Part shown: one piece after another, positions 1 to 64,000 of the stretch
Numbering within the stretch: the first letter of the stretch is position 1
Layout of the letters: each line of letters begins with the position of its first letter
NCBI RefSeq assembly: GCF_024464655.1
Contig: NZ_JANHAV010000006.1
Location: forward strand, 62,001 to 126,000
Direction of reading: 5' to 3'
DNA length: 64,000 nt
Source of the DNA: Halobellus inordinatus
GTDB lineage: Archaea > Halobacteriota > Halobacteria > Halobacteriales > Haloferacaceae
The notes under the pieces: model-generated
Database searches by the model: none
What the model was told of the DNA's origin: nothing
The model's input: the letters and a program-made list of their open reading frames with translations, nothing else
Translations under genes and position numbers: made by a program

Positions 1-144
1 TTCACAACGTCGTCCTATGCTCTCTCACGCGACATCGTCGCATCCCCGCATCGACGGAGTGTTCGCACTGCCGGTTCCGCTTCAGGAGAAGGGTACCCCG
101 ATCAATCGTCCGTCCGTGACGATCCCGACGGAACGCTCTCAGTT

Positions 145-2064
145 ATGAGTTCAGTAGATACGCAACTCGAGGAGTTGAAAGCAGAGATCACAGCGGAACT
201 GCCGGCCGACATCTCGGTGTCGGACGTCACCTACGAGGGTCCGGAGCTTGTCATCTACACGCGCGATCCGAAGCGGTTCGCCCAGAACGGTGACCTCGTC
301 CGTGACCTCGCCGGCAAACTCCGCAAGCGCATCACCGTTCGCCCCGATCCGGCGGCGCTCTCGCCGCCCGATCAGGCTCGCGACCGGATCCTCGAGGTGA
401 TCCCCGAGGAAGCCGGCGTCACCGACCTCGACTTCCACGAGGACACCGGGGAGGTCGTCATCGAAGCCGAAAAGCCCGGGATGGTCATCGGCCGCCACGG
501 CGCGACGCTGCGCGAAATCACCCAGGAGGTCGGCTGGACCCCCGAGGTCGTTCGGACGCCGCCGATCGAGTCCTCGACGGTGTCGAACGTCCGCAACTTC
601 CTCAAACAGGAGCGCGACGACCGCCGGCAGATCCTCGAACGCGTCGGCCGACAGATCCACCGCGAGGAGCTCGCAGACGAACAGTGGGTCCGCATCACGA
701 CGCTCGGTTGCTGCCGCGAGGTCGGCCGCGCCTCGTTCATTCTCTCGACGGCCGAGACGCGCATCCTCATCGACTGCGGTGACAAGCCCGGCTCCGACGA
801 CGTCCCGTATCTGCAGGTGCCCGAGGCGCTCGGTGCGGGCGCGAACTCGCTCGACGCGGTCGTGCTGACGCACGCCCACCTCGACCACTCGGCGCTCGTC
901 CCGCTCCTGTATAAGTACGGCTACGACGGGCCGATCTACACGACCGAGCCGACTCGGGATCTGATGGGTCTGCTCCAACTGGACTACCTCGACGTCGCCG
1001 CCAAGGAGGGCCGAACGCCGCCCTACGAGTCCGAGATGGTCCGCGAGGCGATCAAGCACACCATCCCGATCGAGTACGGCGACGTCACCGACATCGCACC
1101 GGACGTGAAACTCACGTTCCACAACGCCGGACACATCCTCGGCTCTGCGGTCTCTCACTTCCACATCGGCGACGGCCTCTACAACGTCGCGTTCTCCGGC
1201 GACATCCACTACGAGGACACCCGCCTGTTCAACGGCGCCGTCAACGACTTCCCGCGCGTGGAGACGCTCGTGCTGGAGTCGACCTACGGCGGCCGCGACG
1301 ACTACCAGACCGACCAGGAAGATTCCGAACGCGAACTGCTCGACGTCATCAACGAGACGTACGACCGCGGCGGCAAGGTCGTCATCCCGGCGTTCGCCGT
1401 CGGGCGCTCTCAGGAGTTGATGCTCGTCCTCGAAGAGGCGATGCGGACCGGCAAGATCCCGAGTATGCCCGTCCACCTCGACGGGATGATCTGGGAGGCG
1501 ACCGCGATCCACACGACTTACCCCGAGTACCTCCGCGACGACCTCCGGGACCGGATCTTCCACGAGGACGAGAACCCCTTCCTCGCCGACGAGTTCAACC
1601 ACATCGACGGCGGCGACGACGAGCGCCAGGACGTCGCCGACGGCGATCAGGCGATCATCCTCTCTACGTCGGGGATGGTCACCGGCGGCCCGATTATGTC
1701 CTGGCTCGAGCACATCGGCCCCGACCCGGACTCCCGCCTCGTCTTCGTCGGCTACCAGGCGCAAGGGACGCTCGGCCGCCGTATCCAGAACGGCTGGGAC
1801 GAGATTCCGATCGGCGGGGACCGCGTCGGGCGCTCGGAGACGCTGAAACTGGAAATGGACGTCGAGACGGTCGACGGCTTCTCTGGGCACGCCGACCGAC
1901 AGGGCCTCGAAAACTTCGTGAAGACGATGAACCCCCGTCCCGAGAAGATCCTCTGTGTCCACGGCGACGAGCGCTCCGTCCAGGACCTCTCGTCGGGACT
2001 GTACCACGACTACCACCTGCGGACGTTCGCGCCGAAGAACCTCGAAACGTTCCGATTCCTGTAG
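145..2064 (+). CDS. aCPSF1/FttA, beta-CASP ribonuclease with KH domains
   Basis: Archaeal cleavage and polyadenylation specificity factor homologue, known as the archaeal transcription termination factor and 3'-end endoribonuclease. It has two N-terminal KH-type domains (about residues 1-140, with a VIGRHG GXXG loop near residue 113). A metallo-beta-lactamase core follows, with the zinc-binding HAHLDH at residues 243-248. Further histidines appear in GHILGSA and FSGD, and the beta-CASP histidine motifs FSGHAD and CVHGDE lie near the C-terminus. The length of 639 residues matches the family. The ATG at 145 gives the usual start ([11 protein letters not shown]). It is probably monocistronic. 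An enzyme that acts at U-rich 3' ends is notable beside the hairpin elements of this window. Confidence 0.96.
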
Positions 2065-2135
2065 GCCCCACAGCGCTTTTCGCGTCGATTCGACCCCGTG
2101 CGAATCTTATTATCACCTGCCCGCGGAACGGTCGT

Positions 2136-2522
2136 ATGCGCCTCGCGCTGATCGCTCACGACGAGAAGAAGCCAGACATCATCTCCTTCGCTCGAAGCCG
2201 GCTCGACGACCTCGAACGGTTCGACCTGATCGCCACGGGCACCACGGGCAAACGCCTCCGAGAGGCGACGGGGCTCGACATCGAGCGGAAGCAGTCCGGG
2301 CCGCTCGGCGGCGATATGCAGATCGGCGCGGAGATCGCCGACGAGAACTGCGACGGTGTCGTCTTCCTTCGTGATCCACTGACCGCACAGCCACACGAGC
2401 CAGACATCACCGCACTCTTGCGGATCTGCGACGTGCACGAGATCCCACTGGCGACGAACCTCGCGAGCGCTGACGCCGTCCTCGACGAACTCGTCCGCGG
2501 CCTGGACGGCGAGTCGTCGTAG
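2136..2522 (+). CDS. mgsA: Methylglyoxal synthase
   Basis: Converts dihydroxyacetone phosphate to methylglyoxal and phosphate, bypassing lower glycolysis. The 128-residue protein has the family layout: N-terminal [16 protein letters not shown] phosphate-binding loop, [14 protein letters not shown] signature and the [12 protein letters not shown] block, followed by ATNLASA. A TATA-like cttattatc lies about 25 nt before the ATG, which fits a leaderless transcript. The gene is about 70 nt downstream of aCPSF1 on the same strand but probably has its own promoter. In haloarchaea this enzyme has been linked to glycerol and DHA-phosphate overflow; that is family knowledge, not visible here. Confidence 0.93.
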
Positions 2523-2637
2523 GCGACCTGCCCTCCCGATTTTCGGGGTCCGGTCCGCGGCTGTCACTCAACTGTAGAATCTCAACGCTGAGAACTGCGC
2601 CCCGAGACTTAATCCCGAGAGCGATCAAGCGTTCGCT

Positions 2638-3138
2638 ATGCCTCTTTCCCGAACGCCCGACCCGTTCTCTGTCCGGTCGTTTGCACTCTTTGCGACGTTC
2701 CTCGTCGTCGGTTCACTCCTGGTCGCGGCGGCACCTGTCGCAGCACAATCGAGCGGCGGCGATGGTTCCACTGCGGGCGGTACCGACACGAACGAGCGCC
2801 GCTGCTTCCCGGATGGCGGTCACGACCTGACGATCGGCGACGGCAACCCGCACATCAACGTGACTGTCCACACGTCGCTGTTCACGAATCCCGCGCCGCC
2901 GAGCGCGCTCGGACTGGCGGCCGAGGGCGTCGCGGTCGGCTCGGAGATTATCGAACTCCGAACCGGCGTCGTCTTCGAGGGCGATCCGGAGACTGTCTCG
3001 GCGAGCGGCGTCTGGGACTCGTTCGTGATCCTCTTCGACTACCGTTTCTCGCTGCCGATGTTCTCTGATTCGATCGACGATTCCACGTACGAACCGAGCG
3101 ACGGCCCGGTTTCGGGCGTCGATACGCGCGACTGCTGA
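2638..3138 (+). CDS. Secreted hypothetical protein
   Basis: Not recognised. The 166-residue protein has a clear Sec-type signal peptide: a hydrophobic stretch FALFATFLVVGSLLVAAAP around residues 15-33, with AAQS as a likely cleavage region. A glycine/serine-rich linker follows (SSGGDGSTAGGTDTNE). The mature part has only two cysteines, in RRCFPDGG and at the C-terminus (DTRDC), which could form a disulfide. There is no transmembrane anchor or lipobox, so it may be released. A TATA-like acttaatc about 28 nt upstream suggests a leaderless transcript from its own promoter. Confidence 0.7.
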   Translation: MPLSRTPDPFSVRSFALFATFLVVGSLLVAAAPVAAQSSGGDGSTAGGTDTNERRCFPDGGHDLTIGDGNPHINVTVHTSLFTNPAPPSALGLAAEGVAVGSEIIELRTGVVFEGDPETVSASGVWDSFVILFDYRFSLPMFSDSIDDSTYEPSDGPVSGVDTRDC

Positions 3139-3189
3139 ACCGACCACGGACTGCTCGGATCTCCGTTTCAGTCTCCGTCCCCGTCTCCA

Positions 3190-3996
3190 CTATTCGCCGC
3201 CGGCGGCTGCGGGATCGACGACCGACTCGGCGACTTCGTCGACGCCGACCCGGTCACAGAGATCGTACAGCGGACACGCCTCGGGACCGTCCAGACAGGC
3301 TGGCTTGCGCGCGCTGCAGTACTCGCGGCCGAACTGGATCATCGCGGTGTGTCCGAAGCCGCACTTTTCGGGCGGCACGTCGGCCTCGAGACGTTCCCTG
3401 ACGGTTTCGTGGTCGGCGTCGGCCGGGGCCAGCCCCATCCGCCGCGCGATTCGGTGGACGTGAGTGTCGACGGGGAAAACGCCGTCGCGCCCGCCCGCGA
3501 ACAGGAGCACGCAGTCGGCGGTCTTCGGACCGACGCCGTGGATGTCCAACAGTGACTCGCGCACGTCGCTCGGCCGTTCCTCCCGGACGAACGCGTCGAA
3601 GCCGCCCGCGCCACCGTACTCCGCGCAGATTCGCTCTGCCGCGCCGATGATCATCTCCGACTTTTGATTGTACAGCCCGGCCGAGGAGATGGTCTCGGCG
3701 AGCTGGGATTGTTCTGCCTTGGCGAGCGCGGCCGCGAGGTCGCTGTCGTCGCTCCCGTAGCGTTCCATCAGCGCGTCGTGGGCGGGTTGGCTCGCGACGT
3801 CGCTCGTGTTCTGTGAGAGAATCGTCCGGACGAGCGACTCGAAGGCGTCCTTTCCCCCGTAGGTCTTCTGCCAGTAGCGCCGACCGAGTTCGTCGACGAC
3901 TGCCTCCGCGCGCGTGCCGGCCTCGCCGGTCTCGAACACCGCTGCCGCGCTCCCGTCTGCGCCGCCGCTGATGTTCTCCTGCGGTTCCTCGGGCAT
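3190..3996 (-). CDS. nth: Endonuclease III (DNA glycosylase/AP lyase)
   Basis: Base excision repair enzyme for oxidised pyrimidines. The helix-hairpin-helix is seen as LLDIHGVGPKTADCVLL, with its catalytic lysine, and the catalytic aspartate is in FPVDTHVHR. A C-terminal [4Fe-4S] cysteine cluster is present, spaced C-X6-C-X6-C-X5-C. The usual spacing is C-X6-C-X2-C-X5-C, so the middle spacer is four residues longer. The open frame extends upstream to 4593, but the upstream part is arginine-rich out-of-frame-like sequence. The start was therefore set at the ATG of MPEEPQENISG, giving 268 residues with an acidic lead-in of about 30 residues. Confidence 0.93.
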   Translation of the reverse strand: MPEEPQENISGGADGSAAAVFETGEAGTRAEAVVDELGRRYWQKTYGGKDAFESLVRTILSQNTSDVASQPAHDALMERYGSDDSDLAAALAKAEQSQLAETISSAGLYNQKSEMIIGAAERICAEYGGAGGFDAFVREERPSDVRESLLDIHGVGPKTADCVLLFAGGRDGVFPVDTHVHRIARRMGLAPADADHETVRERLEADVPPEKCGFGHTAMIQFGREYCSARKPACLDGPEACPLYDLCDRVGVDEVAESVVDPAAAGGE

Positions 3997-4017
3997 ACTC
4001 CGAGGTTCGGCGGCGCG

Positions 4018-4032
4018 CGAAAAAAGTCGTCG
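4018..4032 (-). terminator. T-tract after the DUF371 gene
   Basis: Read on the minus strand this is ACTTTTTTCGCG, an oligo-T run about 55 nt after the DUF371 stop codon and just before the nth start. Archaeal intrinsic termination relies on such U-runs, often without a hairpin. The assignment is by position and composition only. Confidence 0.45.
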
Positions 4033-4079
4033 GCCGATCCCCCGTCGGGAACCGTCCACGACGACTCGGTACAGCGACG

Positions 4080-4526
4080 TCAGTCCTGATCGCGTTCGAC
4101 GACGAGTTCGAATCGGACGTCTGCCCCCGCCGCGAGCGCGTCGACGAGTTCTCGATCTAAGTCTGCGGCGGCGGCGTCGGCGCCGACGAGAATCGTCCGG
4201 TCGTCGACGTAGTCGCTCGTGCGCCCGACGTGACTCCGCTCGTTCTCGAAGACGAGGTCCGGGTGCCCGCGTCCCTCCACAGTTTCCGTGTAGGTGTCGC
4301 CCTCGTCGGTCGTCACCGTGAGTGTGGCCATAATCGTTGCCTCGGGATCGCGGCAGGCCTCGACGAAAGCGCCGTCGAAGTCGGCCGGGACGCGGTCCGC
4401 CTCGACGGCGAGGATGCAGTCGCCGGCGGGAGTGAGCCAGTCGTCGCTGGTCACCTCGAACGTACTGCTGTGCTCGGCTGTCACGTTCTCGTGTCCGCGT
4501 GCGTGGACGACTTCTCGCTCTCGCAT
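4080..4526 (-). CDS. DUF371 family protein
   Basis: Archaeal DUF371 protein of unknown function. The start is taken at MREREVVHARGHENVTAEH, which carries the conserved N-terminal ARGHxNVTA motif. Later blocks LTPAGDCILAVEAD and ATIMATLTV and the hydrophobic TILVGADAAAADL segment are also family-typical. The upstream in-frame extension to 4601 is arginine-rich and contains the palindrome described separately, so it is not coding. The protein has 148 residues, no signal peptide and no membrane segment. Confidence 0.85.
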   Translation of the reverse strand: MREREVVHARGHENVTAEHSSTFEVTSDDWLTPAGDCILAVEADRVPADFDGAFVEACRDPEATIMATLTVTTDEGDTYTETVEGRGHPDLVFENERSHVGRTSDYVDDRTILVGADAAAADLDRELVDALAAGADVRFELVVERDQD

Positions 4527-4581
4527 ACGCGGCCTTCGGCGACCCCTCCGTAAGTCTCGCTCGGTCGGCGACTCGCCACGC

Positions 4582-4630
4582 ACTGTGTGACACAGTACCA
4601 CTTTGATTTATATACTCATACTGGGTACTG
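4582..4630. promoter_or_regulatory. Nested palindromes around the DUF371 promoter
   Basis: Positions 4582-4596 read ACTGTGTGACACAGT, a perfect inverted repeat with a single central base. A second pair of arms, CAGTACC (4593-4599) and GGTACTG (4624-4630), brackets the sequence ATTTATATA. On the minus strand that sequence is a TATA box about 80 nt upstream of the DUF371 start. The 15-mer lies where transcription would begin, which suits an operator or a 5'-leader hairpin. No regulator is linked to it here. Confidence 0.5.
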
Positions 4631-4856
4631 GGAACGACTCACACGGCGCACAGACGGGGTGTGACAGGCGTTTTCAGCCGTCGCGACCACCGGCAGATTT
4701 ATATGTAGTAGACGACAAGAAGTGGATACCAGAACGCCTCCGGCGTTCCGGCGGCACAGCACGCAGAATGATCGGGAATTCTTATCCACGGTCGGCAGCG
4801 CTCGAAGAGCGGCCGCCACGGTCCGGAGCGGTGATGGTATCGAGGTTTGATTACGC

Positions 4857-5780
4857 ATGGTGACGCAGCAAGACGTTCTTCAGGACTACGACGTACAGGA
4901 ACTCAAAGATTCGGACAACATCGAGCTTACAGACGACAAGCTCGAAAACGGCTCGAAAGGTCAGCTCATCAAGGTCGCTGGCCAGCTCCGAGACCGACGA
5001 AACGAGCTCAACCAGATGGCCTCCGAGCGCGCATCCAAGCGCGACGACCTGAACGCGAAGACGCGTGAGAAGGTCGACGAGGCTCAGGAACACCGCGAGA
5101 AGCGCGACGAGCTCAACGAGCAGGTCCAAGAGCACAAAGAAAGCCGCAACGAGCTCAACGCGAAGGCCAACGAGCTGTTCGACAAGGTCGAGCAGATGAA
5201 AGAGGACCTCGAGCTCGACGACGGCAAGGACATCGAGGAGCTCGAAGACGAGATCGAGCAGCTCGAATTCCGCCAGCAGACCGAGGTGCTCTCGACCGAA
5301 GACGAGCGCGAACTCATCGAGAAGATCGAGGACAAGCGCGAGGAGCTCCGCCAGAAGAAGGAGAAGGTCGAGGACAGCGGCGAACTCGAAGAGCTCATCG
5401 AAGAGGCCGAAGAGGTCCGCTCGGAAGCCTCCCAGCACCACCAGAAGGTGACAGAGCTCGCCGACAAGGCCCAGGAACATCACAACCAGATGATCGAGGC
5501 CTACCGCGAGGCCGACGACATCCGTGACGAGGCCGACGCGATGCACGAGCTGTTCGTCGAAGCCCAGGAGTCCGCCGACAAGCACCACGAGGACTTCGTC
5601 CGCGTCCAAAAGCGCCTCCGCGAGCTCGACAAGCAGGAAGAGCAGGAGCGCGAGGACGAGCGTGCCGAGGAGCGCGAGGCCGCCAAGGAAGAAGCCGAGG
5701 AGATCTACCAGAAGTTCAAGGAAGGCGAGACCCTCGACACCGAGGACCTGATGAAGCTCCAGAAGACGGGGCTGCTCTAA
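4857..5780 (+). CDS. Large coiled-coil protein, conserved in haloarchaea
   Basis: A 307-residue, highly charged protein that is almost entirely heptad-patterned coiled coil from about residue 30 to 290, rich in Glu, Lys, Gln and Arg. There is no signal peptide, membrane segment or cysteine. Some haloarchaeal annotations call such proteins phosphoserine phosphatase-like, but none of the HAD motifs (DxDxT, lysine, DD) is visible, so that name is not supported. The 254-nt leader region contains TTTATATG near 4698 and a short hairpin (GAACGCC/GGCGTTC, 4733-4749). The ATG at 4857 (MVTQQDVLQDYD) is a natural start. A structural or scaffolding role is possible but unproven. Confidence 0.85.
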   Translation: MVTQQDVLQDYDVQELKDSDNIELTDDKLENGSKGQLIKVAGQLRDRRNELNQMASERASKRDDLNAKTREKVDEAQEHREKRDELNEQVQEHKESRNELNAKANELFDKVEQMKEDLELDDGKDIEELEDEIEQLEFRQQTEVLSTEDERELIEKIEDKREELRQKKEKVEDSGELEELIEEAEEVRSEASQHHQKVTELADKAQEHHNQMIEAYREADDIRDEADAMHELFVEAQESADKHHEDFVRVQKRLRELDKQEEQEREDERAEEREAAKEEAEEIYQKFKEGETLDTEDLMKLQKTGLL

Positions 5781-5883
5781 ACGCCGGCGACTCCCGGACC
5801 CGACCGGTTCGGAATTCTTCGATCTATGCCGCGGTTTTCGTTTTCACCTTTTCGACGGACCCCGTGAGCGCGACGTATCCTGA

Positions 5884-5962
5884 TACTGTCGGACAGAACG
5901 ATGTGAAGCGTATCGCCACCCTGTGGGTGCCAACCGACTTCACGAACTGCTGTCCGACAGTA
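5884..5962. repeat. Palindromic element family A, copy A1
   Basis: 79 bp, beginning and ending with TA. The outer arms are TACTGTCGGACAG and CTGTCCGACAGTA, perfectly complementary. A second nested pair follows (ATGTGAAG against CTTCACGA) and then a central hairpin (GCCACCC-TGT-GGGTGCC). The whole element folds end to end. It lies in the 319-nt gap between two convergent genes, together with B1. The asymmetric TGTGAA/CGTGAA arms give the element a direction; A1 and A4 point the same way. Confidence 0.85.
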
Positions 5963-5985
5963 TGAGCGGAGCCGACACGCTCTTA

Positions 5986-6063
5986 TAGGGGTTATCGTAA
6001 GTCTCCAGAGATGTCTCGCCGGACGGGACGGCGAGAATCTCCGAACAGTTACGATAATCCCTA
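5986..6063. repeat. Palindromic element family B, copy B1
   Basis: 78 bp with TA at both ends. The terminal arms are TAGGGGTTATCGTAA and TTACGATAATCCCTA (one G-T mismatch). The central hairpin is CTCGCCG/CGGCGAG. Just inside the arms lie GTCTC (left) and ACAG (right), motifs shared with families C and D. B1 is 23 bp from A1 in the same convergent gap. A near-identical copy (B2) is at 24555-24632. Confidence 0.85.
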
Positions 6064-6099
6064 TGAGACGACCTGCCGTCGCTCTGTGTCCCGAGGCGT

Positions 6100-6837
6100 T
6101 CAGCTCAGCTCCATATCTTCGAGTTTGTCTTTTCTGTACAGATCCAGTTCGGCCACGGTGTTCCGATTCGACTGGCTCAGCGCATAGATCACCGCGTCCG
6201 CGACGTCCTCTGGTTCCGTGACCTCCCCTTCCTCGAACGCGTCCTCGAAGGCGGTCCCCTCTTGGCTGTTGAAGTTGGTGCGAACCTCGGATGGATTGAT
6301 CACCGTCACACCGATGTCCTCGTCGCCGATCTGTGCGGAGAGCGATAGGGCGAACCCCCGCGTCCACCACTTCGAGGCCGCGTACACGGGCGACGTTCCG
6401 CGCGGGTATTTCCCGGCGATGCTCCCCGTGAACACGATGGTGCCGCTGCTCTCTCGCAGGTGGGGGATCGCTGCGCGCGCGGTGTAGAACATCCCATCGC
6501 AGTTCACACCCATCATCGTTTTGTAGTGGTCAGTCGGCATCGACTCGACGTCCCCACTCAACGCGAGGCCGGCGTTGCTCACGACCGCGTCGAGGCGACC
6601 GAACTCGTCGACGACCGCCTGTATCATCGCCTCTACCTGTGACTCCTCGGTCACGTCGGTCGGGATCGCGATCGCCTCCGCTTCAGTCTCGGTCTCGATG
6701 TCGTCGACGATACGCTGCAGTTCGTCTTCCGATCGGGACGCCAGCGCGACGCTGTGTCCGTTCTCGGCGAGCGCACTCGCCGTCGCCCGTCCGATCCCGG
6801 AACTAGCACCAGTCACCAGCGTGACGTTCTCGCCCAT
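6100..6837 (-). CDS. Short-chain dehydrogenase/reductase (SDR)
   Basis: Classical NAD(P)-dependent SDR of 245 residues. The cofactor motif TGASSGIG is at residues 8-15, with NAG (VVSNAGLAL) and the active-site YxxxK in PVYAASKWW, preceded by the catalytic serine in VFTGSIAG. The start at MGENVTLVTGASSG is 6837; the longer in-frame stretch to 6951 lacks family features. The substrate cannot be told from sequence. It is most similar in style to the YdfG/serine-3-dehydrogenase type. Single gene, convergent with the coiled-coil gene, with two palindromic elements in between. Confidence 0.9.
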   Translation of the reverse strand: MGENVTLVTGASSGIGRATASALAENGHSVALASRSEDELQRIVDDIETETEAEAIAIPTDVTEESQVEAMIQAVVDEFGRLDAVVSNAGLALSGDVESMPTDHYKTMMGVNCDGMFYTARAAIPHLRESSGTIVFTGSIAGKYPRGTSPVYAASKWWTRGFALSLSAQIGDEDIGVTVINPSEVRTNFNSQEGTAFEDAFEEGEVTEPEDVADAVIYALSQSNRNTVAELDLYRKDKLEDMELS

Positions 6838-7013
6838 CTGTTGTCTCACCAGCACAGACAGACGCACCCACCCCTGAAAAAGGGTGACGTGGGCGGTCGC
6901 CGAACGCCGTTCGCGCGGCGACGACGTGCAAACGCTCCGCTCGTGCCCCACGCACGTTCACTTCTGCTCGGCTGACCGGGAGTAATTTAACTGAGTGATA
7001 CCTTCTCACGACC

Positions 7014-8120
7014 GTGACCACGCTCGTCCTTTGTGTCGACCGGTCCAACGACATCGGCCGAACGGCGGGGCTGGAACTCCCGATTGTCGGATGGGAGTCC
7101 GTCCAGTCCCTCGTCACCGACGTCGGACTGGCCGATCCGGAGGATTCGAGCGTCAACTGCCTGTTGGAAGCGCTTCGCGTCGCTCGCGACCTCGGCGACG
7201 AGCGCGAGGAGGCGGTCGTGGCGGTCGTCTCCGGCGGCGGAGACTCGCTGGTCGGGGCGGACCGATCCCTATCGGCTCAGGTCGACGCCCTCGTCGAGGA
7301 GTACGACCCGGAGTCGGCGGTCGTCGTCCTCGATTCCGCGAACGACGAGCGGGTCGTGCCCGTCGTCGAGAGTCGGGTCCGCATCGACTCGGTCGACCGC
7401 GTCGTCGTCCGGCAGGCCCACGACATCGAGTCGACGTACTATCTGCTCAAGCAGTTCCTGGCCGACGAAGAGCTCAGAACGACCGTTCTCGTGCCGCTCG
7501 GCGCGACGCTTCTGTTTATGCCGATCCTGCTGACGCAGTTCGCGCCGACGGTCGCCCTCGCGGGCCTCGCGGCGCTTCTGGGCGCGGTCCTGCTGTACAA
7601 GGGGCTCGCGATCGACGAGTACCTCGCGGAGATCCCAGAGCGGGTGCGCGCCGCGTTGTACTCCGGCCGGGTGTCGGTCGTCACCTACGCGGTCAGTCTC
7701 GGGTTGGGGCTCGTCGGCATCTTCCTCGGTGCGCTCTCGGTGACTCCGCAGTTCGGTCCCGAGTCGATCGTCCTCCGGACGATGCAGTTCACCTACAGCG
7801 CCGTCCCGTGGCTCGCGCTCGCGGCGCTCACCGCGAGCGCCGGACGGTTGCTCGACGAACTCATCGGGGCCGACGCCGTCAGCACCCCCTACCTGAACCT
7901 CCCGTTCGGGGTCGTCGCGCTCGGCTTGGTCGTCCGCGGCTTCGCCGGCTGGTTCCTCCAGCGCGAGGCCGTCCTCGCGGACCCACAGATTCTCGGGTAC
8001 GTCGTGACGCCACAGCAACGGCTCGCGGGATTCATCGTCGCCGGGATCGTCATCAGCATCGTCGGCGTCCGGGTCGCGGCGAGTATGAGCGGCGAGGGAT
8101 TCGACGACGTGGCGCAGTGA
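7014..8120 (+). CDS. DUF373 family membrane protein
   Basis: Archaeal DUF373 protein of 368 residues. The soluble N-terminal part begins TTLVLCVDRSNDIGRTAGLELPIVG and ends near residue 150 (ESTYYLLKQFLADEELRTT). About six hydrophobic helices follow, such as VLVPLGATLLFMPILL and VVTYAVSLGLGLVGIFLGAL. A GTG start at 7014 fits the conserved N-terminus. A TATA-like taatttaac lies about 30 nt upstream, suggesting a leaderless transcript. The biochemical role of the family is unknown. Confidence 0.9.
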   Translation: MTTLVLCVDRSNDIGRTAGLELPIVGWESVQSLVTDVGLADPEDSSVNCLLEALRVARDLGDEREEAVVAVVSGGGDSLVGADRSLSAQVDALVEEYDPESAVVVLDSANDERVVPVVESRVRIDSVDRVVVRQAHDIESTYYLLKQFLADEELRTTVLVPLGATLLFMPILLTQFAPTVALAGLAALLGAVLLYKGLAIDEYLAEIPERVRAALYSGRVSVVTYAVSLGLGLVGIFLGALSVTPQFGPESIVLRTMQFTYSAVPWLALAALTASAGRLLDELIGADAVSTPYLNLPFGVVALGLVVRGFAGWFLQREAVLADPQILGYVVTPQQRLAGFIVAGIVISIVGVRVAASMSGEGFDDVAQ

Positions 8121-8168
8121 GTTTCGCACCAGGCGGGAGCTTTTATTCACACGATCCAATCTGTCGAT

Positions 8169-8558
8169 ATGTCCGAACGGAACGTCCGCGGCGGCGAACT
8201 CGCCACCTGTAGCGCCGATCCGACGACCGGATTCGAGCGCGACGGCTGCTGTGGAACGCATCCCGACGACCGGGGACGACACGAACTCTGTGCGGTGATG
8301 ACAGACGAATTTCTGAGGTTCAGCAAAGAGCAGGGCAACGATCTCGTGACGCCGCGGCCCGAGTTCCAGTTCCCCGGGCTCGAACCGGGCGACCGCTGGT
8401 GTCTCTGTCTCGGCCGGTGGCTCGAAGCGCTCGAAGCCACGCGGACCGAGCGCCTCCCGGAGACGACCGTACCGCCCGTCGTTCTCGAAGCGACGAACGA
8501 GGCCGTGTTAGATTCCGTCGAACTGGAGACGCTCGAAGCCCACGCGTACGAGACGTGA
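8169..8558 (+). CDS. DUF2237 family protein
   Basis: 129 residues of the DUF2237 family, which occurs in bacteria and archaea and has no assigned function. Diagnostic blocks are CSADPTTGFERDGCCGTHPDDRGRHELCAVMT, FLRFSKEQGNDLVTPRPEF and FPGLEPGDRWCLCLGRWLEA. The five or six conserved cysteines (CxxD, CC, CAV, CLC) could bind a metal. A TTTTATTC box lies about 25 nt upstream of the ATG. Spacing from the DUF373 gene is only 48 nt, but this box suggests a separate start of transcription. Confidence 0.9.
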   Translation: MSERNVRGGELATCSADPTTGFERDGCCGTHPDDRGRHELCAVMTDEFLRFSKEQGNDLVTPRPEFQFPGLEPGDRWCLCLGRWLEALEATRTERLPETTVPPVVLEATNEAVLDSVELETLEAHAYET

Positions 8559-8567
8559 GACGCATCT

Positions 8568-8650
8568 ATCGTCGGGGTTGCCACTGATTCCGCACCCGAT
8601 CACACGCTGTCGGGCGATCGGGTGAGCGAAGGCTTGCAAATGCTACTGTA
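8568..8650. repeat. Degenerate palindromic element family C, copy C2
   Basis: The right half aligns well with C1 at 36088-36167: an inner hairpin arm (CACCCGATC against GATCGGGTG), the ACGCTGTCG loop, and then CTTGCAAATGCTACTGTA as the terminal arm. The left arm is eroded (ctatcgtcggggttgcc in place of CTATAGTAGCATTTGCAA). It lies in the 229-nt gap between two convergent genes. Beyond it up to 8787 nothing else is recognisable. Confidence 0.6.
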
Positions 8651-8787
8651 AGACGAAAACCGTGTGGTCGCGGGAGTGCAGTCGCGGAATCGGGTCGTCG
8701 CGTCACTGCCGTCCCGCCCGCCGCGCTGTACGCTTCGGCCCGCTCTCCGGCGGGCGAATCGTTCTCCGAGGGCCGTCGGACGCCGAA

Positions 8788-8982
8788 TTAGGACGCGCGG
8801 GCGCGGTACTCGCCGTGTTTGACGCCGATCGCGACGCAGATGATTCCGAAAACGAGCATCGCGGGCGTCACCATCATCAACACCGTGCTCGTGGCCATCA
8901 CGCCCGCGGCGCTGAGAACTGCCGTCCCGGCGACGATCAGCGCCAGAAGAACGCCGGCCGTCGTGGTCAGGTTGAATTCCAT
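8788..8982 (-). CDS. Small two-helix membrane protein
   Basis: A 64-residue protein starting MEFNLTTTAGVLL, with two hydrophobic helices (about residues 8-29 and 32-53) and a short basic C-terminal tail (KHGEYRARAS). The open frame runs further upstream to 9084, but the upstream portion is polar and unlike the rest. No family is recognised. The neighbours are unrelated. Confidence 0.6.
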   Translation of the reverse strand: MEFNLTTTAGVLLALIVAGTAVLSAAGVMATSTVLMMVTPAMLVFGIICVAIGVKHGEYRARAS

Positions 8983-9126
8983 ACGGATGGGCGTTAGCAC
9001 CCGTGCGACAAATGGGTTGCTGCCGTTCGCGTCCACCGAGAACGAACGTGGCGTCGAACTGTCGACGACGCTGAACGTCGGCACCGACAGCGAGCCGCGT
9101 GACGCAGTCTTAGACCGCGTGTCGGT

Positions 9127-9951
9127 TCACCAGGGCGCGAAGTCGGGGTCGATACGGCGGTCCGTCCGCTCGATCGCGTCGATCTTCGCGACGTCCTCGT
9201 CGTCGAGAGCGAGACCGAGTGACTCCCAGTTGTCGAGGATGTGTGCCTCGCTCGTCGCTTTCGGGATGGCTGTGACGCCCTTCTCGCGGAGCCACGCGAG
9301 CGACACCTGCGCCTCGCTGGCGTCGTGTTTCTCGGCGATTTCGGTCAGTTCGGGTACGTTGAAGACCTCTCCGCGGGCGAGCGGCGAGTACGCCACGACT
9401 TCGACGTCGCGCTCTGCGCAGTGCTCGCGGAGTTCCTCCTGGGGCAACAGCGGGTGCAGTTCGACCTGGTTCGCGAAGATCGGCGCGTCGGTTCGCTCGA
9501 TCGCCTCGTCGATGTGTTCGGGCTCGAAGTTGCTGACGCCGATACGTTCGACTTTCCCGTCGTCGACGAGCTCGTCGAAGGCCCGAAGCGTGCCTTCGGA
9601 GTCGTACTCGCGGGACGGCCAGTGGACGTACAGGAGGTCGACGTAGTCGACGCCGAGCCGATCGAGACTCTCTTCGGCCGTGGCGAGGACGTCGTCGTAC
9701 GCGAGGTTGTCGATCCACACCTTCGTCGCGAGGAAGACGTCCTCGCGGGGGACGTCGGCTGCGGCGATCCCGCGCCCGACGCTCTCCTCGTTGCGGTACG
9801 CCTGTGCGGTGTCGATGTGACGGTAACCCGCTTCCAGCGCCGTCCTGACCGCGTTCTCGCACTTCTCGGGGTCGTCGTTCTGCCACGTGCCGAGTCCGAG
9901 CATCGGCATTCCGTTCGCGAGCGGTACGCGTTGCTCTTGGTGATGACTCAT
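9127..9951 (-). CDS. Aldo/keto reductase
   Basis: NADPH-dependent AKR of 274 residues, of the 2,5-diketo-gluconate reductase/prostaglandin F synthase type. The catalytic tetrad is visible: Asp and Tyr in GYRHIDTAQAYRNE, Lys in VFLATKVW and His in LLYVHWPS. Cofactor-binding segments IGVSNFEP and AIPKATSEAHI follow the usual order. The natural aldehyde or ketone is unknown. Methylglyoxal detoxification is one option in a strain with mgsA, but this is inference. Confidence 0.92.
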   Translation of the reverse strand: MSHHQEQRVPLANGMPMLGLGTWQNDDPEKCENAVRTALEAGYRHIDTAQAYRNEESVGRGIAAADVPREDVFLATKVWIDNLAYDDVLATAEESLDRLGVDYVDLLYVHWPSREYDSEGTLRAFDELVDDGKVERIGVSNFEPEHIDEAIERTDAPIFANQVELHPLLPQEELREHCAERDVEVVAYSPLARGEVFNVPELTEIAEKHDASEAQVSLAWLREKGVTAIPKATSEAHILDNWESLGLALDDEDVAKIDAIERTDRRIDPDFAPW

Positions 9952-10003
9952 ATCCGATGAAGGTCGCTCGGCCGATTAGATGTTTGGATATCGGACGACG
10001 AGG

Positions 10004-11239
10004 TCACTCGGTGAGTCGCTGTTTCGCGAACCGTGCGAGCAACGGCAGATCGTCGAGGTGGATGAGTTTCGAGAGGCTGCGAATACTGCCGTCGTTTGCA
10101 TCGCCGAGCGTGTCTACGTCCATCGCGTTCAGGTCGTTCATCAGGCGATCGTACCGTTCGTTCGGGGCGAGATACAGCAGTTGGGTCATCGTCAACCGCG
10201 TCCGCATATCCGGTGCGACGCGGGCGTGCCAGAGGGAATCGTAGATAGACATCGCGTCCGCAGACGTGTCCGTCTTCGAACCCATCAGGCAGCGGTCCGC
10301 AGTGATGGCAGCGGCCCGCGCAGATTCCATACACTTGTGGATTCCTTCGCCCCACAGCGGATCGATGGTCGGAACGGTATCGCCGATAGCCATGAATCCG
10401 TCCGTGCTGAGGTCGTCCGGCATCTGGATGTGTGCACTCCCGCGGTGCTGTTGTTTGTCCGTGAGGCGCTGGGCGTCGGCGAAGCGGGGGTCGGTCTCCA
10501 ACCAGTGGTGGAGGTGGTCGTCGATGCTCTTCGACGTATCGCCGTACTCCTGGTAGCTCTCGTTTTGGATGTAACACAGGCCGACTTTCGCCGTATCGCC
10601 GCCCGTGTGGAATATCCACGAGTAGCCGCCGGGTGCGTACTCGTGGTCGAGGCGCAGCATCATCGCGTCGGTGAGATCCGCGAACTCGGGGTGGTCGATA
10701 GCGACGCCCTCCATCTCCCACTCGATGCCGATCGCCTGATGCTTCCGCTTGAGATCGCAGACGTCGAGTTTCTTCGCGAGCGGCGCTGCTGGCCCCGTGG
10801 CGTCCACGACGATATCACCGTACACCGTCTCGTCGCCGGCGTACTGCACCCCGACGACGGATCCGTCCTCCACGATGGGGTTGTTCACGCGTGCACCGAA
10901 GCGATACTCGGCGCCGTGTTTGCGCCCCTCGGCGACAAGCCACCGCTTGAACTCGGCGAACTCGAGCACGGCACCGGGTTGGTTCTGAACGAAGTGCTCG
11001 CTGGGGGATTCGAGGACGACCTCGTCGGTGTAGTTCATCACGACGTCGTCGGGAATCCCGAACGCGCCCGTCATCGACGCAAAGGTTCCCGCTGTCGACT
11101 TGTTCGACTGCCTGGGGAACTGGTCTTCGGGTTCTGCCTCTAGCACGAGTACGTCGTACCCGCGCTGTGCGAGGTCTCGCGCGCACTGTGCTCCGGCCGG
11201 CCCCGCGCCGGCGATGACGACGTCGTAGTTCTCAGACAT
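10004..11239 (-). CDS. Geranylgeranyl-reductase-family FAD oxidoreductase
   Basis: FAD-dependent oxidoreductase of 411 residues from the geranylgeranyl reductase/digeranylgeranylglycerophospholipid reductase family, which saturates isoprenoid chains of archaeal lipids or quinones. The Rossmann motif VIAGAGPAGAQCARDLAQRGYDVLVLE is at the N-terminus. The second FAD motif appears as GFMAIGDTVPTIDPLWGEGIHKCMESA, and the substrate segment GGYSWIFHTGGDTAKVGLC is present. The start was placed at MSENYDVVIAGAG; the in-frame stretch to 11305 is not conserved-looking. The exact lipid substrate is unknown. Confidence 0.85.
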   Translation of the reverse strand: MSENYDVVIAGAGPAGAQCARDLAQRGYDVLVLEAEPEDQFPRQSNKSTAGTFASMTGAFGIPDDVVMNYTDEVVLESPSEHFVQNQPGAVLEFAEFKRWLVAEGRKHGAEYRFGARVNNPIVEDGSVVGVQYAGDETVYGDIVVDATGPAAPLAKKLDVCDLKRKHQAIGIEWEMEGVAIDHPEFADLTDAMMLRLDHEYAPGGYSWIFHTGGDTAKVGLCYIQNESYQEYGDTSKSIDDHLHHWLETDPRFADAQRLTDKQQHRGSAHIQMPDDLSTDGFMAIGDTVPTIDPLWGEGIHKCMESARAAAITADRCLMGSKTDTSADAMSIYDSLWHARVAPDMRTRLTMTQLLYLAPNERYDRLMNDLNAMDVDTLGDANDGSIRSLSKLIHLDDLPLLARFAKQRLTE

Positions 11240-11397
11240 AGCGTAGTTCCGTAGTGTACGTCGGCTGCAGATACTGGTGTACTGTTGCAGTGGTCGTGCG
11301 GACACCGCGCTGGAAGTGCTGTCCCGTTCGTTCGCGCCTTCGATCGGTTAGTACGGCGTCCGCAGTCATTACTACCTCACATCGGCGCGTAAGTAAA

Positions 11398-11635
11398 AAA
11401 CGCGCCGGAACAGTCTTGTTTCCCACGAGACGGCGGAATCCCGTAGTCGAAAGCAACAGAATGCGTATGGCGTCGCTCGCGTCTCCGCCCTGATCGAAAG
11501 CAATTGGTAGCCGAGAGACTGCATCCGGTGACGCCGAAGACGGGTCGGCGTCGAGGACCTCTGACGTCCCCGTCCCCGCAGTGAACGATCCCGCGGTTCC
11601 CCACCGACGACGATGTCGTAGGCTTCGACCGGCAT
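11398..11635 (-). pseudogene. Remnant of an FAD oxidoreductase N-terminus
   Basis: On the minus strand a frame opens MPVEAYDIVV and then breaks. Shifting by one base inside a G-run continues it as GGTAGSFTAG, so together it reads like the dinucleotide-binding start of a flavoprotein such as the neighbouring GG-reductase. Downstream sequence is not recognisable in any frame. The call is a truncated, frameshifted relic. It lies in the 594-nt gap 11240-11833, which otherwise holds only the divergent promoters. Confidence 0.4.
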
Positions 11636-11833
11636 AGTTGCCTCTTGCTCCGGGCCTCTTACGAATGAACGGCACCGGTGTCCTGTTCCTCTCTCGTTCG
11701 TTTGCGCACCACCAGTAGTGGCAGATAAATGATAGGTGGCCAATAGAGTTATTTGTAGTTCTTCTCGGATTTTCGCGCAGTGATAATTGCGGGCCTAGCC
11801 TCTTGGTCACACGGAAACAGCTGACCACAACGA

Positions 11834-13963
11834 ATGATAACTTCACTTCGCCGTCTCTTCGATCGGTTGACGATCGACCGACTCGACGTCGGTCCGAAGC
11901 TCATCCTCGCGTTCGTGCTCGTGGCAGCGCTCGTCGGAGTCACGGGTTTCGTCGGCTACGGAGCGGTGGGGACGGTCGACGAGGAGGCACACGTGATCGC
12001 CGAGGACGGGGAGAAGATGGACGCCGCCGCGCAGCTCATCATCGCGGTCGAACAGCAGCGCGCCGCAGTCCAGTCCGCACAGCTCGAGGAATCGGGCGCA
12101 CGCGAATCGTTCCAGCAGGCGAATCAACGCTTCTCGGAGGCCGCCGCTCGGTTAGAGGACACACACCTGAGCGCGAGCCAACAGGAACAGTTCAGCGAAC
12201 TCCGATCGAAACACGAGACGTATACCCAACTCGGAGAGGAGTTCTTCGCTGCGCGAGCCGCCGGAAACGCCGACGTTGCTGCCGACAGAGCGACCGAGAT
12301 GGAAGCGCTTCGAACGCAGATGGAAGAGCACGCGCACACCATCGAAGCCTCGGCACAGGAAGATCTGACAGCGCAGGTCGCTGCGGCTGATCAGGTCACG
12401 CAGCGAACACAGCTCCAGATCCTCGGACTCACCGTCGCCGCGTTCGTCTTGGCCATCGCAATCGGGGTGTTCGTTGCCCGACGGATCAAACGGCCCGTCT
12501 CGCAACTCTCCGAAGCCGCCATCGCGGCCAGTGAAGGCGACCTCGACGCCGATATCGAGGACCATCCCGAGAACGACGAACTCGGTCGGATGGTCGACGC
12601 GTTTCAGACGCTCCAGGAGAATCTCCGCGGCACCGTCGACGAACTCGACTCCGTCAGTCAAAACCTCCAACAAGGCGACTTAGGGCAGGACATCGACACG
12701 TCCTATCCCGGGGTCTACGGCGATATTCTGATGCGAATCGACGATGGGACCGACCAACTCACTGGGAGTTTCAAGGAAATCAGAGACGTCAGCGACGCCC
12801 TCAGCGATGGTGACCTCGATCAGGAGATCGACACGGACCGTCCCGGTGCGTACGGTACTGTCCTCTCGAATCTCGACGAAGGAGTCAGCCAACTCCGCGC
12901 GAACGTTGGTAGCATTCAACAGATAGCCACTCAGGTGGCAGCATCGAGCGAGGAGGTTTCCAGTAGCGCCGAAGAGATCAAACAGGCGAGCGAGGAAGTT
13001 GCCGGCTCCGTCGAGGAGATCTCGGAGGGCGCCGAGAACCAAAGCGAGAGCCTCCGGGAGGTCTCCGCCGAGATGAACGATATGTCCGCGACGGTCGAGG
13101 AGATCGCCTCCTCCGCCGAGGAGGTTGCCGCGACGGCTTCGACCGCCGTCGAGCGGAGCCAGGAGGGCCAAGAGTACGCCGCAGCGGCGACAGAGGAGAT
13201 CACGTCGATCGAAGAGCACGCAGACCAGGCAGCCGCTCGCGTCGACGCGCTCGACGACGAGATGGAAGAGATCGGTGAGATCACCGAACTGATCACCGAC
13301 ATCGCAGAGCAGACGAACCTGCTCGCACTGAACGCCTCGATCGAGGCCGCCCGGGCCGGTGAGGCGGGCGACGGTTTCGCCGTCGTCGCCGAGGAGATCA
13401 AAGGCTTAGCGCAGGAAGCAGCGCAGGCGACGAACGAAATCGAAGCCAGCATCTCGGACGTTCAAGCGATGACCGCCGAGACGACAGACGAGATGGAGGC
13501 GATGGATCAACAGGTCCAACGCGGCGCCGACACCATCGAGGACGCCATCGAGATGTTCGACGAAATCGCGGCCGCGGTCCAGCAAGCGGAGGGCGGAATC
13601 AGAGAGATCAGTACTGCTACCGACGACCAGGCCGCCTCCTCGGAGGAGGTCGTCGCAATGGCCGACGAGGTGTCGAGCGTGAGCGAAGAAACGGCCGCGG
13701 AGGCGAGCAACGTCTCGGCGGCAACCGAAGAACAGGCCGCCTCGCTGTCGGAGGCAACGGACAACATCCAACACCTGACCCAACTCGCGGAGTCCCTCCA
13801 CGACCAAGTCTCGGAGTTCGAGATCGGTGACACCGCGGACATCGACCAGTCAGTCGCGTCGGAAACGGACGCCGGAACGGTCCCGGCACCAACCGGCACG
13901 GGCGGTGCGGCCGCAGCAGCGCAGACCGATGGTGGCGACCACACGGCTGGCTTCTCCCAGTAG
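11834..13963 (+). CDS. Methyl-accepting chemotaxis (halobacterial transducer) protein
   Basis: Membrane chemoreceptor of 709 residues. TM1 is about residues 22-48 ([21 protein letters not shown]). An extracellular sensor region of about 145 residues contains [15 protein letters not shown]2 is near 194-215 ([24 protein letters not shown]). Two HAMP-like segments follow ([34 protein letters not shown] type). The long signalling coiled coil has the highly conserved tip [35 protein letters not shown]. It should signal through CheA/CheW encoded elsewhere. The ligand is unknown. Confidence 0.93.
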
Positions 13964-13989
13964 CGACCCACCATCCACGAGTAAGTGCC

Positions 13990-14003
13990 GTCGAAAAAAT
14001 CAG
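13990..14003 (-). terminator. T-tract after korB
   Basis: On the minus strand this reads TGATTTTTTCGAC about 20 nt after the korB stop codon, an oligo-T run of the type used for intrinsic archaeal termination. Confidence 0.5.
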
Positions 14004-14022
14004 ACGCGGTAGCGCGTTCCGT

Positions 14023-14886
14023 TCAGTAGAACTCGCGAACGAGGTCCATCGCGCCCTCGGGCGCACCGTCGTCGATCTCGGACATGTTCTCGTCGAGACC
14101 GTGCTTCTGGTCGTACGGCACGGACGATTCGTCCTGCCAGATGACGCCTTGGTACTCCTTGTCGGCCTCGAGGATCTTCTCTTTGGCAGCGTCGTAATCC
14201 GTGCGGTCGTGGCCCTCTTCGGCGACGTCGACGAGGCTGTCGCGGAAGTAATCGTAGGTGTCGACGTCGTTGAACGTCACGCAGGGGCTGAAGACGTTGA
14301 CGAAGCCGAAGCCGTCGTGCTCGATGGCCTCCTGGACGATCTCGGCGTGCCGCTGGGCGTCAGTCGAGAACGACTGCGCGATGAACGTCGCGCCCGCAGC
14401 GAGCGCGAGCGCGAGCGGGTTGACCGGGGGCTGCTGGGGGCCTTCCGGCGTCGTCGACGTCTCGAAGTCCTCGCGCGAGGTCGGCGAGGCCTGGCCCTTG
14501 GTGAGACCGTAGATGCGGTTGTCCATCACGACGTACGTCATATCGACGTTGCGTCGGACGGCGTGGACGAAGTGACCCGCGCCGATGGAGTAGCCGTCGC
14601 CGTCGCCGCCGGCGACCATCACTTCGAGATCGGGGTTGGCGAGTTTGACACCTGTGCCGACCGGGAGCGCGCGCCCGTGCACGCCGTGGAGCGCGTACGA
14701 GTGCATATACGTCCCGATCTTGCCGGAGCAGCCGATCCCGGCGACGACGAAGGTGTTGTCGGGATCGTTGCCCGTGTTCGCGAGCGCCTTCATCATCCCG
14801 TTCATCGTCCCGAAGTCGCCGCAGCCGGGACACCACGTCGGTTGCTTGTCTGATTTGAAGTCCGTGAATCGAACGTCCGAGCTCAT
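14023..14886 (-). CDS. korB: 2-oxoacid:ferredoxin oxidoreductase beta subunit
   Basis: Thiamine-diphosphate-binding subunit, 287 residues, of the CoA-acylating 2-oxoacid:ferredoxin oxidoreductase. Haloarchaea use these enzymes in place of 2-oxoacid dehydrogenase complexes. Cys-containing WCPGCGDFG and GCSGKIGTY at the N-terminus and the TPP motif GGDGDGYSIGAGHFVHAVRRN are clear, followed by DNRIYGLTKGQASPTS. The start overlaps the end of the alpha subunit by 4 nt (ATGA), so the two are translationally coupled. Similarity to the KorB type (2-oxoglutarate) looks closer than to PorB, but substrate choice needs assay. Confidence 0.92.
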   Translation of the reverse strand: MSSDVRFTDFKSDKQPTWCPGCGDFGTMNGMMKALANTGNDPDNTFVVAGIGCSGKIGTYMHSYALHGVHGRALPVGTGVKLANPDLEVMVAGGDGDGYSIGAGHFVHAVRRNVDMTYVVMDNRIYGLTKGQASPTSREDFETSTTPEGPQQPPVNPLALALAAGATFIAQSFSTDAQRHAEIVQEAIEHDGFGFVNVFSPCVTFNDVDTYDYFRDSLVDVAEEGHDRTDYDAAKEKILEADKEYQGVIWQDESSVPYDQKHGLDENMSEIDDGAPEGAMDLVREFY

Positions 14887-16637
14887 TGGTCTGCCTCCTG
14901 TAGGGCCGCTTTGATCTCTGCTGCGAGTTCGTCGGCCTTGAATCGCACGCCGTCGTACTTGTTCACGCGGTCGACCCGCGAGAGCGTGTCGTGCTCGACG
15001 ATGTCCGCGAACTGGCCGGTGGCGTTACACTCGACGACGACGACGTTCTCCGCCGACTCGACTTCGTCGGTGAGGTCCGGTCGCGGGAACAGATACGGGA
15101 CCGAGAGGAACCGCACGTCGACGTCCTCCTCTTCGAGGAAGTCGATTGCTTCGGTCATCGCGCCCTCGTTCGAGCCCCACGAGATGACGAGGTTCTCCGA
15201 GTCCGGGTTGCCGAACTCACGCGGCGTCCAGTCTTCTTCCTCGCGCGCGGTCTCGACCTTCCGGTTGCGCTTGTCGACCTGCTCGACGCGCATCTCGGTG
15301 TCTTCGGTCCGTCGCCCGAGCTCGTCGTGTTCGAGGCCCGTCGACATATGCGCACCCTCGGCTGTGCCGGGGAACGCGCGCGGCGAGACGCCGTCGTCGG
15401 TGATCGCGTGCGGCTGGAACTGCCCCTTCTCGTTTTGCCACTCGTCGATCGTCTCCTCGTCGACGACCTTGCCGCGCTCGATTTCGACCTCGTCCATATC
15501 GAACGCTTCCGGCGGGAACGTCTGCTCGGTCACAGCCATCGCGAGGTCCGCGGCGATGTAGACCGGCGTCTGGTACTTTTCGGCGAGGTTGAACGCCTCG
15601 ACGGTCTTCCAGAAGCACTCCGAGATCGACGTCGGGCCGAGGACGAACCGCGGAATCTCGCCGTGGCCGCCGTACAGCATCATATTCAGGTCGCCCTGTT
15701 CCTGCTTGGTCGGCATCCCGGTCGAGGGACCCGAGCGCATCACGTCGACGATGACGAGCGGCGTCTCGCTCGTGGCGACGAGGCCGAACGTCTCGGCCAT
15801 CAGGTCGATCCCGGGACCCGACGTCGCCGTCATCGAGCGCGCGCCCGCTCGGGCCGCACCGAGTGCGATGTTGATCGCCGAGAGTTCGTCTTCGGCCTGC
15901 ACCACGTGGCCACCGAACTGCTCGATTCGGCCCGTGAGATACTCCATCACGTCCGTCGCAGGCGTGATCGGGTAGCCGGCGTAGAACTTACAGCCCGCGG
16001 CGATCGCACCCATTCCGATGGCTTCGTCGCCGTTGAGCAGGACGTAATCGGCGTCGGTCGTTTCGAGTTCGTAGTCGAACTCGTGGTCGTACTCCTCGGC
16101 GACGTAGTCGCGACCCTTCCGGGCCGCCTCTTTGTTGTTGTCGACGAGGGCCTGACCCTTCGAGCCGAACCGTTTCTCTAAGGCGCTGTCGAGGTTCTCG
16201 ATCGGGAAGTCCGACACCTCACACGCTGCACCGAGGGCGACGACGTTGCGCATAATGGCACCGCCGGCCTCCTCGGCCAGTCGCTTGAGGGGGACGTCCA
16301 GTCCGACCATCCCCTCGGGGATCTCGACATTCTCCATCGTCGTTCGGTCGCCGTCGTAAATGATGACCGAACCCTCGTGGAGTTCGTCGAGGTTTTCCTC
16401 GATCGTGCGCGGGGTCAGTGCGATGAGCACGTCGAGGCGGTCGACGACACTTTGCACGGGGTCCACGGCGGTCCGCACCTTGTACGCCGTGTAGCCGCCA
16501 CGGATCCGGGACGCGAAGTCCTTCGACGTGAATACGTGTCGCCCGGCCCGGGAAAGTGCCTGGGCGAAGATTTTCCCCGTCGAGTCGATGCCATCGCCGG
16601 CTTCGCCGCCGATGGCCCAGTTGAAGTCCGCAGGCAT
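14883..16637 (-). CDS. korA: 2-oxoacid:ferredoxin oxidoreductase alpha subunit
   Basis: Fused gamma-alpha subunit, 584 residues, partner of KorB. The N-terminal gamma domain starts NWAIGGEAGDGIDSTGKIFAQALSRAGRHVFTS. The alpha domain begins near residue 200 (LLNGDEAIGMGAIAAGCKFYAGYPITPATDVMEYL) and includes the TSGPGIDLMAE segment. The C-terminal transketolase-like domain includes WGSNEGAM. The start MPADFNWAIGG was preferred to the longer open frame (to 16754), which is hydrophobic and unlike the family. The KorAB reaction makes succinyl-CoA and reduced ferredoxin in the TCA cycle. Confidence 0.92.
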   Translation of the reverse strand: MPADFNWAIGGEAGDGIDSTGKIFAQALSRAGRHVFTSKDFASRIRGGYTAYKVRTAVDPVQSVVDRLDVLIALTPRTIEENLDELHEGSVIIYDGDRTTMENVEIPEGMVGLDVPLKRLAEEAGGAIMRNVVALGAACEVSDFPIENLDSALEKRFGSKGQALVDNNKEAARKGRDYVAEEYDHEFDYELETTDADYVLLNGDEAIGMGAIAAGCKFYAGYPITPATDVMEYLTGRIEQFGGHVVQAEDELSAINIALGAARAGARSMTATSGPGIDLMAETFGLVATSETPLVIVDVMRSGPSTGMPTKQEQGDLNMMLYGGHGEIPRFVLGPTSISECFWKTVEAFNLAEKYQTPVYIAADLAMAVTEQTFPPEAFDMDEVEIERGKVVDEETIDEWQNEKGQFQPHAITDDGVSPRAFPGTAEGAHMSTGLEHDELGRRTEDTEMRVEQVDKRNRKVETAREEEDWTPREFGNPDSENLVISWGSNEGAMTEAIDFLEEEDVDVRFLSVPYLFPRPDLTDEVESAENVVVVECNATGQFADIVEHDTLSRVDRVNKYDGVRFKADELAAEIKAALQEADQ

Positions 16638-17016
16638 GTGGCTAAGAGGTTCCCTTGGATCTAAGAAAAGCCTTCTGAAAAGCATTGAAAAAAGGGGCGA
16701 TTTGCTAGCCCAGAAAGTTAACGAACAAACGAGTATACTCCGAATATCGAACATACTGAGAAGCGAGTTGCAAATATTGCGCGAGTAACTGACCGTTCGT
16801 CCACAAGCAATTTCGAACGCGTGACGGGGAAGGGGCGGGACCGACCGATCGGGAGTTCTGGAGCTTTCATACTATCGGACAGAAGTTCGTGAATGATGTT
16901 GGCACCCACGGGGTGCCGAGACGCTTCACACAGTTCTGTCCGACAGTATCAATCGGGGTGTGCTCTACCGACGCCGGAAGGCAAAGTCCTTCTCACCGGA
17001 CGAAAAACGTGAGCGT
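16638..17016. other. Divergent promoter region korA / flavoprotein
   Basis: A 379-nt gap between divergent genes. The korA side is AT-rich with several A/T runs (16656-16700), where its promoter should lie. The middle contains palindromic element A2 (16870-16948). Nothing coding is visible. The cluster is the only place where one of these elements sits between two gene starts. Confidence 0.6.
16870..16948. repeat. Palindromic element family A, copy A2
   Basis: 79 bp with TA ends. The outer arms are TACTATCGGACAG and CTGTCCGACAGTA (one mismatch). The central hairpin is GGCACCC-ACG-GGGTGCC. The inner arms carry CGTGAA on the left and TTCACA on the right, the reverse of A1, so A2 is inverted relative to A1. 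It lies between divergent genes, unlike the other copies. Confidence 0.85.
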
Positions 17017-17655
17017 ATGGACGCGACAGTCGCCGTCGGCGCCGTCAGAGACGTCGGACCGCAGACGGTTGCACTCGAGTTGGAGTCACCGGACGGATTC
17101 GACGCCGAGCCTGGACAGTTCATCAAACTCGCCGCCACTGTCGAGGGCGAGGAGTACGCGCGCTTCTATACGCTCTCCTCGCCGGGCGTCGACGACACCT
17201 TCGAGGTCACCGTCGGCGTCGATCCCGAGGAGGCCGGCCCGTTCAGCCAGTTCCTGCTCGACCTCGAAGCGGGAGACGAGCTCGATATCTCCGGGCCGTT
17301 CGGACAGAGCTACTACGAAGGGGAGGCACGCGTCGTCGTTCTCGCGGGGGGACCGGGCGTCGGCCCCGCGGTCGGCATCGCCGAGGCCGCCGTCGACGAC
17401 GGCAACGAGGCCGCGATCGTATACCAGACAGACACGCCCGCGCACGAGAGCCGCCTCGACGCGCTCCGGGAGGCGGGCGCGTCTGTCGTCGTCGTCGACG
17501 GCGCGGTCGACGAGGAGGTCGCCGCCGCAGTGACCGGCGCCGACGACGAGCAGGTGTTCGTCTACGGCTTCGCGGCGTTCGTCGAGGACGCCACGGCGGC
17601 GCTCGACGTCGCCGGCGTCGACCCCGACGACGCGAAAGTCGAAAACTTCGGCTGA
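17017..17655 (+). CDS. FAD/NAD(P)-binding oxidoreductase (ferredoxin-NADP reductase type)
   Basis: A 212-residue flavoprotein of the ferredoxin-NADP+ reductase superfamily. The FAD-binding barrel contains PGQFIKLAATVEGEEYARFYTLSSPG (the RxYS-type motif). Then come the loop DISGPFGQSYY and the nucleotide-binding start VVVLAGGPGVGPAVGIAEAA. The C-terminus ends VENFG. It may pass electrons between ferredoxin and NAD(P), for example ferredoxin reduced by the adjacent KorAB; this link is inferred from position only. The ATG at 17017 was chosen over an upstream frame that overlaps element A2. Confidence 0.88.
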   Translation: MDATVAVGAVRDVGPQTVALELESPDGFDAEPGQFIKLAATVEGEEYARFYTLSSPGVDDTFEVTVGVDPEEAGPFSQFLLDLEAGDELDISGPFGQSYYEGEARVVVLAGGPGVGPAVGIAEAAVDDGNEAAIVYQTDTPAHESRLDALREAGASVVVVDGAVDEEVAAAVTGADDEQVFVYGFAAFVEDATAALDVAGVDPDDAKVENFG

Positions 17656-17733
17656 TACTGTCGAACAGACGTCCGTGAAGCAGTGCGGCACCGGGGGGAG
17701 CCGAGCATCTTCACATCGGTCTGTCCGACAGTA
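17656..17733. repeat. Palindromic element family A, copy A3, filling a convergent spacer
   Basis: 78 bp with TA ends. The arms are TACTGTCGAACAGA and TCTGTCCGACAGTA. It begins at the base after the TGA stop of the flavoprotein gene and ends at the base before the TGA stop of the convergent nosY gene. The element is therefore the entire spacer. The central hairpin is slightly degraded (GGCACC/GGAGCC). The inner arms have CGTGAAG on the left and TTCACATC on the right, the same direction as A2. It is well placed as a bidirectional terminator. Confidence 0.88.
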
Positions 17734-18744
17734 TCAGGATTCGATTTCTTCGACGGCGGGCCAGACCCGCCAGACGGCGACCGCGAGACTGCCGACCAGC
17801 CACACGAGCAGACCGACAGTGTTCAAAAGCGGGTCGCCCGCGTTCACTTCCGCGCCGCCGACGACACCGACCGCCGTCGAGAGAACTAGCCCGCGGAACG
17901 CGCTGTTCGGGCTCAGCGCCAGGAGTGCCGTGAGACCGCTTTCGGGAAGCACGCCGCTCGCGAGGCCGGCAACCAGCGCGGTGTCGATGCCGAGAACGAG
18001 CGCCAGCGCCAGCGCGGCGGCGAGTGCGAACGCCGTCCGGACGGTTCGCGCCGCGGCCGAGATCGCGATCGTCGCGGCGAGCACGACGAGCGTGAAGACG
18101 GCCGCGAGGACGACGAACCGAACGTAGCGGACGCCCGAGTCGGCCGCGGCGTTGATCGCCAGGAACGTCGGGATGTCCGCCGTGAGGAACGGGACGAACA
18201 GCCCCACGACGAACAGGGTTGCGACCACGACGCCGACGAGCGCGAGCGCGCGCCCCAGATAGACCCCGCCGACGTAGGAGACCCGGCGCACGTCGTACGT
18301 CCGGAGGACGTCCAACTCGCCGGTCTGGCGGTCTCCGAGGATCGATCGGTAGCCGAACGCGACTGCGAGCAGCGGGACGAGCACCTCGACGAACGTCAGC
18401 AGGTCGAGCGTCAGGGGGACGAACCCGCCGCCACCGCCCGTTCCGGCCCACGCGACGCCGACGACGCTCAGCGTGAACGCCGCCGAGAGCGCGAGCAGCG
18501 CCGGCGTCCGGGCGATTGTCCGGAGTTCGCGCGTCGCGACGACGAAGAGGTTCGTTCGGAGACGAGCGAACTCGCCCCGTTCGGCCGCCGCGCTCGCTTC
18601 GTCGCCCTCGCCGGTCGTCGCCTCGGTCTGTTCGTCCTCCACTGCGGCCTCGCTCGCAGACGCGTCGACCTGCCCGTTGCCCGCGGCCGTCGACCCGTCC
18701 GCCGACCGCGCGTCGGCGCTCTCGTCGGCGTCCGGCTCACTCAC
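17734..18744 (-). CDS. nosY: NosY-like ABC-2 permease
   Basis: Membrane permease of 336 residues for the NosDFY copper/sulfur-type ABC system. It has a Ser/Ala/Asp-rich N-terminal extension of about 70 residues. Six hydrophobic helices follow, beginning ALLALSAAFTLSVVGVAWAG, then DRQTGELDVLRTYDVRR, a typical NosY loop, and ending AVWRVWPAVEEIES. The start is a GTG at 18744 (VSEPDADES) that overlaps the end of the ATPase gene by 8 nt. The longer ATG-initiated frame overlaps nosF too far. Last gene of the nosLDFY operon. Confidence 0.85.
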   Translation of the reverse strand: MSEPDADESADARSADGSTAAGNGQVDASASEAAVEDEQTEATTGEGDEASAAAERGEFARLRTNLFVVATRELRTIARTPALLALSAAFTLSVVGVAWAGTGGGGGFVPLTLDLLTFVEVLVPLLAVAFGYRSILGDRQTGELDVLRTYDVRRVSYVGGVYLGRALALVGVVVATLFVVGLFVPFLTADIPTFLAINAAADSGVRYVRFVVLAAVFTLVVLAATIAISAAARTVRTAFALAAALALALVLGIDTALVAGLASGVLPESGLTALLALSPNSAFRGLVLSTAVGVVGGAEVNAGDPLLNTVGLLVWLVGSLAVAVWRVWPAVEEIES

Positions 18745-19519
18745 CGCCCGACACCTCCTGTGCGCTCTGTCCTTCGTCGATACCTGCTCTAACGGTCGAT
18801 TCGCCCGCCTGCGCGCGGACGATCCGGAGGAACGCCTCCGAGAGCGACGCCGCGTCGGTCTCCTCGAGGAGTTCCGTCGGCGACCCACTCGCGACGAAGC
18901 CGCCGTCGTCGAGAATGTAGACAGTTTCGGCGTGGGCCTCGACCGCCGGGAGTTCGTGCGACGCCACGACGACGGCGGTGCCCTCTGCGGCGAGTTCGCC
19001 GACGACCTCGAACAGTCGCTCGACCATCGCGGGGTCGAGGCCGCTCCCGGGTTCGTCGAGGATCAACACCGCGGGATCACCGAGCACGGCCTGTCCGAGC
19101 CCGAGTAATCGAGTCATTCCCCCCGAGAGCGATCCGACCGCGCGATCCGCGACGTCTCCGAGGCCGATCCGGTCGAGCGTCGCCGCGACGTCCTCGCCGT
19201 CGACGCCGTCGAGGAGTTCCGCGTAGAATTCGAGCGTGTCGCGCGCGCTGAATCCCTCGCGGAACGCGGGCTGCTGTGGGAGATAGCCGACGCTGCGTGC
19301 GCCGCCGGCGCGGCGCGGCACCGTGACCGAGCCGTCGGTGGGCGGACTGACGCCGGCGAGAATCTGCAGGAGCGTCGACTTCCCGGAGCCGTTCGGGCCG
19401 ACGAGGGCGACGACCTCGCCGCGCTCGACCGTCAGCGAGACGCCCGAGAGGACGTCGACGTCGCCGAACGACTGCTCGACGCCCGTCGACCGGAGCGCCG
19501 CGGGTCTGTCGTCGCTCAC
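18737..19519 (-). CDS. nosF: NosF-like ABC transporter ATPase
   Basis: ATP-binding subunit, 260 residues. Walker A is GPNGSGKST, the signature is SLSGGMTRLLGLGQA, Walker B is AVLILDEPGSGLD and the H-loop is VVVASHEL. It overlaps nosD by 4 nt (ATGA) and nosY by 8 nt, so the operon is tightly coupled. In denitrifiers NosDFY and NosL deliver copper and mature the Cu-S centre of nitrous oxide reductase. Confidence 0.88.
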   Translation of the reverse strand: MSDDRPAALRSTGVEQSFGDVDVLSGVSLTVERGEVVALVGPNGSGKSTLLQILAGVSPPTDGSVTVPRRAGGARSVGYLPQQPAFREGFSARDTLEFYAELLDGVDGEDVAATLDRIGLGDVADRAVGSLSGGMTRLLGLGQAVLGDPAVLILDEPGSGLDPAMVERLFEVVGELAAEGTAVVVASHELPAVEAHAETVYILDDGGFVASGSPTELLEETDAASLSEAFLRIVRAQAGESTVRAGIDEGQSAQEVSGGE

Positions 19520-21630
19520 GCTGTCGCCTCCTGGGCTGTCACGTCTCGATTCGATTCCACTTCGATCCGCCGTTCGTCGACTGGTCTCGTCATCATCGTC
19601 TCGTCGGTAGTCGCGCTGTCGTTCGTCGAACGTTCCTCCGCGAGGAACCCCTCGGTGTCGACCGCCCGCGCGGCGGCGATCACTTCGGGATGGAACGGCT
19701 CCGTCCGGGCGTGCGTGTCGACGACGCCGGACTGTCGGAGCCCCGAGACGGCGTCCTGGACGCGACGGAGCGTCGCGACCGCGGGCGACTGCGCCAACGC
19801 GGTCGCGCCCGAGACCGTCCCGATCCGGGAGTCGACCGACCCGGACGGGCGGTACGGCCGGTCGTAGATACCGTCGTCGTTCCCGTCGGGGATCGGCAGT
19901 GCGCCCCAGTGGTTGCCCACCCCGCTGTGTGACCAGGTACGGAGCGGTCCGATGGTGGACTCCACCGTCTGTTCGTTGTCGACGAAGTCGTTTCTGAGCA
20001 CCCAGTTCGACGGGAGGATGTCGCTCGCGCGCACGCCGATCTCGTTGCCGATGACCACGTTCTCGGCGAACGTGTTGCGGTCGCCGGCGACCTGGAGCCC
20101 GCGCTCGTTGTCGACGACGACGTTTCGCGCGTAGTAGGAGTCGCCGCCGGCAGGGACGATGCCGTACGTGCTCTGACGGACGTCGTTGCCCACGATGATG
20201 TTGTCCGTCGGGCGAGTCATCACGATGACGCCGGCCTGCGCGTTCCGGACCGTGTTGTTCGCCACCAGCGACTCGGAGGTGTACATCTCGTGGACGCCGT
20301 AGCGACCGGGATCGGCGCGGTTGTCCCGGACGACGCTCCCGTCCGCGCGGTGGGTGTAGACGCCGTCACGGCCGTCGATAAACACCGAGTCCTGGACGAC
20401 GCTCCGCGCGCCGATGAGCACGACGCCCATAAAGCCCTCGCGGGCCGTCGCAGCGCCGCGAACCGTCAGGTTCGTCAGCGCGGAGTCGGGGCTCTCCCGG
20501 ACGATGACACCGCTCGCGGAGGTGTCGATTTCGACGTTCGCGACCGAGGCGCCGGCTGCCCCGTCGAGGACGATCGCCGCGTCGCCGTAGCCGTACGCCA
20601 ACTGCACTGTCGTATCCCAGTCGACCGAGCCGTTCCGGAAGTCGCGGCCGCGGCTCCCGACGTCGCCGACGCCGGTGACGCGCAGGTCGCGGACGGCCGA
20701 GCCGTCGCCCTTCAGAAAGACGACGCTGCGGTTTCCGTCACCGTTGATGACCGTCTCGGGTCCCGCGCCCGCGAGCGTGATGGACTTGTTCACGACCACG
20801 TCGTCGACATCGTACGTTCCCGGCGGGAGGTAGACGGTCGTGTTCGGCGGTGCAGCGGCGATGGCGTCGGCGATCGTCGCTGCGGTAGCGACGTCGCCTG
20901 TGGCCGAGGCGTCTATCGCAGAGCCGTCCGTGGCGGAGCTATCCGCGTCGACGACGACGCTCCGCGGTCGGTCGCGGCGCTCGGCGGTCTCTGTGACGGT
21001 CTCGTTCGCCCACTCGTGTCGGGCGTCGATCGACGCCTCGAACCGATCGAGCCGGGACGGCAGCGGGTCGCCGACGCGGGATTGGAGGGCCGCCCAGTCG
21101 ACGACGTCGCCGCCGTACTGCTCGGCGAACTGCTCGGCGTCGCTGCGCTCGGAGAACGGCAGTATCACCGATCCGGACGGGATCGCCGCCTCGCTCCCGA
21201 CGACGAAGTACGCAGATTCGGCGGGCGTCCAGCCCACGGCGCGGCCGCGCTCGGGAACGACGTACCCCTCCTCGGTCAGATTGGGTGTGATGTCCGAGAA
21301 GTCCGAGACGTAGACCGCGAGCGGATCTCCGAACTGCCGCTGGGCGCTCGCGTCGCCGAGTTCGCTGACGACGGTCTCGACGCCGACGTAGCCGACGACG
21401 TAGCGGTAGCCCGAGTAGAACACCTGCGCTCGCGGGAGAGCGAACCCCTCCGCCTCAGCGCGGCGTGTGTCGACGCCCGTCCCGCCCATACTCACGGTGT
21501 CGTCGAAGTCGACCGGGCGGAGCGTTTCGCCGCTCGCCGGCGTCAGGGCGAACGAGAGACTCGCGAGGACGAGAGTGAGGGTCACGGCGGCCGTCACCCA
21601 CTTCGTCCCCGTCGACGACAGGATCGCCAT
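19516..21630 (-). CDS. nosD: NosD-like parallel beta-helix protein
   Basis: Exported 704-residue protein with an N-terminal signal segment (TAAVTLTLVLASLSFALTPASG). A soluble lead domain follows, including a second NosL-like stretch (VILPFSERSDAEQFAEQYGGDVV). From about residue 220 it forms a carbohydrate-binding/CASH beta-helix with repeats such as TVYLPPGTYDVDDVVV and ADGSVVRDNRADPGRYGVHEMYTSESL. The Tyr/Met-rich turn NHWGALPIPDGNDDGIYDRPY is typical of NosD. The ATG at 21630 forms a TGATG junction with nosL; a GTG three bases earlier is the alternative. Confidence 0.88.
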   Translation of the reverse strand: MAILSSTGTKWVTAAVTLTLVLASLSFALTPASGETLRPVDFDDTVSMGGTGVDTRRAEAEGFALPRAQVFYSGYRYVVGYVGVETVVSELGDASAQRQFGDPLAVYVSDFSDITPNLTEEGYVVPERGRAVGWTPAESAYFVVGSEAAIPSGSVILPFSERSDAEQFAEQYGGDVVDWAALQSRVGDPLPSRLDRFEASIDARHEWANETVTETAERRDRPRSVVVDADSSATDGSAIDASATGDVATAATIADAIAAAPPNTTVYLPPGTYDVDDVVVNKSITLAGAGPETVINGDGNRSVVFLKGDGSAVRDLRVTGVGDVGSRGRDFRNGSVDWDTTVQLAYGYGDAAIVLDGAAGASVANVEIDTSASGVIVRESPDSALTNLTVRGAATAREGFMGVVLIGARSVVQDSVFIDGRDGVYTHRADGSVVRDNRADPGRYGVHEMYTSESLVANNTVRNAQAGVIVMTRPTDNIIVGNDVRQSTYGIVPAGGDSYYARNVVVDNERGLQVAGDRNTFAENVVIGNEIGVRASDILPSNWVLRNDFVDNEQTVESTIGPLRTWSHSGVGNHWGALPIPDGNDDGIYDRPYRPSGSVDSRIGTVSGATALAQSPAVATLRRVQDAVSGLRQSGVVDTHARTEPFHPEVIAAARAVDTEGFLAEERSTNDSATTDETMMTRPVDERRIEVESNRDVTAQEATA

Positions 21631-22247
21631 CACATTCCGAGGCCGGCGACGACTTCGGGGGTGACTCCGTCGTGGGTCGTGAGCGACCCGCCGTGCTCGG
21701 ACTGGAACGACTCGGCGTCCTCCCGGTTCGAGAAGGCGATCAGGTCACGGCCCATCGTTCCTTTCACCTCGGAGTCGACGACGTAGGTCACGTCGGTCGC
21801 CGAGACGAACGTCGACGCCTCGAAATGTCGCGTGATGAGGATGTCGCCGCCGTCCTCGTAGGTCTCGTAGTCCACCGACGAGTAGTCGGTGACGTAGAAC
21901 GCGACGTCCTCCCAGCCGCTGTCGTCCTTCTCGAACTCGTACTGGTAGGCCTCCCAGGTACTGTCGAAACGGGCTGGATTCTCGTGCCCGTTCGGCTGTT
22001 GGTCCTTGTAGAAGATCTCGGCAGACGGCCCCGGATGTTGGCGGATCACCATCCCACAGACCTCACAGGTCGCAGTCTCGGGGATCGTGACCGCAGCCGG
22101 CGGCTCTGTGTTCCCGCCACCGCCGCCACCGAGACAGCCGGTCAACGAGACGGTCGCGGCCCCCGCACTCGCGAGCAGGAGGCGGCGGCGCCCGACCGAC
22201 GTCGCGTCGGCCTGCTCGTCGACTCCCGAGGGTTGCTCCTCACACAT
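21630..22247 (-). CDS. nosL: NosL-like copper chaperone lipoprotein
   Basis: A 205-residue lipoprotein with a Tat-like signal (GRRRLLLASAGAATVSLTGC, lipobox cysteine after LTG). The NosL Cu(I) motif CEVCGMVI and the methionine/histidine-containing C-terminal half (GTMGRDLIAFSNREDAESFQSEHGG) are present. First gene of the nosLDFY operon. No NosZ and no clear NarO-type half-sites were found in the 171-nt promoter region shared with acs. Confidence 0.88.
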   Translation of the reverse strand: MCEEQPSGVDEQADATSVGRRRLLLASAGAATVSLTGCLGGGGGGNTEPPAAVTIPETATCEVCGMVIRQHPGPSAEIFYKDQQPNGHENPARFDSTWEAYQYEFEKDDSGWEDVAFYVTDYSSVDYETYEDGGDILITRHFEASTFVSATDVTYVVDSEVKGTMGRDLIAFSNREDAESFQSEHGGSLTTHDGVTPEVVAGLGM

Positions 22248-22382
22248 AGACCAAGCTACGCGACCGCGTGATAAAAGACTCTGGGCGATTCCAGGCTTTT
22301 GAGAGCAGATAGGAAGTGGCTACTGTCCGAGAAACATCGCCGCAGTAGTTCGGTTTCGGCGCCTCGCGGATCGGGTCGCACA

Positions 22383-22392
22383 GATTTATCAC
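22383..22392 (+). promoter_or_regulatory. TATA box of acs
   Basis: The sequence gatttatcac is centred about 30 nt before the ATG at 22419. That spacing predicts a leaderless or nearly leaderless acs mRNA. Sequence evidence only. Confidence 0.5.
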
Positions 22393-22418
22393 CCGGTATT
22401 CGAAAACTGTGAGTGAAT

Positions 22419-24404
22419 ATGACTGACAACGGCGACGGAGACGGGGACCTCGAAGCGCGACTGGTCGAACAGGAGAGCTTCGAGCCCACAGAAGAGTTCG
22501 TATCGCAGGCGAACGTCTCGGATCCGAGCATCTACGAGGAGTTCGAGGAGAACTGGCCGCACAGTTGGCGTCGCGCGGCCGACCTCCTCGACTGGGACCG
22601 AGAGTACAGTGAGATCCTCGACGACTCGAACGAACCCTTCTACGAGTGGTTCCCGGACGGCACGCTGAACGCCTCGTACAACTGCGTCGACCGGCACGTC
22701 GAGAACGGCGACAAGAACCGCGTCGCCATCAAGTGGGAAGGCGAACACGGCGACACGCGAACCTACACCTATCAGGACCTCTACCGCGAAGTCAACGAGT
22801 TCGCCGCGTCCCTCCGCGACCTCGGCGTCGAGGAAGACGACGTCGTCACCCTCTATATGCCGATGGTGCCGGAACTGCCGATCGCGATGCTGGCGTGTGC
22901 GCGGATCGGCGCGCCGCACTCGGTCGTCTTCGCCGGCTTCTCGGCGGACGCGCTCGCGACCCGGATGAACTCCGCGGACTCTCGCTATCTCGTCACCTGC
23001 GACGGCTACTACCGCCGCGGCGACGCCCTCGATCACCTCCAGAAGGCCAACGAGGGCTTAGCGGGCGTCGACCACGGGGTCGACGCGACGGTCGTCGTCG
23101 ACCGCCTCGGCGACGACGGCTTCGACCACGACCTGAAGGGCAACCAATACGCCTGGGAGGACCTGATGGCCGACCACCAGGGCGACCGCGTCGACCCTGT
23201 CGAGCGGAGCGCCGAGGATATGTTATTCCTGATGTACACGTCGGGAACGACGGGCCAGCCGAAGGGCGTGAAACACACGACCGGCGGCTATCTCGCCTAC
23301 ACGGCGTGGACCTCCCACGCCGTCCTCGACCTCGAACCCGAGGACACCTACTGGTGTTCGGCAGATATCGGCTGGATCACGGGCCACTCCTACATCGTCT
23401 ACGGTCCGCTCGCGCTCGGGACGACGACCGTGATGTACGAGGGAACGCCGGACTTCCCCGAGCGCGACCGCCTCTGGGAGATCATCGAGAAGTACGCCGT
23501 CGACGTGTTCTACACCGCGCCGACGGCGATTCGCGCGTTTATGAAGTGGGGCTCGCAGTTCCCCGAGCAACACGACCTCTCCAGTCTGCGTCTCCTGGGG
23601 ACGGTCGGCGAGCCGATCAACCCCCGCGCCTGGAAGTGGTACTACCAGCACATCGGCAACGAGGAGTGCCCGATTGTCGACACCTGGTGGCAGACAGAGA
23701 CCGGCGGGATGATGGTCACGACCCTGCCGGGCGTCTGTACGATGAAACCGGGCTCTGCGGGGCCGCCGCTGCCGGGCATCGACGCACGCGTCGTCGACAC
23801 CAACGGCGACGAGGTCGAGTCCGGCCGCGCGGGCTATCTCACCGTCGACAAGCCGTGGCCCGGAATGCTTCGGACGCTGTACAACAACGACGAGCGGTTC
23901 ATCGAGGAGTACTGGGAGGAGTACTCCGACGCCGACGCCGACGAGTGGGTGTACTTCCCGGAGGACGGTGCGAAGATCGACGAGGACGGCTACATCACGA
24001 TCCTCGGCCGCGTCGACGACGTGATCAACGTCTCCGGGCACCGACTCGGAACGATGGAGATCGAATCCGCCATCGTCGGCGTCGAGGGCGTCGCCGAGGC
24101 CGCGGTCGTCGGCGGCGAACACGAGGTGAAAGGCGAGGCCGTCTACGCGTACGTGATCCTCGAAGACGGTTACGACGGCGACGACGAGATGCGCGAGCGC
24201 ATCGTCGCGGGCGTCGAAGACGCCATCGGACCGATCGCGCGCCCCCAGCAGGTGGTCTTCACGCCGGAACTCCCGAAGACCCGCTCGGGGAAGATTATGC
24301 GTCGCCTGCTCGAAGAGATCGCGAACGAGGAGGAACTCGGCGATACGACGACGCTCCGCAACCCGGAGATCGTCAAAGAGATCCAGGACAAAGTCGAGCG
24401 ATAA
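22419..24404 (+). CDS. acs: Acetyl-CoA synthetase (AMP-forming)
   Basis: Activates acetate to acetyl-CoA via acetyl-AMP; 661 residues, the usual length. Motifs are the AMP-binding P-loop YTSGTTGQPKGVKHT, DTWWQTETGG (A5), DVINVSGHRLGTMEIESA (A8 hinge) and the A10 lysine in PKTRSGKIMRRLL, the site that is acetylated for control in other species. A GTG six bases upstream is in frame, but the ATG (MTDNGDGDGDLEARL) fits the TATA spacing better. It is divergent from nosL. Confidence 0.95.
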   Translation: MTDNGDGDGDLEARLVEQESFEPTEEFVSQANVSDPSIYEEFEENWPHSWRRAADLLDWDREYSEILDDSNEPFYEWFPDGTLNASYNCVDRHVENGDKNRVAIKWEGEHGDTRTYTYQDLYREVNEFAASLRDLGVEEDDVVTLYMPMVPELPIAMLACARIGAPHSVVFAGFSADALATRMNSADSRYLVTCDGYYRRGDALDHLQKANEGLAGVDHGVDATVVVDRLGDDGFDHDLKGNQYAWEDLMADHQGDRVDPVERSAEDMLFLMYTSGTTGQPKGVKHTTGGYLAYTAWTSHAVLDLEPEDTYWCSADIGWITGHSYIVYGPLALGTTTVMYEGTPDFPERDRLWEIIEKYAVDVFYTAPTAIRAFMKWGSQFPEQHDLSSLRLLGTVGEPINPRAWKWYYQHIGNEECPIVDTWWQTETGGMMVTTLPGVCTMKPGSAGPPLPGIDARVVDTNGDEVESGRAGYLTVDKPWPGMLRTLYNNDERFIEEYWEEYSDADADEWVYFPEDGAKIDEDGYITILGRVDDVINVSGHRLGTMEIESAIVGVEGVAEAAVVGGEHEVKGEAVYAYVILEDGYDGDDEMRERIVAGVEDAIGPIARPQQVVFTPELPKTRSGKIMRRLLEEIANEEELGDTTTLRNPEIVKEIQDKVER

Positions 24405-24715
24405 ACGGCGCAAAGCGCCCCGCGACCTGATTCCTCTCTCGGATGCGGCCGAGTCGCGGATCGGCGTAGACGCCGTCAGAGTGCAGATAGCGGCGCGAGC
24501 GTTTTCCTGGTATGTTCAGCATATCCTACCGCGAGCCTCACTTCGCTCTGCTTATAGGGGTTATCGTAAGTCTCCATAGATTTCTCGCCGAACGGTACGG
24601 CGAGAATCTCCGAACAGTTACGATAATCCCTATTAGTGAGACCGGTTTTTGCGCGGTGGATTCCCGCAGCGGAGCGAAACGCCGTGGGGAAACCTCACCG
24701 TCGAAAAAGGTGGAG
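24405..24715. other. Convergent intergenic region
   Basis: 311 nt between the ends of acs and the acetyltransferase gene. It contains palindromic element B2 and otherwise short GC-rich sequence without a plausible gene. Confidence 0.6.
24555..24632. repeat. Palindromic element family B, copy B2
   Basis: 78 bp with TA ends and arms identical to B1 (TAGGGGTTATCGTAAG and the matching right arm). Differences from B1 are confined to the loop and the inner stem region, for example an ATAGATTT segment in place of AGAGATGT and AACGGTA in the central loop. The inner CTCGCCG/CGGCGAG hairpin is kept. Both B copies also share the preceding tetramer ctta, which may be part of a longer target or element end. 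Confidence 0.88.
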
Positions 24716-25471
24716 TTACAGATACGCGGCGTCCCAGCGGACGGGCTTTCGGCGGTTTCCGCACTCGTTACACTCTAAGCGCTCCATCGTGTCGATCGCG
24801 ACGTCGAAGCTCTCGTCGGCCCCGCACATCCACCCGTAGCGCTCGGTCTGTGCGCCGTCGAGGTAGACGGCGAAGAAGGGCGACTCGGAGCCGCGTACCG
24901 ACTCGTCGTAGGCGACGTGGACGGTCCGGTCGTCGACCTGCTTTTCGACGAGGCCGCTCGGCGCGGGTTCCTCCTCGTCGAGGAACGTCGTGAAGACCCG
25001 CTCGGTGAACGACTCGCCGTGGATGTCTACGGTCCGCTCGCCGACCTCGGTGAAGCCCTGTTCGTCGTAGAAGGAGACGCCCTCCCGATTCTCGGTGAGG
25101 ACGCGGCCTTCGAGTCGGTCGACGCCGGCGTCGACGAGTTCCTGTTCGAGACGCGCCAGGAGTTGTGAGCCGATGCCCTCACCGCGGTGGTCCGGGACGA
25201 CGTGGAGCCAGTCCAGGTAGCCGACGGTCTCGCGACCGTCCGAAATCTCGCTCTGGGCGAACCCGACGACAGTGCCGTTGTCGAGCGCGAGGACGAACAC
25301 CTCGGTGTCGTCGGTCAGCGACTCTCGCAGTCGCTCGGGGCTGTACCACTCGTCGACGGCAGCCGTGATCGTTTCCTCGTCGATCGCGTGCCCGTAAGAG
25401 GCGGTCAGCGATTCCGTTGCGACCCGTCGGATGTCGTCGACGTCTTCCGTCGTTGCGTCACGGACGTCCAT
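24716..25471 (-). CDS. GNAT acetyltransferase with C-terminal zinc ribbon
   Basis: 251 residues. The N-terminal GNAT domain (about 1-165) has the acetyl-CoA loop VVPDHRGEGIGSQLLARLEQEL and FYDEQGFTEVGE near its end. A second region contains TVHVAYDESVRG. A C-terminal CxxC pair in MCGADESF and CNECGNRRKPVRW gives a probable zinc ribbon. The fusion suggests a nucleic-acid or protein target rather than a small molecule, but this is inference. The start at MDVRDATTEDVDDIRRVA is standard for the family. Confidence 0.85.
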   Translation of the reverse strand: MDVRDATTEDVDDIRRVATESLTASYGHAIDEETITAAVDEWYSPERLRESLTDDTEVFVLALDNGTVVGFAQSEISDGRETVGYLDWLHVVPDHRGEGIGSQLLARLEQELVDAGVDRLEGRVLTENREGVSFYDEQGFTEVGERTVDIHGESFTERVFTTFLDEEEPAPSGLVEKQVDDRTVHVAYDESVRGSESPFFAVYLDGAQTERYGWMCGADESFDVAIDTMERLECNECGNRRKPVRWDAAYL

Positions 25472-25587
25472 ACCCCTTATTCGTCGTCCCCCTACTTGAC
25501 CTTCGGGGGCCACATATACTGGCCGGTGTATATAATCGGGGGTTCGATGTGACCACCGAACGCACGCATGACTCTGCGCTACGGCAG

Positions 25588-25598
25588 AAATATAAGTA
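25588..25598 (+). promoter_or_regulatory. TATA box of the DSPY-repeat gene
   Basis: The sequence aaatataagta lies about 28 nt before the ATG at 25621, the spacing expected for a leaderless haloarchaeal transcript. It supports the ATG at 25621 over the longer in-frame opening. Confidence 0.5.
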
Positions 25599-25620
25599 CA
25601 ATGCTGTCACTCTAGTTATT

Positions 25621-26034
25621 ATGGATACAGACGGGCGCGACGAGGATGGGAGCGCCGAACCCGACGGCGGAAGCAGCGGCGCGGACGAGCAAGTCAACTT
25701 CGCTGTGAACATCGAGGGCGGAGAGACCGTCATCACGATGCGCGGCGACCGCGACACCGCCGTCGTCGTCCGATCGGCGTCGGGCGAACGGATCTACCTG
25801 CCGCCGGAGGACTTCGAGCGCGACGCGGTCCGACGCGATGGCAGTCCCTACCAGTCCGCACAGGACGACAGTCCGTACCGGGGGACGCGAGACAGCCCGT
25901 ATCAGGGAATCCAGAGCGACAGTCCGTATCAGGTCGCCAGACAGAGCCTGCCGAGCGAGGGCCTCGTTCCGACTGCGGAGGGATACCGCATCCGACATCC
26001 CGAGCCCGTGACAGACGTACGGCTCCTTCGGTAG
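25621..26034 (+). CDS. Acidic protein with DSPY repeats
   Basis: Unrecognised 137-residue protein. The N-terminal 40 residues are acidic and glycine-rich. A central beta-type segment follows (QVNFAVNIEGGETVITMRGDRDTAVVVRSASGERIYLPPEDF). Four short repeats run from about residue 77: GSPYQSAQ, DSPYRGTR, DSPYQGIQS and DSPYQVARQ. The C-terminus ends GYRIRHPEPVTDVRLLR. There is no signal peptide or membrane helix. The repeats could be a binding or phosphorylation array (Ser-Pro-Tyr). The start is supported by the TATA box. Confidence 0.75.
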   Translation: MDTDGRDEDGSAEPDGGSSGADEQVNFAVNIEGGETVITMRGDRDTAVVVRSASGERIYLPPEDFERDAVRRDGSPYQSAQDDSPYRGTRDSPYQGIQSDSPYQVARQSLPSEGLVPTAEGYRIRHPEPVTDVRLLR

Positions 26035-26071
26035 GACCGCAAAAACAGCACCGGCGCCTCCGATTGTCTCA

Positions 26072-26151
26072 TAATGATTACTCTCGTCTCTTACCGCCGA
26101 CCATCGCCACCGGGAGTAGCGCTCGGCGGTCAACAGTGAGAGTAATCACTA
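26072..26151. repeat. Palindromic element family D
   Basis: 80 bp with TA ends. The terminal arms are TAATGATTACTCTC and GAGAGTAATCACTA (one mismatch). The inner hairpin is ACCGCCGA/TCGGCGGT. GTCTC lies directly after the left arm and ACAGT before the right arm, as in families B and C. The right end abuts the TGA stop codon (26152-26154, minus strand) of the glycosyltransferase gene. Convergent location. Only one copy is seen in the window. Confidence 0.8.
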
Positions 26152-27195
26152 TCAGACGATTTCCTCGTAGAACGCGATGGTCTCTTCGACGACTTCGTCC
26201 CAGGTGATCGGGTCGTACGTCGGCGCACCGTCGAGTTCGAGACCGCGCTCGATTCCATCTGCGAGCGACTCAGATTCGGGTTCGACCTCGACGACGCACT
26301 CCTCGGAGAGCACCTCGTTGACGCCGCTCTCGGTCGCAACCACGCGCGTCCCGGCCGAGAGCGCCTCGGTGATCGTGATCCCGAACGGCTCGGCGAGCGA
26401 CGGCGAGACGAACAGATCCGCAGACGCGTAGTAGTCGCCCAGTTCCTCCTCGGGCACGTAGCCGACCCACTCGATCTGGTCGTCGACGTCGAGTAGTTCC
26501 GCGAATCGCTTGAGCTGTGCCGTGAGATGCCCCGAACCGCCCATCACGAGCGTCACGTCGTCTCGACGGAGCTTCTCTAAGGCGTACACGAGGTGGGCGA
26601 TCCCCTTCTGATCGGTGTGACGACCGACGAAGAAGAGCATCTCGCCGTCGATTCCGAGTTCGGTTTTGAAGTCTCGCCCGGTCGTCTCACACTCCGAGAA
26701 CCCGTTGTAGATGACCCGGCAATCGCCGCCGTAGTGTTCGCGAACGTCGCCGGCGGTGAGTTCGCTGACGGCGATGAGGTGATCCGCGCGTTCGGCGAGT
26801 CGGCGCTCGGTCTCGACTTCCCTCTTTGGCGGATCGAGGTTCCGATCGGTCGACAGCGAGTGGAAGGTCGTGACCCACTCGACGTCCGCGTTCGACTTCG
26901 CGCGCGACCCGGGGCCGTAGCCGAACCAGTCGTGTGTGTGGACGATGTCTGCGTCCTGGGCGCGCTCGGCGAACGTCGAACTCATCCGCCCCACGCGCGT
27001 GGTGATGTCGCCGTCGCCGGTCGGCACGCCGACGATTCCTGCTCTGTCTTCGGGGGCGTACTCGGACGGAAGAACGAGTTCGACGTCGAGGCCCCGCGCT
27101 CGCATTCCGTCGAACAACTCCCCGACGTGGGTGTCGAGTCCGCCGCTCACGTTCGGCGGAAACCCCCAGCCCAGCATCAGCACTTTCGGCGACAT
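26152..27195 (-). CDS. Glycosyltransferase family 4
   Basis: GT-B fold glycosyltransferase of 347 residues. The N-terminal acceptor domain starts VLMLGWGFPPNVSGGLDTHVGELFDGM. The C-terminal donor domain has FFVGRHTDQKGIAHLVYAL and the EX7E motif in SLAEPFGITITEALSAGTRVVA. The start MSPKVLMLGWG was chosen; an in-frame ATG ten codons upstream is possible. The likely substrate is a nucleotide sugar for glycan or trehalose-type synthesis, not resolved. The stop codon touches element D. Confidence 0.9.
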   Translation of the reverse strand: MSPKVLMLGWGFPPNVSGGLDTHVGELFDGMRARGLDVELVLPSEYAPEDRAGIVGVPTGDGDITTRVGRMSSTFAERAQDADIVHTHDWFGYGPGSRAKSNADVEWVTTFHSLSTDRNLDPPKREVETERRLAERADHLIAVSELTAGDVREHYGGDCRVIYNGFSECETTGRDFKTELGIDGEMLFFVGRHTDQKGIAHLVYALEKLRRDDVTLVMGGSGHLTAQLKRFAELLDVDDQIEWVGYVPEEELGDYYASADLFVSPSLAEPFGITITEALSAGTRVVATESGVNEVLSEECVVEVEPESESLADGIERGLELDGAPTYDPITWDEVVEETIAFYEEIV

Positions 27196-27314
27196 CTTGC
27201 TAGAAGCGACCACGCTCGCGCACATAAGTCCTGTCCGTGCTGCGTCTCGGGGGGGCGCGGAGTCGACCGAATCGCAACCGAAATTCGCTTGCCGCGGGGG
27301 ACCGAGCGTTCGGT

Positions 27315-27983
27315 ATGCACGTCGTCGTCAACGCAGCGACGAGCGCGGACGGAAAACTCTCGACGCGCCGCCGCGAGCAGGTGCGGATCAGTGGCCCCGA
27401 AGACTTCGCCCGCGTCGGTCGGCTCCGCGCCGACAGCGACGCCGTTCTCGTCGGTATCGGAACGGTCCTCGCCGACGACCCCCATCTAACACTCGACGAC
27501 GCGGCGCTCCGAGACGAGCGAGCAGCGCGTGGCGACGAACCCAACCCCGCCCGCGTCGTCGTCGACTCCAGTGGACGGATCCCACTCGACGCGCGGATCC
27601 TCGACGACGCGGCGACGACGTACGTCCTCCTCTCGGCGGACGCGACCCCCGAGCGCCGGGACGCGATCGCGGCGGCCGGCGCGGAGGTCGTCGTCGCCGG
27701 CGACGAGCGCGTGTCGCTTCCGGAGGCGCTCGACGCGCTCGGTGACCGCGGCGTCGCAGATCTGATGGTGGAAGGCGGCGGCGAGATCATCCACTCGCTC
27801 TTCGCGGCTGACCTCGTCGACGAACTCTCGGTGTACGTCGGCTCACTCGTCCTCGGCGGCCGTGAGGCGCCGACGCTCGTCGACGGTCCCGGATTCGTCG
27901 AGGACTTTCCGAAACTGTCGCTCGAAGACGTCCGGCGCGTCGACGACGGCGTCCTGCTCAGCTACGAGGTACTCGGTCGGTGA
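27315..27983 (+). CDS. 2,5-diamino-6-ribosylamino-pyrimidinone 5'-phosphate reductase
   Basis: RibD C-terminal-domain protein of the archaeal/fungal RIB7 (ArfC) type, which reduces the ribosyl side chain in riboflavin and F420 biosynthesis. Its 222 residues carry MHVVVNAATSADGKLST, VGIGTVLADDPHLTL, VVVDSSGRIPLDARI and the terminal MVEGGGEIIHSLFAADLVDEL. The ATG at 27315 gives the normal N-terminus. It is divergent from the glycosyltransferase gene with a 119-nt gap. Confidence 0.9.
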   Translation: MHVVVNAATSADGKLSTRRREQVRISGPEDFARVGRLRADSDAVLVGIGTVLADDPHLTLDDAALRDERAARGDEPNPARVVVDSSGRIPLDARILDDAATTYVLLSADATPERRDAIAAAGAEVVVAGDERVSLPEALDALGDRGVADLMVEGGGEIIHSLFAADLVDELSVYVGSLVLGGREAPTLVDGPGFVEDFPKLSLEDVRRVDDGVLLSYEVLGR

Positions 27984-28116
27984 CTATCGGTCGTTTATCC
28001 GCTGCGTTCGCCGCCGTTGTATGTCTACAGCGTCGATATCGACGGTTCCCGACGGTCGTTCGAGGCGGGCCCCAATCCTCGAAATAGGTAAAGGGCTGCC
28101 CCCAGTAGAGCGTGGT

Positions 28117-28455
28117 ATGAGTTCGCCAGAATCGACCGGCGCGCCGATCCACGTCGAGAGCGCGGAACACTTCCAAGAACTTCTCGCCGAACACGAGGTC
28201 GTCCTCGTCGACTACCACGCAGAGTGGTGTGGGCCGTGTAAGATGCTCGAACCCACAGTAGCGGAGATCGCCGAGGAGACCGACGCGACCGTCCTGAAAG
28301 TCGACATCGACGAGCTGCAGGGCCTCGCGCGCGACGCCGGCGTCCGATCGGTTCCGACGCTCGAGTTCTACAAGAACGGCGAGCAGGCCGAGCGCGTCAT
28401 CGGCGTCCAAGAGAAGAGCGACCTCGTCGGCATCATCGAACAGCTGTCGAACTGA
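28117..28455 (+). CDS. Thioredoxin
   Basis: 112-residue thioredoxin with the active site WCGPCKM, the cis-proline segment VRSVPTLEFYKNGE and a short acidic N-terminal extension. It reduces protein disulfides, with electrons from a thioredoxin reductase encoded elsewhere. The ATG at 28117 was preferred because the upstream in-frame sequence overlaps the end of the reductase gene's trailer and lacks thioredoxin features. Confidence 0.94.
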   Translation: MSSPESTGAPIHVESAEHFQELLAEHEVVLVDYHAEWCGPCKMLEPTVAEIAEETDATVLKVDIDELQGLARDAGVRSVPTLEFYKNGEQAERVIGVQEKSDLVGIIEQLSN

Positions 28456-28587
28456 GCGCCGCAGTCGCGGCGGTCTGACGTTCGCTGTAACCGCTTCGAC
28501 GCCTCGCGTCGACTCCTCCTCGAGTATCTACCCAGAAGCCGATGGCTCGAACGTGCCACCGAGACAGTGCGGGAGACAGCCCGCACG

Positions 28588-28773
28588 TCACGTCGCGTCC
28601 GGCGCCCGCAGCGCGGCGACGTCGACGTCGTGATCGGTCACCGACCGGTGCTCCGAGAACAGCTTTTCGGCCTCGGCCGCCCGCATCGTGAGGTGTTCGG
28701 TCGGACAGTCGTGACAGACGACGTGATAGACCCGGTCTCCGGAATCCGCGTCGGAATCGACAGCGCGGCTCAT
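28588..28773 (-). CDS. Small CHDC-motif haloarchaeal protein
   Basis: 61-residue acidic protein, MSRAVDSDADSGDRVYHVVCHDCP onward. CHDC with following His residues (CHDCPTEHL) could be half of a zinc site, and the second half (AAEAEKLFSEHRSVTDHDVDV) resembles the small zinc-finger-like proteins common in haloarchaea. No function is known. The 263 nt between this gene's start and the SBDS gene hold only promoters. Confidence 0.65.
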   Translation of the reverse strand: MSRAVDSDADSGDRVYHVVCHDCPTEHLTMRAAEAEKLFSEHRSVTDHDVDVAALRAPDAT

Positions 28774-29036
28774 ACCTGTTCTGTCGCGAGAAGCGGTGAT
28801 AGCTAATCGTCGATTATCGAAGGCGGCCGTTCGAGAAAACGCGCCTTAATGCGGGAAGCACGCGACTACCGTCCCGACGCCGCTGTCTGCCCGCGGTTCC
28901 GAGCCCTCGGTTGCGGAGGGTCGAACTCACTGGATAGGACCCGAATCCGCGGGACGGAACACGAGTCCCACATCCGAACGGCACTCACACGACGCCGCGG
29001 GGAGGGCTTTTTACTTCGGAGCAAGTAGGGAGCGGT

Positions 29037-29762
29037 ATGATCTCACTTGACGAAGCCGTGACGGCGCGACTCGAATCGCACGGCGAGCGGTTCGAGGTAC
29101 TCATCGACCCCGACGCCGCTCTCGCCATCAAACGGGACGAGTTCGAGGGCGACTTAGAGGACGTCATCGCCGCCGAGGACGTCTTCGAGGACGCCTCGCG
29201 AGGCGACAGACCGGCAGAGAAAGACCTAGAGACCGTGTTCGGGACCACAGACCCCCTCGAAATCATCCCCGAGGTCGTCCGCGAAGGCGAGATCCAGATC
29301 ACCGCCGAGCAGCGGCGGGAGATGCAGGAACAGAAGCGAAAGCAACTCATCAACCGCATCGCGCGCAACGCGGTGAACCCGCAGATGGACAACGCGCCGC
29401 ATCCCCCCGAGCGAATCGAGCGCGCCCTCGAAGAGGCCGGCTTCCGCGTCGATCCGATGGAGCGCGTGGAGTCACAGGTCGACGACGCCCTCGACGCCCT
29501 CCGGCCGGTCATCCCGATTCGCTTCGACGAGGTGACTGTCGCGGTACAGGTCCCGGCCAACTACGCCGGCAAGACCCAGGCACAGGTCCGCGAGTACGGG
29601 GACCTCGAACGCGAGGAGTGGCAGCCAGACGGCTCGTGGGTCGGCGTCGTCACCTTCCCAGCCGGGATGCAGAACGACTTCTACGACCTTGTCAACGAGA
29701 TGACCTCGGGCGAGGCGGAGACGCGCATTATCAAAGACAAAGACGAACTCAGCACGCGGTAG
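29037..29762 (+). CDS. Ribosome maturation protein SDO1/SBDS homologue
   Basis: Archaeal Shwachman-Bodian-Diamond protein, 241 residues. Domain I has [25 protein letters not shown] and [10 protein letters not shown]. The helical domain II has [30 protein letters not shown]. Domain III is of the ferredoxin-like/EF-2 type ([20 protein letters not shown]). In eukaryotes it helps release the eIF6 anti-association factor from the large subunit. A tttttact box lies about 25 nt upstream. It is convergent with the FUN14 gene, 24 nt apart. Confidence 0.95.
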
Positions 29763-29786
29763 CGATGCGGTAGCGACGGAGCCGAA

Positions 29787-30119
29787 CTATCCCTTCTTGA
29801 AGCCGACCAGGAAGCCGCCGGTGAAGCCGGCCGAGACCGACAGCGTCGAGAGAATCGTCGAGATCCAGTCCGGCGGCGTCCCGTTGGCGGCGCTCTGGGT
29901 CGTCTCGACGAACCCGGACGTGAGCCGTTCCCAGTCGACCGAGAGGATCCCGCGGGATTCGAGAAACTTGAAGAGCGCCAGTTCCAGACCGACGATCACG
30001 GCGATGATCTTGGCGACTTTCTTCGCCGCGAAGCCGATGATGCCGCCGATTACCGCGCCGCTCCCGAACTCCAAGCCGAGCTGCGTCGGGTCCAGCGACA
30101 GTTGTAACGAATCGAGCAT
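29787..30119 (-). CDS. FUN14 domain membrane protein
   Basis: 110-residue FUN14-family protein with glycine-rich helices: FGSGAVIGGIIGFAAKKVAKIIAVIVGLELALFKFLESRGIL, then a central amphipathic stretch, then LSVSAGFTGGFLVGFKKG at the C-terminus. In haloarchaea such genes often sit beside the SBDS gene. The role in archaea is not known. In mitochondria FUNDC1 is a mitophagy receptor, which cannot be transferred here. Confidence 0.88.
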   Translation of the reverse strand: MLDSLQLSLDPTQLGLEFGSGAVIGGIIGFAAKKVAKIIAVIVGLELALFKFLESRGILSVDWERLTSGFVETTQSAANGTPPDWISTILSTLSVSAGFTGGFLVGFKKG

Positions 30120-30241
30120 ACCGAAACTCTCCCGCCGCAGTATAAGTCGTTTGTGGGGATCGCGTGCCGATATCGGCCGACTGTCCGGGCTATTTTCCTC
30201 CGGTCAGAGAATGACGAGACGGGAGACACCCCTCTCGTGAG

Positions 30242-30261
30242 TCCACATTTTCGTGGAATGT
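30242..30261. promoter_or_regulatory. Inverted repeat upstream of the Lrp-type regulator gene
   Basis: Two overlapping inverted repeats are present: TCCAC-ATTTTC-GTGGA and ACATT-TTCGTGG-AATGT. They lie 60-80 nt upstream of the regulator's start. Lrp/AsnC proteins commonly bind such repeats and regulate their own genes. The assignment is inference. Confidence 0.35.
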
Positions 30262-30320
30262 CAGGCAATCGAGGCGGAAGTTACAAAGAATCCGGGTCGA
30301 AATGGGGACCTATCGGAATT

Positions 30321-30806
30321 ATGGACGAACGCGACATTCGCCTCCTGAAAGCCATCTCTGATCTCGGGACCGGGAGCCCGGAGCGGCTCCACGAGGAGAC
30401 CGACATTCCCGTCTCGACGATCCACTATCGGCTGAACAATCTCCGCGAGGCGGGCATCATCGAGAACGATCTGTACGACATCGACCTGGAGAAAGTCGGA
30501 CTCGGCGTCACGGTTCTCGTCGAGTTACTCACCGATTACCACGGGTCACACCACGATTTCGAGGACAAGATCCTCGCCGTCGAGGGGGTCTCGCAGGCGT
30601 ACTTCACGATGGGCGAGACCGACTTCGTGGTCGTCGCACACCTCCCCGACCGCGAGATGGTCGAGCGCCTCATCACCGACCTCGAAACGATCGAGGAGGT
30701 CCGCCGGACGAACTCAACGTTCGTCGTCTCGACGCTCCGACACAGCACGCGGGCGCTGCAGAACTACGACTTGGAGACGCTTCTCACCGAACTCGCAGAC
30801 GAGTGA
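30321..30806 (+). CDS. Lrp/AsnC family transcription regulator
   Basis: 161-residue regulator. The N-terminal winged helix-turn-helix is LLKAISDLGTGSPERLHEETDIPVSTIHYRLNNLREAG. The RAM/ligand-binding domain follows (LGVTVLVELLTDYHG, GVSQAYFTMGETDFVVVAHL). The ATG at 30321 gives the canonical MDERDIRLL opening. An upstream in-frame GTG extension to 30153 contains the inverted repeat and is less likely. The effector is unknown; no biosynthetic gene is adjacent. Confidence 0.9.
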   Translation: MDERDIRLLKAISDLGTGSPERLHEETDIPVSTIHYRLNNLREAGIIENDLYDIDLEKVGLGVTVLVELLTDYHGSHHDFEDKILAVEGVSQAYFTMGETDFVVVAHLPDREMVERLITDLETIEEVRRTNSTFVVSTLRHSTRALQNYDLETLLTELADE

Positions 30807-30840
30807 GAACGTGTATCTACGGGTGTAGGGACAGGAGAGG

Positions 30841-30863
30841 CGGGCCGGGCGCGATCTGAACGC
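30841..30863 (-). repeat. Partial duplicate of the tRNA-Lys 3' end
   Basis: 21 of 23 bases match the 3' end (acceptor strand and T-arm) of tRNA-Lys at 30966-30988, in the same orientation and 125 bp downstream of it. It resembles an attachment-site scar or a truncated tRNA duplicate. The 102 bp between holds no gene. Confidence 0.7.
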
Positions 30864-30965
30864 ACGGTGGGACACGTGCTCGCTTCGTTGCGTGCGACCT
30901 CCGTACAATGTGGCTCTGGCCAGATCAGATACGCGCCACTCGCGGAGTTGCTCGCGGCGAGAAGA

Positions 30966-31039
30966 CGGGCCGGACGCGATTTGAACGCGCGACCGTCTGA
31001 TTAAGAGTCAGACGCTCTGCCGGACTGAGCTACCGGCCC
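30966..31039 (-). tRNA. tRNA-Lys (CTT)
   Basis: A 74-nt cloverleaf on the minus strand. The acceptor stem is GGGCCGG/CCGGCCC with G as discriminator. The D-arm starts TAGCTCAG. The anticodon arm is TCTGA-CTCTTAA-TCAGA with anticodon CTT. The T-arm is GCGCG-TTCAAAT-CGCGT. CCA is not encoded. No intron was seen. Confidence 0.96.
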
Positions 31040-31225
31040 ACTGCATCCCTGAGTTCTGGTGGCGCAATTATATGTGTTTCCTTTCGGCCGACGGTCGGGA
31101 GTGACTCTCACGACCCGATTGAAATGACTCAGATCCGGACGCCCCGGCGTTGCCTCCCCGAGTGCCGCACCGCTGCTCACCAAACGAGTGCTGTTAAGTG
31201 GCGTCCGACCGGAGTTGGCGTCAGA

Positions 31226-32680
31226 ATGAGCGCCGGGGTCACTATCTCGTCGATGTCCACCTACGCCATCCTCGGGTGCGGGAGCGTTGGCTACGCGGTG
31301 GCCGAAGAACTCGCCGAGGAGGGCAAAGACGTCCTCATCCTCGACAAAGACGAGAGCCGCGTCGAATCCCTCCGTGATCAGGATCTGAACGCACAACAGA
31401 CGAACATCGCCGATCCCGACGTCGCCGACGCGGTCGCCGATCGAGATGTCGTCCTCATCCTCGCCTCCGACGTCGAGGCGAACAAGGCGGCGGTCTCGGC
31501 GATCCGCGAGCGCAACGGCGATCAGTTCATCGTCGTGCGCGCGTCGGACCCCGTCTCCGAGGACGAACTCGCTGAACTGGGTGCCGACGTCGTGATCAAC
31601 CCCTCGGAGGTCATCGCGGACTCGGCGCTGCGGTCGCTCGAATCGGGCGAACTCGAATACAAGGCCCGACAGCTCGCCGAAGTGCTCGAAGGGGCGACGG
31701 AAGGGCTCGCAGTTCTCACACACGACAACCCGGATCCGGATTCTATCGCCTCGGCGGTGGCGTTGCAGGCGATCGCCCGCGAGCACGGCGTCGACGCAGT
31801 CATCAACTACGACGGCGAGATCGGCCACCAGGAGAACCGCGCGTTCGTGAATCTGCTTGGGATCGAACTCGTCCCGCTTTCGGAGGGCAAGCCCCTCTCG
31901 GAGTACGGGGCCGTCGCGCTGGTCGACCATATGAAGTCGGGCGACCCCGATCTCGACGTCGACGTCGACATCTTCATCGACCACTACGAGCCCGAAGAAG
32001 ACATCGAGGCGGAGTTCACCGACGTCCGTCCCAACGTCTCCTCGACGTCGACGATCCTCACGAAGTACCTCCAAGAGTTCGACCTCTCGCCCAGCGAGGC
32101 GGTCGCGACCGCGCTGCTCTACGGAATCCGCTCGGAGACGCTGGATTTCAAGCGCGAGACGACCCCTGCCGATCTCACCGCCGCCGCGTATCTCTATCCC
32201 TTCGCCAACCACGACACGCTCGAACAGGTCGAGTCGCCCTCGATGTCGCCAGAGACGCTCGACGTCCTCGCAGAAGCCATCCAGAACCGCGAGGTCCAGG
32301 GGAGTCATCTGGTCTCGAACGCCGGCTTCATCCGCGACCGCGACGCGCTCGGACAGGCCGCACAGCACCTCTTGAAGCTCGAAGGAATCACGACAACCGC
32401 CGTCTTCGGCATCGCGGACGACCGCATCTTCCTCTCTGCGCGCTCGAAAGACATCCGGATGAACATCGGGAAGATCCTGCAGGACGCCTTCGCCGGCATC
32501 GGCGAAACGGGCGGACACTCCACGCAGGGCGACGTCGAGATCCCGCTGGGAATCTTCACTGGCATCGAGACGAGCGACGACAACCGCGATACGCTCTTGC
32601 AACTGACCGAAGAAGCCGTCCGGAAGAAACTGTTTCAAGCGATGGGCGTCGACAGTTCCGAGAGCGGCAACGGTAGCTGA
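31226..32680 (+). CDS. TrkA-N / DHH phosphoesterase fusion protein
   Basis: 484 residues. The N-terminal Rossmann TrkA-N domain has YAILGCGSVGYAVAEELAEEGKDVLILDKDESRVESL. From about residue 155 a DHH-DHHA1 phosphoesterase follows, with THDNPDPDSIASAVAL, ALVDHMKSGD, FIDHYEP and the C-terminal DHHA1 glycine-rich RMNIGKILQDAFAGIGETGGHSTQGDVEIP. Haloarchaea often carry this fusion. Candidate activities are nanoRNA or cyclic-dinucleotide hydrolysis gated by nucleotide binding, unproven. The ATG at 31226 or 31253 (MSTYAIL) could be the start. Confidence 0.9.
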   Translation: MSAGVTISSMSTYAILGCGSVGYAVAEELAEEGKDVLILDKDESRVESLRDQDLNAQQTNIADPDVADAVADRDVVLILASDVEANKAAVSAIRERNGDQFIVVRASDPVSEDELAELGADVVINPSEVIADSALRSLESGELEYKARQLAEVLEGATEGLAVLTHDNPDPDSIASAVALQAIAREHGVDAVINYDGEIGHQENRAFVNLLGIELVPLSEGKPLSEYGAVALVDHMKSGDPDLDVDVDIFIDHYEPEEDIEAEFTDVRPNVSSTSTILTKYLQEFDLSPSEAVATALLYGIRSETLDFKRETTPADLTAAAYLYPFANHDTLEQVESPSMSPETLDVLAEAIQNREVQGSHLVSNAGFIRDRDALGQAAQHLLKLEGITTTAVFGIADDRIFLSARSKDIRMNIGKILQDAFAGIGETGGHSTQGDVEIPLGIFTGIETSDDNRDTLLQLTEEAVRKKLFQAMGVDSSESGNGS

Positions 32681-32685
32681 AACGC

Positions 32686-32702
32686 TTCTCGTTTTTTTCG
32701 AT
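32686..32702 (+). terminator. T-tract after the TrkA/DHH gene
   Basis: A run of seven T (ctcgtttttttcgattt) 10-20 nt after the stop codon. It is a probable intrinsic terminator and also the short gap to the convergent methyltransferase gene. Confidence 0.55.
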
Positions 32703-32703
32703 T

Positions 32704-33312
32704 TCAAGCGCCGTCTGTGGCCCGTTCTGCGAACACGAACTCCGCGTCGCTCCCCAGCGGATCGCTCACGGTCTCGGTTCGGAGGTTCTCGAAGCCGGCG
32801 TCCCGCAGTTGTGAGAGCGTGGCGTCGCGGCCGGGCGCCGAGAACAACATTCGACCGCCCATCCAGCCCCGACGCACCGTCTCGAAGCGACCGCGCGGCA
32901 GCGTCATCAACAGGTGGCCGCCGGGACGCAATACCCGCGCGAACTCCCGGTACACGTCCGGGTGCGCCGCTCGCGGGACGTGGAAGACGGCGTGATACGC
33001 GGTGACCGCGTCGACGCTGTCGTCCCTTACTGGGAGGTCCCGCATCTCCGCCTGGAGAAGGTGGCTCTCCGGCACGTTCTCCCGGGCGAGTTCGAGGCCG
33101 CGCCGGGAGATGTCGAGGCCGATGCTGCCAGGTGGGAGATCCGCGAGTGTCCGTGCGCCGTCGCCACAGCCGACGTCGAGGACAGTCGGATCCGGTCCCA
33201 ACTCGTCTCGGAGCCGACCGAGTAAGTCGGCGTCTGAGCCGCTCGGATCGCGCCGCTCGGCGTACGTCTCCGAGATCTCCTCCCACGCCCGCCGGATCGC
33301 GTTTCGGTCCAT
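32704..33312 (-). CDS. SAM-dependent methyltransferase (class I)
   Basis: 202-residue UbiE/Methyltransf_11-type enzyme. Motif I is VLDVGCGDGARTLADL, followed by the acidic LDISRRGLELAREN, DLPVRDDSVDAVTAYHAVFHV (motif IV region) and LRPGGHLLMTLPRG. The N-terminal MDRNAIRRAWEEISETYAERR is typical. In other archaea a similar gene accompanies tRNA or lipid modification, so the acceptor is open. Confidence 0.88.
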   Translation of the reverse strand: MDRNAIRRAWEEISETYAERRDPSGSDADLLGRLRDELGPDPTVLDVGCGDGARTLADLPPGSIGLDISRRGLELARENVPESHLLQAEMRDLPVRDDSVDAVTAYHAVFHVPRAAHPDVYREFARVLRPGGHLLMTLPRGRFETVRRGWMGGRMLFSAPGRDATLSQLRDAGFENLRTETVSDPLGSDAEFVFAERATDGA

Positions 33313-33384
33313 CTTACTTTAGGAGGGCAGCGAGCCGCATAGGCGCGTCGGCCGGTTGGCCGGTCGGCGGCGGGCGCTCTCCGC

Positions 33385-34194
33385 TCAATAATCTCCGAGA
33401 ACACCCAGGCGTCGGGCTCTGCGGGTCGCATACTGGAAGACCAAGTACCCGAAGCCGAGATAGCCGACGGCCGTCGCGAGGAGGAGCGCCAAGTCGAAGG
33501 CGCTGAACTCCCAGAGTCGCGTCCCGTCAAGCATCGCGCGTTGGAGGAGGCCGCTGCCGTGCGCCAACGGGAGGAGGCTGAGCCACGGGACGTCCAGCGA
33601 CGGCGCCGAGATCAGGACGACGAAGCCGAACTGCAGCAGATTGAGCCAGCTTCCGATCTGCTTGTACAGCAGCGTCACGCCGCCCGCCGCGAACCCGAGT
33701 CCGAGCACCGACGTGATGGTGAGCGTGGCGACGACGACGACGGTAAATAGATTGAGCTGGAGCGCCGTGCCGGTCATACCGAGCATCACGACGAGGATCA
33801 CCGTCGAGGTGAGGAACGTCCGGACGATCTTGGCGATCCCCTTCAGCATCGCGACGGGCGCGAACCCGAACGGCGTCATCACGTGCCGTTCCAGCGTCCC
33901 CCACTGGACTTCGCTGCCGATGTCGTTCGAGATCGACGAGTAGGCGCCGACCGAGAGCGTCCAGAGGAAGTAGCCGACCACGATCCCCTCGATCGAGTCA
34001 GTCAGCGCTCGGCCCGCGACCATCCGCCCGCCGTAGAACAGCACGCCGAAGAAGAACAGGGCGATGACGACGCCGCCGATCGCGTTGGCGGGGTACCGAA
34101 CGAAGAGGATGGCCTCGCGGTAGAGGACGGCCCGCGCGAGGTGGTAGTACCCGGCCGGCTTCGGTCCCTGCCCCGCCCGCTGACCGGCACTCAT
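33385..34194 (-). CDS. ABC-2 type transporter permease
   Basis: 269-residue membrane subunit with six predicted helices (NAIGGVVIALFFFGVLFYG, VVGYFLWTLSVGAYSSI, TSTVILVVMLGMTGTAL and others) and the ABC-2 loop SSISNDIGSEVQWGTLERHVMTP. The ATG at 34194 overlaps the ATPase stop by 4 nt. With the upstream ATPase it forms a complete two-gene exporter. The cargo is unknown; a lipid or antibiotic-like compound is possible. Confidence 0.88.
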   Translation of the reverse strand: MSAGQRAGQGPKPAGYYHLARAVLYREAILFVRYPANAIGGVVIALFFFGVLFYGGRMVAGRALTDSIEGIVVGYFLWTLSVGAYSSISNDIGSEVQWGTLERHVMTPFGFAPVAMLKGIAKIVRTFLTSTVILVVMLGMTGTALQLNLFTVVVVATLTITSVLGLGFAAGGVTLLYKQIGSWLNLLQFGFVVLISAPSLDVPWLSLLPLAHGSGLLQRAMLDGTRLWEFSAFDLALLLATAVGYLGFGYLVFQYATRRARRLGVLGDY

Positions 34195-35378
34195 CGCCGT
34201 TCCTCCCATCGCTGGTCCTCTGTTTCCTCCTTGCGATCGCTGGTCAGGTCGACGAACACGTCTTCGAGGTCCGGATCGACCGCAGTGAGACGATCGATCC
34301 GCACGCCCTGCTTTTCGAGCCGCGCCATCAGCGCGTACAGTCCGTCGCTGTCGGTCGTCACGTCGACGCGCGCACCGGGCCGACGCTCGAAGCGCTCGAC
34401 GCCAGTCACGTCGAACGCCGCGCGGAGGTCCGCCAGCAGGTCGGCATCGAAGTCGCCGCTCGCGATCCGGACGCCGTGTCGCTCGCCGCGACCGAGGAGC
34501 GCGTCGACGCTGTCGTCGGCGACGATCCGCCCGCCGGACATAATCAGGACCCGATCGCAGACCGCCTCGACGACGTCCATATCGTGACTGCTGAGGATCA
34601 CCGTCAGTCCTCGGTCCTCGGCGAGCCGCCGGAGCTCACGCTGGAGCGTCCGTGAACTCTCGACGTCGAGGCCGAGCGTCGGCTCGTCCAGAAAGATCAC
34701 GTCGGCGTCGCCCGCCAGCGTACTCGCGAGTGACACCTTCTGCTTCATCCCGCGGGAGAGATTCCGGACCGCGACGTCGACTTTGTCCGCCAACTCCAGG
34801 CGTTCGAGCAGCCGCTCGTGGCGGTCGGCCACGGAGTCGGGATCGATGCCGCCGATGGTCGCGAAGTACCGGAGATTCTCGCGGACGGTCAGACGCCAGT
34901 AGTCGTTTCGCGCGCCTTCGAGCATCGCGTCGACGTGCCCGTACGCCGCCCGTGGGCGGTCTGCTACGTCTACTCCGCAGATCCGGACCGAGCCCTCGTC
35001 CGGGAGCACCATCCCCAGGATGGACTTGATGAGCGTCGTCTTGCCGGCCCCGTTGGGGCCGAGGAGTCCGACGACCGAGCCCGGTTCGATCTCGAACGAG
35101 ACCGAATCCACCACCGTGATGGCGTCGGAGCCCGTTCCGAACTGCTTCGAGAGTCCCTCGACGGCGACAGCGACGTCGGCGTGGTCGTCCAGCGGTGCTG
35201 ACCCGGACGCGACGTCGGTGTCGTCGGCGGATCGTCTGCTCCCGTTCGTCTCGGCTCCGACGTCTGCGCTGTGGGTCGTCGACCGCTCGGATTCCGGCCC
35301 GGTGGTGACGCTGCCGCCACTCGCTGCCTGCCCGTCGCCGCCGCCCGCCACCCGCCCGTCGCCGCCATCCGCATCCAT
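34191..35378 (-). CDS. ABC transporter ATP-binding protein (exporter)
   Basis: 395 residues. A low-complexity, acidic N-terminal tail of about 65 residues precedes the ATPase. Walker A is GPNGAGKTT, the signature is NLSRGMKQKVSLASTL, Walker B is DVIFLDEPTLGLD and the H-loop is ILSSHDMD. A C-terminal regulatory domain (about 320-395) resembles that of CcmA/NodI-type exporters. Operon with the permease. Divergent from the SRPBCC gene. Confidence 0.9.
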   Translation of the reverse strand: MDADGGDGRVAGGGDGQAASGGSVTTGPESERSTTHSADVGAETNGSRRSADDTDVASGSAPLDDHADVAVAVEGLSKQFGTGSDAITVVDSVSFEIEPGSVVGLLGPNGAGKTTLIKSILGMVLPDEGSVRICGVDVADRPRAAYGHVDAMLEGARNDYWRLTVRENLRYFATIGGIDPDSVADRHERLLERLELADKVDVAVRNLSRGMKQKVSLASTLAGDADVIFLDEPTLGLDVESSRTLQRELRRLAEDRGLTVILSSHDMDVVEAVCDRVLIMSGGRIVADDSVDALLGRGERHGVRIASGDFDADLLADLRAAFDVTGVERFERRPGARVDVTTDSDGLYALMARLEKQGVRIDRLTAVDPDLEDVFVDLTSDRKEETEDQRWEERR

Positions 35379-35490
35379 TGTCGTCTGGAAGGCGCGGAAC
35401 TACAAAAGCTACAGCCGGTTCGCACCCCATTGGGTCCTCTCCCGACGAATCCGCCACCGTCGTTTAGTGACTGCCGACCCACCTGTCGGT

Positions 35491-35931
35491 ATGAGAGCTG
35501 TCGCAGAGGCCGTTATCGACCGACCACGAGAGGCGGTCTTCGAGTATATGGACGTGCCCGAGAACCAAGCGCGCATCTCACCGCGACTGTCGCGCGTCGA
35601 AACCCTCGGCGTGCTCGATAACGGCGGGAAGCGAGCGCGCTACACCTACCGCCTCGGCTTCCCGTTCCGTGGCGAAGTGCGCGGCGTCGTCCACGAACCA
35701 CCGGAACGGATCGTCTTCGAGCTGTCGGGCGACATCGAGGGACGCCTCCAGTGGACGTTCGAGACTGTCGACGACCGGACGCTTGTCACCTACGCCGCCG
35801 ATTACGACTTCGGGTTGCCACCGATCCTCGATCGAGTGCTCGGTCCGATCGCCGCCCGATACAACCGACGCGAACTCGAACGGACGCTGGCGAATCTCGA
35901 CCAGCAGCTCTCCGAGCCGGGCGACGCCTGA
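35491..35931 (+). CDS. SRPBCC/polyketide-cyclase family protein
   Basis: 146 residues with the START-like SRPBCC fold seen in MRAVAEAVIDRPREAVFEYMDVPENQARISPRL at the N-terminus. Alternating hydrophobic beta-strands (RYTYRLGFPFRGEVRGVV, WTFETVDDRTLVTYAADYDF) and a C-terminal helix follow. These proteins bind hydrophobic ligands; the function here is unknown. A gtttagtg box about 28 nt before the ATG suggests a leaderless mRNA. Confidence 0.8.
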   Translation: MRAVAEAVIDRPREAVFEYMDVPENQARISPRLSRVETLGVLDNGGKRARYTYRLGFPFRGEVRGVVHEPPERIVFELSGDIEGRLQWTFETVDDRTLVTYAADYDFGLPPILDRVLGPIAARYNRRELERTLANLDQQLSEPGDA

Positions 35932-36087
35932 CCGCTGATCACTCCCGAACGCATTCCCCGGATTCCAGGCACACAGGCACAACCGGACGAGAGCGCGGCT
36001 CACAGATGGCACACTGAGACGTGGCTTCAGAATGATCGTCATCGTTCCGATCCCGGCCTCGACGTCGCGGCCGGTTCGCCCTCGCTA

Positions 36088-36167
36088 TAGTAGCATTTGC
36101 AAGTCTTCACGCATCCGATCGTACGCTGTCGTGCGGTCGGATGAGCAATCAGTTGCAAACGCTACTA
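36088..36167. repeat. Palindromic element family C, copy C1
   Basis: 80 bp with TA ends. The terminal arms are TAGTAGCATTTGCAA and TTGCAAACGCTACTA (one mismatch), extending outward by a few bases as ctatag/ctatag. The inner hairpin is CATCCGATCGTACG paired with CGTGCGGTCGGATG (G-T pairs) around CTGT. GTCTT lies inside the left arm and CAG inside the right arm. A decayed copy (C2) is at 8568-8650. Confidence 0.85.
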
Positions 36168-36183
36168 TAGTTCGGACCGAATA

Positions 36184-36205
36184 TGCGCGGGACAGGATTC
36201 GAACC
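36184..36205 (-). repeat. Partial duplicate of the tRNA-Leu 3' end
   Basis: 22 of 22 bases are identical to the 3' end of tRNA-Leu (36295-36316), in the same orientation, 111 bp downstream of it. It resembles an att-site remnant or a truncated duplicate. It sits 17 bp from element C1. Confidence 0.75.
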
Positions 36206-36294
36206 GGAACGAGACGGTCACGGTCACTCCGTTCGCGCGCTGCGACTCGCAGGGCTCGAATCCGTGCCTGCTCCCTCGTCGCTTCGCTCCTCAG

Positions 36295-36377
36295 TGCGCG
36301 GGACAGGATTCGAACCTGCGGACCCCTATGGGACAGCGTCCTAAGCGCTGCGCCTTTGACCGCTTGGCTACCCGCGC
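36295..36377 (-). tRNA. tRNA-Leu (TAG)
   Basis: An 83-nt class II tRNA on the minus strand. The acceptor stem is GCGCGGG/CCCGCGC with discriminator A. The D-arm contains GCCAAGCGG. The anticodon arm is CAGCG-CTTAGGA-CGCTG with anticodon TAG. A long variable arm and the T-arm GCAGG-TTCGAAT-CCTGT follow. CCA is not encoded. Confidence 0.96.
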
Positions 36378-36460
36378 GCAGCCCCATCTACAGCGAAGGC
36401 CCAAATCAACCTGTCGCTCCGCGCGCAGGGTTCTTATGCAGTGGCGACGCACCTCAGTGT

Positions 36461-36769
36461 ATGTACAGCGCCCGGGACCGCGTCGCCAACGAGGAGTGGC
36501 TGAACCGGATCGAGCGCGGTGCGGACCGACTGGAGCTCGGATCCGACGCGCGCTCGGTCGCCGCGGATCTGTTCCTCTCGGAAGCCCCCGAAGAAGACCG
36601 CTCCAAGCGTGCGATAGCGGCCGCGAGCCTCTATGCGGGCGCGTTGATCGCCGGCGAGGAACGATCGCAATCTCGCGTCGCCGACGCGATGGAGGTGACC
36701 CGGCTCAGCGTCCAACAGCACTGGAAGCCGGTGCTCGAGTCGGCGGGGTTCCAACCGCCGTCGTGGTAG
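36461..36769 (+). CDS. TFIIB-like cyclin-box mini-protein
   Basis: 102 residues. The region SVAADLFLSEAPEEDRSKRAIAAASLYAGALIAGEERSQSRVADAMEVTRLSVQQHWKPVL reads like a single cyclin repeat of transcription factor B, with the characteristic AAASLYAGALI helix and a helix-turn-helix near the end. The N-terminal zinc ribbon and the first cyclin repeat are missing (TFB is about 300 residues). It is known in haloarchaea as a small TFB-related protein. The role is unknown; regulation through TFB-like interactions is one idea. Confidence 0.8.
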   Translation: MYSARDRVANEEWLNRIERGADRLELGSDARSVAADLFLSEAPEEDRSKRAIAAASLYAGALIAGEERSQSRVADAMEVTRLSVQQHWKPVLESAGFQPPSW

Positions 36770-36791
36770 AACGACTCAGAAACGGAGACAA

Positions 36792-37313
36792 TCAGGCGTC
36801 GGATCGCTCGGAGTCCTCGGTGCTCGGTTGCTTCGGGCCGCGGCCGTCCCGCTCCGGCGTGACGTTTCCGTGGCGGTCGATTTCGCCCTTGACGATGCGC
36901 GTCGACGAGATGCGCTCGCCGTCCTCGGCGCTGACGTGCTCGACGACCTCGATGTCGAGCGGGTCGTACCCGCGTTCCCGACGGATTTCGTTGATTCGCT
37001 CGCCCCCCTCGCGGGTCTCCGGGGACACGATGAGGACGTCGAACTTCTGTTCGGTGGCGATTCCGGTCGGCTCGGTCAGTTTGCGCACTTCGAATTCGCG
37101 GTCGTGGGCCGCGGCGAGCGGCTCTAATTCGGCGACGAGATCGTTCTTCCGATCCTCGAACGACCTGACGTAGCGGTCGACGTGGCGGGTCTTCGGAGCG
37201 AGTTCGTCGCTCGTCAACCCGACGGTTACGTCGCCTAACTCGAACGCACGCTCGAAGAGCGCGAGGTGGCCGTCGTGGACTGGATCGAACGTCCCGCCCA
37301 GCGCGACGTGCAT
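36792..37313 (-). CDS. coaD: Phosphopantetheine adenylyltransferase (archaeal)
   Basis: Nucleotidyltransferase step of coenzyme A synthesis. The HIGH-type motif TFDPVHDGHLALFERAF is at the N-terminus, and the second motif is ISSTRIVKGEIDRHGN (ISSTRI). Residues VGLTSDELAPKT and DVLIVSPET also fit. It has 173 residues, with an acidic C-terminal tail beyond the usual end. The gene is convergent with the TFB-like gene. Confidence 0.93.
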   Translation of the reverse strand: MHVALGGTFDPVHDGHLALFERAFELGDVTVGLTSDELAPKTRHVDRYVRSFEDRKNDLVAELEPLAAAHDREFEVRKLTEPTGIATEQKFDVLIVSPETREGGERINEIRRERGYDPLDIEVVEHVSAEDGERISSTRIVKGEIDRHGNVTPERDGRGPKQPSTEDSERSDA

Positions 37314-37408
37314 ACGCGGCCGAGGTCCTCCCGGGACTTAAACTGGGCGGGTCTCCGTCGAGTACCGGCCGCACCCGACGATCCACGCCATTGCACAGAA
37401 TCCCGGTG

Positions 37409-37834
37409 TCAGCCGCTTTCGGCGAACACTTTCACCGTTCCGTCGCTCGTGAGTCCCACGTCGATCGGTTCTTCCAGCATATTCTCGCTCGCGACGTCGC
37501 CGAGCAGTCCGTAGAGATGCGCGTAGAGTTCGGGCCGGCAGTAGTCGACTTTGAGACCGGCGTCGTCGCCCTGCGCGTAGATCTGATCGACGATGTCCTC
37601 GAAGCACGTCCCCGCCGCGACGGTGAACTGCACCGGCGCCCGCAGCGTCTGGACGAGTTCGAGCGTTCGACGCGCCTTCTCGACGTTCGCCTCTGCGGCG
37701 CGTTCGATGGCGCTCACGTTCGCGTCCGTGGTCCCCAACTCCTCGGCGACTTCCCGCTGGGTCTTACCCTGCTCGCGTCGCTCTAACACCTCGACCTGTC
37801 GCTCTGTCAGGACTGTCGAGTCCACGTTGGCCAT
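37409..37834 (-). CDS. Tfx family DNA-binding regulator
   Basis: 141-residue archaeal Tfx. The N-terminal helix-turn-helix is LTERQVEVLERREQGKTQREVAEELGTTDANVSAIERAAEANV. The C-terminal Tfx domain is AGTCFEDIVDQIYAQGDDAGLKVDYCRPELYAHLYGLL. In Methanothermobacter, Tfx binds the molybdenum formylmethanofuran dehydrogenase operon. Here it is divergent from a molybdate/tungstate transporter with a perfect palindrome in the shared promoter, so it probably controls that transporter and itself. Confidence 0.9.
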   Translation of the reverse strand: MANVDSTVLTERQVEVLERREQGKTQREVAEELGTTDANVSAIERAAEANVEKARRTLELVQTLRAPVQFTVAAGTCFEDIVDQIYAQGDDAGLKVDYCRPELYAHLYGLLGDVASENMLEEPIDVGLTSDGTVKVFAESG

Positions 37835-37840
37835 ACGAAG

Positions 37841-37858
37841 TCAAACAGATCTGTTTGA
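37841..37858. promoter_or_regulatory. Perfect 18-bp palindrome between tfx and wtpA
   Basis: TCAAACAGATCTGTTTGA is perfectly self-complementary. It lies 7 nt upstream of the tfx start and about 20 nt upstream of the TATA-like taagtttattgg of wtpA (start 37895). It could block tfx initiation and affect wtpA. It is the obvious operator candidate for Tfx. Confidence 0.75.
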
Positions 37859-37860
37859 GG

Positions 37861-37872
37861 TAAGTTTATTGG
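37861..37872 (+). promoter_or_regulatory. TATA box of wtpA
   Basis: The sequence gtaagtttattg is about 28 nt before the ATG of wtpA, matching leaderless spacing. It follows immediately after the palindrome. Confidence 0.5.
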
Positions 37873-37894
37873 TTAAACATTAGATTTTGGACCG

Positions 37895-38812
37895 ATGGTC
37901 GTCGCACCGCCGACTGGTCGGCGCTCGTTTCTCGCAGGGGCCGCGGCGCTCCTCACCGGGACCGCCGGGTGTGCCGGCGTCGTCGGTCGCGACCGGACGA
38001 CTGCGACCCCCGTCTCGATACTCGCTGCCGGGAGCCTGAACAACGCGCTCGAAAACGGGCTCCGTTCGAGCGTCGACACGCCTGTCCAGATCGAAGCCCA
38101 CGGGTCCGCAGAGGTCGCCCGCCTCGTCGCGGAGGGACAGAAGAATCCGGACGTCGTCTCCGTCGCCGACGTCGCGCTGTTCGACGGCCCGATGCGACCA
38201 GACTGGTACGCCGAGTTCGCGACCAACTCCGTCGTCGTCGCTTACAACCCCGACAGCAACGGCGGGGAACGCATCGCTGCCGCCGGAACCGACTCGTGGT
38301 ACCGTCCGCTACTCGACGGCGACGTCGAACTCGGGCGGACGGACCCGGACCTCGACCCGCTCGGCTACCGGGCCCTCTTCGTCCTCGAACTCGCGACGGA
38401 CTACTACGACACTGACCGCGACCTTCGCGATGCGATCCCGAGCCGCGACCAGATCTACCCCGAGACGCAACTCGTCAGCCAGTTCGAGACCGGGTCGATC
38501 GACGCCGCGATCGCCTACCGGAATATGGCAGTCGAGCGCGGCTACGACTACGTCGAACTCCCGGCAGCGATCGACCTCAGCGATCCCTCCTACGCCGAAC
38601 AGTACGCGAACGCAACCTACGAACTCCCGAGCGGCAAGGTCGTCGAGGGCGGCCTCATCAGCTACGGTGCGACGCTCCGAAGCCAGACGTCGGCTGCCGC
38701 CGACGTCTTTCAGACCCACACGACCGGACCGTACCTCTCGGAGTTCGGATTCGTGATCCCCGACGACTACCCCACCTACACCGGCAATGTTCCCAGCGAA
38801 ATCGCGAACTGA
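37895..38812 (+). CDS. wtpA: Molybdate/tungstate-binding protein (WtpA-like)
   Basis: Extracellular solute-binding protein of 305 residues for an oxyanion ABC importer. It has a Tat-type lipoprotein signal (GRRSFLAGAAALLTGTAGC). Family blocks are ILAAGSLNNALENGL, QIEAHGSAEVARLVAEGQKNPDVVSVADVALF and SVVVAYNP, together with GSIDAAIAYRNMAVERGYDYVELP. The last part (PSGKVVEGGLISYGATLR) is typical for WtpA. It is the first gene of wtpABC and is divergent from tfx. Molybdate versus tungstate preference cannot be read off. Confidence 0.9.
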   Translation: MVVAPPTGRRSFLAGAAALLTGTAGCAGVVGRDRTTATPVSILAAGSLNNALENGLRSSVDTPVQIEAHGSAEVARLVAEGQKNPDVVSVADVALFDGPMRPDWYAEFATNSVVVAYNPDSNGGERIAAAGTDSWYRPLLDGDVELGRTDPDLDPLGYRALFVLELATDYYDTDRDLRDAIPSRDQIYPETQLVSQFETGSIDAAIAYRNMAVERGYDYVELPAAIDLSDPSYAEQYANATYELPSGKVVEGGLISYGATLRSQTSAAADVFQTHTTGPYLSEFGFVIPDDYPTYTGNVPSEIAN

Positions 38813-39596
38813 CTCCGGCGTCGGACGGTTCGACTGGCTGTCGATCACGTTCGTGCTCGGCGCGGTCCTGCTCTGTTATTACCTCCTGCCGCTGGTCTCG
38901 CTCGTCGTCAGCCAGCCGCCCGACGTGGTGCTGCGCCGCATCACGCAGCCGGACATCGTCTCGGCGACGACGACCTCGATCGTCTCTGCGAGCACGAGCG
39001 CCCTCGTCGCGACGGTGTTCGGTCTCCCGCTCGCATACTGGCTCGCGCGCGCTGACGGGCAGATCAAGACGGTGGTGACTGCGCTCGTCGTACTCCCGCT
39101 CGTTCTGCCCCCGATCGTCAGCGGGATGGTGTTGCTGACGATCGTCGGCCCGGAGACGGTCGTTGGACGGCTGGCGGCCGCCAACGGACTGCCGCTGACT
39201 CGGTCGGTTGCGGGCGTCGTGCTCGCGCAGACGTTCGTGTCGTCGCCGTTCGTCGTCGTCACGGCGAAAGCGGCTTTCGAGAGCGTCGACCGAAGCCTGG
39301 AGTACGCCTCGCGGTCGCTCGGCAAGAGCCGCTTTACGACGTTCCGCCGGGTCACGCTCCCGCTCGCGTGGCCGGGCATCCTCGCGGGCGTCACGCTGGC
39401 GTTCGCGCGCTCGATCGGCGAGTTCGGCGCGACGATTATGCTCGCGTACTACCCGCGGACGATGCCGGTGCAGATCTGGGTCTCGTTCACGACGCTCGGC
39501 CTGGACAACGCGTTCCCCGCGGCCGTCGTGCTGGTCGGTATCGCGGTCGCGACGCTCGTCGTCCTCAACGCTCTCGGACAGAACCCCCTGGAGTAA
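38787..39596 (+). CDS. wtpB: Molybdate/tungstate ABC transporter permease
   Basis: 269-residue binding-protein-dependent permease. Helices start at LSITFVLGAVLLCYYLLPLVSLVV, and the EAA loop is YASRSLGKSRFTTFRRVTLPLAWPGILAGVTLAFARSIGEFGA. The ATG at 38787 overlaps wtpA by 26 nt. A GTG at 38820 (VGRFDWLS) is an alternative that would avoid the overlap. Confidence 0.88.
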   Translation: MFPAKSRTDSGVGRFDWLSITFVLGAVLLCYYLLPLVSLVVSQPPDVVLRRITQPDIVSATTTSIVSASTSALVATVFGLPLAYWLARADGQIKTVVTALVVLPLVLPPIVSGMVLLTIVGPETVVGRLAAANGLPLTRSVAGVVLAQTFVSSPFVVVTAKAAFESVDRSLEYASRSLGKSRFTTFRRVTLPLAWPGILAGVTLAFARSIGEFGATIMLAYYPRTMPVQIWVSFTTLGLDNAFPAAVVLVGIAVATLVVLNALGQNPLE

Positions 39597-39599
39597 TCG

Positions 39600-40661
39600 A
39601 TGCTCGAACTGGACGCTCTCACGAAGACGTACGCTGGATTCGAGTTCGGCCCCGTCGACGCGACCGTCGACGACGAGGTCCTCGCAGTACTCGGTCCCTC
39701 GGGCAGCGGGAAGACGACGCTGCTGTCGGTGATCGCAGGGATCGTCGCTCCCGACTCGGGGTCCGTATCGCTGAACGGCCGAGCATTGAGCGGGCGATCG
39801 CTCGAAGACCGCCGGACGGGGCTGGTCTTTCAGGACGGGGCGCTGTTCCCGCATCTGACCGCCCGCGAGAACATCGGCTACGCGGCTACGAGTGGCGGTC
39901 GGATCGACGAACTCGCGACGCTGCTCGAAATACGGGACGTCCTCGACCGCAGGCCCGCGACGCTCTCCGGCGGCGAAAAACAGCGCGTCGCGCTGGCGCG
40001 CACTCTGGCGGCCGACCCGGACGCGCTGCTCCTCGACGAACCGCTTTCGAGCCTCGATGCGCCCATCCGCCGTCGATTGCGAATCGAACTCCACGCGCTG
40101 TTCGACTCGCTGGACATCCCGGTCGTGTACGTGACGCACGATCAGCGGACGGCAACAGCGCTGGGCGACCGCATCGCGATCTTCCGGAACGGCACGATCG
40201 AGCAGATCGGCCCGCCGTCGACCGTACTCCGAGAACCGGAAACGCGGTTCGTCGCGACGTTCACGGGGAACGAGAACCTCTTCGAGGGCGTCGCCACAGG
40301 CGGCGCGACGGTTCGGGTCGGCGACGTCGAACTACGGACAAGTGAGCCTGTTCCGGCCGAGTCGGCCGTAACCGTCTGTCTGCACCCCTCACGGATCCGA
40401 CTCTGTGATCCGAGCGCCCGTCCAGCCGACGGCTCAGAGATCCACCCGACGAACGTGATTCGTGGGACCGTCGACGACTGGCTGAACGAAGGGACGGAAT
40501 ATCGTGTCCACGTGAATGCCGCCGGGACGTCGCTCGCGCTGGTGACGACCGTTCGTCCGCCTGCCTTTGATCGCTTAGCAATCGACGCCGGCGCTCCCGT
40601 CCAAGTGGCGATTCCGCCGCAAGCCGTCCATCTGATCCCACACGCCCAGGCCGAGCTTTGA
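39600..40661 (+). CDS. wtpC: Molybdate/tungstate ABC transporter ATPase
   Basis: 353 residues. Walker A is GPSGSGKTT, the Q-loop is LVFQDGALFPHL, the signature is LSGGEKQRVALARTLA, Walker B is ALLLDEPLSSLD and the H-loop is VVYVTHDQ. The C-terminal part (about 235-350) with VTVCLHPSRIRL and VHVNAAGTSLALVTTV is a TOBE-like oxyanion-sensing domain. The start is 3 nt after the wtpB stop. Last gene of the operon. Confidence 0.9.
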   Translation: MLELDALTKTYAGFEFGPVDATVDDEVLAVLGPSGSGKTTLLSVIAGIVAPDSGSVSLNGRALSGRSLEDRRTGLVFQDGALFPHLTARENIGYAATSGGRIDELATLLEIRDVLDRRPATLSGGEKQRVALARTLAADPDALLLDEPLSSLDAPIRRRLRIELHALFDSLDIPVVYVTHDQRTATALGDRIAIFRNGTIEQIGPPSTVLREPETRFVATFTGNENLFEGVATGGATVRVGDVELRTSEPVPAESAVTVCLHPSRIRLCDPSARPADGSEIHPTNVIRGTVDDWLNEGTEYRVHVNAAGTSLALVTTVRPPAFDRLAIDAGAPVQVAIPPQAVHLIPHAQAEL

Positions 40662-40709
40662 TATAGCGATATACAATTTACGTGTGTCCGCTCAGACGAC
40701 GCCCCCAGC

Positions 40710-41780
40710 TCAGTACAGCGAGTAAATGTGCCGTTCGTAGGTCTCGCGGACCCGGTCACCCCAGTTGTGGGTGTAGGTGTCGATGATGTCGCCCCCGACG
40801 TCGCCCCGGAGATACTTGACGATCCCTCGATCGCCGGTCCGATCGCGGAGATGCGTCGTGAAGAAGTGCCGAAAGTAGTGTGGGGTGACGTTCTCTTCCG
40901 CACCGCCGCCGGATCTATGCCAGCCGGCGTCGCTCGCGTGTCCTTCGACGAGGTGATGCACCATATCGGGTGTGAGCCGACTCCCCCAACTCCCCGACGT
41001 ACTGACGAACAACGGTTCTGCAGGCGAGCGCGCCGCCGGACGGATCGCGAGCCAGCGACGCAGCGCGACTTCGAGTTCGTCGTCGACGGGGATCACCGTC
41101 GAACGCTTCCGCTTGTTCGACGCCGTGCGCTCCTCGCCGGCGACGGCGGCCCCGGCCGCGGGTTCGGCCGCGACGTAGAGCGACGGCCCACGGCCGTCGA
41201 GGTGCGGACGCGACGTTACGATCCCGTTCGATACAGCGTCGATCGGTGTGTCGTCGTCGAGCGCCAGGTCGCGGAGGTCGAGATTACAGAGTTCCCCCAC
41301 GCGCATTCCGGTCTTGAGAAGCGTCGTGACGACCGCGTGATCGAGGGGATGCGTGACCGTGGCAAGAAAGTCCCGCATATCGGGGAGTGAAATCTCTCGC
41401 CGTGAGGGGTTCGTGTCGATCCGTTCGTCCATCTCCTCTATCACGAGCGTCATCGGATTGGACTCGAATGCGCCGACCTGCGCGAGGTACGCGTAGAACC
41501 GGTGGAGGTAGGAGGCGTACGTCGCGACCGTACTGTCGGCGACGTCCGATCGCCGGAGCGAGTGGATCCACGCCATACAGTCGCGGTGTGTCGCCTCGGC
41601 GACCGAGGTCTGTGACCCGCTCGGAGTCGTCGACGGATCGCTCAGGAAAGCCTCGAACCGACGGAGGACGCGCTCGTAGGCGTCTCGGGTCCGTTCTGAC
41701 TTTCCGTGGTACGTCATATCCTGCAGGAAGTACGCGATCGGATCTTCGAGAGCCTCGCCCTCGGCGGTCTCAGCGCTCAT
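40710..41780 (-). CDS. Tyrosine recombinase (XerC/D-like integrase)
   Basis: 356 residues. The N-terminal SAM-like domain has LQDMTYHGKSERTRDAYERVLRRFEAFL. The catalytic domain has the first Arg in LLKTGMRVGELCNLDL, the HxxR in TPHYFRHFFTTHL, a His in the DTYTHNWGD segment and the probable nucleophile Tyr there or in RETYERHIYSLY. It is a chromosomal XerA-like or relict integrase; many haloarchaea keep several. Its gene overlaps that of the DUF5805 protein by 11 nt, so the two are co-transcribed. Confidence 0.88.
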   Translation of the reverse strand: MSAETAEGEALEDPIAYFLQDMTYHGKSERTRDAYERVLRRFEAFLSDPSTTPSGSQTSVAEATHRDCMAWIHSLRRSDVADSTVATYASYLHRFYAYLAQVGAFESNPMTLVIEEMDERIDTNPSRREISLPDMRDFLATVTHPLDHAVVTTLLKTGMRVGELCNLDLRDLALDDDTPIDAVSNGIVTSRPHLDGRGPSLYVAAEPAAGAAVAGEERTASNKRKRSTVIPVDDELEVALRRWLAIRPAARSPAEPLFVSTSGSWGSRLTPDMVHHLVEGHASDAGWHRSGGGAEENVTPHYFRHFFTTHLRDRTGDRGIVKYLRGDVGGDIIDTYTHNWGDRVRETYERHIYSLY

Positions 41781-42240
41781 TTTGCTCCTCCGACGCGCCG
41801 GGTGCGAGAGCGTAGCCGCCGCGCCGCCCGCTGTATCGCACGGCGTTCGACGCCTGTAGCTCCTGGAGCGTCTCGTCGAGACGGCTCTCGATGTCGTCTG
41901 TCAGCGCCGCGAGAAGTTCGTCCCACGAGAGGTACTCGGAGGACGAGAGGACCTCGAGGACGCGACGTTCGAAGTCGTCTTCGGTGTCCTGTGTTGTTGG
42001 CCCGTTCTCGGAACCTGACCCCCGGGGTTTGGACCCTCCGTTAGCCCCTTCACTGGATTCTTCATATCCGGGGCTGTTGGGGACCTCGAAGTCGCGGCGG
42101 CCTGCCTGCACCATCGTCCGAACGAACTCGCTTTGGCTCATCCCCAACTGATCTGCGTGTTCTTTCCAGCGCTCTTTCTGATAGGTGGGAACGTACGTCA
42201 TTACCGTCGCCCGCTCGGTGTCGACTTCTTCGGCAGCCAT
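41770..42240 (-). CDS. DUF5805 family DNA-binding-like protein
   Basis: 156 residues. The N-terminal half (ERATVMTYVPTYQKERWKEHADQLGMSQSEFVRTMVQAGRRDF) looks like a ribbon-helix-helix/CopG domain. After a linker rich in Gly, Ser and Glu, the C-terminal part (DDFERRVLEVLSSSEYLSWDELLAALTDDIESRLDETLQELQASNAVRYSGRRGGYAL) forms a winged helix-like fold. It is the probable partner of the adjacent recombinase. The start is taken at MAAEEVDTER. Confidence 0.82.
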   Translation of the reverse strand: MAAEEVDTERATVMTYVPTYQKERWKEHADQLGMSQSEFVRTMVQAGRRDFEVPNSPGYEESSEGANGGSKPRGSGSENGPTTQDTEDDFERRVLEVLSSSEYLSWDELLAALTDDIESRLDETLQELQASNAVRYSGRRGGYALAPGASEEQNER

Positions 42241-43680
42241 ACCACTCCCTGCGTTTGCCCCCCACTTCACTTTACTGTAGATACCAGAATAAGAGAGATT
42301 AGATGTGTTTCTGATTGCGCCTTTCCGGGGCTGTAATTAAGTTATTTGTTTTTCTGCAATCTAAAATCTGCAAAGTGCTTGTATTCACACACCTATATTC
42401 TGTCGTTCTTTATAGGTCTTATTTTCGGGGATAGGTCGCTTCCAGCAGAGGCGATCCAGTACTGAAATTCTTGTTCTGTCGATGAAACAGAATGCGCCCG
42501 AATCAGTCACTCGGCTGCGCCGATCGGCCCCCGAAATCTGAATGGGTATCTTCGGCCCGCTACTCCGGGGGGTCGCTGCCAAAGATCGGTCTCCCGAGTT
42601 CGGTTCGATATACCGACCAGATGCTGATGTGACTGTATCGTTCCATTGCGCTAGTCGAATATTCGAGTCAGCCGAAGTGGTGTTGGCGTCGAGACCACGG
42701 ATACCTCGTTGCGTGGACGCACGTACCATCTGCGTCGGACGTTCGACAGCGGGACTAACTCTCGGCACATAGGGAGCACCGAGGACCAACTGTGCCCCGT
42801 AGGCCTCTGCACAGGCAATCGCGCTGTCGATTACCGAGCCGCGCAACTGCTGCACCGTTCGTTGGAGAGACCAGGGACGTGCTACTTTGGTAGAAACAAG
42901 CGGTCGCCGTCACCGGTATCCCTGGCCTCGATGACGACGTACGCCGAGTACGACGGGTTCGAGAACGTCCCGTCATCCTTCCGAACCGTCCACTTCTCTA
43001 CTCCCTGATTGTCGGACTCTCTGGCAAGGCGTGAAACGCCAAACAGTGGTCGTGAGGTCCTGACCCGACTGTCTCGCCTTCGTATACGAGCCGCTTCGAT
43101 AGCAAACAAGCGGTACGTGGCAGCCTACCCTGTGAGCGAGAGATCGGATCGTAGTCAGGGGTATCTTTGATGGCTGTGTCGTGTTGTGTGCTCAATCCTA
43201 CTCCAATCGGCGTCGCCTCGGAGTGGTCGGACGCTCCACTGTCCTGCGGCACTCCGCGCGATTCTGGCCGGCCTATCGGCCTGAAAGCCCCTCGTACGTA
43301 CGCGCGACATACACGCTCAGTGGGTACCGACTGCGCCTCTATCAGAGCGAAAGAGAATGAACGAAGGGTGATGCCGACGAACGGTCTCCCAACGAGTTCT
43401 TTGCATCCTGGACATCGGTGCGATGCAACTACGCTACGCGCAGGCCACGCGTTACGCGGGGGAACCGCTCCTCTGTAGCCTCCCGGGTTCACGCCTGTCC
43501 CCACACGGAAAATTGAGTGACTTTCATAACTAGATCTCGCACAATCTGTCCGTATTCTGTGATCACTGTCAAGTAGTGTATAGGATTCGCGTCTGTATTC
43601 GAACGCATAAACTCTATTCGGCTATATCAATATCTTGTCGACGCCTCCGGCAGATCGATTATGGTCGTCCGCTAGATCAG
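42241..43680. other. Gene-poor decayed region behind the integrase
   Basis: 1,440 nt without an intact gene that can be supported. Composition is visibly lower in GC (especially 42280-42420) than in the neighbours. On the minus strand at about 42882-43015 a fragment ending WTVRKDDGTFSNPSYSAYVVIEARDTGDGDRLFLPK reads like a real protein C-terminus. Upstream of it frames are broken. Other open frames (for example 42385-42855 and 42998-43504, minus) are rich in Ser, Arg and Cys and have no recognised motif. The likely content is remains of mobile or hypervariable DNA. Confidence 0.5.
42882..43016 (-). pseudogene. C-terminal fragment of an unidentified protein
   Basis: The minus-strand frame ending LFLPK at 42882 has normal protein-like composition for about 40 residues (VEKWTVRKDDGTFSNPSYSAYV onward). 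The sequence before it (RRDSRVRTSRPLFGV) does not. No start codon or matching upstream domain was seen. The call is a truncated gene. Confidence 0.35.
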
Positions 43681-45168
43681 CTAATCGTCGTCTGCTGGGA
43701 TGTCGCGTCTCGGCTGTCCGCGGTCGACGACGCCGTCAGTCCACGTCCCACGAAGAAAGTACGCACCCGAGAGCAGCACCATCAGGACGTTCGCCACGGC
43801 GATGCCGTACCAGACGCCTGTAGCACCCATATCGAACCAGGCTAAAAGGGCGTACGCCGGCGGGATGCGAAGCAGGATGAGTCCGACGATTCCGAAGATC
43901 ATCGCCAGTCGGGTGCTTCCACTTCCACGGTAGGCACCTTGGACGACGTAGAACACGCCGAGGAAGACGTACGTCACGCCGACGATCCGGAGGTACTCCG
44001 CGCCTGCAGCGACGACGGCGGCGGCCTCCGCACCAGTGATGAAGATGCCGACGATCGCGGCGGCGTTGAGGTAGACGAGCACAGAGACCCCGACGAGCAC
44101 GCCAGCAGTGATCCCGGCGCTCGCGAAGACGGCCCGCTTCGCCCGGTCGGGCTGCTTCGCCCCCAGGTTCTGTCCGACGACCGTCTCTGTCCCGCGTGCG
44201 AGGCCGAGCGCGGGGAGCACGACGAGGGAGGTGACCCGGGTTCCGATCCCGAAGGCGGCGACGGCCTCAGCGCCCGCGAGCGCGACGAGCGCCGTGACGA
44301 CTGTCACACCCAGCGACTGCGTACTCATCTCGATGCTCGCGGGCGCGCCGATGCGGAAGATCTTGCTCACCGTCTCGCGCGTCGGCACGAAGTCCCGCGG
44401 CGTGAGGTGGATGCCGACGCGGCCCGAGAGCAACAGCCCGATCGCGATCACGGCTCCGACGCCGCGAGAAGCGATGGTAGCGATCGCGGCACCCTGAACG
44501 CCGTACCCGGCGAAGCCCGTCGCGCTGTAGAGGTCCGCCTGAAGCGTAGTGAGGCCGGCGACCTCAAACAGGAGGTTGTCCTGGAACCCGAGGATGAGAA
44601 ACGGGTCGATGACGACGTTGAGCACGACGCCGAGGAGCATCAGATACAGCGGGGTCCGCGTGTCACCCCAACCCTGCAGCAGCGACTGAAAGATGAAGAA
44701 CCCGAAGACGAACGGAATCCCGAGAAACATCGTCCGCGTGTACGTGACCGAGAGCGCGAACACCTCGGTCCCGCGCGTTGCACCGATCAACTGGAGCAAC
44801 CAGGGCGCCAGCGCGTAGCCGATGATCGAGAACACGATAGAGAGGCCGATCACGAACGCGATAGTTTGTCCGGCGACTGCGCTGATACGGTCCAGGTTGC
44901 CCGCGCCCTTGTTCTGTGCGACCAGCACCGTCCCGGCGACCGTGAAGCCCGCCGCGAGCGTGATGATGAGAAACACGATCGCCCACGAAAACGAGAGCGC
45001 ACTGACCGCGTCCTGTCCGAGTCTTCCGACCCAGAACGTGTCTGCGAGGTTGTACGCCACCTGCAGCAGATTGGTGAGGACGATCGGCAGCGAGAGGACG
45101 AAAAGCGGCTTGATCAGGGGGCCGTCCGTGACGTTCACTGCACGGTTCGCTCCGGGACCTCCGCTCAT
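43681..45168 (-). CDS. MATE family efflux transporter
   Basis: 495-residue, 12-helix multidrug/toxin exporter. Typical family blocks are LSLPIVLTNLLQVAYNLADTFWVGRLGQDAVSALSFS, GWGDTRTPLYLMLLGVVLNVVIDPFLILG and GAPASIEMSTQSLGVTVVTALVALAGAEAVAAFGIGTRV. It is likely driven by Na+ or H+. The 309-nt region upstream contains a perfect palindrome (45335-45353) and element A4. Confidence 0.93.
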   Translation of the reverse strand: MSGGPGANRAVNVTDGPLIKPLFVLSLPIVLTNLLQVAYNLADTFWVGRLGQDAVSALSFSWAIVFLIITLAAGFTVAGTVLVAQNKGAGNLDRISAVAGQTIAFVIGLSIVFSIIGYALAPWLLQLIGATRGTEVFALSVTYTRTMFLGIPFVFGFFIFQSLLQGWGDTRTPLYLMLLGVVLNVVIDPFLILGFQDNLLFEVAGLTTLQADLYSATGFAGYGVQGAAIATIASRGVGAVIAIGLLLSGRVGIHLTPRDFVPTRETVSKIFRIGAPASIEMSTQSLGVTVVTALVALAGAEAVAAFGIGTRVTSLVVLPALGLARGTETVVGQNLGAKQPDRAKRAVFASAGITAGVLVGVSVLVYLNAAAIVGIFITGAEAAAVVAAGAEYLRIVGVTYVFLGVFYVVQGAYRGSGSTRLAMIFGIVGLILLRIPPAYALLAWFDMGATGVWYGIAVANVLMVLLSGAYFLRGTWTDGVVDRGQPRRDIPADDD

Positions 45169-45334
45169 CGTCTCACCAACGCCGTTCGGCGGCGCACCGT
45201 CGCACGCTTGCGCATCGATCGCGTACGGTCGGCGAAAACGCTCTTACTGCAGACGGGAGGCGCGAACAGATTGGTTCTTCGCACGTGTCCCCGAGAAAAT
45301 CGAGACGTGAACTGACGGACGACACTGAGACAAA

Positions 45335-45353
45335 ATACTCGCTCAGCGAGTAT
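45335..45353. promoter_or_regulatory. Perfect palindrome upstream of the MATE gene
   Basis: ATACTCGCT-C-AGCGAGTAT, 9-bp perfect arms around one base, about 165 nt upstream of the MATE start and 47 nt from element A4. It resembles the operator of a TetR/PadR/MarR-type drug regulator. No such regulator gene is adjacent. Confidence 0.55.
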
Positions 45354-45399
45354 AGCGGTTCCGTTCGGTGAGGAGCTATCGCTCGTACAGCCGGCTTCA

Positions 45400-45477
45400 T
45401 ACTGTCGGACAGAACTATGTGAAAATCACCGGCACCCGTGGGTGCCAACATCATTCACGAACTTCTGTCCGATAGTA
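45400..45477. repeat. Palindromic element family A, copy A4
   Basis: 78 bp with TA ends. The arms are TACTGTCGGACAGAA and TTCTGTCCGATAGTA. The central hairpin is GGCACCC-GT-GGGTGCC, perfect. The inner arms carry TGTGAA on the left and TTCACGAA on the right, the same direction as A1. Its right end directly abuts the TGA stop codon (45478-45480, minus) of the MOT1-like gene. Confidence 0.88.
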
Positions 45478-46572
45478 TCAGTCGTCGCGGAACCGCTTGC
45501 GCAGCAGATACGCCGCAATCCCGACCACGAACGCGACGCCGACGTTCGTCACGACGCCGAGGACGCCGATGCCGACCGTGAGCGAGAGCGAGTCGGTTTC
45601 GAGGCCAGCACGGCCGAGTTCGACGGCGATCACCGCGAGGACGACCCCGAGCATCGCCAGGGGGAACGCCGCGACCGCGCCCACGGCGACGACGGCCGCC
45701 AGCGCGTAGAGAACCCCGAGGATGAGATTTGCCCCCGCCGTCCGCGCGCCGAAGGCGTACTTGCCCGCGACGCCACCGCTACCGTGACACATCGGCATCG
45801 CACCCAGCGGGACCGCGAGGAGGTTCATCGCGCCCATACTGCTCGCGAGGTCGTCGGCAGAGACGTCCGCGTCGTAGTAATCCGAGAGCAGAAGCGACGT
45901 CGCGACGGCCGCGTTGCCGACGGTCATCGCCAACTGCGCGACAGTCGCGCCGATCGAATCCGACGAGAGTCCCGCCGTACTCGGCAGGGCGAGCGCCGCG
46001 GTCGGAAGGTGCGGGTCCGGGAGCCCGGTCTGTCCCAGTCCGATGCCGATGCCCACCGCGAGTACGGCCAGCGTGCTCGCCCGTCGCTGACCGATCGCGA
46101 CGCTGATCCCGACGACGGCGAGTGCGAGGAGCGCGTACCAGACGCCGTCGAGGCTCAACCGGACTCCCGTTTCGAGAAGCACGAGCCCGACGGCCAACTG
46201 GACGCCACGAATCACTGGCTGGCCGACGTACCGTTCGATTCGCGCGAGCGTCCCAGTCGCGCCGACAGCGAGGAGGATGCCCCCGGCGAGGAGCCCGGCG
46301 ACCGCCAGTTCAGACGTCGTCAGCGAACCGGCGATGACGAGCGCCGCGAGCGCCTTCATCGGCTCGACCGATATCGGGAGCCCGTAGTGGAGCCCCCAGA
46401 CGACCTGAAAGACCGCAAAGCCGAGCAGGAGCCGTGAAAGCGAGAGGTCCGTGAGCGCCGCGGCGGCAACGACGACCGGGAGAACAGTAACCGAATCTCC
46501 TAACGCTCCCGTGAGTTCGTTTCGGGAGAAATCGAGCCGGTTACTGTACTGGCTCCGGGCGAAGACGTCCAT
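45478..46572 (-). CDS. MOT1-like molybdate/sulfate permease
   Basis: 364-residue membrane protein with about 10 hydrophobic helices. NELTGALGDSVTVLPVVVAAAALTDLSLSRLLLGFAVFQVVWGLHYGLPISVEPMKAL at the N-terminus is the signature of the putative sulfate/molybdate (MOT1) family. The second half repeats it as MGAMNLLAVPLGAMPMCHGSGGVAGKYAFGARTAGANLILG. It lies beside a ModE-like regulator and tupABC, so molybdate or tungstate uptake is plausible. An in-frame GTG precedes the ATG by three bases. Confidence 0.85.
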   Translation of the reverse strand: MDVFARSQYSNRLDFSRNELTGALGDSVTVLPVVVAAAALTDLSLSRLLLGFAVFQVVWGLHYGLPISVEPMKALAALVIAGSLTTSELAVAGLLAGGILLAVGATGTLARIERYVGQPVIRGVQLAVGLVLLETGVRLSLDGVWYALLALAVVGISVAIGQRRASTLAVLAVGIGIGLGQTGLPDPHLPTAALALPSTAGLSSDSIGATVAQLAMTVGNAAVATSLLLSDYYDADVSADDLASSMGAMNLLAVPLGAMPMCHGSGGVAGKYAFGARTAGANLILGVLYALAAVVAVGAVAAFPLAMLGVVLAVIAVELGRAGLETDSLSLTVGIGVLGVVTNVGVAFVVGIAAYLLRKRFRDD

Positions 46573-46832
46573 CACTTCGACAGAGTCCCTCGGGAGATAT
46601 AACGTCTGGGTACGCTATTTTGGTGCGAGAGGAACTACGGAAGTCGTTTATCCGATCGTTCTTCTCAGAACTCAAACTGACAGATACGGTAGAAGATGAG
46701 TCACCGAAGTCCGTTCGAACGAACTCGCCGACCCTACCGATAGTTTCGGGATGAACAGAACGTAAACGGTTATAGTTATATCGTAGTAGAGAAATGGCTC
46801 GGTCTGAGCAACCAAGACCAGTCAGTCTGCAA

Positions 46833-47519
46833 CTACGTCGAGATACCGCGCGTCGCAGTCGCCTTGAACGAGGCGACCACGTCGCTGCCGGGTTCGAGCC
46901 CGAGTTTCGCGCGGCTGTCCTCGGTGACGAGCGCCAAAAGCGGTTCGTCGGCACCGATGTCGATCGCGATGCGAGCGATGCGTTCTCCGGATTCGATACT
47001 CTCGACGGTCCCGAGAAACCGATTCCGAGCGCTCGTGTGCTCGGGAACCGGTGTGTCCTCGGGATCAGTAAGCGTCACTGCGTCCGCGCGGAGCGACAGT
47101 TGCACGTCGCCGTCGCCCTCGGGGACGAGCGCCCGCACGTTGCCGGCGTCGGTTTCGACAGTCACTAATTCGCCCTCGCGCTCGACGATAGTCCCCGCGA
47201 GGACGGTCTCGGCGATGTCGGCGACGCCCTCGAAACCCGCCCGCGTGCGTTCGAACGCGGCGAGCAGTTCTCTGGCCGTGTCCGTGAGTTCACTCCCGCC
47301 GCCCCCTGAACCGCCCCGCCGTCGTTCGACGAGCGACCCGAACGCCTCTTCCAGTTCGACGATGCGACGCTGGGCGTGCGCGTACGACCGCCCCAGGGAA
47401 TCGGCAGCGTTGTTGAGCGACCCTTCCCGATCGATCGCCCGCAACAGGGCGACGTCGCGTGAGTCGAGCGTCACCCCGTCGCTGCCGATGTACGTGTCGA
47501 ACGAAGGACGGACGTCCAT
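46833..47519 (-). CDS. ModE-like LysR-type HTH / TOBE regulator
   Basis: 228 residues. The N-terminal winged HTH is [64 protein letters not shown], as in ModE. Two TOBE-like modules follow (about 105-165 and 170-228), which bind molybdate or tungstate. The gene is divergent from tupA with a 65-nt gap, so it probably represses the tungstate transporter when the ligand is plentiful. Confidence 0.88.
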
Positions 47520-47584
47520 ACCGTTCGGTACGTGTTAGCGAGCAAAAGCGTTATGTCTCCTCTGAGAGAACGATGGTTATATCT

Positions 47585-48571
47585 ATGTCGGAACAACGTT
47601 CGACCGCGGACGACACAGGACGATCTCGGTTCAGTGGGGCGACCTCTCGACGATCGTTCCTCAAGATTGGCGCCGTTGTGGGAGCCACCGGGGTCGCCGG
47701 TTGTTCACAGGTCACCGGCAGTGAGCAGAGTCAGCAGGCACAAGCAGGCGTATCCGGTGAAACGCTCACGTTGACGACGACGACGAGCACATACGACACG
47801 GGACTCTTGGACGCGATCCATACCGACTTCGAGGAGATGTACGGTGTGACCGTGGACGCGGTCGCCCAGGGGACCGGCGCGGCGCTGGAGTCGGCCCGTA
47901 ACGGCGACTCCGACGTGGTGATGGTCCACGCACGGGGCCTCGAAGACGAATTTATGCGCAACGGATACGGGATCAACCGACGAGACCTGATGTTCAACGA
48001 CTTCGTCATCGTCGGCCCCGAGAGCGACCCGGCGGGGATCCAGGGAATGGGCTCGGCGACCGACGCGCTCACGACGATCGCCGAGGCGGAGGCGGCGTTC
48101 GACTCCCGCGGGGACAACTCCGGGACGCACACGAAAGAGCTCAATCTCTGGGAAGCCGCTGGCACCGAACCCGGTGGCGACTGGTATCAGGAGACGGGCA
48201 CCGGAATGGGCGAGGCGCTGAACATCGCTAATCAGCAGGGCGCTTACACGCTCTCGGACCGTGGGACCTTCATCTCACAGCGTTCGGAGATCGACCTTAC
48301 CATCCTCGTGCAGGGACCGATCGAGGGCGGGCCGGAGATCCTCTCGAACCCCTACGGTATTATGGCAGTGAATCCCGGCGTTCACGACAATGCAAACTAC
48401 GACCTCGCGATGGCCTACATCGGATGGATCACCAGTCCCGGCGCCCAGAACGCGATCTCCGAATACACGATGAACGGAGAGCAACTGTTCTTCCCGGAGG
48501 CTATCTCCGAAGACCCCGACTTCCAACAGTACGTTCCGGAAGGCTGGAGTAGCAACTCGTCCGACGAGTGA
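47585..48571 (+). CDS. tupA: Tungstate-binding protein (TupA-like)
   Basis: 328 residues with a Tat lipoprotein signal ([20 protein letters not shown]). The TupA signature [21 protein letters not shown] is followed by [34 protein letters not shown] and [13 protein letters not shown]. Later, [15 protein letters not shown] contains ligand residues. The start [10 protein letters not shown] is preferred; MVISMSEQ four codons upstream is possible. First gene of tupABC. Confidence 0.92.
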
Positions 48572-49290
48572 GCGTGTCGCTCGAACCAGCTCTACTATCT
48601 CCGGCGCTCGTCGACTTTCCCTTCCGGGAGGGATACGTTCGGAGCATCATCTACGTCTCGCTGTACGTGAGCGGGATTGCGGTGGCGTTGAGTACGCTCT
48701 TTAGCATCCCGGTCGCAGTCGTGATGGGTTTCACCGACTTCCCGGGCAAGCAGTTCGTCAAGTCGGTCATCAACACCGGGATGGGCTTTCCGAGCGTCGT
48801 CGTCGGGTTGTTGGTTCTCTTTATCGTCTCCAATCAGGGACCGCTCGGCTCGCTCGAACTGATCTTCACCAAGGAGGCGATGATTATCTCGCAGTTCGTG
48901 CTCGCGACGCCGCCGATCACGGCGATCAGCCTCGCAGCCATCACTGGCGTGAGCGAGAACGTCCGCGACGCCGCCCGCGCACTGGGCGGCACGCGTCTCG
49001 ACGTCGCGCTCGTCGTGATCAAAGAGGCCCGATACGGGATCGCAACGGCTATTCTCGCGGGCTTCGGGCGGGCGATCAGCGAGGTCGGGTCCGTTCTCAT
49101 CGTCGGCGGCAACATCACGAGCGCGAGCGGCATCTCCCAGACCAGAACACTGACGACCGCGATCCAACTCGAAGCCCGCCAAGGCCAGTACGACACCGCG
49201 ATGGTCCTCGGCGCGGTCCTCCTGGCTCTCGTCTTGACAGTGAACGCTGTCGTCGTTCGATTCGGCGACGAGGGATCGGTGAACCAATGA
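48568..49290 (+). CDS. tupB: Tungstate ABC transporter permease (TupB-like)
   Basis: 240-residue permease starting with a GTG that overlaps the tupA stop by 4 nt (GTGA). Helices such as [20 protein letters not shown] and [17 protein letters not shown] are present. The EAA loop is [41 protein letters not shown]. Confidence 0.9.
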
Positions 49291-50051
49291 TCAGGCTCTC
49301 GAACGTTTCGCAAGCATACGGCGAGGAGACCGTCGTCGAAGACGTCACGCTCTCGGTCGACCCGGGCGAAGTCGTCGCGGTTATCGGCCCGTCGGGCGTC
49401 GGTAAGACGACACTGCTCCGTATCTTGGCGCTGTTCAACAGACCGACTGCGGGGACAGTCGAACTGGACGGCCAGTCGGTATGGTCGGCCGGCGAAGACG
49501 AACGACTGCAGCTCCGACGCCGGGTCGGGACGGTGTTCCAGGAAGCGAGTCTGTTCGACGCCAGCGTGGCCCGAAACGTGGAGTACGGACTCCGAGTGCG
49601 TCAGCCCTGGGAGAATCGGCTTCGCGACACGCTGTGGTCAATCGTCGGCTCGAACGGAACGCCGAAGGCGGTGAAGCGATCCCTCGACGTGGTGGGCCTG
49701 AGGGACAAACTCGACCAGCAGGCCCGCTCGCTTTCGGGTGGGGAAGCTCAGCGCGTTTCCTTCGCACGGGCGTTAGCGTACGACCCGTCGTATCTCCTCC
49801 TCGACGAGCCGACTTCGGACCTCGATCCTCGGAACACGGATGTGATCGAGGAGGCGGTTCTGGAAGCCCGCGACCGCGGCATCGGCGTCGTCGTCGCGAC
49901 CCACGATATGCACCAGGCCGAACGCATCGCCGATCGGGTCGGGGTGTTGCTCGGCGACGGGTTCACCGAAATCGGCCCCACCGAGACGATCTTCGAGAAC
50001 CCGACAGACGACCGCACCCAGCAGTTCATCTCCGGCGAACTCGTGTACTGA
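49287..50051 (+). CDS. tupC: Tungstate ABC transporter ATPase (TupC-like)
   Basis: 254 residues, ATGA overlap with tupB. Walker A is GPSGVGKTT, the Q-loop is [12 protein letters not shown], the signature is [16 protein letters not shown], Walker B is [12 protein letters not shown] and the H-loop is VVATHDM. An insertion of about 20 residues ([20 protein letters not shown]) sits between the Q-loop and the signature. Completes tupABC. Confidence 0.9.
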
Positions 50052-50121
50052 TCGCCTGCACCCCTACCAACCTCCGCCGTCTTCGACAGCGACCCTCCAC
50101 GCGCTCTCCGTTCTGTGCTTC

Positions 50122-50826
50122 TCAGACCGGCTCGATCAGCGCTGGGGCGTCGTTCGCGGGACTGTTCACGCGCGTCGAGACCGGATACGCCTCCCACTCG
50201 TCGGCCGGAGACGGATCGAGGAGTTCGGCCGCTTCCTCGACGTCGCCGTGGAGCCACGTCTCCTCCTCGTCGGGGTCGAGCACGACAGCCATCCGGTGAT
50301 GGAGGTCAGCGACGACGTCGTTCGGCTCGGTCGTGACGATAGTGAACGATTCGACGGCGTCGTCGCCGTCGGACTCGGCGCTGTTCCCGCCGCCGAAATC
50401 GCCCAATCCAGTCTGGGTGTGTGACGGCTCCCAGCGCTCCCACAGCCCCGCCATCGCGAACGGCCGGTCGTCGGCGAATGCGACCCGGTAGGGCTGTTTC
50501 GCGTCACCTTCCTCCACCCACTCGTAGAACCCGTCGGCGGGGACGAGACACCGACGACGCTCGTAGGCCGCCTCGAAACTGGGTTTCTTTGCGAGCGTCT
50601 CCGCGCGCGCGTTGATCAGGTCGTTGCCGACGCCCTCGTCGTCGGCCCAGGAGGGGACCAGCCCCCATTTGAACCGCCGAAAGCGATCCGGGTCGTCGTT
50701 GGTGAGGACCGGCAGGGACTGCCCGGGCGCGCAGTTGTACCGCGGCTCCGGTGGCTCCTCGAACGTCGCGTCGAAGCGCGACGCCAGTTCTTCGGCGGGG
50801 GTAAAGAGCGTGTAACGACCGCACAT
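50122..50826 (-). CDS. SRAP/HMCES-type protein (YedK family)
   Basis: 234-residue SOS-response-associated peptidase-like protein, known to crosslink to abasic sites in single-stranded DNA. The catalytic Cys2 follows the initiator Met (MCGRYTLF). The Asn/Arg/Glu are in LINARAETLAKKPSFEAAYERRRCLVPADGFYEW, and the His is in DLHHRMAVVLDPDEEETWL. The start at MCGRYT is required by chemistry, so the upstream in-frame extension to 50892 is rejected. Acts in protection of replication. Confidence 0.94.
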   Translation of the reverse strand: MCGRYTLFTPAEELASRFDATFEEPPEPRYNCAPGQSLPVLTNDDPDRFRRFKWGLVPSWADDEGVGNDLINARAETLAKKPSFEAAYERRRCLVPADGFYEWVEEGDAKQPYRVAFADDRPFAMAGLWERWEPSHTQTGLGDFGGGNSAESDGDDAVESFTIVTTEPNDVVADLHHRMAVVLDPDEEETWLHGDVEEAAELLDPSPADEWEAYPVSTRVNSPANDAPALIEPV

Positions 50827-50951
50827 ACGCGTCGATGGGTGCGAGCCCTCAAAACGACCCCGGCCGTCTCGTCGCCGTTTCTGCTTTCCCACTGGCGCAC
50901 CGACCGCCGGCCCTCGAAGGGTTTAGGCGCCCGCCGCTCTCTCACCCGAGT

Positions 50952-51737
50952 ATGCGTATCGAGAACAGTTTCGTCCCCGCGAGCGGGGTCGGCGCGAAGC
51001 GCGAGCGCTCGCTGTGGGAGTCCGGCATCCTCACCTGGGAGGAGTTCGACTCCGCACGCGCGCCGCTCGGCGAGAAGACGAGCGAACGAGTGGAGTCGTT
51101 CGTCGCGGAGGCTCTGGAACGGCTCGACGACGGCGACGTGCGCTACTTCGGCGAGCAGTTCCCCTCCGGTGAGACCTGGCGGTTCTACGAGAATTTCCGC
51201 GACGACGCGCTCTTTTTCGACATCGAGACCACCGGCCTCGACTCCAGTCGGGAGAACGTCACCACCGCCTCGTTCACGCAGGGCGGTGAGACGACGACGT
51301 TCGTCCGCGGCGAGGACCTGACAGCCGCGGCGCTTCGCGAGCAGTTCCGCGACGCCCCGCTCATCGTCTCGTTCAACGGCAAGCAGTTCGACGTCCCCTT
51401 CCTCGAAGACAACTTCGAGCTCTCGGTCGACGCGCCCCATCTCGACCTGATGTACTCTTGCCGCCGCATCGACCTGACGGGCGGCTTGAAATCGATCGAA
51501 AAACAGATCGGTGTCGATCGGGACCGTCCGGACCTCTCGGGCCGCGATGCAGTCCGCCTGTGGTACCAATACGAACGCGACGGCGACGACGACGCCCTCG
51601 ACACGCTCGTCTCGTACAACCGCGACGACACCGAGAACCTCCAGAACCTCGCCGACGTCGTCGCCCGCCGTCTGCACGACGACTCGCTCGGGGCTGTTGC
51701 GGACGAATCACCCGGAATCCCGGACCCGCTCGCGTAG
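50952..51737 (+). CDS. DEDD-type exonuclease / RNase H-like protein (YprB-like)
   Basis: 261 residues. The N-terminal 75 residues include a helix-hairpin-like region (SLWESGILTWEEFDSARAPLGE). The RNase H-like exonuclease domain contains LFFDIETTGLD (DxE), IVSFNGKQFDVPFL and YNRDDTENLQNL (DEDDy pattern). It may act in DNA repair or RNA decay. A gtttaggc box about 30 nt upstream suggests leaderless transcription. Confidence 0.88.
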   Translation: MRIENSFVPASGVGAKRERSLWESGILTWEEFDSARAPLGEKTSERVESFVAEALERLDDGDVRYFGEQFPSGETWRFYENFRDDALFFDIETTGLDSSRENVTTASFTQGGETTTFVRGEDLTAAALREQFRDAPLIVSFNGKQFDVPFLEDNFELSVDAPHLDLMYSCRRIDLTGGLKSIEKQIGVDRDRPDLSGRDAVRLWYQYERDGDDDALDTLVSYNRDDTENLQNLADVVARRLHDDSLGAVADESPGIPDPLA

Positions 51738-51812
51738 CTCTCTCTCCTCGCGTTCAGGCGCTGTTTTTGGCGAACCTAAAAGTACAAATACCCCGGACGG
51801 ATACGACCGGTA

Positions 51813-52496
51813 ATGAGCGAGTACACCTTCGACGATCTCGCGGTCGTGATGGGCACCTACAACGAGGAGGAAGCGATCGACACGGTGCTGTCGGACATCG
51901 AGGAGATCACCGACGGTCGCGCGGAAGTCGTCTGCGTCGACAGTTCGAGCGACCGAACGCCCGAAATCGCCCGGGAGCACGGCGCGACCGTGATCGAACA
52001 GCCGCCGATGGGGTACGGCTACGCCGTACGTGAGGCAGTTCTCACGCCGGATCATCCGGTCGTCGTCACGACCGACTGCGACGACACCTACCCGATGGAA
52101 CGGCTCCCGCAGTTTCTGGACCTGATCAACGAGGGCTACGACGTCGTCTCCGGCGACCGCCTGTACTACGGCGCCGAGGCGATGCCCGGTCTCAACCGCC
52201 TCGGTAACACCGCATTCGCGGTTCTCGCGTCGGTACTGATGGGCGAGCGCGTCCACGACACCACGACCGGGATGCGCGCGTACCGACGCGAACTCCTCCA
52301 CGAGATCGAGTGGACCGAGAACACGGGGCTCTCTGCGGAACTGCTGGTGCGACCGCTGATGCGCGGCTACGAGATTCGCGAGGAGCCGATCCCGTACCGC
52401 GAGCGCGCCGGCGAGACCAAACTCGACCCGTTCGGCGGCGGCGCGGCCATCGCGAAGTCGATCGTGAAGGTGGCGCTCGAAGAGCGATTCGGGTGA
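51813..52496 (+). CDS. Glycosyltransferase family 2 (dolichyl-phosphate sugar type)
   Basis: 227-residue GT-A enzyme without the C-terminal membrane helices of AglD. Motifs are VVMGTYNEEEAIDTVL, VVCVDSSSDRTPEIAREHG, TTDCDDTYPMERLPQF (DXD-like) and TTTGMRAYRRELLHEIEWTENTGLSAELLVRPLMRGY. A role in the lipid-linked glycans of S-layer N-glycosylation is likely from family; the exact sugar is unknown. Confidence 0.9.
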   Translation: MSEYTFDDLAVVMGTYNEEEAIDTVLSDIEEITDGRAEVVCVDSSSDRTPEIAREHGATVIEQPPMGYGYAVREAVLTPDHPVVVTTDCDDTYPMERLPQFLDLINEGYDVVSGDRLYYGAEAMPGLNRLGNTAFAVLASVLMGERVHDTTTGMRAYRRELLHEIEWTENTGLSAELLVRPLMRGYEIREEPIPYRERAGETKLDPFGGGAAIAKSIVKVALEERFG

Positions 52497-52546
52497 GAAC
52501 GCGGCGGCGGAGCGGTCGCGTCGCGGTCGCGAGGAAGTCGACGGAC

Positions 52547-52750
52547 CTACGCTGACCGGAGAATGTCGGCGATCCGTCGCGGCTCGCCGCTCAAGGAGGG
52601 GCTCTCCTCGACGATCTGTAACACTTCGTGGTCCGTCACGTCGGGGTAGGACTTCTCAGTCGCCTCCTCGATCAGCTCTTTCTCCAGGCGGAATTCGGTC
52701 CCTTCGTAGACGACGTCGACGCCCTCTTCGTCGAACGAGAGTACAGTCAT
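52547..52750 (-). CDS. DUF5800 family small protein
   Basis: 67-residue haloarchaeal protein, MTVLSFDEEGVDVVYEGTEF at the start and EVLQIVEESPSLSGEPRRIADILRS at the end. It is conserved in haloarchaea but has no known function. No signal peptide, membrane helix or cysteine. Single gene, convergent with the glycosyltransferase. Confidence 0.82.
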   Translation of the reverse strand: MTVLSFDEEGVDVVYEGTEFRLEKELIEEATEKSYPDVTDHEVLQIVEESPSLSGEPRRIADILRSA

Positions 52751-52836
52751 AGCACCCCGTAGTCGGTCCCGGAGTAAAAGCCCATCAGTCCGGCGGAGAG
52801 AAGACGGCCGCTCGTCGGACGATCGTCTGACGCGCC

Positions 52837-52845
52837 GTTTATTAT
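52837..52845 (+). promoter_or_regulatory. TATA box of the bactofilin-like gene
   Basis: The sequence gtttattat runs into the first in-frame ATG (52844-52846), so that ATG cannot be on the mRNA if this is the promoter. The predicted initiation point, about 27 nt on, coincides with the GTG at 52868. Confidence 0.5.
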
Positions 52846-52867
52846 GCCGGGTGTGTTGATGCGGAGT

Positions 52868-53719
52868 GTGGCACTCGGTCAGGACCCGTTCGACGCGCTA
52901 GAGATCCCAGACGGCACGACCGTCGAGGAGCACGATCTCGTTACCGACGGGGACATCGTGGTCGGCGGGCAGAGTACCGTCGAGTTCGGCGTCAGAGGGC
53001 GGAACGTCCTCGCGGGCGAGCGCGTCACTTTCGGCGGCGACATCGAGGCCGAGGGCGACTGTCGCCTCGACGTCTGGTGTGACGTCGCCGGCAACGTCCT
53101 CGTCGGCGAGGACGCCTACCTCGGCGAACGCGTCCACGTCAGCGGCCGGCTGATGGTCTCCGGCGACCTGGACATCGGCGACGACGTCGACATCGAGGAG
53201 GGCTTCGAGGCCAACGGCTGGATCGTCATCCGGAACCCGGTTCCGACGCTGGTCTTCTACTTCGTCGTCCTGTCGCAACTCCTCCGTCTCGGGGAGAACG
53301 AGGCGGCCGACGAACTCGCGGACGCGCTCTCCGGCGACAGCGAAGACGACCCGCTCGTGATCCCGCGCGGTTCGACCGTCTCCGACGACGCCTGGCAGGC
53401 GTCGACTCCCGCGACGATCGGCGACGAGTGCCGACTCCACGGCAACGTCCGCGCGGAGACGATCACGGTCGGCGAGGACAACAACATCTTCGGGAGCCTG
53501 CGCGCCCGCGGGGACATCACCGTCGGCGAGGGAACGCGCGTCCACGGCGACGTGACGACCCGCGACGGCACCGTCACGATCGCCGACGGCGCTCGCGTCC
53601 TCGGTGACGTCTCCTGCTCGGATCTCGAACTCCACGACGGCGGCGACGTCGACGGGACGATCCGCGCGTCTGGCGATATGCGACTGATCCGCTCGGACGA
53701 CTCTCGCGACTCCGAATAG
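52868..53719 (+). CDS. Polymer-forming cytoskeletal (bactofilin-like) protein
   Basis: About 283 residues. Short beta-strand repeats build a right-handed beta-helix: VVGGQSTVEFGVRGRNVLAGERVTFGGDIEAEGDCRL in the N-terminal half and TITVGEDNNIFGSLRARGDITVGEGTRVHGDVTTRDGTVTIADGARVLGDV in the C-terminal half. One hydrophobic helix (NPVPTLVFYFVVLSQLLRL) sits between them, perhaps a membrane contact. The ATG at 52844 and ATG at 52859 are in frame, but the TATA box gtttatta overlaps the first, so the GTG at 52868, about 28 nt from it, fits better. Confidence 0.82.
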   Translation: MALGQDPFDALEIPDGTTVEEHDLVTDGDIVVGGQSTVEFGVRGRNVLAGERVTFGGDIEAEGDCRLDVWCDVAGNVLVGEDAYLGERVHVSGRLMVSGDLDIGDDVDIEEGFEANGWIVIRNPVPTLVFYFVVLSQLLRLGENEAADELADALSGDSEDDPLVIPRGSTVSDDAWQASTPATIGDECRLHGNVRAETITVGEDNNIFGSLRARGDITVGEGTRVHGDVTTRDGTVTIADGARVLGDVSCSDLELHDGGDVDGTIRASGDMRLIRSDDSRDSE

Positions 53720-53870
53720 CCGGGCGCGCCGTTTGGGCCGCCTCTCCCACCCGAACACCGCTTTTGCGCAGCCGTTTGCAACCCACCATTCTGACCCACC
53801 GCTCGAAACTCAAACACCCCTTTGTGCCACCGGCGCGCCTTTCCGTCGGTCTGTCGTACTCGAACTCGAA

Positions 53871-54797
53871 ATGGTATCGAGACGCACACTCGCGGCGCTC
53901 GCGATCGTCGGACTCGTCGCCCTCGCCGGGTGCGGCGCGTCGACCGGCGGCGGCAGCGACGGCGGCGCGGGCGGAGGGGTCGAACAGGCGACGGAGATCG
54001 CAGCCGACACGGGCGCGCGGGCGACAGGCACGCCCGCAGCGACCCAAGCGCCAGAGGAGGCCGGAAGCGGCGCGTCGGATGACGTCGCGATGCCGACCGA
54101 CCGCGCGATAATCCGCACGGGCACCGTCGCCGTCGAAGTCGACGACTTCGGGGCCGCGCAGTCGAACCTCACTACGACCGTCGAGGGCTACGGCGGGTAC
54201 GTCAGCGACACCCGGCAGGACCGCAGACAGATCGGCAACGAGACGTGGATCCGCGGCGAGATGGTGCTCCGCGTGCCGAGCGAGGAGTTCGACGCCCTCG
54301 TCGCGGACGCCCAGGGACTCGGCGAGGTGCAGTCCGTCGAGGTGAACTCCCGCGACGTGACCGACCAACTCGTCGACATCGAGGCCCGCCTCGAAAATCT
54401 CCGCGCCGAGCGCGACCGCCTCCGAGAACTGTATCAGCAGGCCAACGACACCGAGGACGTCCTCGCCGTGCAGCGCGAACTCTCGGACGTGCAGGGCGAG
54501 ATCGAACGCCTCGAAGCGCGACAGCAGAACCTCCAGCGACAGGTCGCGTACTCGACGCTGACCGTTCGGCTCGAAGAACCCCGTCCGACGCCGAACCGCG
54601 TCGCACCCGACCGCTGGTACGATACGCCCGTGCTTTCGGCGTTTATGCAGTCGGTCGACGGCGTCGTCGTCGTCGCCCGCGCGGTCGTCGTCGGCTTCGC
54701 CTTCGCGCTGCCGTACCTGATCGCGTTCGCGCTGCCGGTCCTCGTCGTCGCCGGCCTCCTCTGGCGGGTCGGCCGCCGCTATCTGGCGACTGGATGA
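53871..54797 (+). CDS. DUF4349 domain lipoprotein
   Basis: 308 residues. The lipoprotein signal is RTLAALAIVGLVALAGC, followed by a Gly/Ala/Thr-rich linker to about residue 80. The DUF4349 domain has AIIRTGTVAVEVDDF, GGYVSDTRQDRRQIGNETWIRGEMVLRVPSEEFDAL and VNSRDVTDQLVDIEARLENLRAERDRLRELYQQA (coiled coil). One C-terminal transmembrane helix is VVVGFAFALPYLIAFALPVLVVAGLLWRV. It is probably surface-exposed and anchored at both ends. Function is unknown. Confidence 0.88.
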   Translation: MVSRRTLAALAIVGLVALAGCGASTGGGSDGGAGGGVEQATEIAADTGARATGTPAATQAPEEAGSGASDDVAMPTDRAIIRTGTVAVEVDDFGAAQSNLTTTVEGYGGYVSDTRQDRRQIGNETWIRGEMVLRVPSEEFDALVADAQGLGEVQSVEVNSRDVTDQLVDIEARLENLRAERDRLRELYQQANDTEDVLAVQRELSDVQGEIERLEARQQNLQRQVAYSTLTVRLEEPRPTPNRVAPDRWYDTPVLSAFMQSVDGVVVVARAVVVGFAFALPYLIAFALPVLVVAGLLWRVGRRYLATG

Positions 54798-54824
54798 TAA
54801 GCGACGGACCGCGACAGAACGGGG

Positions 54825-55514
54825 TTAGGAGTCGCTTTCGCCGGTGCTCACGGTGACCTGTGCCTCACGGAGGACCGATCCAGCCATCTCGTAGCCCGGC
54901 TGGTAGACGTCGACGACCGTCCCTTCGGGCTGTTCGTCGTCGACGCGCATCATCACTTCGTGGCGCATCGGATCGACTGCCTCGCCGGGTTCGGGATCGA
55001 TCGTCGTCACGTTCTCGTCTTCGAGGATGCGATCGAACTCCTCCAGCGTCGATTCGATACCCGGCCGGATGTCGGCGTCCTCGTCCTGGTCGAGCGCGCG
55101 GACGAGGTTGTCGCGAACGCTGACGACGCGACCGACGAAGTCCTCGGTCGCGCGCTCTCGAATCTCGTCTTCGCGCTTTTTCGCGCGCTTCTTGTAGTTC
55201 TTGAAGTCCGCCTTCGAGCGCTTCAGCGCGCTTTCGAGCTCCTCGACTCGCTCGGCTTTCGCTTCGAGGTCGGACTCGGCCTCGGCGACCCGCGACTCCA
55301 GCGCCGCGACCTCGTCGGCGAGGTCGTCGTCGTAGTCGGCGACGCGCGAGGCGACGTCAGGAATCTCCTCGTCGGCCGCGGCCCCGGCGGCCCCGCTGTC
55401 GGGGTCGACTTCGCCGTTCGCTGCGGCAGCGTCCGTGTCGACGGATTCGTGTTCTGCCTCGGCGTTCTCGGCGTCGGACGCCGCCGCACGACTCTCGGGG
55501 GACTCGTCGCTCAT
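54825..55514 (-). CDS. grpE: GrpE, nucleotide exchange factor
   Basis: 229 residues, the nucleotide exchange factor of DnaK. A disordered acidic tail of about 55 residues precedes a coiled coil (LADEVAALESRVAEAESDLEAKAERVEELESALKRSKADFKNYKKRAKKREDEIRE). The GrpE head domain has VVSVRDNLVRALDQ, PMRHEVMMRVDDEQPEGTVVDVYQPGYEMAGSVLREAQVTVS. DnaK and DnaJ are not next to it in this window, unlike in many haloarchaea. Confidence 0.94.
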   Translation of the reverse strand: MSDESPESRAAASDAENAEAEHESVDTDAAAANGEVDPDSGAAGAAADEEIPDVASRVADYDDDLADEVAALESRVAEAESDLEAKAERVEELESALKRSKADFKNYKKRAKKREDEIRERATEDFVGRVVSVRDNLVRALDQDEDADIRPGIESTLEEFDRILEDENVTTIDPEPGEAVDPMRHEVMMRVDDEQPEGTVVDVYQPGYEMAGSVLREAQVTVSTGESDS

Positions 55515-55598
55515 ACCCGGAGGGAGTAGTCGGCGAGCCTTAAACGTGTAGAAAGGTGTCGTCCCAGCGCGCAGACCGCGGCGCCGAACGGCCGGCCG

Positions 55599-56339
55599 CT
55601 ACTGGTACATTCCGATCGGGCGCGCCTGCGTGCTCTCCTCGCCGGCCTCCTGCATCCGCTTTGCGAGCCGGTCTTTTGCCTGCCGTATCTGCTCTGCACG
55701 CTCGACGAGGTCGTCGACGGGAACGTCGAGCCCGGTGAGCGGCTCGATCCCCTTCTTGATCAGCACGCGCGCGGCTTCCGGATCGGGGAACCTCGGATCC
55801 GACTCGACGACGAGCCCGACTGCCGTCCGCCCCGACTCGACGGCGTTGCTCAGGAGGACGCCCGTCGGTCCGGAGACGAGGCCGGTCTCGTGGGGAGCTT
55901 CGATCCCGACGTCGGCCACGATGTCGACTCCCTCGCCCGTCCCGAGGCCGTAGAGCGACGGCACGGTCCCTTCCTTCTCGCGGGGGATCCCCGAGAGATA
56001 CAGCGGCGTCACCGAGAGCTCCTCGAACCAGCTCGCGAGACAGCCGGCGAGTTCGCCCGCGGCGTCCGGGCGAACGGGGACGTCGCTCTGGAGAACCAGC
56101 AGATCGCGGTCCTCGTCGGCGTAGATGCGGACAGGTGGCTGGAGTTCGGCGTCGTTCTCGCGATAGACGGCGACTTCGGGGATACCGTCGCAGTAGACGT
56201 TGGCGTAGTGCGTCATCTCGAACTCCTCGACGAGGTGGTCGGCAGCGATCTTCCCGACGAGTCCGACCCCGGGGAAGCCCTCCACCATCGACGGTTCCGA
56301 CAGCGACACGTCGTCTGTGAGCACGGAGATCCGAGCCAT
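55599..56339 (-). CDS. PAC2 family proteasome assembly chaperone-like protein
   Basis: 246-residue archaeal PAC2 protein. It starts MARISVLTDDVSLSEPSMVEGFPGVGLVGKIAADHLVEEF. Later segments LYLSGIPREKEGTVPSLYGLGTG and HETGLVSGPTGVLLSNAVESGRTAVGLVVESDPRFPDPEAARVLIKKGIEPL are family-typical. The C-terminal coiled coil (LVERAEQIRQAKDRLAKRMQE) ends in GMYQ, a possible HbYX-like tail for docking on the proteasome core. Confidence 0.88.
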   Translation of the reverse strand: MARISVLTDDVSLSEPSMVEGFPGVGLVGKIAADHLVEEFEMTHYANVYCDGIPEVAVYRENDAELQPPVRIYADEDRDLLVLQSDVPVRPDAAGELAGCLASWFEELSVTPLYLSGIPREKEGTVPSLYGLGTGEGVDIVADVGIEAPHETGLVSGPTGVLLSNAVESGRTAVGLVVESDPRFPDPEAARVLIKKGIEPLTGLDVPVDDLVERAEQIRQAKDRLAKRMQEAGEESTQARPIGMYQ

Positions 56340-56452
56340 ATTCCCCCAGACGACCCGGCCGGTGGTAAAACCGCTGGGAGATTGCGACTGCGACGTCAGA
56401 CGGCAGTAGTAATCCTTTCATCAACGCTCTGTGACGAGACGGACGAGGAGAT

Positions 56453-56623
56453 TCACACCGGCCCTGCTGTCTGTCGCGGACCCAACTCGTCGTCGGCGCG
56501 TTCCTCGACAGCGAGGAGCAACTGCGCGGCCTGCCGCAGCGCGAAGCGGACTTCCCGGTCGTCAGTGTCTTCGATCGCACATTCCACCGCCCTGCGGACT
56601 TTTGCAACTGTTTCGTCGTTCAT
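56453..56623 (-). CDS. Small haloarchaeal protein of 56 residues
   Basis: Short gene below 60 codons. It begins MNDETVAKVRRAVECAIEDT and continues DDREVRFALRQAAQLLLAVE, then ERADDELGPRQTAGPV. The composition is normal for haloarchaea: acidic and amphipathic, forming one long helix. A catttattgc box lies about 27 nt before the ATG, giving leaderless spacing. No homologue family is named. It is divergent from the methyltransferase gene. Confidence 0.65.
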   Translation of the reverse strand: MNDETVAKVRRAVECAIEDTDDREVRFALRQAAQLLLAVEERADDELGPRQTAGPV

Positions 56624-56647
56624 AGTTCATAGTCGTCTCAGTTGAGC

Positions 56648-56657
56648 AATAAATGTG
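56648..56657 (-). promoter_or_regulatory. TATA box of the 56-residue protein gene
   Basis: On the minus strand acatttattg lies about 27 nt before the ATG at 56623. A separate aaatataagtg near 56693 may serve the divergent methyltransferase gene. Confidence 0.45.
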
Positions 56658-56777
56658 GTTCGACGACACAGCACATCGAGAACGACGACCAAAATATAAG
56701 TGATATGAATAATCGCACTCGCCCGCGCCGCGGATTGAACCGACACCCACAAGCGAGCGCGGGCAGATGACGAAGGT

Positions 56778-57716
56778 ATGCAACCACTCGAGCGGTACGC
56801 GTCGCTCGTCGACGACTTCGACGCGTTCCGCGCGGCGTGTGAACGGCCGCTGCCCTCGGTCGTCCGCGTCAACACGCTGAAAGCGTCGATCGAGCGCGCT
56901 CGCGAGGCGCTCAACGCCGAGGGCGTCGCCTACGAGGCGACCGACTGGCACCCCGGCGTGCTTCGTCTCGACGAGCGCGGCCCCGGTACGTCCTGGCCGT
57001 ACTTTCACGGCTGGCTCCACGGCCAAGAGGAAGTCTCGGCGCTGCCCGCGCTCGCACTCGATCCACAACCCGGCGAGGTCGTCTGGGATGCCGCGGCGGC
57101 TCCGGGGAGCAAGACGACCCAACTCGCGGACCTGATGGACGACGAAGGCGTCCTCGTCGGCAACGACAACAACCTCGGACGGCTCTCGGCGCTCCGACAC
57201 AACGCCGAACGACTGGGCATCACGAACCTCGTCGTGACCAATCAGGACGCTCGAAACTTCTCGTTCAAGCCGTTCGGCGACCGCACCGACGACGCAAAGC
57301 GCATCGAGGCGTTCGACAAAGCGCTCGTGGACGCCCCCTGCTCGTGTGAGGGCACCATCCGGAAGAACCCCGACGCGCTGGACCGCTGGTCGATGACCCA
57401 CGTCGAGAGCGTCGCGGGGATCCAGAAGGGGATCCTCCGCCGCGCGATCCAGGCGACGAAACCCGGCGGCACCGTCGTCTACTCCACCTGTACGTTCGCG
57501 CCCGAGGAGAACGAGGCCGTGCTGGATCACGTCCTCGACGAGGGCGACTGTGAGATGCGCGAGTGGGACGCCCCGGACGGGTTCGAGACGGACCCCGGCG
57601 TCACGGAGTGGGACGGCGAGACGTACGACCCGTCGGTCGAACTGGCGCACCGAGTCTACCCGCACCGCAACGACACGGGTGGGTTCTTCTGCGCCAAACT
57701 GGAGGTGACGGCGTGA
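56778..57716 (+). CDS. RsmB/NOP-family RNA m5C methyltransferase
   Basis: 312-residue SAM-dependent enzyme that methylates cytosine-5 of tRNA or rRNA. It has VIRVNTLKAS-type start (SVVRVNTLKASIERARE), the cofactor loop VWDAAAAPGSKTTQLADLM, the release cysteine motif ALVDAPCSCEGTIRKNPDA and the catalytic cysteine in VVYSTCTFAPEENEAV. The next gene starts inside its stop codon (GTGA), so the two work together. Confidence 0.93.
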   Translation: MQPLERYASLVDDFDAFRAACERPLPSVVRVNTLKASIERAREALNAEGVAYEATDWHPGVLRLDERGPGTSWPYFHGWLHGQEEVSALPALALDPQPGEVVWDAAAAPGSKTTQLADLMDDEGVLVGNDNNLGRLSALRHNAERLGITNLVVTNQDARNFSFKPFGDRTDDAKRIEAFDKALVDAPCSCEGTIRKNPDALDRWSMTHVESVAGIQKGILRRAIQATKPGGTVVYSTCTFAPEENEAVLDHVLDEGDCEMREWDAPDGFETDPGVTEWDGETYDPSVELAHRVYPHRNDTGGFFCAKLEVTA

Positions 57717-58249
57717 CCGACGCCGACTCCAACGCCGACCCGCCGGAGAACGACGGCCAACAGTTCGATCGGCTGCCGGCGACGGCCGACGAGCGCGTCG
57801 TTCCCGGCCGACCCACCCGCGAGGAGGTCGTTCAGTGGTGGGACCAACGCTTCGGCGTCCCGCCGGAGACGTGGGACGGACACACCTTCTGGGAGAAAGG
57901 TAACGGCAAGATCTGGGCGTTCGCGGCCGACGTGGTCTCACCGATTGCGGTCGAGGGACTCGGCCTGCGGATCCTGCGGGCGCGCCAGGAACACTGGAAG
58001 CCCTCGACGAACGCCGTCCAGCGCTTCTGTCGCGACGCCACGGAGAACGTCGTCGTCCTCGACGGCGACGAGGCCGCCTGCTTCGCCCGCGGCGACGACC
58101 AGGAACTCCCCCGCTGGGACGGCGACTGGGGCTACGTCGTCGCCGCCCACGAGATCGCCGGCGACGTCGAGCCGATCGGCGTCGGCCTGTATCTCCACGG
58201 CGAACTCCGCTCGACCGTCCCGAAAGGGCGGCGCGAGGACCTCGAATAG
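57713..58249 (+). CDS. PUA-like partner protein of the RNA methyltransferase (DUF7122-type)
   Basis: 178-residue protein starting with a GTG that overlaps the methyltransferase TGA. It contains VVQWWDQRFGVPPETWDGHTFWEKGNGKIWAF and a later region GLGLRILRARQEHWKPSTNAVQRF, then EPIGVGLYLHGELRSTVPKGRREDLE. That layout resembles the C-terminal RNA-binding part of Nop2/RsmF proteins, here as a separate gene. Its job is probably substrate binding. Confidence 0.8.
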   Translation: MTDADSNADPPENDGQQFDRLPATADERVVPGRPTREEVVQWWDQRFGVPPETWDGHTFWEKGNGKIWAFAADVVSPIAVEGLGLRILRARQEHWKPSTNAVQRFCRDATENVVVLDGDEAACFARGDDQELPRWDGDWGYVVAAHEIAGDVEPIGVGLYLHGELRSTVPKGRREDLE

Positions 58250-58305
58250 GCGAGACGGGCAGTCACCGGATAGGCGAGCCAAGCTACCGCGACCCCACCC
58301 CGAGA

Positions 58306-59895
58306 CTACTTCTGCTCGATCGTTCCGCCGCCGAGTCCCTCCCACGCGACTCGGTAGCCGAGTCGCGCGAGGACTGCGGATGCGTCGTCGACGCCGCGGG
58401 CCTCCAGGACCGACTCCGCATCCGCGAGTGACATCCCCACGCTGATCTCCGCGTCGAGTGCCTCCAACACGTCGGGACGGATCAGTGTCCGACCCACGCG
58501 CTCGTGTTCCGGGAACGAGACCGAATCGAGCGCGTCGACGCTCACACCGCGCTCCGCTGCCAGCGCGTCGAGGTCGATCACGTCGTCGTCGGGAACGAGT
58601 TCGTCGGGCAGTTCCGCCGCGGCCGCCGCGACGAGGTCGGACTCGTACTCTCCGAGCGCGTCGACTACGTCTTTGACGCGCACGCGTCCGGAGAACGTGA
58701 CCACGCGGTGGTCGAGGGCTTCGATCTCCTCGCCGACGCCGAGCGACTCGTCGACCGCCACGAGGAGTTCGACGTCGTCGTCGACGCTCCCGAACTGATC
58801 GAGTTTCTTCTCGACGTACTCGGGCGTCCAAAAGCCCATCACCTCGAAGAAGACACGCAGCGATGGCCTCGCGGATCCGCCGTCGCCGCCCGGCCGGTAC
58901 TCGAACGCGAAATCGGGGATCATCGCCCGCGCGCCCGCCGCGAGCGGTTCGGGCTCTCGGGAGAGGTCCCAGTCGAGATCCAGGTTCGAAAAGCGGGCGG
59001 CGAAGTCGGCTTCGACGCCGCTGTCGTAGGTTGGCTCGGCGACCGGTTCGACCTCCGGGACCGAGACGTCTTCAGGACCGAGCCGTAGCTCGCGCTCCGT
59101 CCCGCGGTCGTCGATCGTCGCCGCGAGCGACCACTCGGCGGCGGTCGCGACGCTCCGCAACAGGCGTGCGAACGCGGTCCCGTAGCGCCGCGTGCGACGG
59201 AAGAGCGCGTCCGGCCCCGTCACGACGAGTTCGCGCTCGGCGATCGGCTGGCCGGCTCCGTCGCCGTCGTCTACGTTCCTGCGCCGGATCTCGTACAGCA
59301 GACCGAGTCGTTTGACGGCCGAGACGAGCCGCTTCGGATCGGAATTTCGGATCCGGACCTCGGTCGCGTCGAACAGCGCGGTCTGCGCCAGCGAGAGATT
59401 GTACTGCTCGACGAGCTGGTCGGGACTCCAGCGCGGGTCGAACCCCGCGAGCACCTCGTTGACGTCGCGGTCGGCGTACAGCGAGTGCTCGATGGCTTCG
59501 ATACCGGTCCCGAGCCTGTCTGCGGCCTCGGCCAGCGCCGCCTGTCGGTCGTCGTCGCTCACGACAGCGCCGGCGTCCTCGGCGGCCTCGAAGACGACGC
59601 GGCGGACGCGCTCGGGCGGCAGCGGTGCGCGTGTCTCGAACGTCGCCTCGCGTTCGAGCAGCGCGGCGAACCCCCGGACGAGCTTGAAGTCGTCGGCGTC
59701 GCGTTCGAGGTCGTCGAGTGCCTCGTCGAGGGCGTGTCGCGGCTGTCCGACGTGGCCCTGGAAGACGCCGATGACTCGGGCCGCGAGCGGGCGGTCGCTC
59801 CGGCCCGCGAACTGCGGATGATAGCCGCCGCCGGCCCGGGAGACCCGGAGGAGGTCCTTTCGCAGCACGCCGGGGGGTTCGAGACGGCGGGACAA
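58306..59895 (-). CDS. Bax1-type nuclease (DUF790), XPB partner
   Basis: About 529 residues of the DUF790 family; characterised members are Bax1 nucleases that bind the XPB helicase in archaeal nucleotide excision repair. The N-terminal part has DLLRVSRAGGGYHPQFAG, the middle LAGFDPRWSPDQLVEQYNLSLAQTALF, and the nuclease region DFAFEYRPGGDG and LRVFFEVMGFWTPEYVEKKL. The GTG at 59868 (VLRKDLLRVSRAGG) is the more family-like start. The ATG at 59895 adds nine residues. XPB is encoded nearby at 60489-61838. Confidence 0.88.
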   Translation of the reverse strand: MSRRLEPPGVLRKDLLRVSRAGGGYHPQFAGRSDRPLAARVIGVFQGHVGQPRHALDEALDDLERDADDFKLVRGFAALLEREATFETRAPLPPERVRRVVFEAAEDAGAVVSDDDRQAALAEAADRLGTGIEAIEHSLYADRDVNEVLAGFDPRWSPDQLVEQYNLSLAQTALFDATEVRIRNSDPKRLVSAVKRLGLLYEIRRRNVDDGDGAGQPIAERELVVTGPDALFRRTRRYGTAFARLLRSVATAAEWSLAATIDDRGTERELRLGPEDVSVPEVEPVAEPTYDSGVEADFAARFSNLDLDWDLSREPEPLAAGARAMIPDFAFEYRPGGDGGSARPSLRVFFEVMGFWTPEYVEKKLDQFGSVDDDVELLVAVDESLGVGEEIEALDHRVVTFSGRVRVKDVVDALGEYESDLVAAAAAELPDELVPDDDVIDLDALAAERGVSVDALDSVSFPEHERVGRTLIRPDVLEALDAEISVGMSLADAESVLEARGVDDASAVLARLGYRVAWEGLGGGTIEQK

Positions 59896-59910
59896 GAGCG
59901 TGCCGCTGCG

Positions 59911-59998
59911 GCCATCGCCCCGTGCAGTCTCACGGCAGTGGCATCGTCCCGTGCAGTCTCACGGCAGTGGCATCGTCCCGTGCAGTCTCTCGGCTGTG
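59911..59998. repeat. 29-bp tandem repeat, three units
   Basis: Three near-identical units of 29-30 bp (59911-59940, 59941-59969, 59970-59998) begin gcatcgtcccgtgcagtct. Each contains CGTG-cagtct-CACG or a near match, a small hairpin. The array lies between the start of the Bax1 gene and the divergent lipoprotein gene. Confidence 0.8.
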
Positions 59999-60057
59999 CG
60001 CCGCCCCGAAGCACTGGAGGAGAAGACTCATACGCGCGGCCGAGCCTTGAGCGGACG

Positions 60058-60459
60058 ATGAAGCGACGAACCGTCCTCCGAACCGGTGCGGGGTTGGTCG
60101 CGACGGTCCTCGGCGGCTGTCTCGGTGCCCCGCCGAGGGCGACGGGACCGCGTCACGCCCCCGACGCGCCCGCCGATCAGCCTCGACAGACGCCCGCTCG
60201 CCCCAATCTCACGATCGGGACGTTCGACTTCGAGGCGATCGATGACGACGCGCTCCGGGTCTTCGGGACGGTCGAGAACCGCAGTGGTGCCCAGCGGACG
60301 GCCACTGTCGTCGTCACGGTCCGCGTCGCTGGCGACGACTTCGAGCGAGAGACCTCTGTCACTGTCGCCGCCGATGGGACCGCGGAGTGGGCGGTCACAT
60401 TCGACGTCGCCTACGACGAGTTCACGAGTAACGGCGACCTCAACGTCACGCTTGCGTAG
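60058..60459 (+). CDS. Small lipoprotein (FxLYD-like)
   Basis: 133 residues. The Tat/lipoprotein signal is MKRRTVLRTGAGLVATVLGGC. A Pro/Arg-rich linker follows. The beta-sandwich NLTIGTFDFEAIDDDALRVFGTVENRSGAQRTATVVVTV resembles the FxLYD domain. The function is unknown. Long in-frame extension upstream overlaps the tandem repeat and is not coding. Confidence 0.75.
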   Translation: MKRRTVLRTGAGLVATVLGGCLGAPPRATGPRHAPDAPADQPRQTPARPNLTIGTFDFEAIDDDALRVFGTVENRSGAQRTATVVVTVRVAGDDFERETSVTVAADGTAEWAVTFDVAYDEFTSNGDLNVTLA

Positions 60460-60488
60460 GGCTGCGCGTCGGAAGACACCGATCGGCC

Positions 60489-61838
60489 CTATCGCCGCCT
60501 GTCTGCGACCCGTTCTTCGGCGGTCTCCTCGCTCACGACCTCGTAGAGCAGCGCGCGTCCGCCGTCGCGCTTGGGGCGGAGGACCCGCCCGAGCCGCTGG
60601 GTGAACTCCCGTTCGGAACCTGAGCCGGCGAGGACGACGGCCACGTTCGCGTCGGGGACGTCGACGCCCTCGTCGAGGACGTTCGCCGTCACGACCCGCG
60701 AGTACGTGCCGTCGCGGAAGCGTTCGAGTATCTCGCGCCGCTCTTTCGTGCCGGTCTCGCTCGTGATCGCTGGGAGGAGATACCGCTCGGAGAGCCGATA
60801 GACGAGATCGGTGTGTGCGGTGAAGACGATGACCCGGTCGTCGCGGTGGCGATCGAGGAGCCGCCCCAGCGTGTCGACTTTCGCGTCGGCGTTCATCATA
60901 ATCCGGCGCGCGCGCTGCTTCGCGAGGAGCGCCTCGCGAGCCTTCGGGTCGGTGCCCGAGCGCATCACGAGCTTTCGGTAATCCGAGCCGCTCCGCAGCG
61001 AGAGGTTCGAGTGCTTCAGGTAGTCGACGAACGTGCCCTGGGCCTCGTCGTAGGCGTCGCGTTCGGCCGAGCTGAGCGCGACTTCGATCCGCCGGACCTC
61101 GTAGTCGGCGAGGTGTTCGCCCGCGAGGTCGTCGACTGACGCCTCGTACACCTTCGGACCGACGATGTCCGAGATGACTTCGTGGGCGCCGTCGGGCCGC
61201 TCGAACGTCGCCGTCAGACCGAGCCGTGCGGGTGCGGCAAGCAGGCGCGCGGCGTCGCGGTAGCCCTCGCCCCCGAGGTGGTGGACTTCGTCGAAGACGA
61301 CGAATCCGAAGTCGCCACCGACGTCTTCGGCCCGGAAATACGCCGAGTCGTACGTCGAGACCGTGATCGCCTCTCGTTTTTGTTCGCCGCCGCCGAACTG
61401 CCCGACCGGAACGTCGAACTCCGTTTCGAGTTCGCGTCGCCACTGGTCGAGGAGGTCGATCGTCGGCACGACCACGAGCGTCGGGACGCCGAGCGCGGCG
61501 ATGGCGTCGACCGCGAGTACCGTCTTGCCGGCGCCGGTCGGGAGTTCGACGACGCCCCGCTCGTCGTTCGCGCGCCAGGCGTCGATCGCCTCGGTCTGGT
61601 ACGGCCGGAGATCGTACGAGTGCGACAGCGACAGCCGTTCGTCCGGGAGCACCTGATCTTCGAACGCCACGTCGCGCTCGCGGAGGGCTGTGCGAAGCTC
61701 TGCGTACCGATAGGCGGGCGCACGAGCGACAAGTCCGCGCTCGTCCCACGCGACGCCCGGCAGCGACTCGACGGCCCGATCCGACTCCTCGAGCCCCGAC
61801 ACTCGGATCGTGCCGTCCTCGAACCGCAGCGTGATCAC
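60489..61838 (-). CDS. XPB/Rad25-type DNA helicase
   Basis: 449-residue superfamily 2 helicase of the archaeal XPB type. DRD-like N-terminal part (VITLRFEDGTIRVSGLEESDRAV). Walker A is ELPTGAGKT, DEVHH is motif II (FVVFDEVHHLGG), GLTATFERPDGAH is motif III, and QRLGRVLRPKRDGG is motif VI. A GTG at 61838 is preferred as the start because upstream in-frame residues are not helicase-like. Works with Bax1 in nucleotide excision repair. Confidence 0.92.
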   Translation of the reverse strand: MITLRFEDGTIRVSGLEESDRAVESLPGVAWDERGLVARAPAYRYAELRTALRERDVAFEDQVLPDERLSLSHSYDLRPYQTEAIDAWRANDERGVVELPTGAGKTVLAVDAIAALGVPTLVVVPTIDLLDQWRRELETEFDVPVGQFGGGEQKREAITVSTYDSAYFRAEDVGGDFGFVVFDEVHHLGGEGYRDAARLLAAPARLGLTATFERPDGAHEVISDIVGPKVYEASVDDLAGEHLADYEVRRIEVALSSAERDAYDEAQGTFVDYLKHSNLSLRSGSDYRKLVMRSGTDPKAREALLAKQRARRIMMNADAKVDTLGRLLDRHRDDRVIVFTAHTDLVYRLSERYLLPAITSETGTKERREILERFRDGTYSRVVTANVLDEGVDVPDANVAVVLAGSGSEREFTQRLGRVLRPKRDGGRALLYEVVSEETAEERVADRRR

Positions 61839-61971
61839 GTTCGTTGGTCCGTCGTGATCGTATATATACTGTCGGCCGCGGCTGTGGTATCCGGTCGTTC
61901 CGAGACAGCCGCGGCCGGTCCGTCCGCACCGGGACGGCGCGCTTTTCACCGTCGACGCGAGAGAACCCGGT

Positions 61972-62169
61972 ATGACCGACGACTCCAGCGATGTCGAGGA
62001 AAACGAAACAGAACAGGCCGAACCGCTCGAGGAGACGGTCGCGCAGTTCCTCCGCGACGTCGACTCGGCGCACGAAGACTACGACCGTGGCTACGTCGAC
62101 GCCGACGCGACGCTCTCGGTCGTGATGACGCACGTCGAGGAGCTCCGCGACGCGCACGAAAATCAATAG
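61972..62169 (+). CDS. Small acidic haloarchaeal protein
   Basis: 65 residues, MTDDSSDVEENETEQAEPLEETVAQFLRDVD onward, followed by a helix with SAHEDYDRGYVDADATLSVVMTHVEELRDAHENQ. Strongly acidic, without cysteine or hydrophobic segment. No named family. It is divergent from XPB. Confidence 0.65.
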   Translation: MTDDSSDVEENETEQAEPLEETVAQFLRDVDSAHEDYDRGYVDADATLSVVMTHVEELRDAHENQ

Positions 62170-62212
62170 CCGCTCGGCGAAAAGCAATAGCCGATCGGCC
62201 GCGTACCGCCTC

Positions 62213-63001
62213 TCACTCCCCGATCAGCGTCCGAATCCGGTCGACGTAGTCCGCGAACGCGGGCTCGGTCCGTTCGCGCGGGCGGTCGAGATCGACGTCG
62301 ACAATCTCGCTCACTCGACCCGGATCGGCGGCCATCACGACCACGCGATCCGAGAGCTTCACCGCCTCCTCGACATCGTGCGTCACGAACAGCACCGTCT
62401 TCTCGGTCTCCGACCAGATCCGCAGCAGTTCCTCGTGGAGCATATCGCGGGTCTGGGCGTCGACGCTGCCGAACGGCTCGTCGGCGAGCAGGATCTCGGG
62501 GTCGACCGCGAGCGCGCGGGCGATGCCGACGCGCTGTTTCATCCCGCCGGAGAGTTCCTTCGGGTAGGCGTCGGCGAACTCCGCGAGGCCGACGAGCCCG
62601 AGCATCTCCCCGACGCGGCTGCTCCGTTCGGGTTCGGGAACACCCTGCTCTTCGAGGCCGAACGCAACGTTCTCGCGGACGGTCCGCCACGGGAACAGCC
62701 CGTACTCCTGGAAGACCATCCCGCGGTCAGTTCCCGGCCCGGTGACGGGGTCGCCGTCGAGTCTGATTTCGCCGTCCGTGGCCGCTTCGAGGCCGGCGAT
62801 CGTCCGAAAGAGCGTCGTCTTCCCACAGCCCGAGGGGCCGACCAGGCAGACGAACTCCCCGTCGTCGACGGTGAAGTCCACGCCCGAGAGCGCCCGGACG
62901 CGCTGGCGCTCGGACTCGTAGACCTTCCCTACCCCGTCGACGACGACTTTCGCGTCGTCGGAACGCGGTTCCGACGCGGATGGCTCGCTCAGTCCCGCCA
63001 C
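62213..63001 (-). CDS. ABC importer ATPase (nitrate/sulfonate/taurine type)
   Basis: 262 residues. Walker A is GPSGCGKTT, the Q-loop is VFQEYGLFPWRTV, the signature is LSGGMKQRVGIARALAVD, Walker B is ILLADEPFGSVD and the H-loop is LFVTHDVEEAV. The most likely start is a GTG at 63001 (VAGLSEPSASE) that overlaps the permease gene by 13 nt. Belongs with the permease and the cut-off binding protein. Confidence 0.9.
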   Translation of the reverse strand: MAGLSEPSASEPRSDDAKVVVDGVGKVYESERQRVRALSGVDFTVDDGEFVCLVGPSGCGKTTLFRTIAGLEAATDGEIRLDGDPVTGPGTDRGMVFQEYGLFPWRTVRENVAFGLEEQGVPEPERSSRVGEMLGLVGLAEFADAYPKELSGGMKQRVGIARALAVDPEILLADEPFGSVDAQTRDMLHEELLRIWSETEKTVLFVTHDVEEAVKLSDRVVVMAADPGRVSEIVDVDLDRPRERTEPAFADYVDRIRTLIGE

Positions 63002-63873
63002 GCCAACACCCTCCGTTCGACCCGGCGGAACGCCCCGTCGCTCACGAGGAACACCAGGCTGATGACGGCCATATACGCCACGCTCACGTCGGTCGCGAGG
63101 TTCTGCGCCGCGTTGATGATCTGGAACCCGACGCCCGGCGCGCCGAACAGTTCGGCGGCGACGACGATCATCCAGCACTGCCCGATACTCGTCCGAATGC
63201 CGGTCGCGATCGACGGCGTCGCGGCGGGCAGGACCACCTTGCGGATCATCGTCAGATCGTCGTCGACGCCGAGGCTCGCGGCGACCTCCCGGAGGTGCGT
63301 CGAGACGCCCTCGACGCCCGCGTAGGCGTTGTAGAAGTTGATCCAGAACGCGCCGATGCCGACGATGAACGCCGCGCCGCCGTGGCCGATACCGATCCAG
63401 ACGATGGCGAAGACGATCCACGCCAGCGGCGGGATCGGTCGCAGGAACCGCGTGACGGGCGTGAGCGCGTCGTCGAGTCGGCCGCTCCAGCCCATTCCGA
63501 CGCCGAGCGCGATGCCGAGGACGCTCCCGACGACGAGGCCGGGGAGATAGTGCAACAGGCTCTGGAGCAGATTCGCGGTGAGTCGCGTCGCCGGCAGCGA
63601 CGCGCCGACGAACGGGACCGTGAACGTCGTCGGAGCAGTCAGTTCGACGACGAACGCGGTCGCGACCTCGATCGGCGAGGGGAGCAGATACGTTCGCCCC
63701 ACAGCGAGCGCGGCCGCCTGCCAGAGCGCGAGGAAGACGGTCGTCCCGACCGCGCCGTAGGCGAGGCTCGACACGTCGAACTCCGAGAGATCACCGAGCG
63801 AGTCCGCCTCGGCGGCCTCCTCTGGGGCCGCAGCCGGGTCCGACGCCGCGCCGGTTCCCGTTTCGAGGCTCAT
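62989..63873 (-). CDS. ABC importer permease (SsuC/TauC type)
   Basis: 294-residue permease with an Asp/Glu/Ala-rich N-terminus of about 35 residues, then helices such as TVFLALWQAAALAVG and LVVGSVLGIALGVGMGWS. The EAA loop is VAASLGVDDDLTMIRKVVLPAATPSIATGIRTSIGQCW. Start overlaps the binding-protein stop by 4 nt. Substrate class could be alkanesulfonate, nitrate, or a thiamine or riboflavin precursor. Confidence 0.9.
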   Translation of the reverse strand: MSLETGTGAASDPAAAPEEAAEADSLGDLSEFDVSSLAYGAVGTTVFLALWQAAALAVGRTYLLPSPIEVATAFVVELTAPTTFTVPFVGASLPATRLTANLLQSLLHYLPGLVVGSVLGIALGVGMGWSGRLDDALTPVTRFLRPIPPLAWIVFAIVWIGIGHGGAAFIVGIGAFWINFYNAYAGVEGVSTHLREVAASLGVDDDLTMIRKVVLPAATPSIATGIRTSIGQCWMIVVAAELFGAPGVGFQIINAAQNLATDVSVAYMAVISLVFLVSDGAFRRVERRVLAWRD

Positions 63874-64000
63874 AGGGAGTCGTACACCCCGAAGTCGAAC
63901 AGTTGGTCGTTCGAGAGCGTCTCGCTGGTCTTTCCGAGTTCGGCGGCGTACTCCGAGAAGATCTGCGCGCCCTCTGCGATCTTGTGCGGGTCCGTGACGA
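63870..64000 (-). CDS. ABC importer substrate-binding protein, C-terminal part
   Basis: Truncated by the window edge. The visible C-terminal stretch reads VTDPHKIAEGAQIFSEYAAE followed by LGKTSETLSNDQLFDFGVYDSL and the stop at 63870. It is coupled to the permease (ATGA). By position and helix-rich end it should be an NMT1/TauA-type binding protein. Confidence 0.7.
   Translation of the reverse strand, partial: VTDPHKIAEGAQIFSEYAAELGKTSETLSNDQLFDFGVYDSL

Follow-up and report, generated by a model that had tools for sequence, protein, structure and literature searches.

Overall, element A3, which exactly fills the space between two convergent stop codons in a 64,000-nt stretch of the Halobellus inordinatus genome (the window), is a copy of a MITE family of ~79 nt that inserts at TNA, preferably at CTSAG in a GC-rich context. 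Its placement is very probably that of a mobile element with a stop-codon-compatible TNA target, whose insertions at stops survive, and a terminator function is not needed to explain it.

A3 lies flush with two convergent stop codons

Positions 17650-17740 read GGC TGA, then TACTGTCG...CGACAGTA, then TCA GGA, with zero spare bases. In the wider context, A3 is flanked by AACTTCGGC TGA on the left and TCA GGATTCG on the right, and its ends are TACTGTCGAACAG...CTGTCCGACAGTA. The element itself occupies 78 nt (17656-17733, no strand assigned) and matches the covariance model of family A with E=8.9e-16. The TGA at 17653-17655 (+) is the stop of the left gene (16960-17655, +), and the TCA at 17734-17736 is the minus-strand TGA stop of the right gene (17734-18744, -); the names flavoprotein and nosY for these genes are those of the original prediction. 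All gene calls were made with a codon-usage gene finder, a simple tool trained on stretches from the Halobellus genome studied here (G000), which independently placed the gene ends at 17655 (+) and 17734 (-). Both the sequence and the gene finder thus confirmed the earlier claim that A3 sits without a spare base between two convergent stops.

This double fit is exceptional. Among the 68 full-length copies of family A, A3 is the only one flush with a stop on both sides, and among the 59 TNA-flanked copies it is the only one whose flanking triplets (TGA and TCA) are reverse complements. One clean insertion could not have produced the double fit, since a triplet that reads as a stop on one strand never does so on the other.

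Family A is a MITE family with a TNA target

The family A element is a 79-nt imperfect palindrome, and its copies are 77-79 nt long and non-coding. Its terminal inverted repeats are TACTGTCGGACAG / CTGTCCGACAGTA, and the pair cells of the end helix are paired in 97% of cases over 59 copies. Searching G000 (3.4 Mb) with a covariance model based on 19 copies gave 66 strong copies and a few fragments, about 70 in total. TNA stands on both sides of 59 of the 68 full-length copies, and in 57 of these 59 the middle base is the same (chance 41%, p=3e-20). Identical TNA on both sides indicates a 3-bp target-site duplication, and family A is therefore a MITE family. It combines a non-coding length below 500 bp with terminal inverted repeats, target-site duplication, many dispersed copies and orthologous sites that lack the element. 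The wider target approximates CTSAG and has C or G at positions further out; an A hardly ever adjoins the triplet. A minority of A-type insertions carries a 2-bp TA duplication in place of TNA (L044, L048, L049 and C16:377061 in G000).

Besides A3, the window holds three copies, located by the covariance model and their flanks. A1 (5884-5962, +) lies within a TGA/TGA duplication (5881-5883 and 5963-5965). A2 (16870-16948, -) has a TCA/TCA duplication and was placed in a divergent gap by the gene finder. A4 (45400-45477, +) also has a TCA/TCA duplication, and the TCA on its right serves as stop codon for the minus-strand gene at 45478, which bears out the earlier statement that A4 adjoins a TGA stop.

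Outside G000, ten exact copies were present in the same-genus relative G094, and Halobellus clavatus also has ten, with matching sequences. The near-identity and exact ends of the ten H. clavatus copies imply a recent spread. Apart from the young, near-identical set in G094, other members of the genus have 0 to 3 matches. The 13-nt ends of family A recur around different interiors in Natronorubrum, Natronolimnohabitans and others. Unannotated copies or matches were also seen on plasmids, at 95% identity in Halobellus ramosii (L217) and 72% in Haloarcula hispanica pHH400 (L218). On viral contigs, the exact full element was not found, and the 33 single-end matches are about the chance level.

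Some copies in G000 are nested or lie within predicted genes. Around C11:588281 (L077) an A copy is split by a copy of family B, and around C19:130907 (L086) an A copy is split by a B copy that is itself joined or interrupted by a family D copy; these nested elements give relative ages. Predicted genes at C16:273794 and C19:201854 each contain an A copy whose duplication is intact; these are either real disruptions or errors of the gene finder.

Other palindrome families in the window

Two further families duplicate TNA. Family D (TAGGGATTATCG..., 78 nt) is unrelated to A in sequence and has a TNA duplication alike. It is represented in the window at 5986-6063 (TAGGGGTTATCG..., TTA/TGA flanks) and at 24555-24632 (TTA/TTA duplication), neither with an assigned strand, and by 24 more complete copies in the G000 stretches; 12 of 20 clean copies are at stops. 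Family E (TAATGATTACTC..., 80 nt) is the third TNA-duplicating palindrome family, with copies in the window and in L070, L099, L103 and L108, and 3 of its 4 clean copies are at stops. Its window copy (26072-26151, no strand assigned) has a TCA/TCA duplication, the right TCA being a minus-strand stop. The original prediction had an element "D" touching a stop; this is possibly the family E element, which does touch a stop at 26152.

Family B (TAGTAGC...GCTACTA, 80 nt) behaves differently. The copy at 36088-36167 (no strand assigned) has a TA duplication in a CTAG target, a degenerate copy lies at 8566-8650, and 10 more copies accompany the one at 36088-36167, with CTAG-like targets and TA duplication. 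The TA duplication suggests that family B may depend on a different kind of transposase. Although B is as palindromic as A, none of 11 copies contacts a stop (p=0.002). Family B cannot preserve a stop, because no stop codon ends in TA. Within the window, the only Rfam families at gathering score were two tRNAs.

Target preference as the probable basis of stop-codon contact

The stop codon TGA matches TNA, as does TCA, which reads as a stop on the minus strand; an insertion at either one doubles the stop without damage to the gene. Such insertions therefore persist, and roughly half of the copies are in contact with a stop. We compiled position statistics over 616 kb, comprising the window and 60 stretches, most of which were picked around A copies. 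In this sample, 40 of 81 clean TNA-family insertions (49%) adjoin a stop, with 25 of 57 for family A and the D and E counts given above. A target model estimated from non-stop insertions only predicted 41% at stops (bootstrap 33-49%), and the prediction rose to 48% when the 60 nt preceding each gene start were left out. When only the nearest base was modelled, 22% was predicted (p about 1e-6 against the observed share); the excess at stops vanishes only with context to about 8 bases, a preference estimated from 41 insertions.

The twofold excess under the nearest-base model, the high share at exact stops and its occurrence in three sequence-unrelated families would fit a mobiliser that is actively directed to stop codons or to the 3′ ends of genes, for instance via transcription or translation termination, beyond any sequence preference. 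We regard such targeting as highly improbable, given that the wider motif derived from non-stop insertions already predicts 41%, that half of the insertions lie elsewhere, including 16% between divergent genes, and that only 10 of 32 copies in other hosts are at stops. It is likewise quite improbable that unrelated haloarchaeal MITE families have a common mobiliser seeking stops or 3′ ends, with the stop regenerated by the 3-bp duplication and some copies now forming gene 3′ ends.

Alternatively, insertion at TNA may be near random, with purifying selection purging insertions in promoters and genes so that copies at stops remain. The divergent gaps hold 16% of insertions compared with 23-33% expected from site density, and among the young H. 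clavatus copies 3 of 10 are at stops. However, purifying selection alone gives no account of exact stops exceeding sites 1-50 nt downstream, and the target context clearly matters, as seen in the near absence of A beside the triplet. We therefore consider this explanation unlikely.

The stop-compatible target is also reflected in the overall distribution. Convergent gene pairs hold 32% of the 81 insertions, tandem pairs 52% and divergent pairs 16%, where 32/45/23 was predicted. The enrichment is confined to the exact stop codon: 4 copies lie 1-20 nt past a stop (3.7 expected), fewer than expected lie at 21-100 nt, and the whole 1-100 nt interval holds 10 copies where about 16 were expected. 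Once the target preference is included, placement is thus like random intergenic placement, the outcome that the original prediction had itself named as evidence against terminators. Its alternative of strong selection for insertion at these positions survives in the form of CTNAG-like targeting, with stops making up a large share of the tolerant TNA sites. Its count of seven of nine elements between convergent units is correct for the window provided that tRNA-Leu counts as a unit beside B2. The full set of 81 TNA-family insertions does not share this pattern, its convergent share being the 32% given above.

Evidence on a terminator role

The elements had been proposed to act as bidirectional terminators or 3′-end protectors that are selectively kept between convergent genes. 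Several observations agree with this proposal. Those A copies that were folded give a stable hairpin on either strand, convergent units flank seven of the nine elements in the window, and half of the TNA-family copies are at a stop. Moreover, a hairpin can partially terminate in Haloferax volcanii, where one tested structure terminated 59% of transcripts (PMC7237163). Against it, the class distribution is that of the target model, and enrichment is found at the exact stop and not 1-100 nt past it. In Haloferax, intergenic terminators are mainly marked by a T stretch (PMC7237163), whereas no run of T5 or A5 occurs inside any of the 68 family A copies. Past the end of the element, T5 appears no more often than at other gene ends (2 of 31 vs 21 of 489). 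Over 59 copies, only 4 double changes were found in 26 pairs, and 96.1% of the pair cells were paired compared with 95.8% after shuffling, that is, there is almost no covariation. The orientation of family A relative to the touched gene is unbiased (14 to 15). The lack of stop contact in family B, together with the prediction of the target model, points to target compatibility and not hairpin function.

Orthologous gene ends, the comparison put forward earlier as a check on the terminator proposal, also argue against it. The element is absent from the A3 gene end in 10 of 11 relatives and from the A4 gene end in 11 of 11, and the orthologous gene end of the copy at C19:167632 lacks it in G104. 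Base-exact empty sites could not be demonstrated in the relatives, whose flanks are at least 13% diverged. In view of these data, a terminator or protector role is very unlikely, and some weak effect of the elements on transcript 3′ ends is possible.

Origin of the double fit

Between the same two genes, the relative G099 has a decayed element that matches the model with E=1.5e-4. On the right it directly abuts the nosY TCA, as A3 does; on the left, 10 nt separate it from the flavoprotein TGA, and GCA replaces the left triplet. The nearest relative, G104, has the A3 site without the element. From the boundary common to G000 and G099, we infer that the TCA at 17734-17736 was the original target triplet and that A3 most likely entered at the nosY stop. 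The few bases between the flavoprotein TGA and A3, including the left copy of TCA, would then have been lost or changed in G000, giving rise to the double fit. The presence of A3 in G000 and G099 may reflect either a single shared insertion that G104 subsequently lost or two independent insertions at a favoured site, and both are possible.

The putative mobiliser

Family A would be moved in trans by a transposase. Searches with PF01609 in four genomes (including G000 and G094) and with PF13358 and PF13586 in G000 and G094 yielded no transposase with matching ends. Additionally, no autonomous partner emerged from solo ends in G000, from long-range end pairs in a set of loci or from six plasmid matches. 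An apparent terminal-repeat pair in L166 was rejected, as the left repeat falls within the transposase gene. A 3-bp TNA duplication is a trait of the IS1031 group of the IS5 family. Family A has this duplication in common with the group, but an IS5-type transposase with family A ends was not found in these searches, and we do not claim membership.

Relation to known elements and implications

Prokaryotic MITEs are short, non-coding and intergenic, occur in many copies, have terminal inverted repeats and direct repeats, and form a stable hairpin when transcribed (Minnick 2024, PMC10969869). Family A resembles them in these traits and stands apart in its GC-rich target, its 3-bp TNA duplication and its very high share of exact stops. 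The small mobile repeats (SMRs) of the haloarchaeon Haloquadratum walsbyi are 80-110 nt long with terminal inverted repeats, reach up to 54 copies and have no known matching transposase (PMC3119063). However, SMRs leave their target unduplicated and go into other mobile elements, whereas family A duplicates TNA and occupies ordinary gaps between genes; with this duplication, family A does not belong to the SMRs. QMITE2 of Coxiella, found mainly in 3′ untranslated and intergenic regions, is similar in its placement at gene ends and between genes but differs in length (150-190 nt) and in its variable duplications of 7-11 nt (PMC5896051). REP palindromes of the GTAG and CGTC families are described as dispersed extragenic sequences of 20-40 nt with one tagged end, for which termination or mRNA stabilisation has been proposed (PMC3733652). 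Compared with that description, family A has full inverted repeats, a target duplication, a length of 79 nt and TACTGTCGG ends in place of a GTAG or CGTC end, and it is not a REP sequence on these grounds. Our literature search found no description of families A, D, E or B, and the terminal repeat sequence appeared in no relevant paper.

The functional account of paired terminators is thus replaced by a simple one of mobile elements. With a 3-bp TNA target, a transposon can occupy stop codons without cost, since the duplication rebuilds the stop. Where elements in compact archaeal genomes appear to fit exactly to stop codons, target duplications should be looked for before terminators are proposed.
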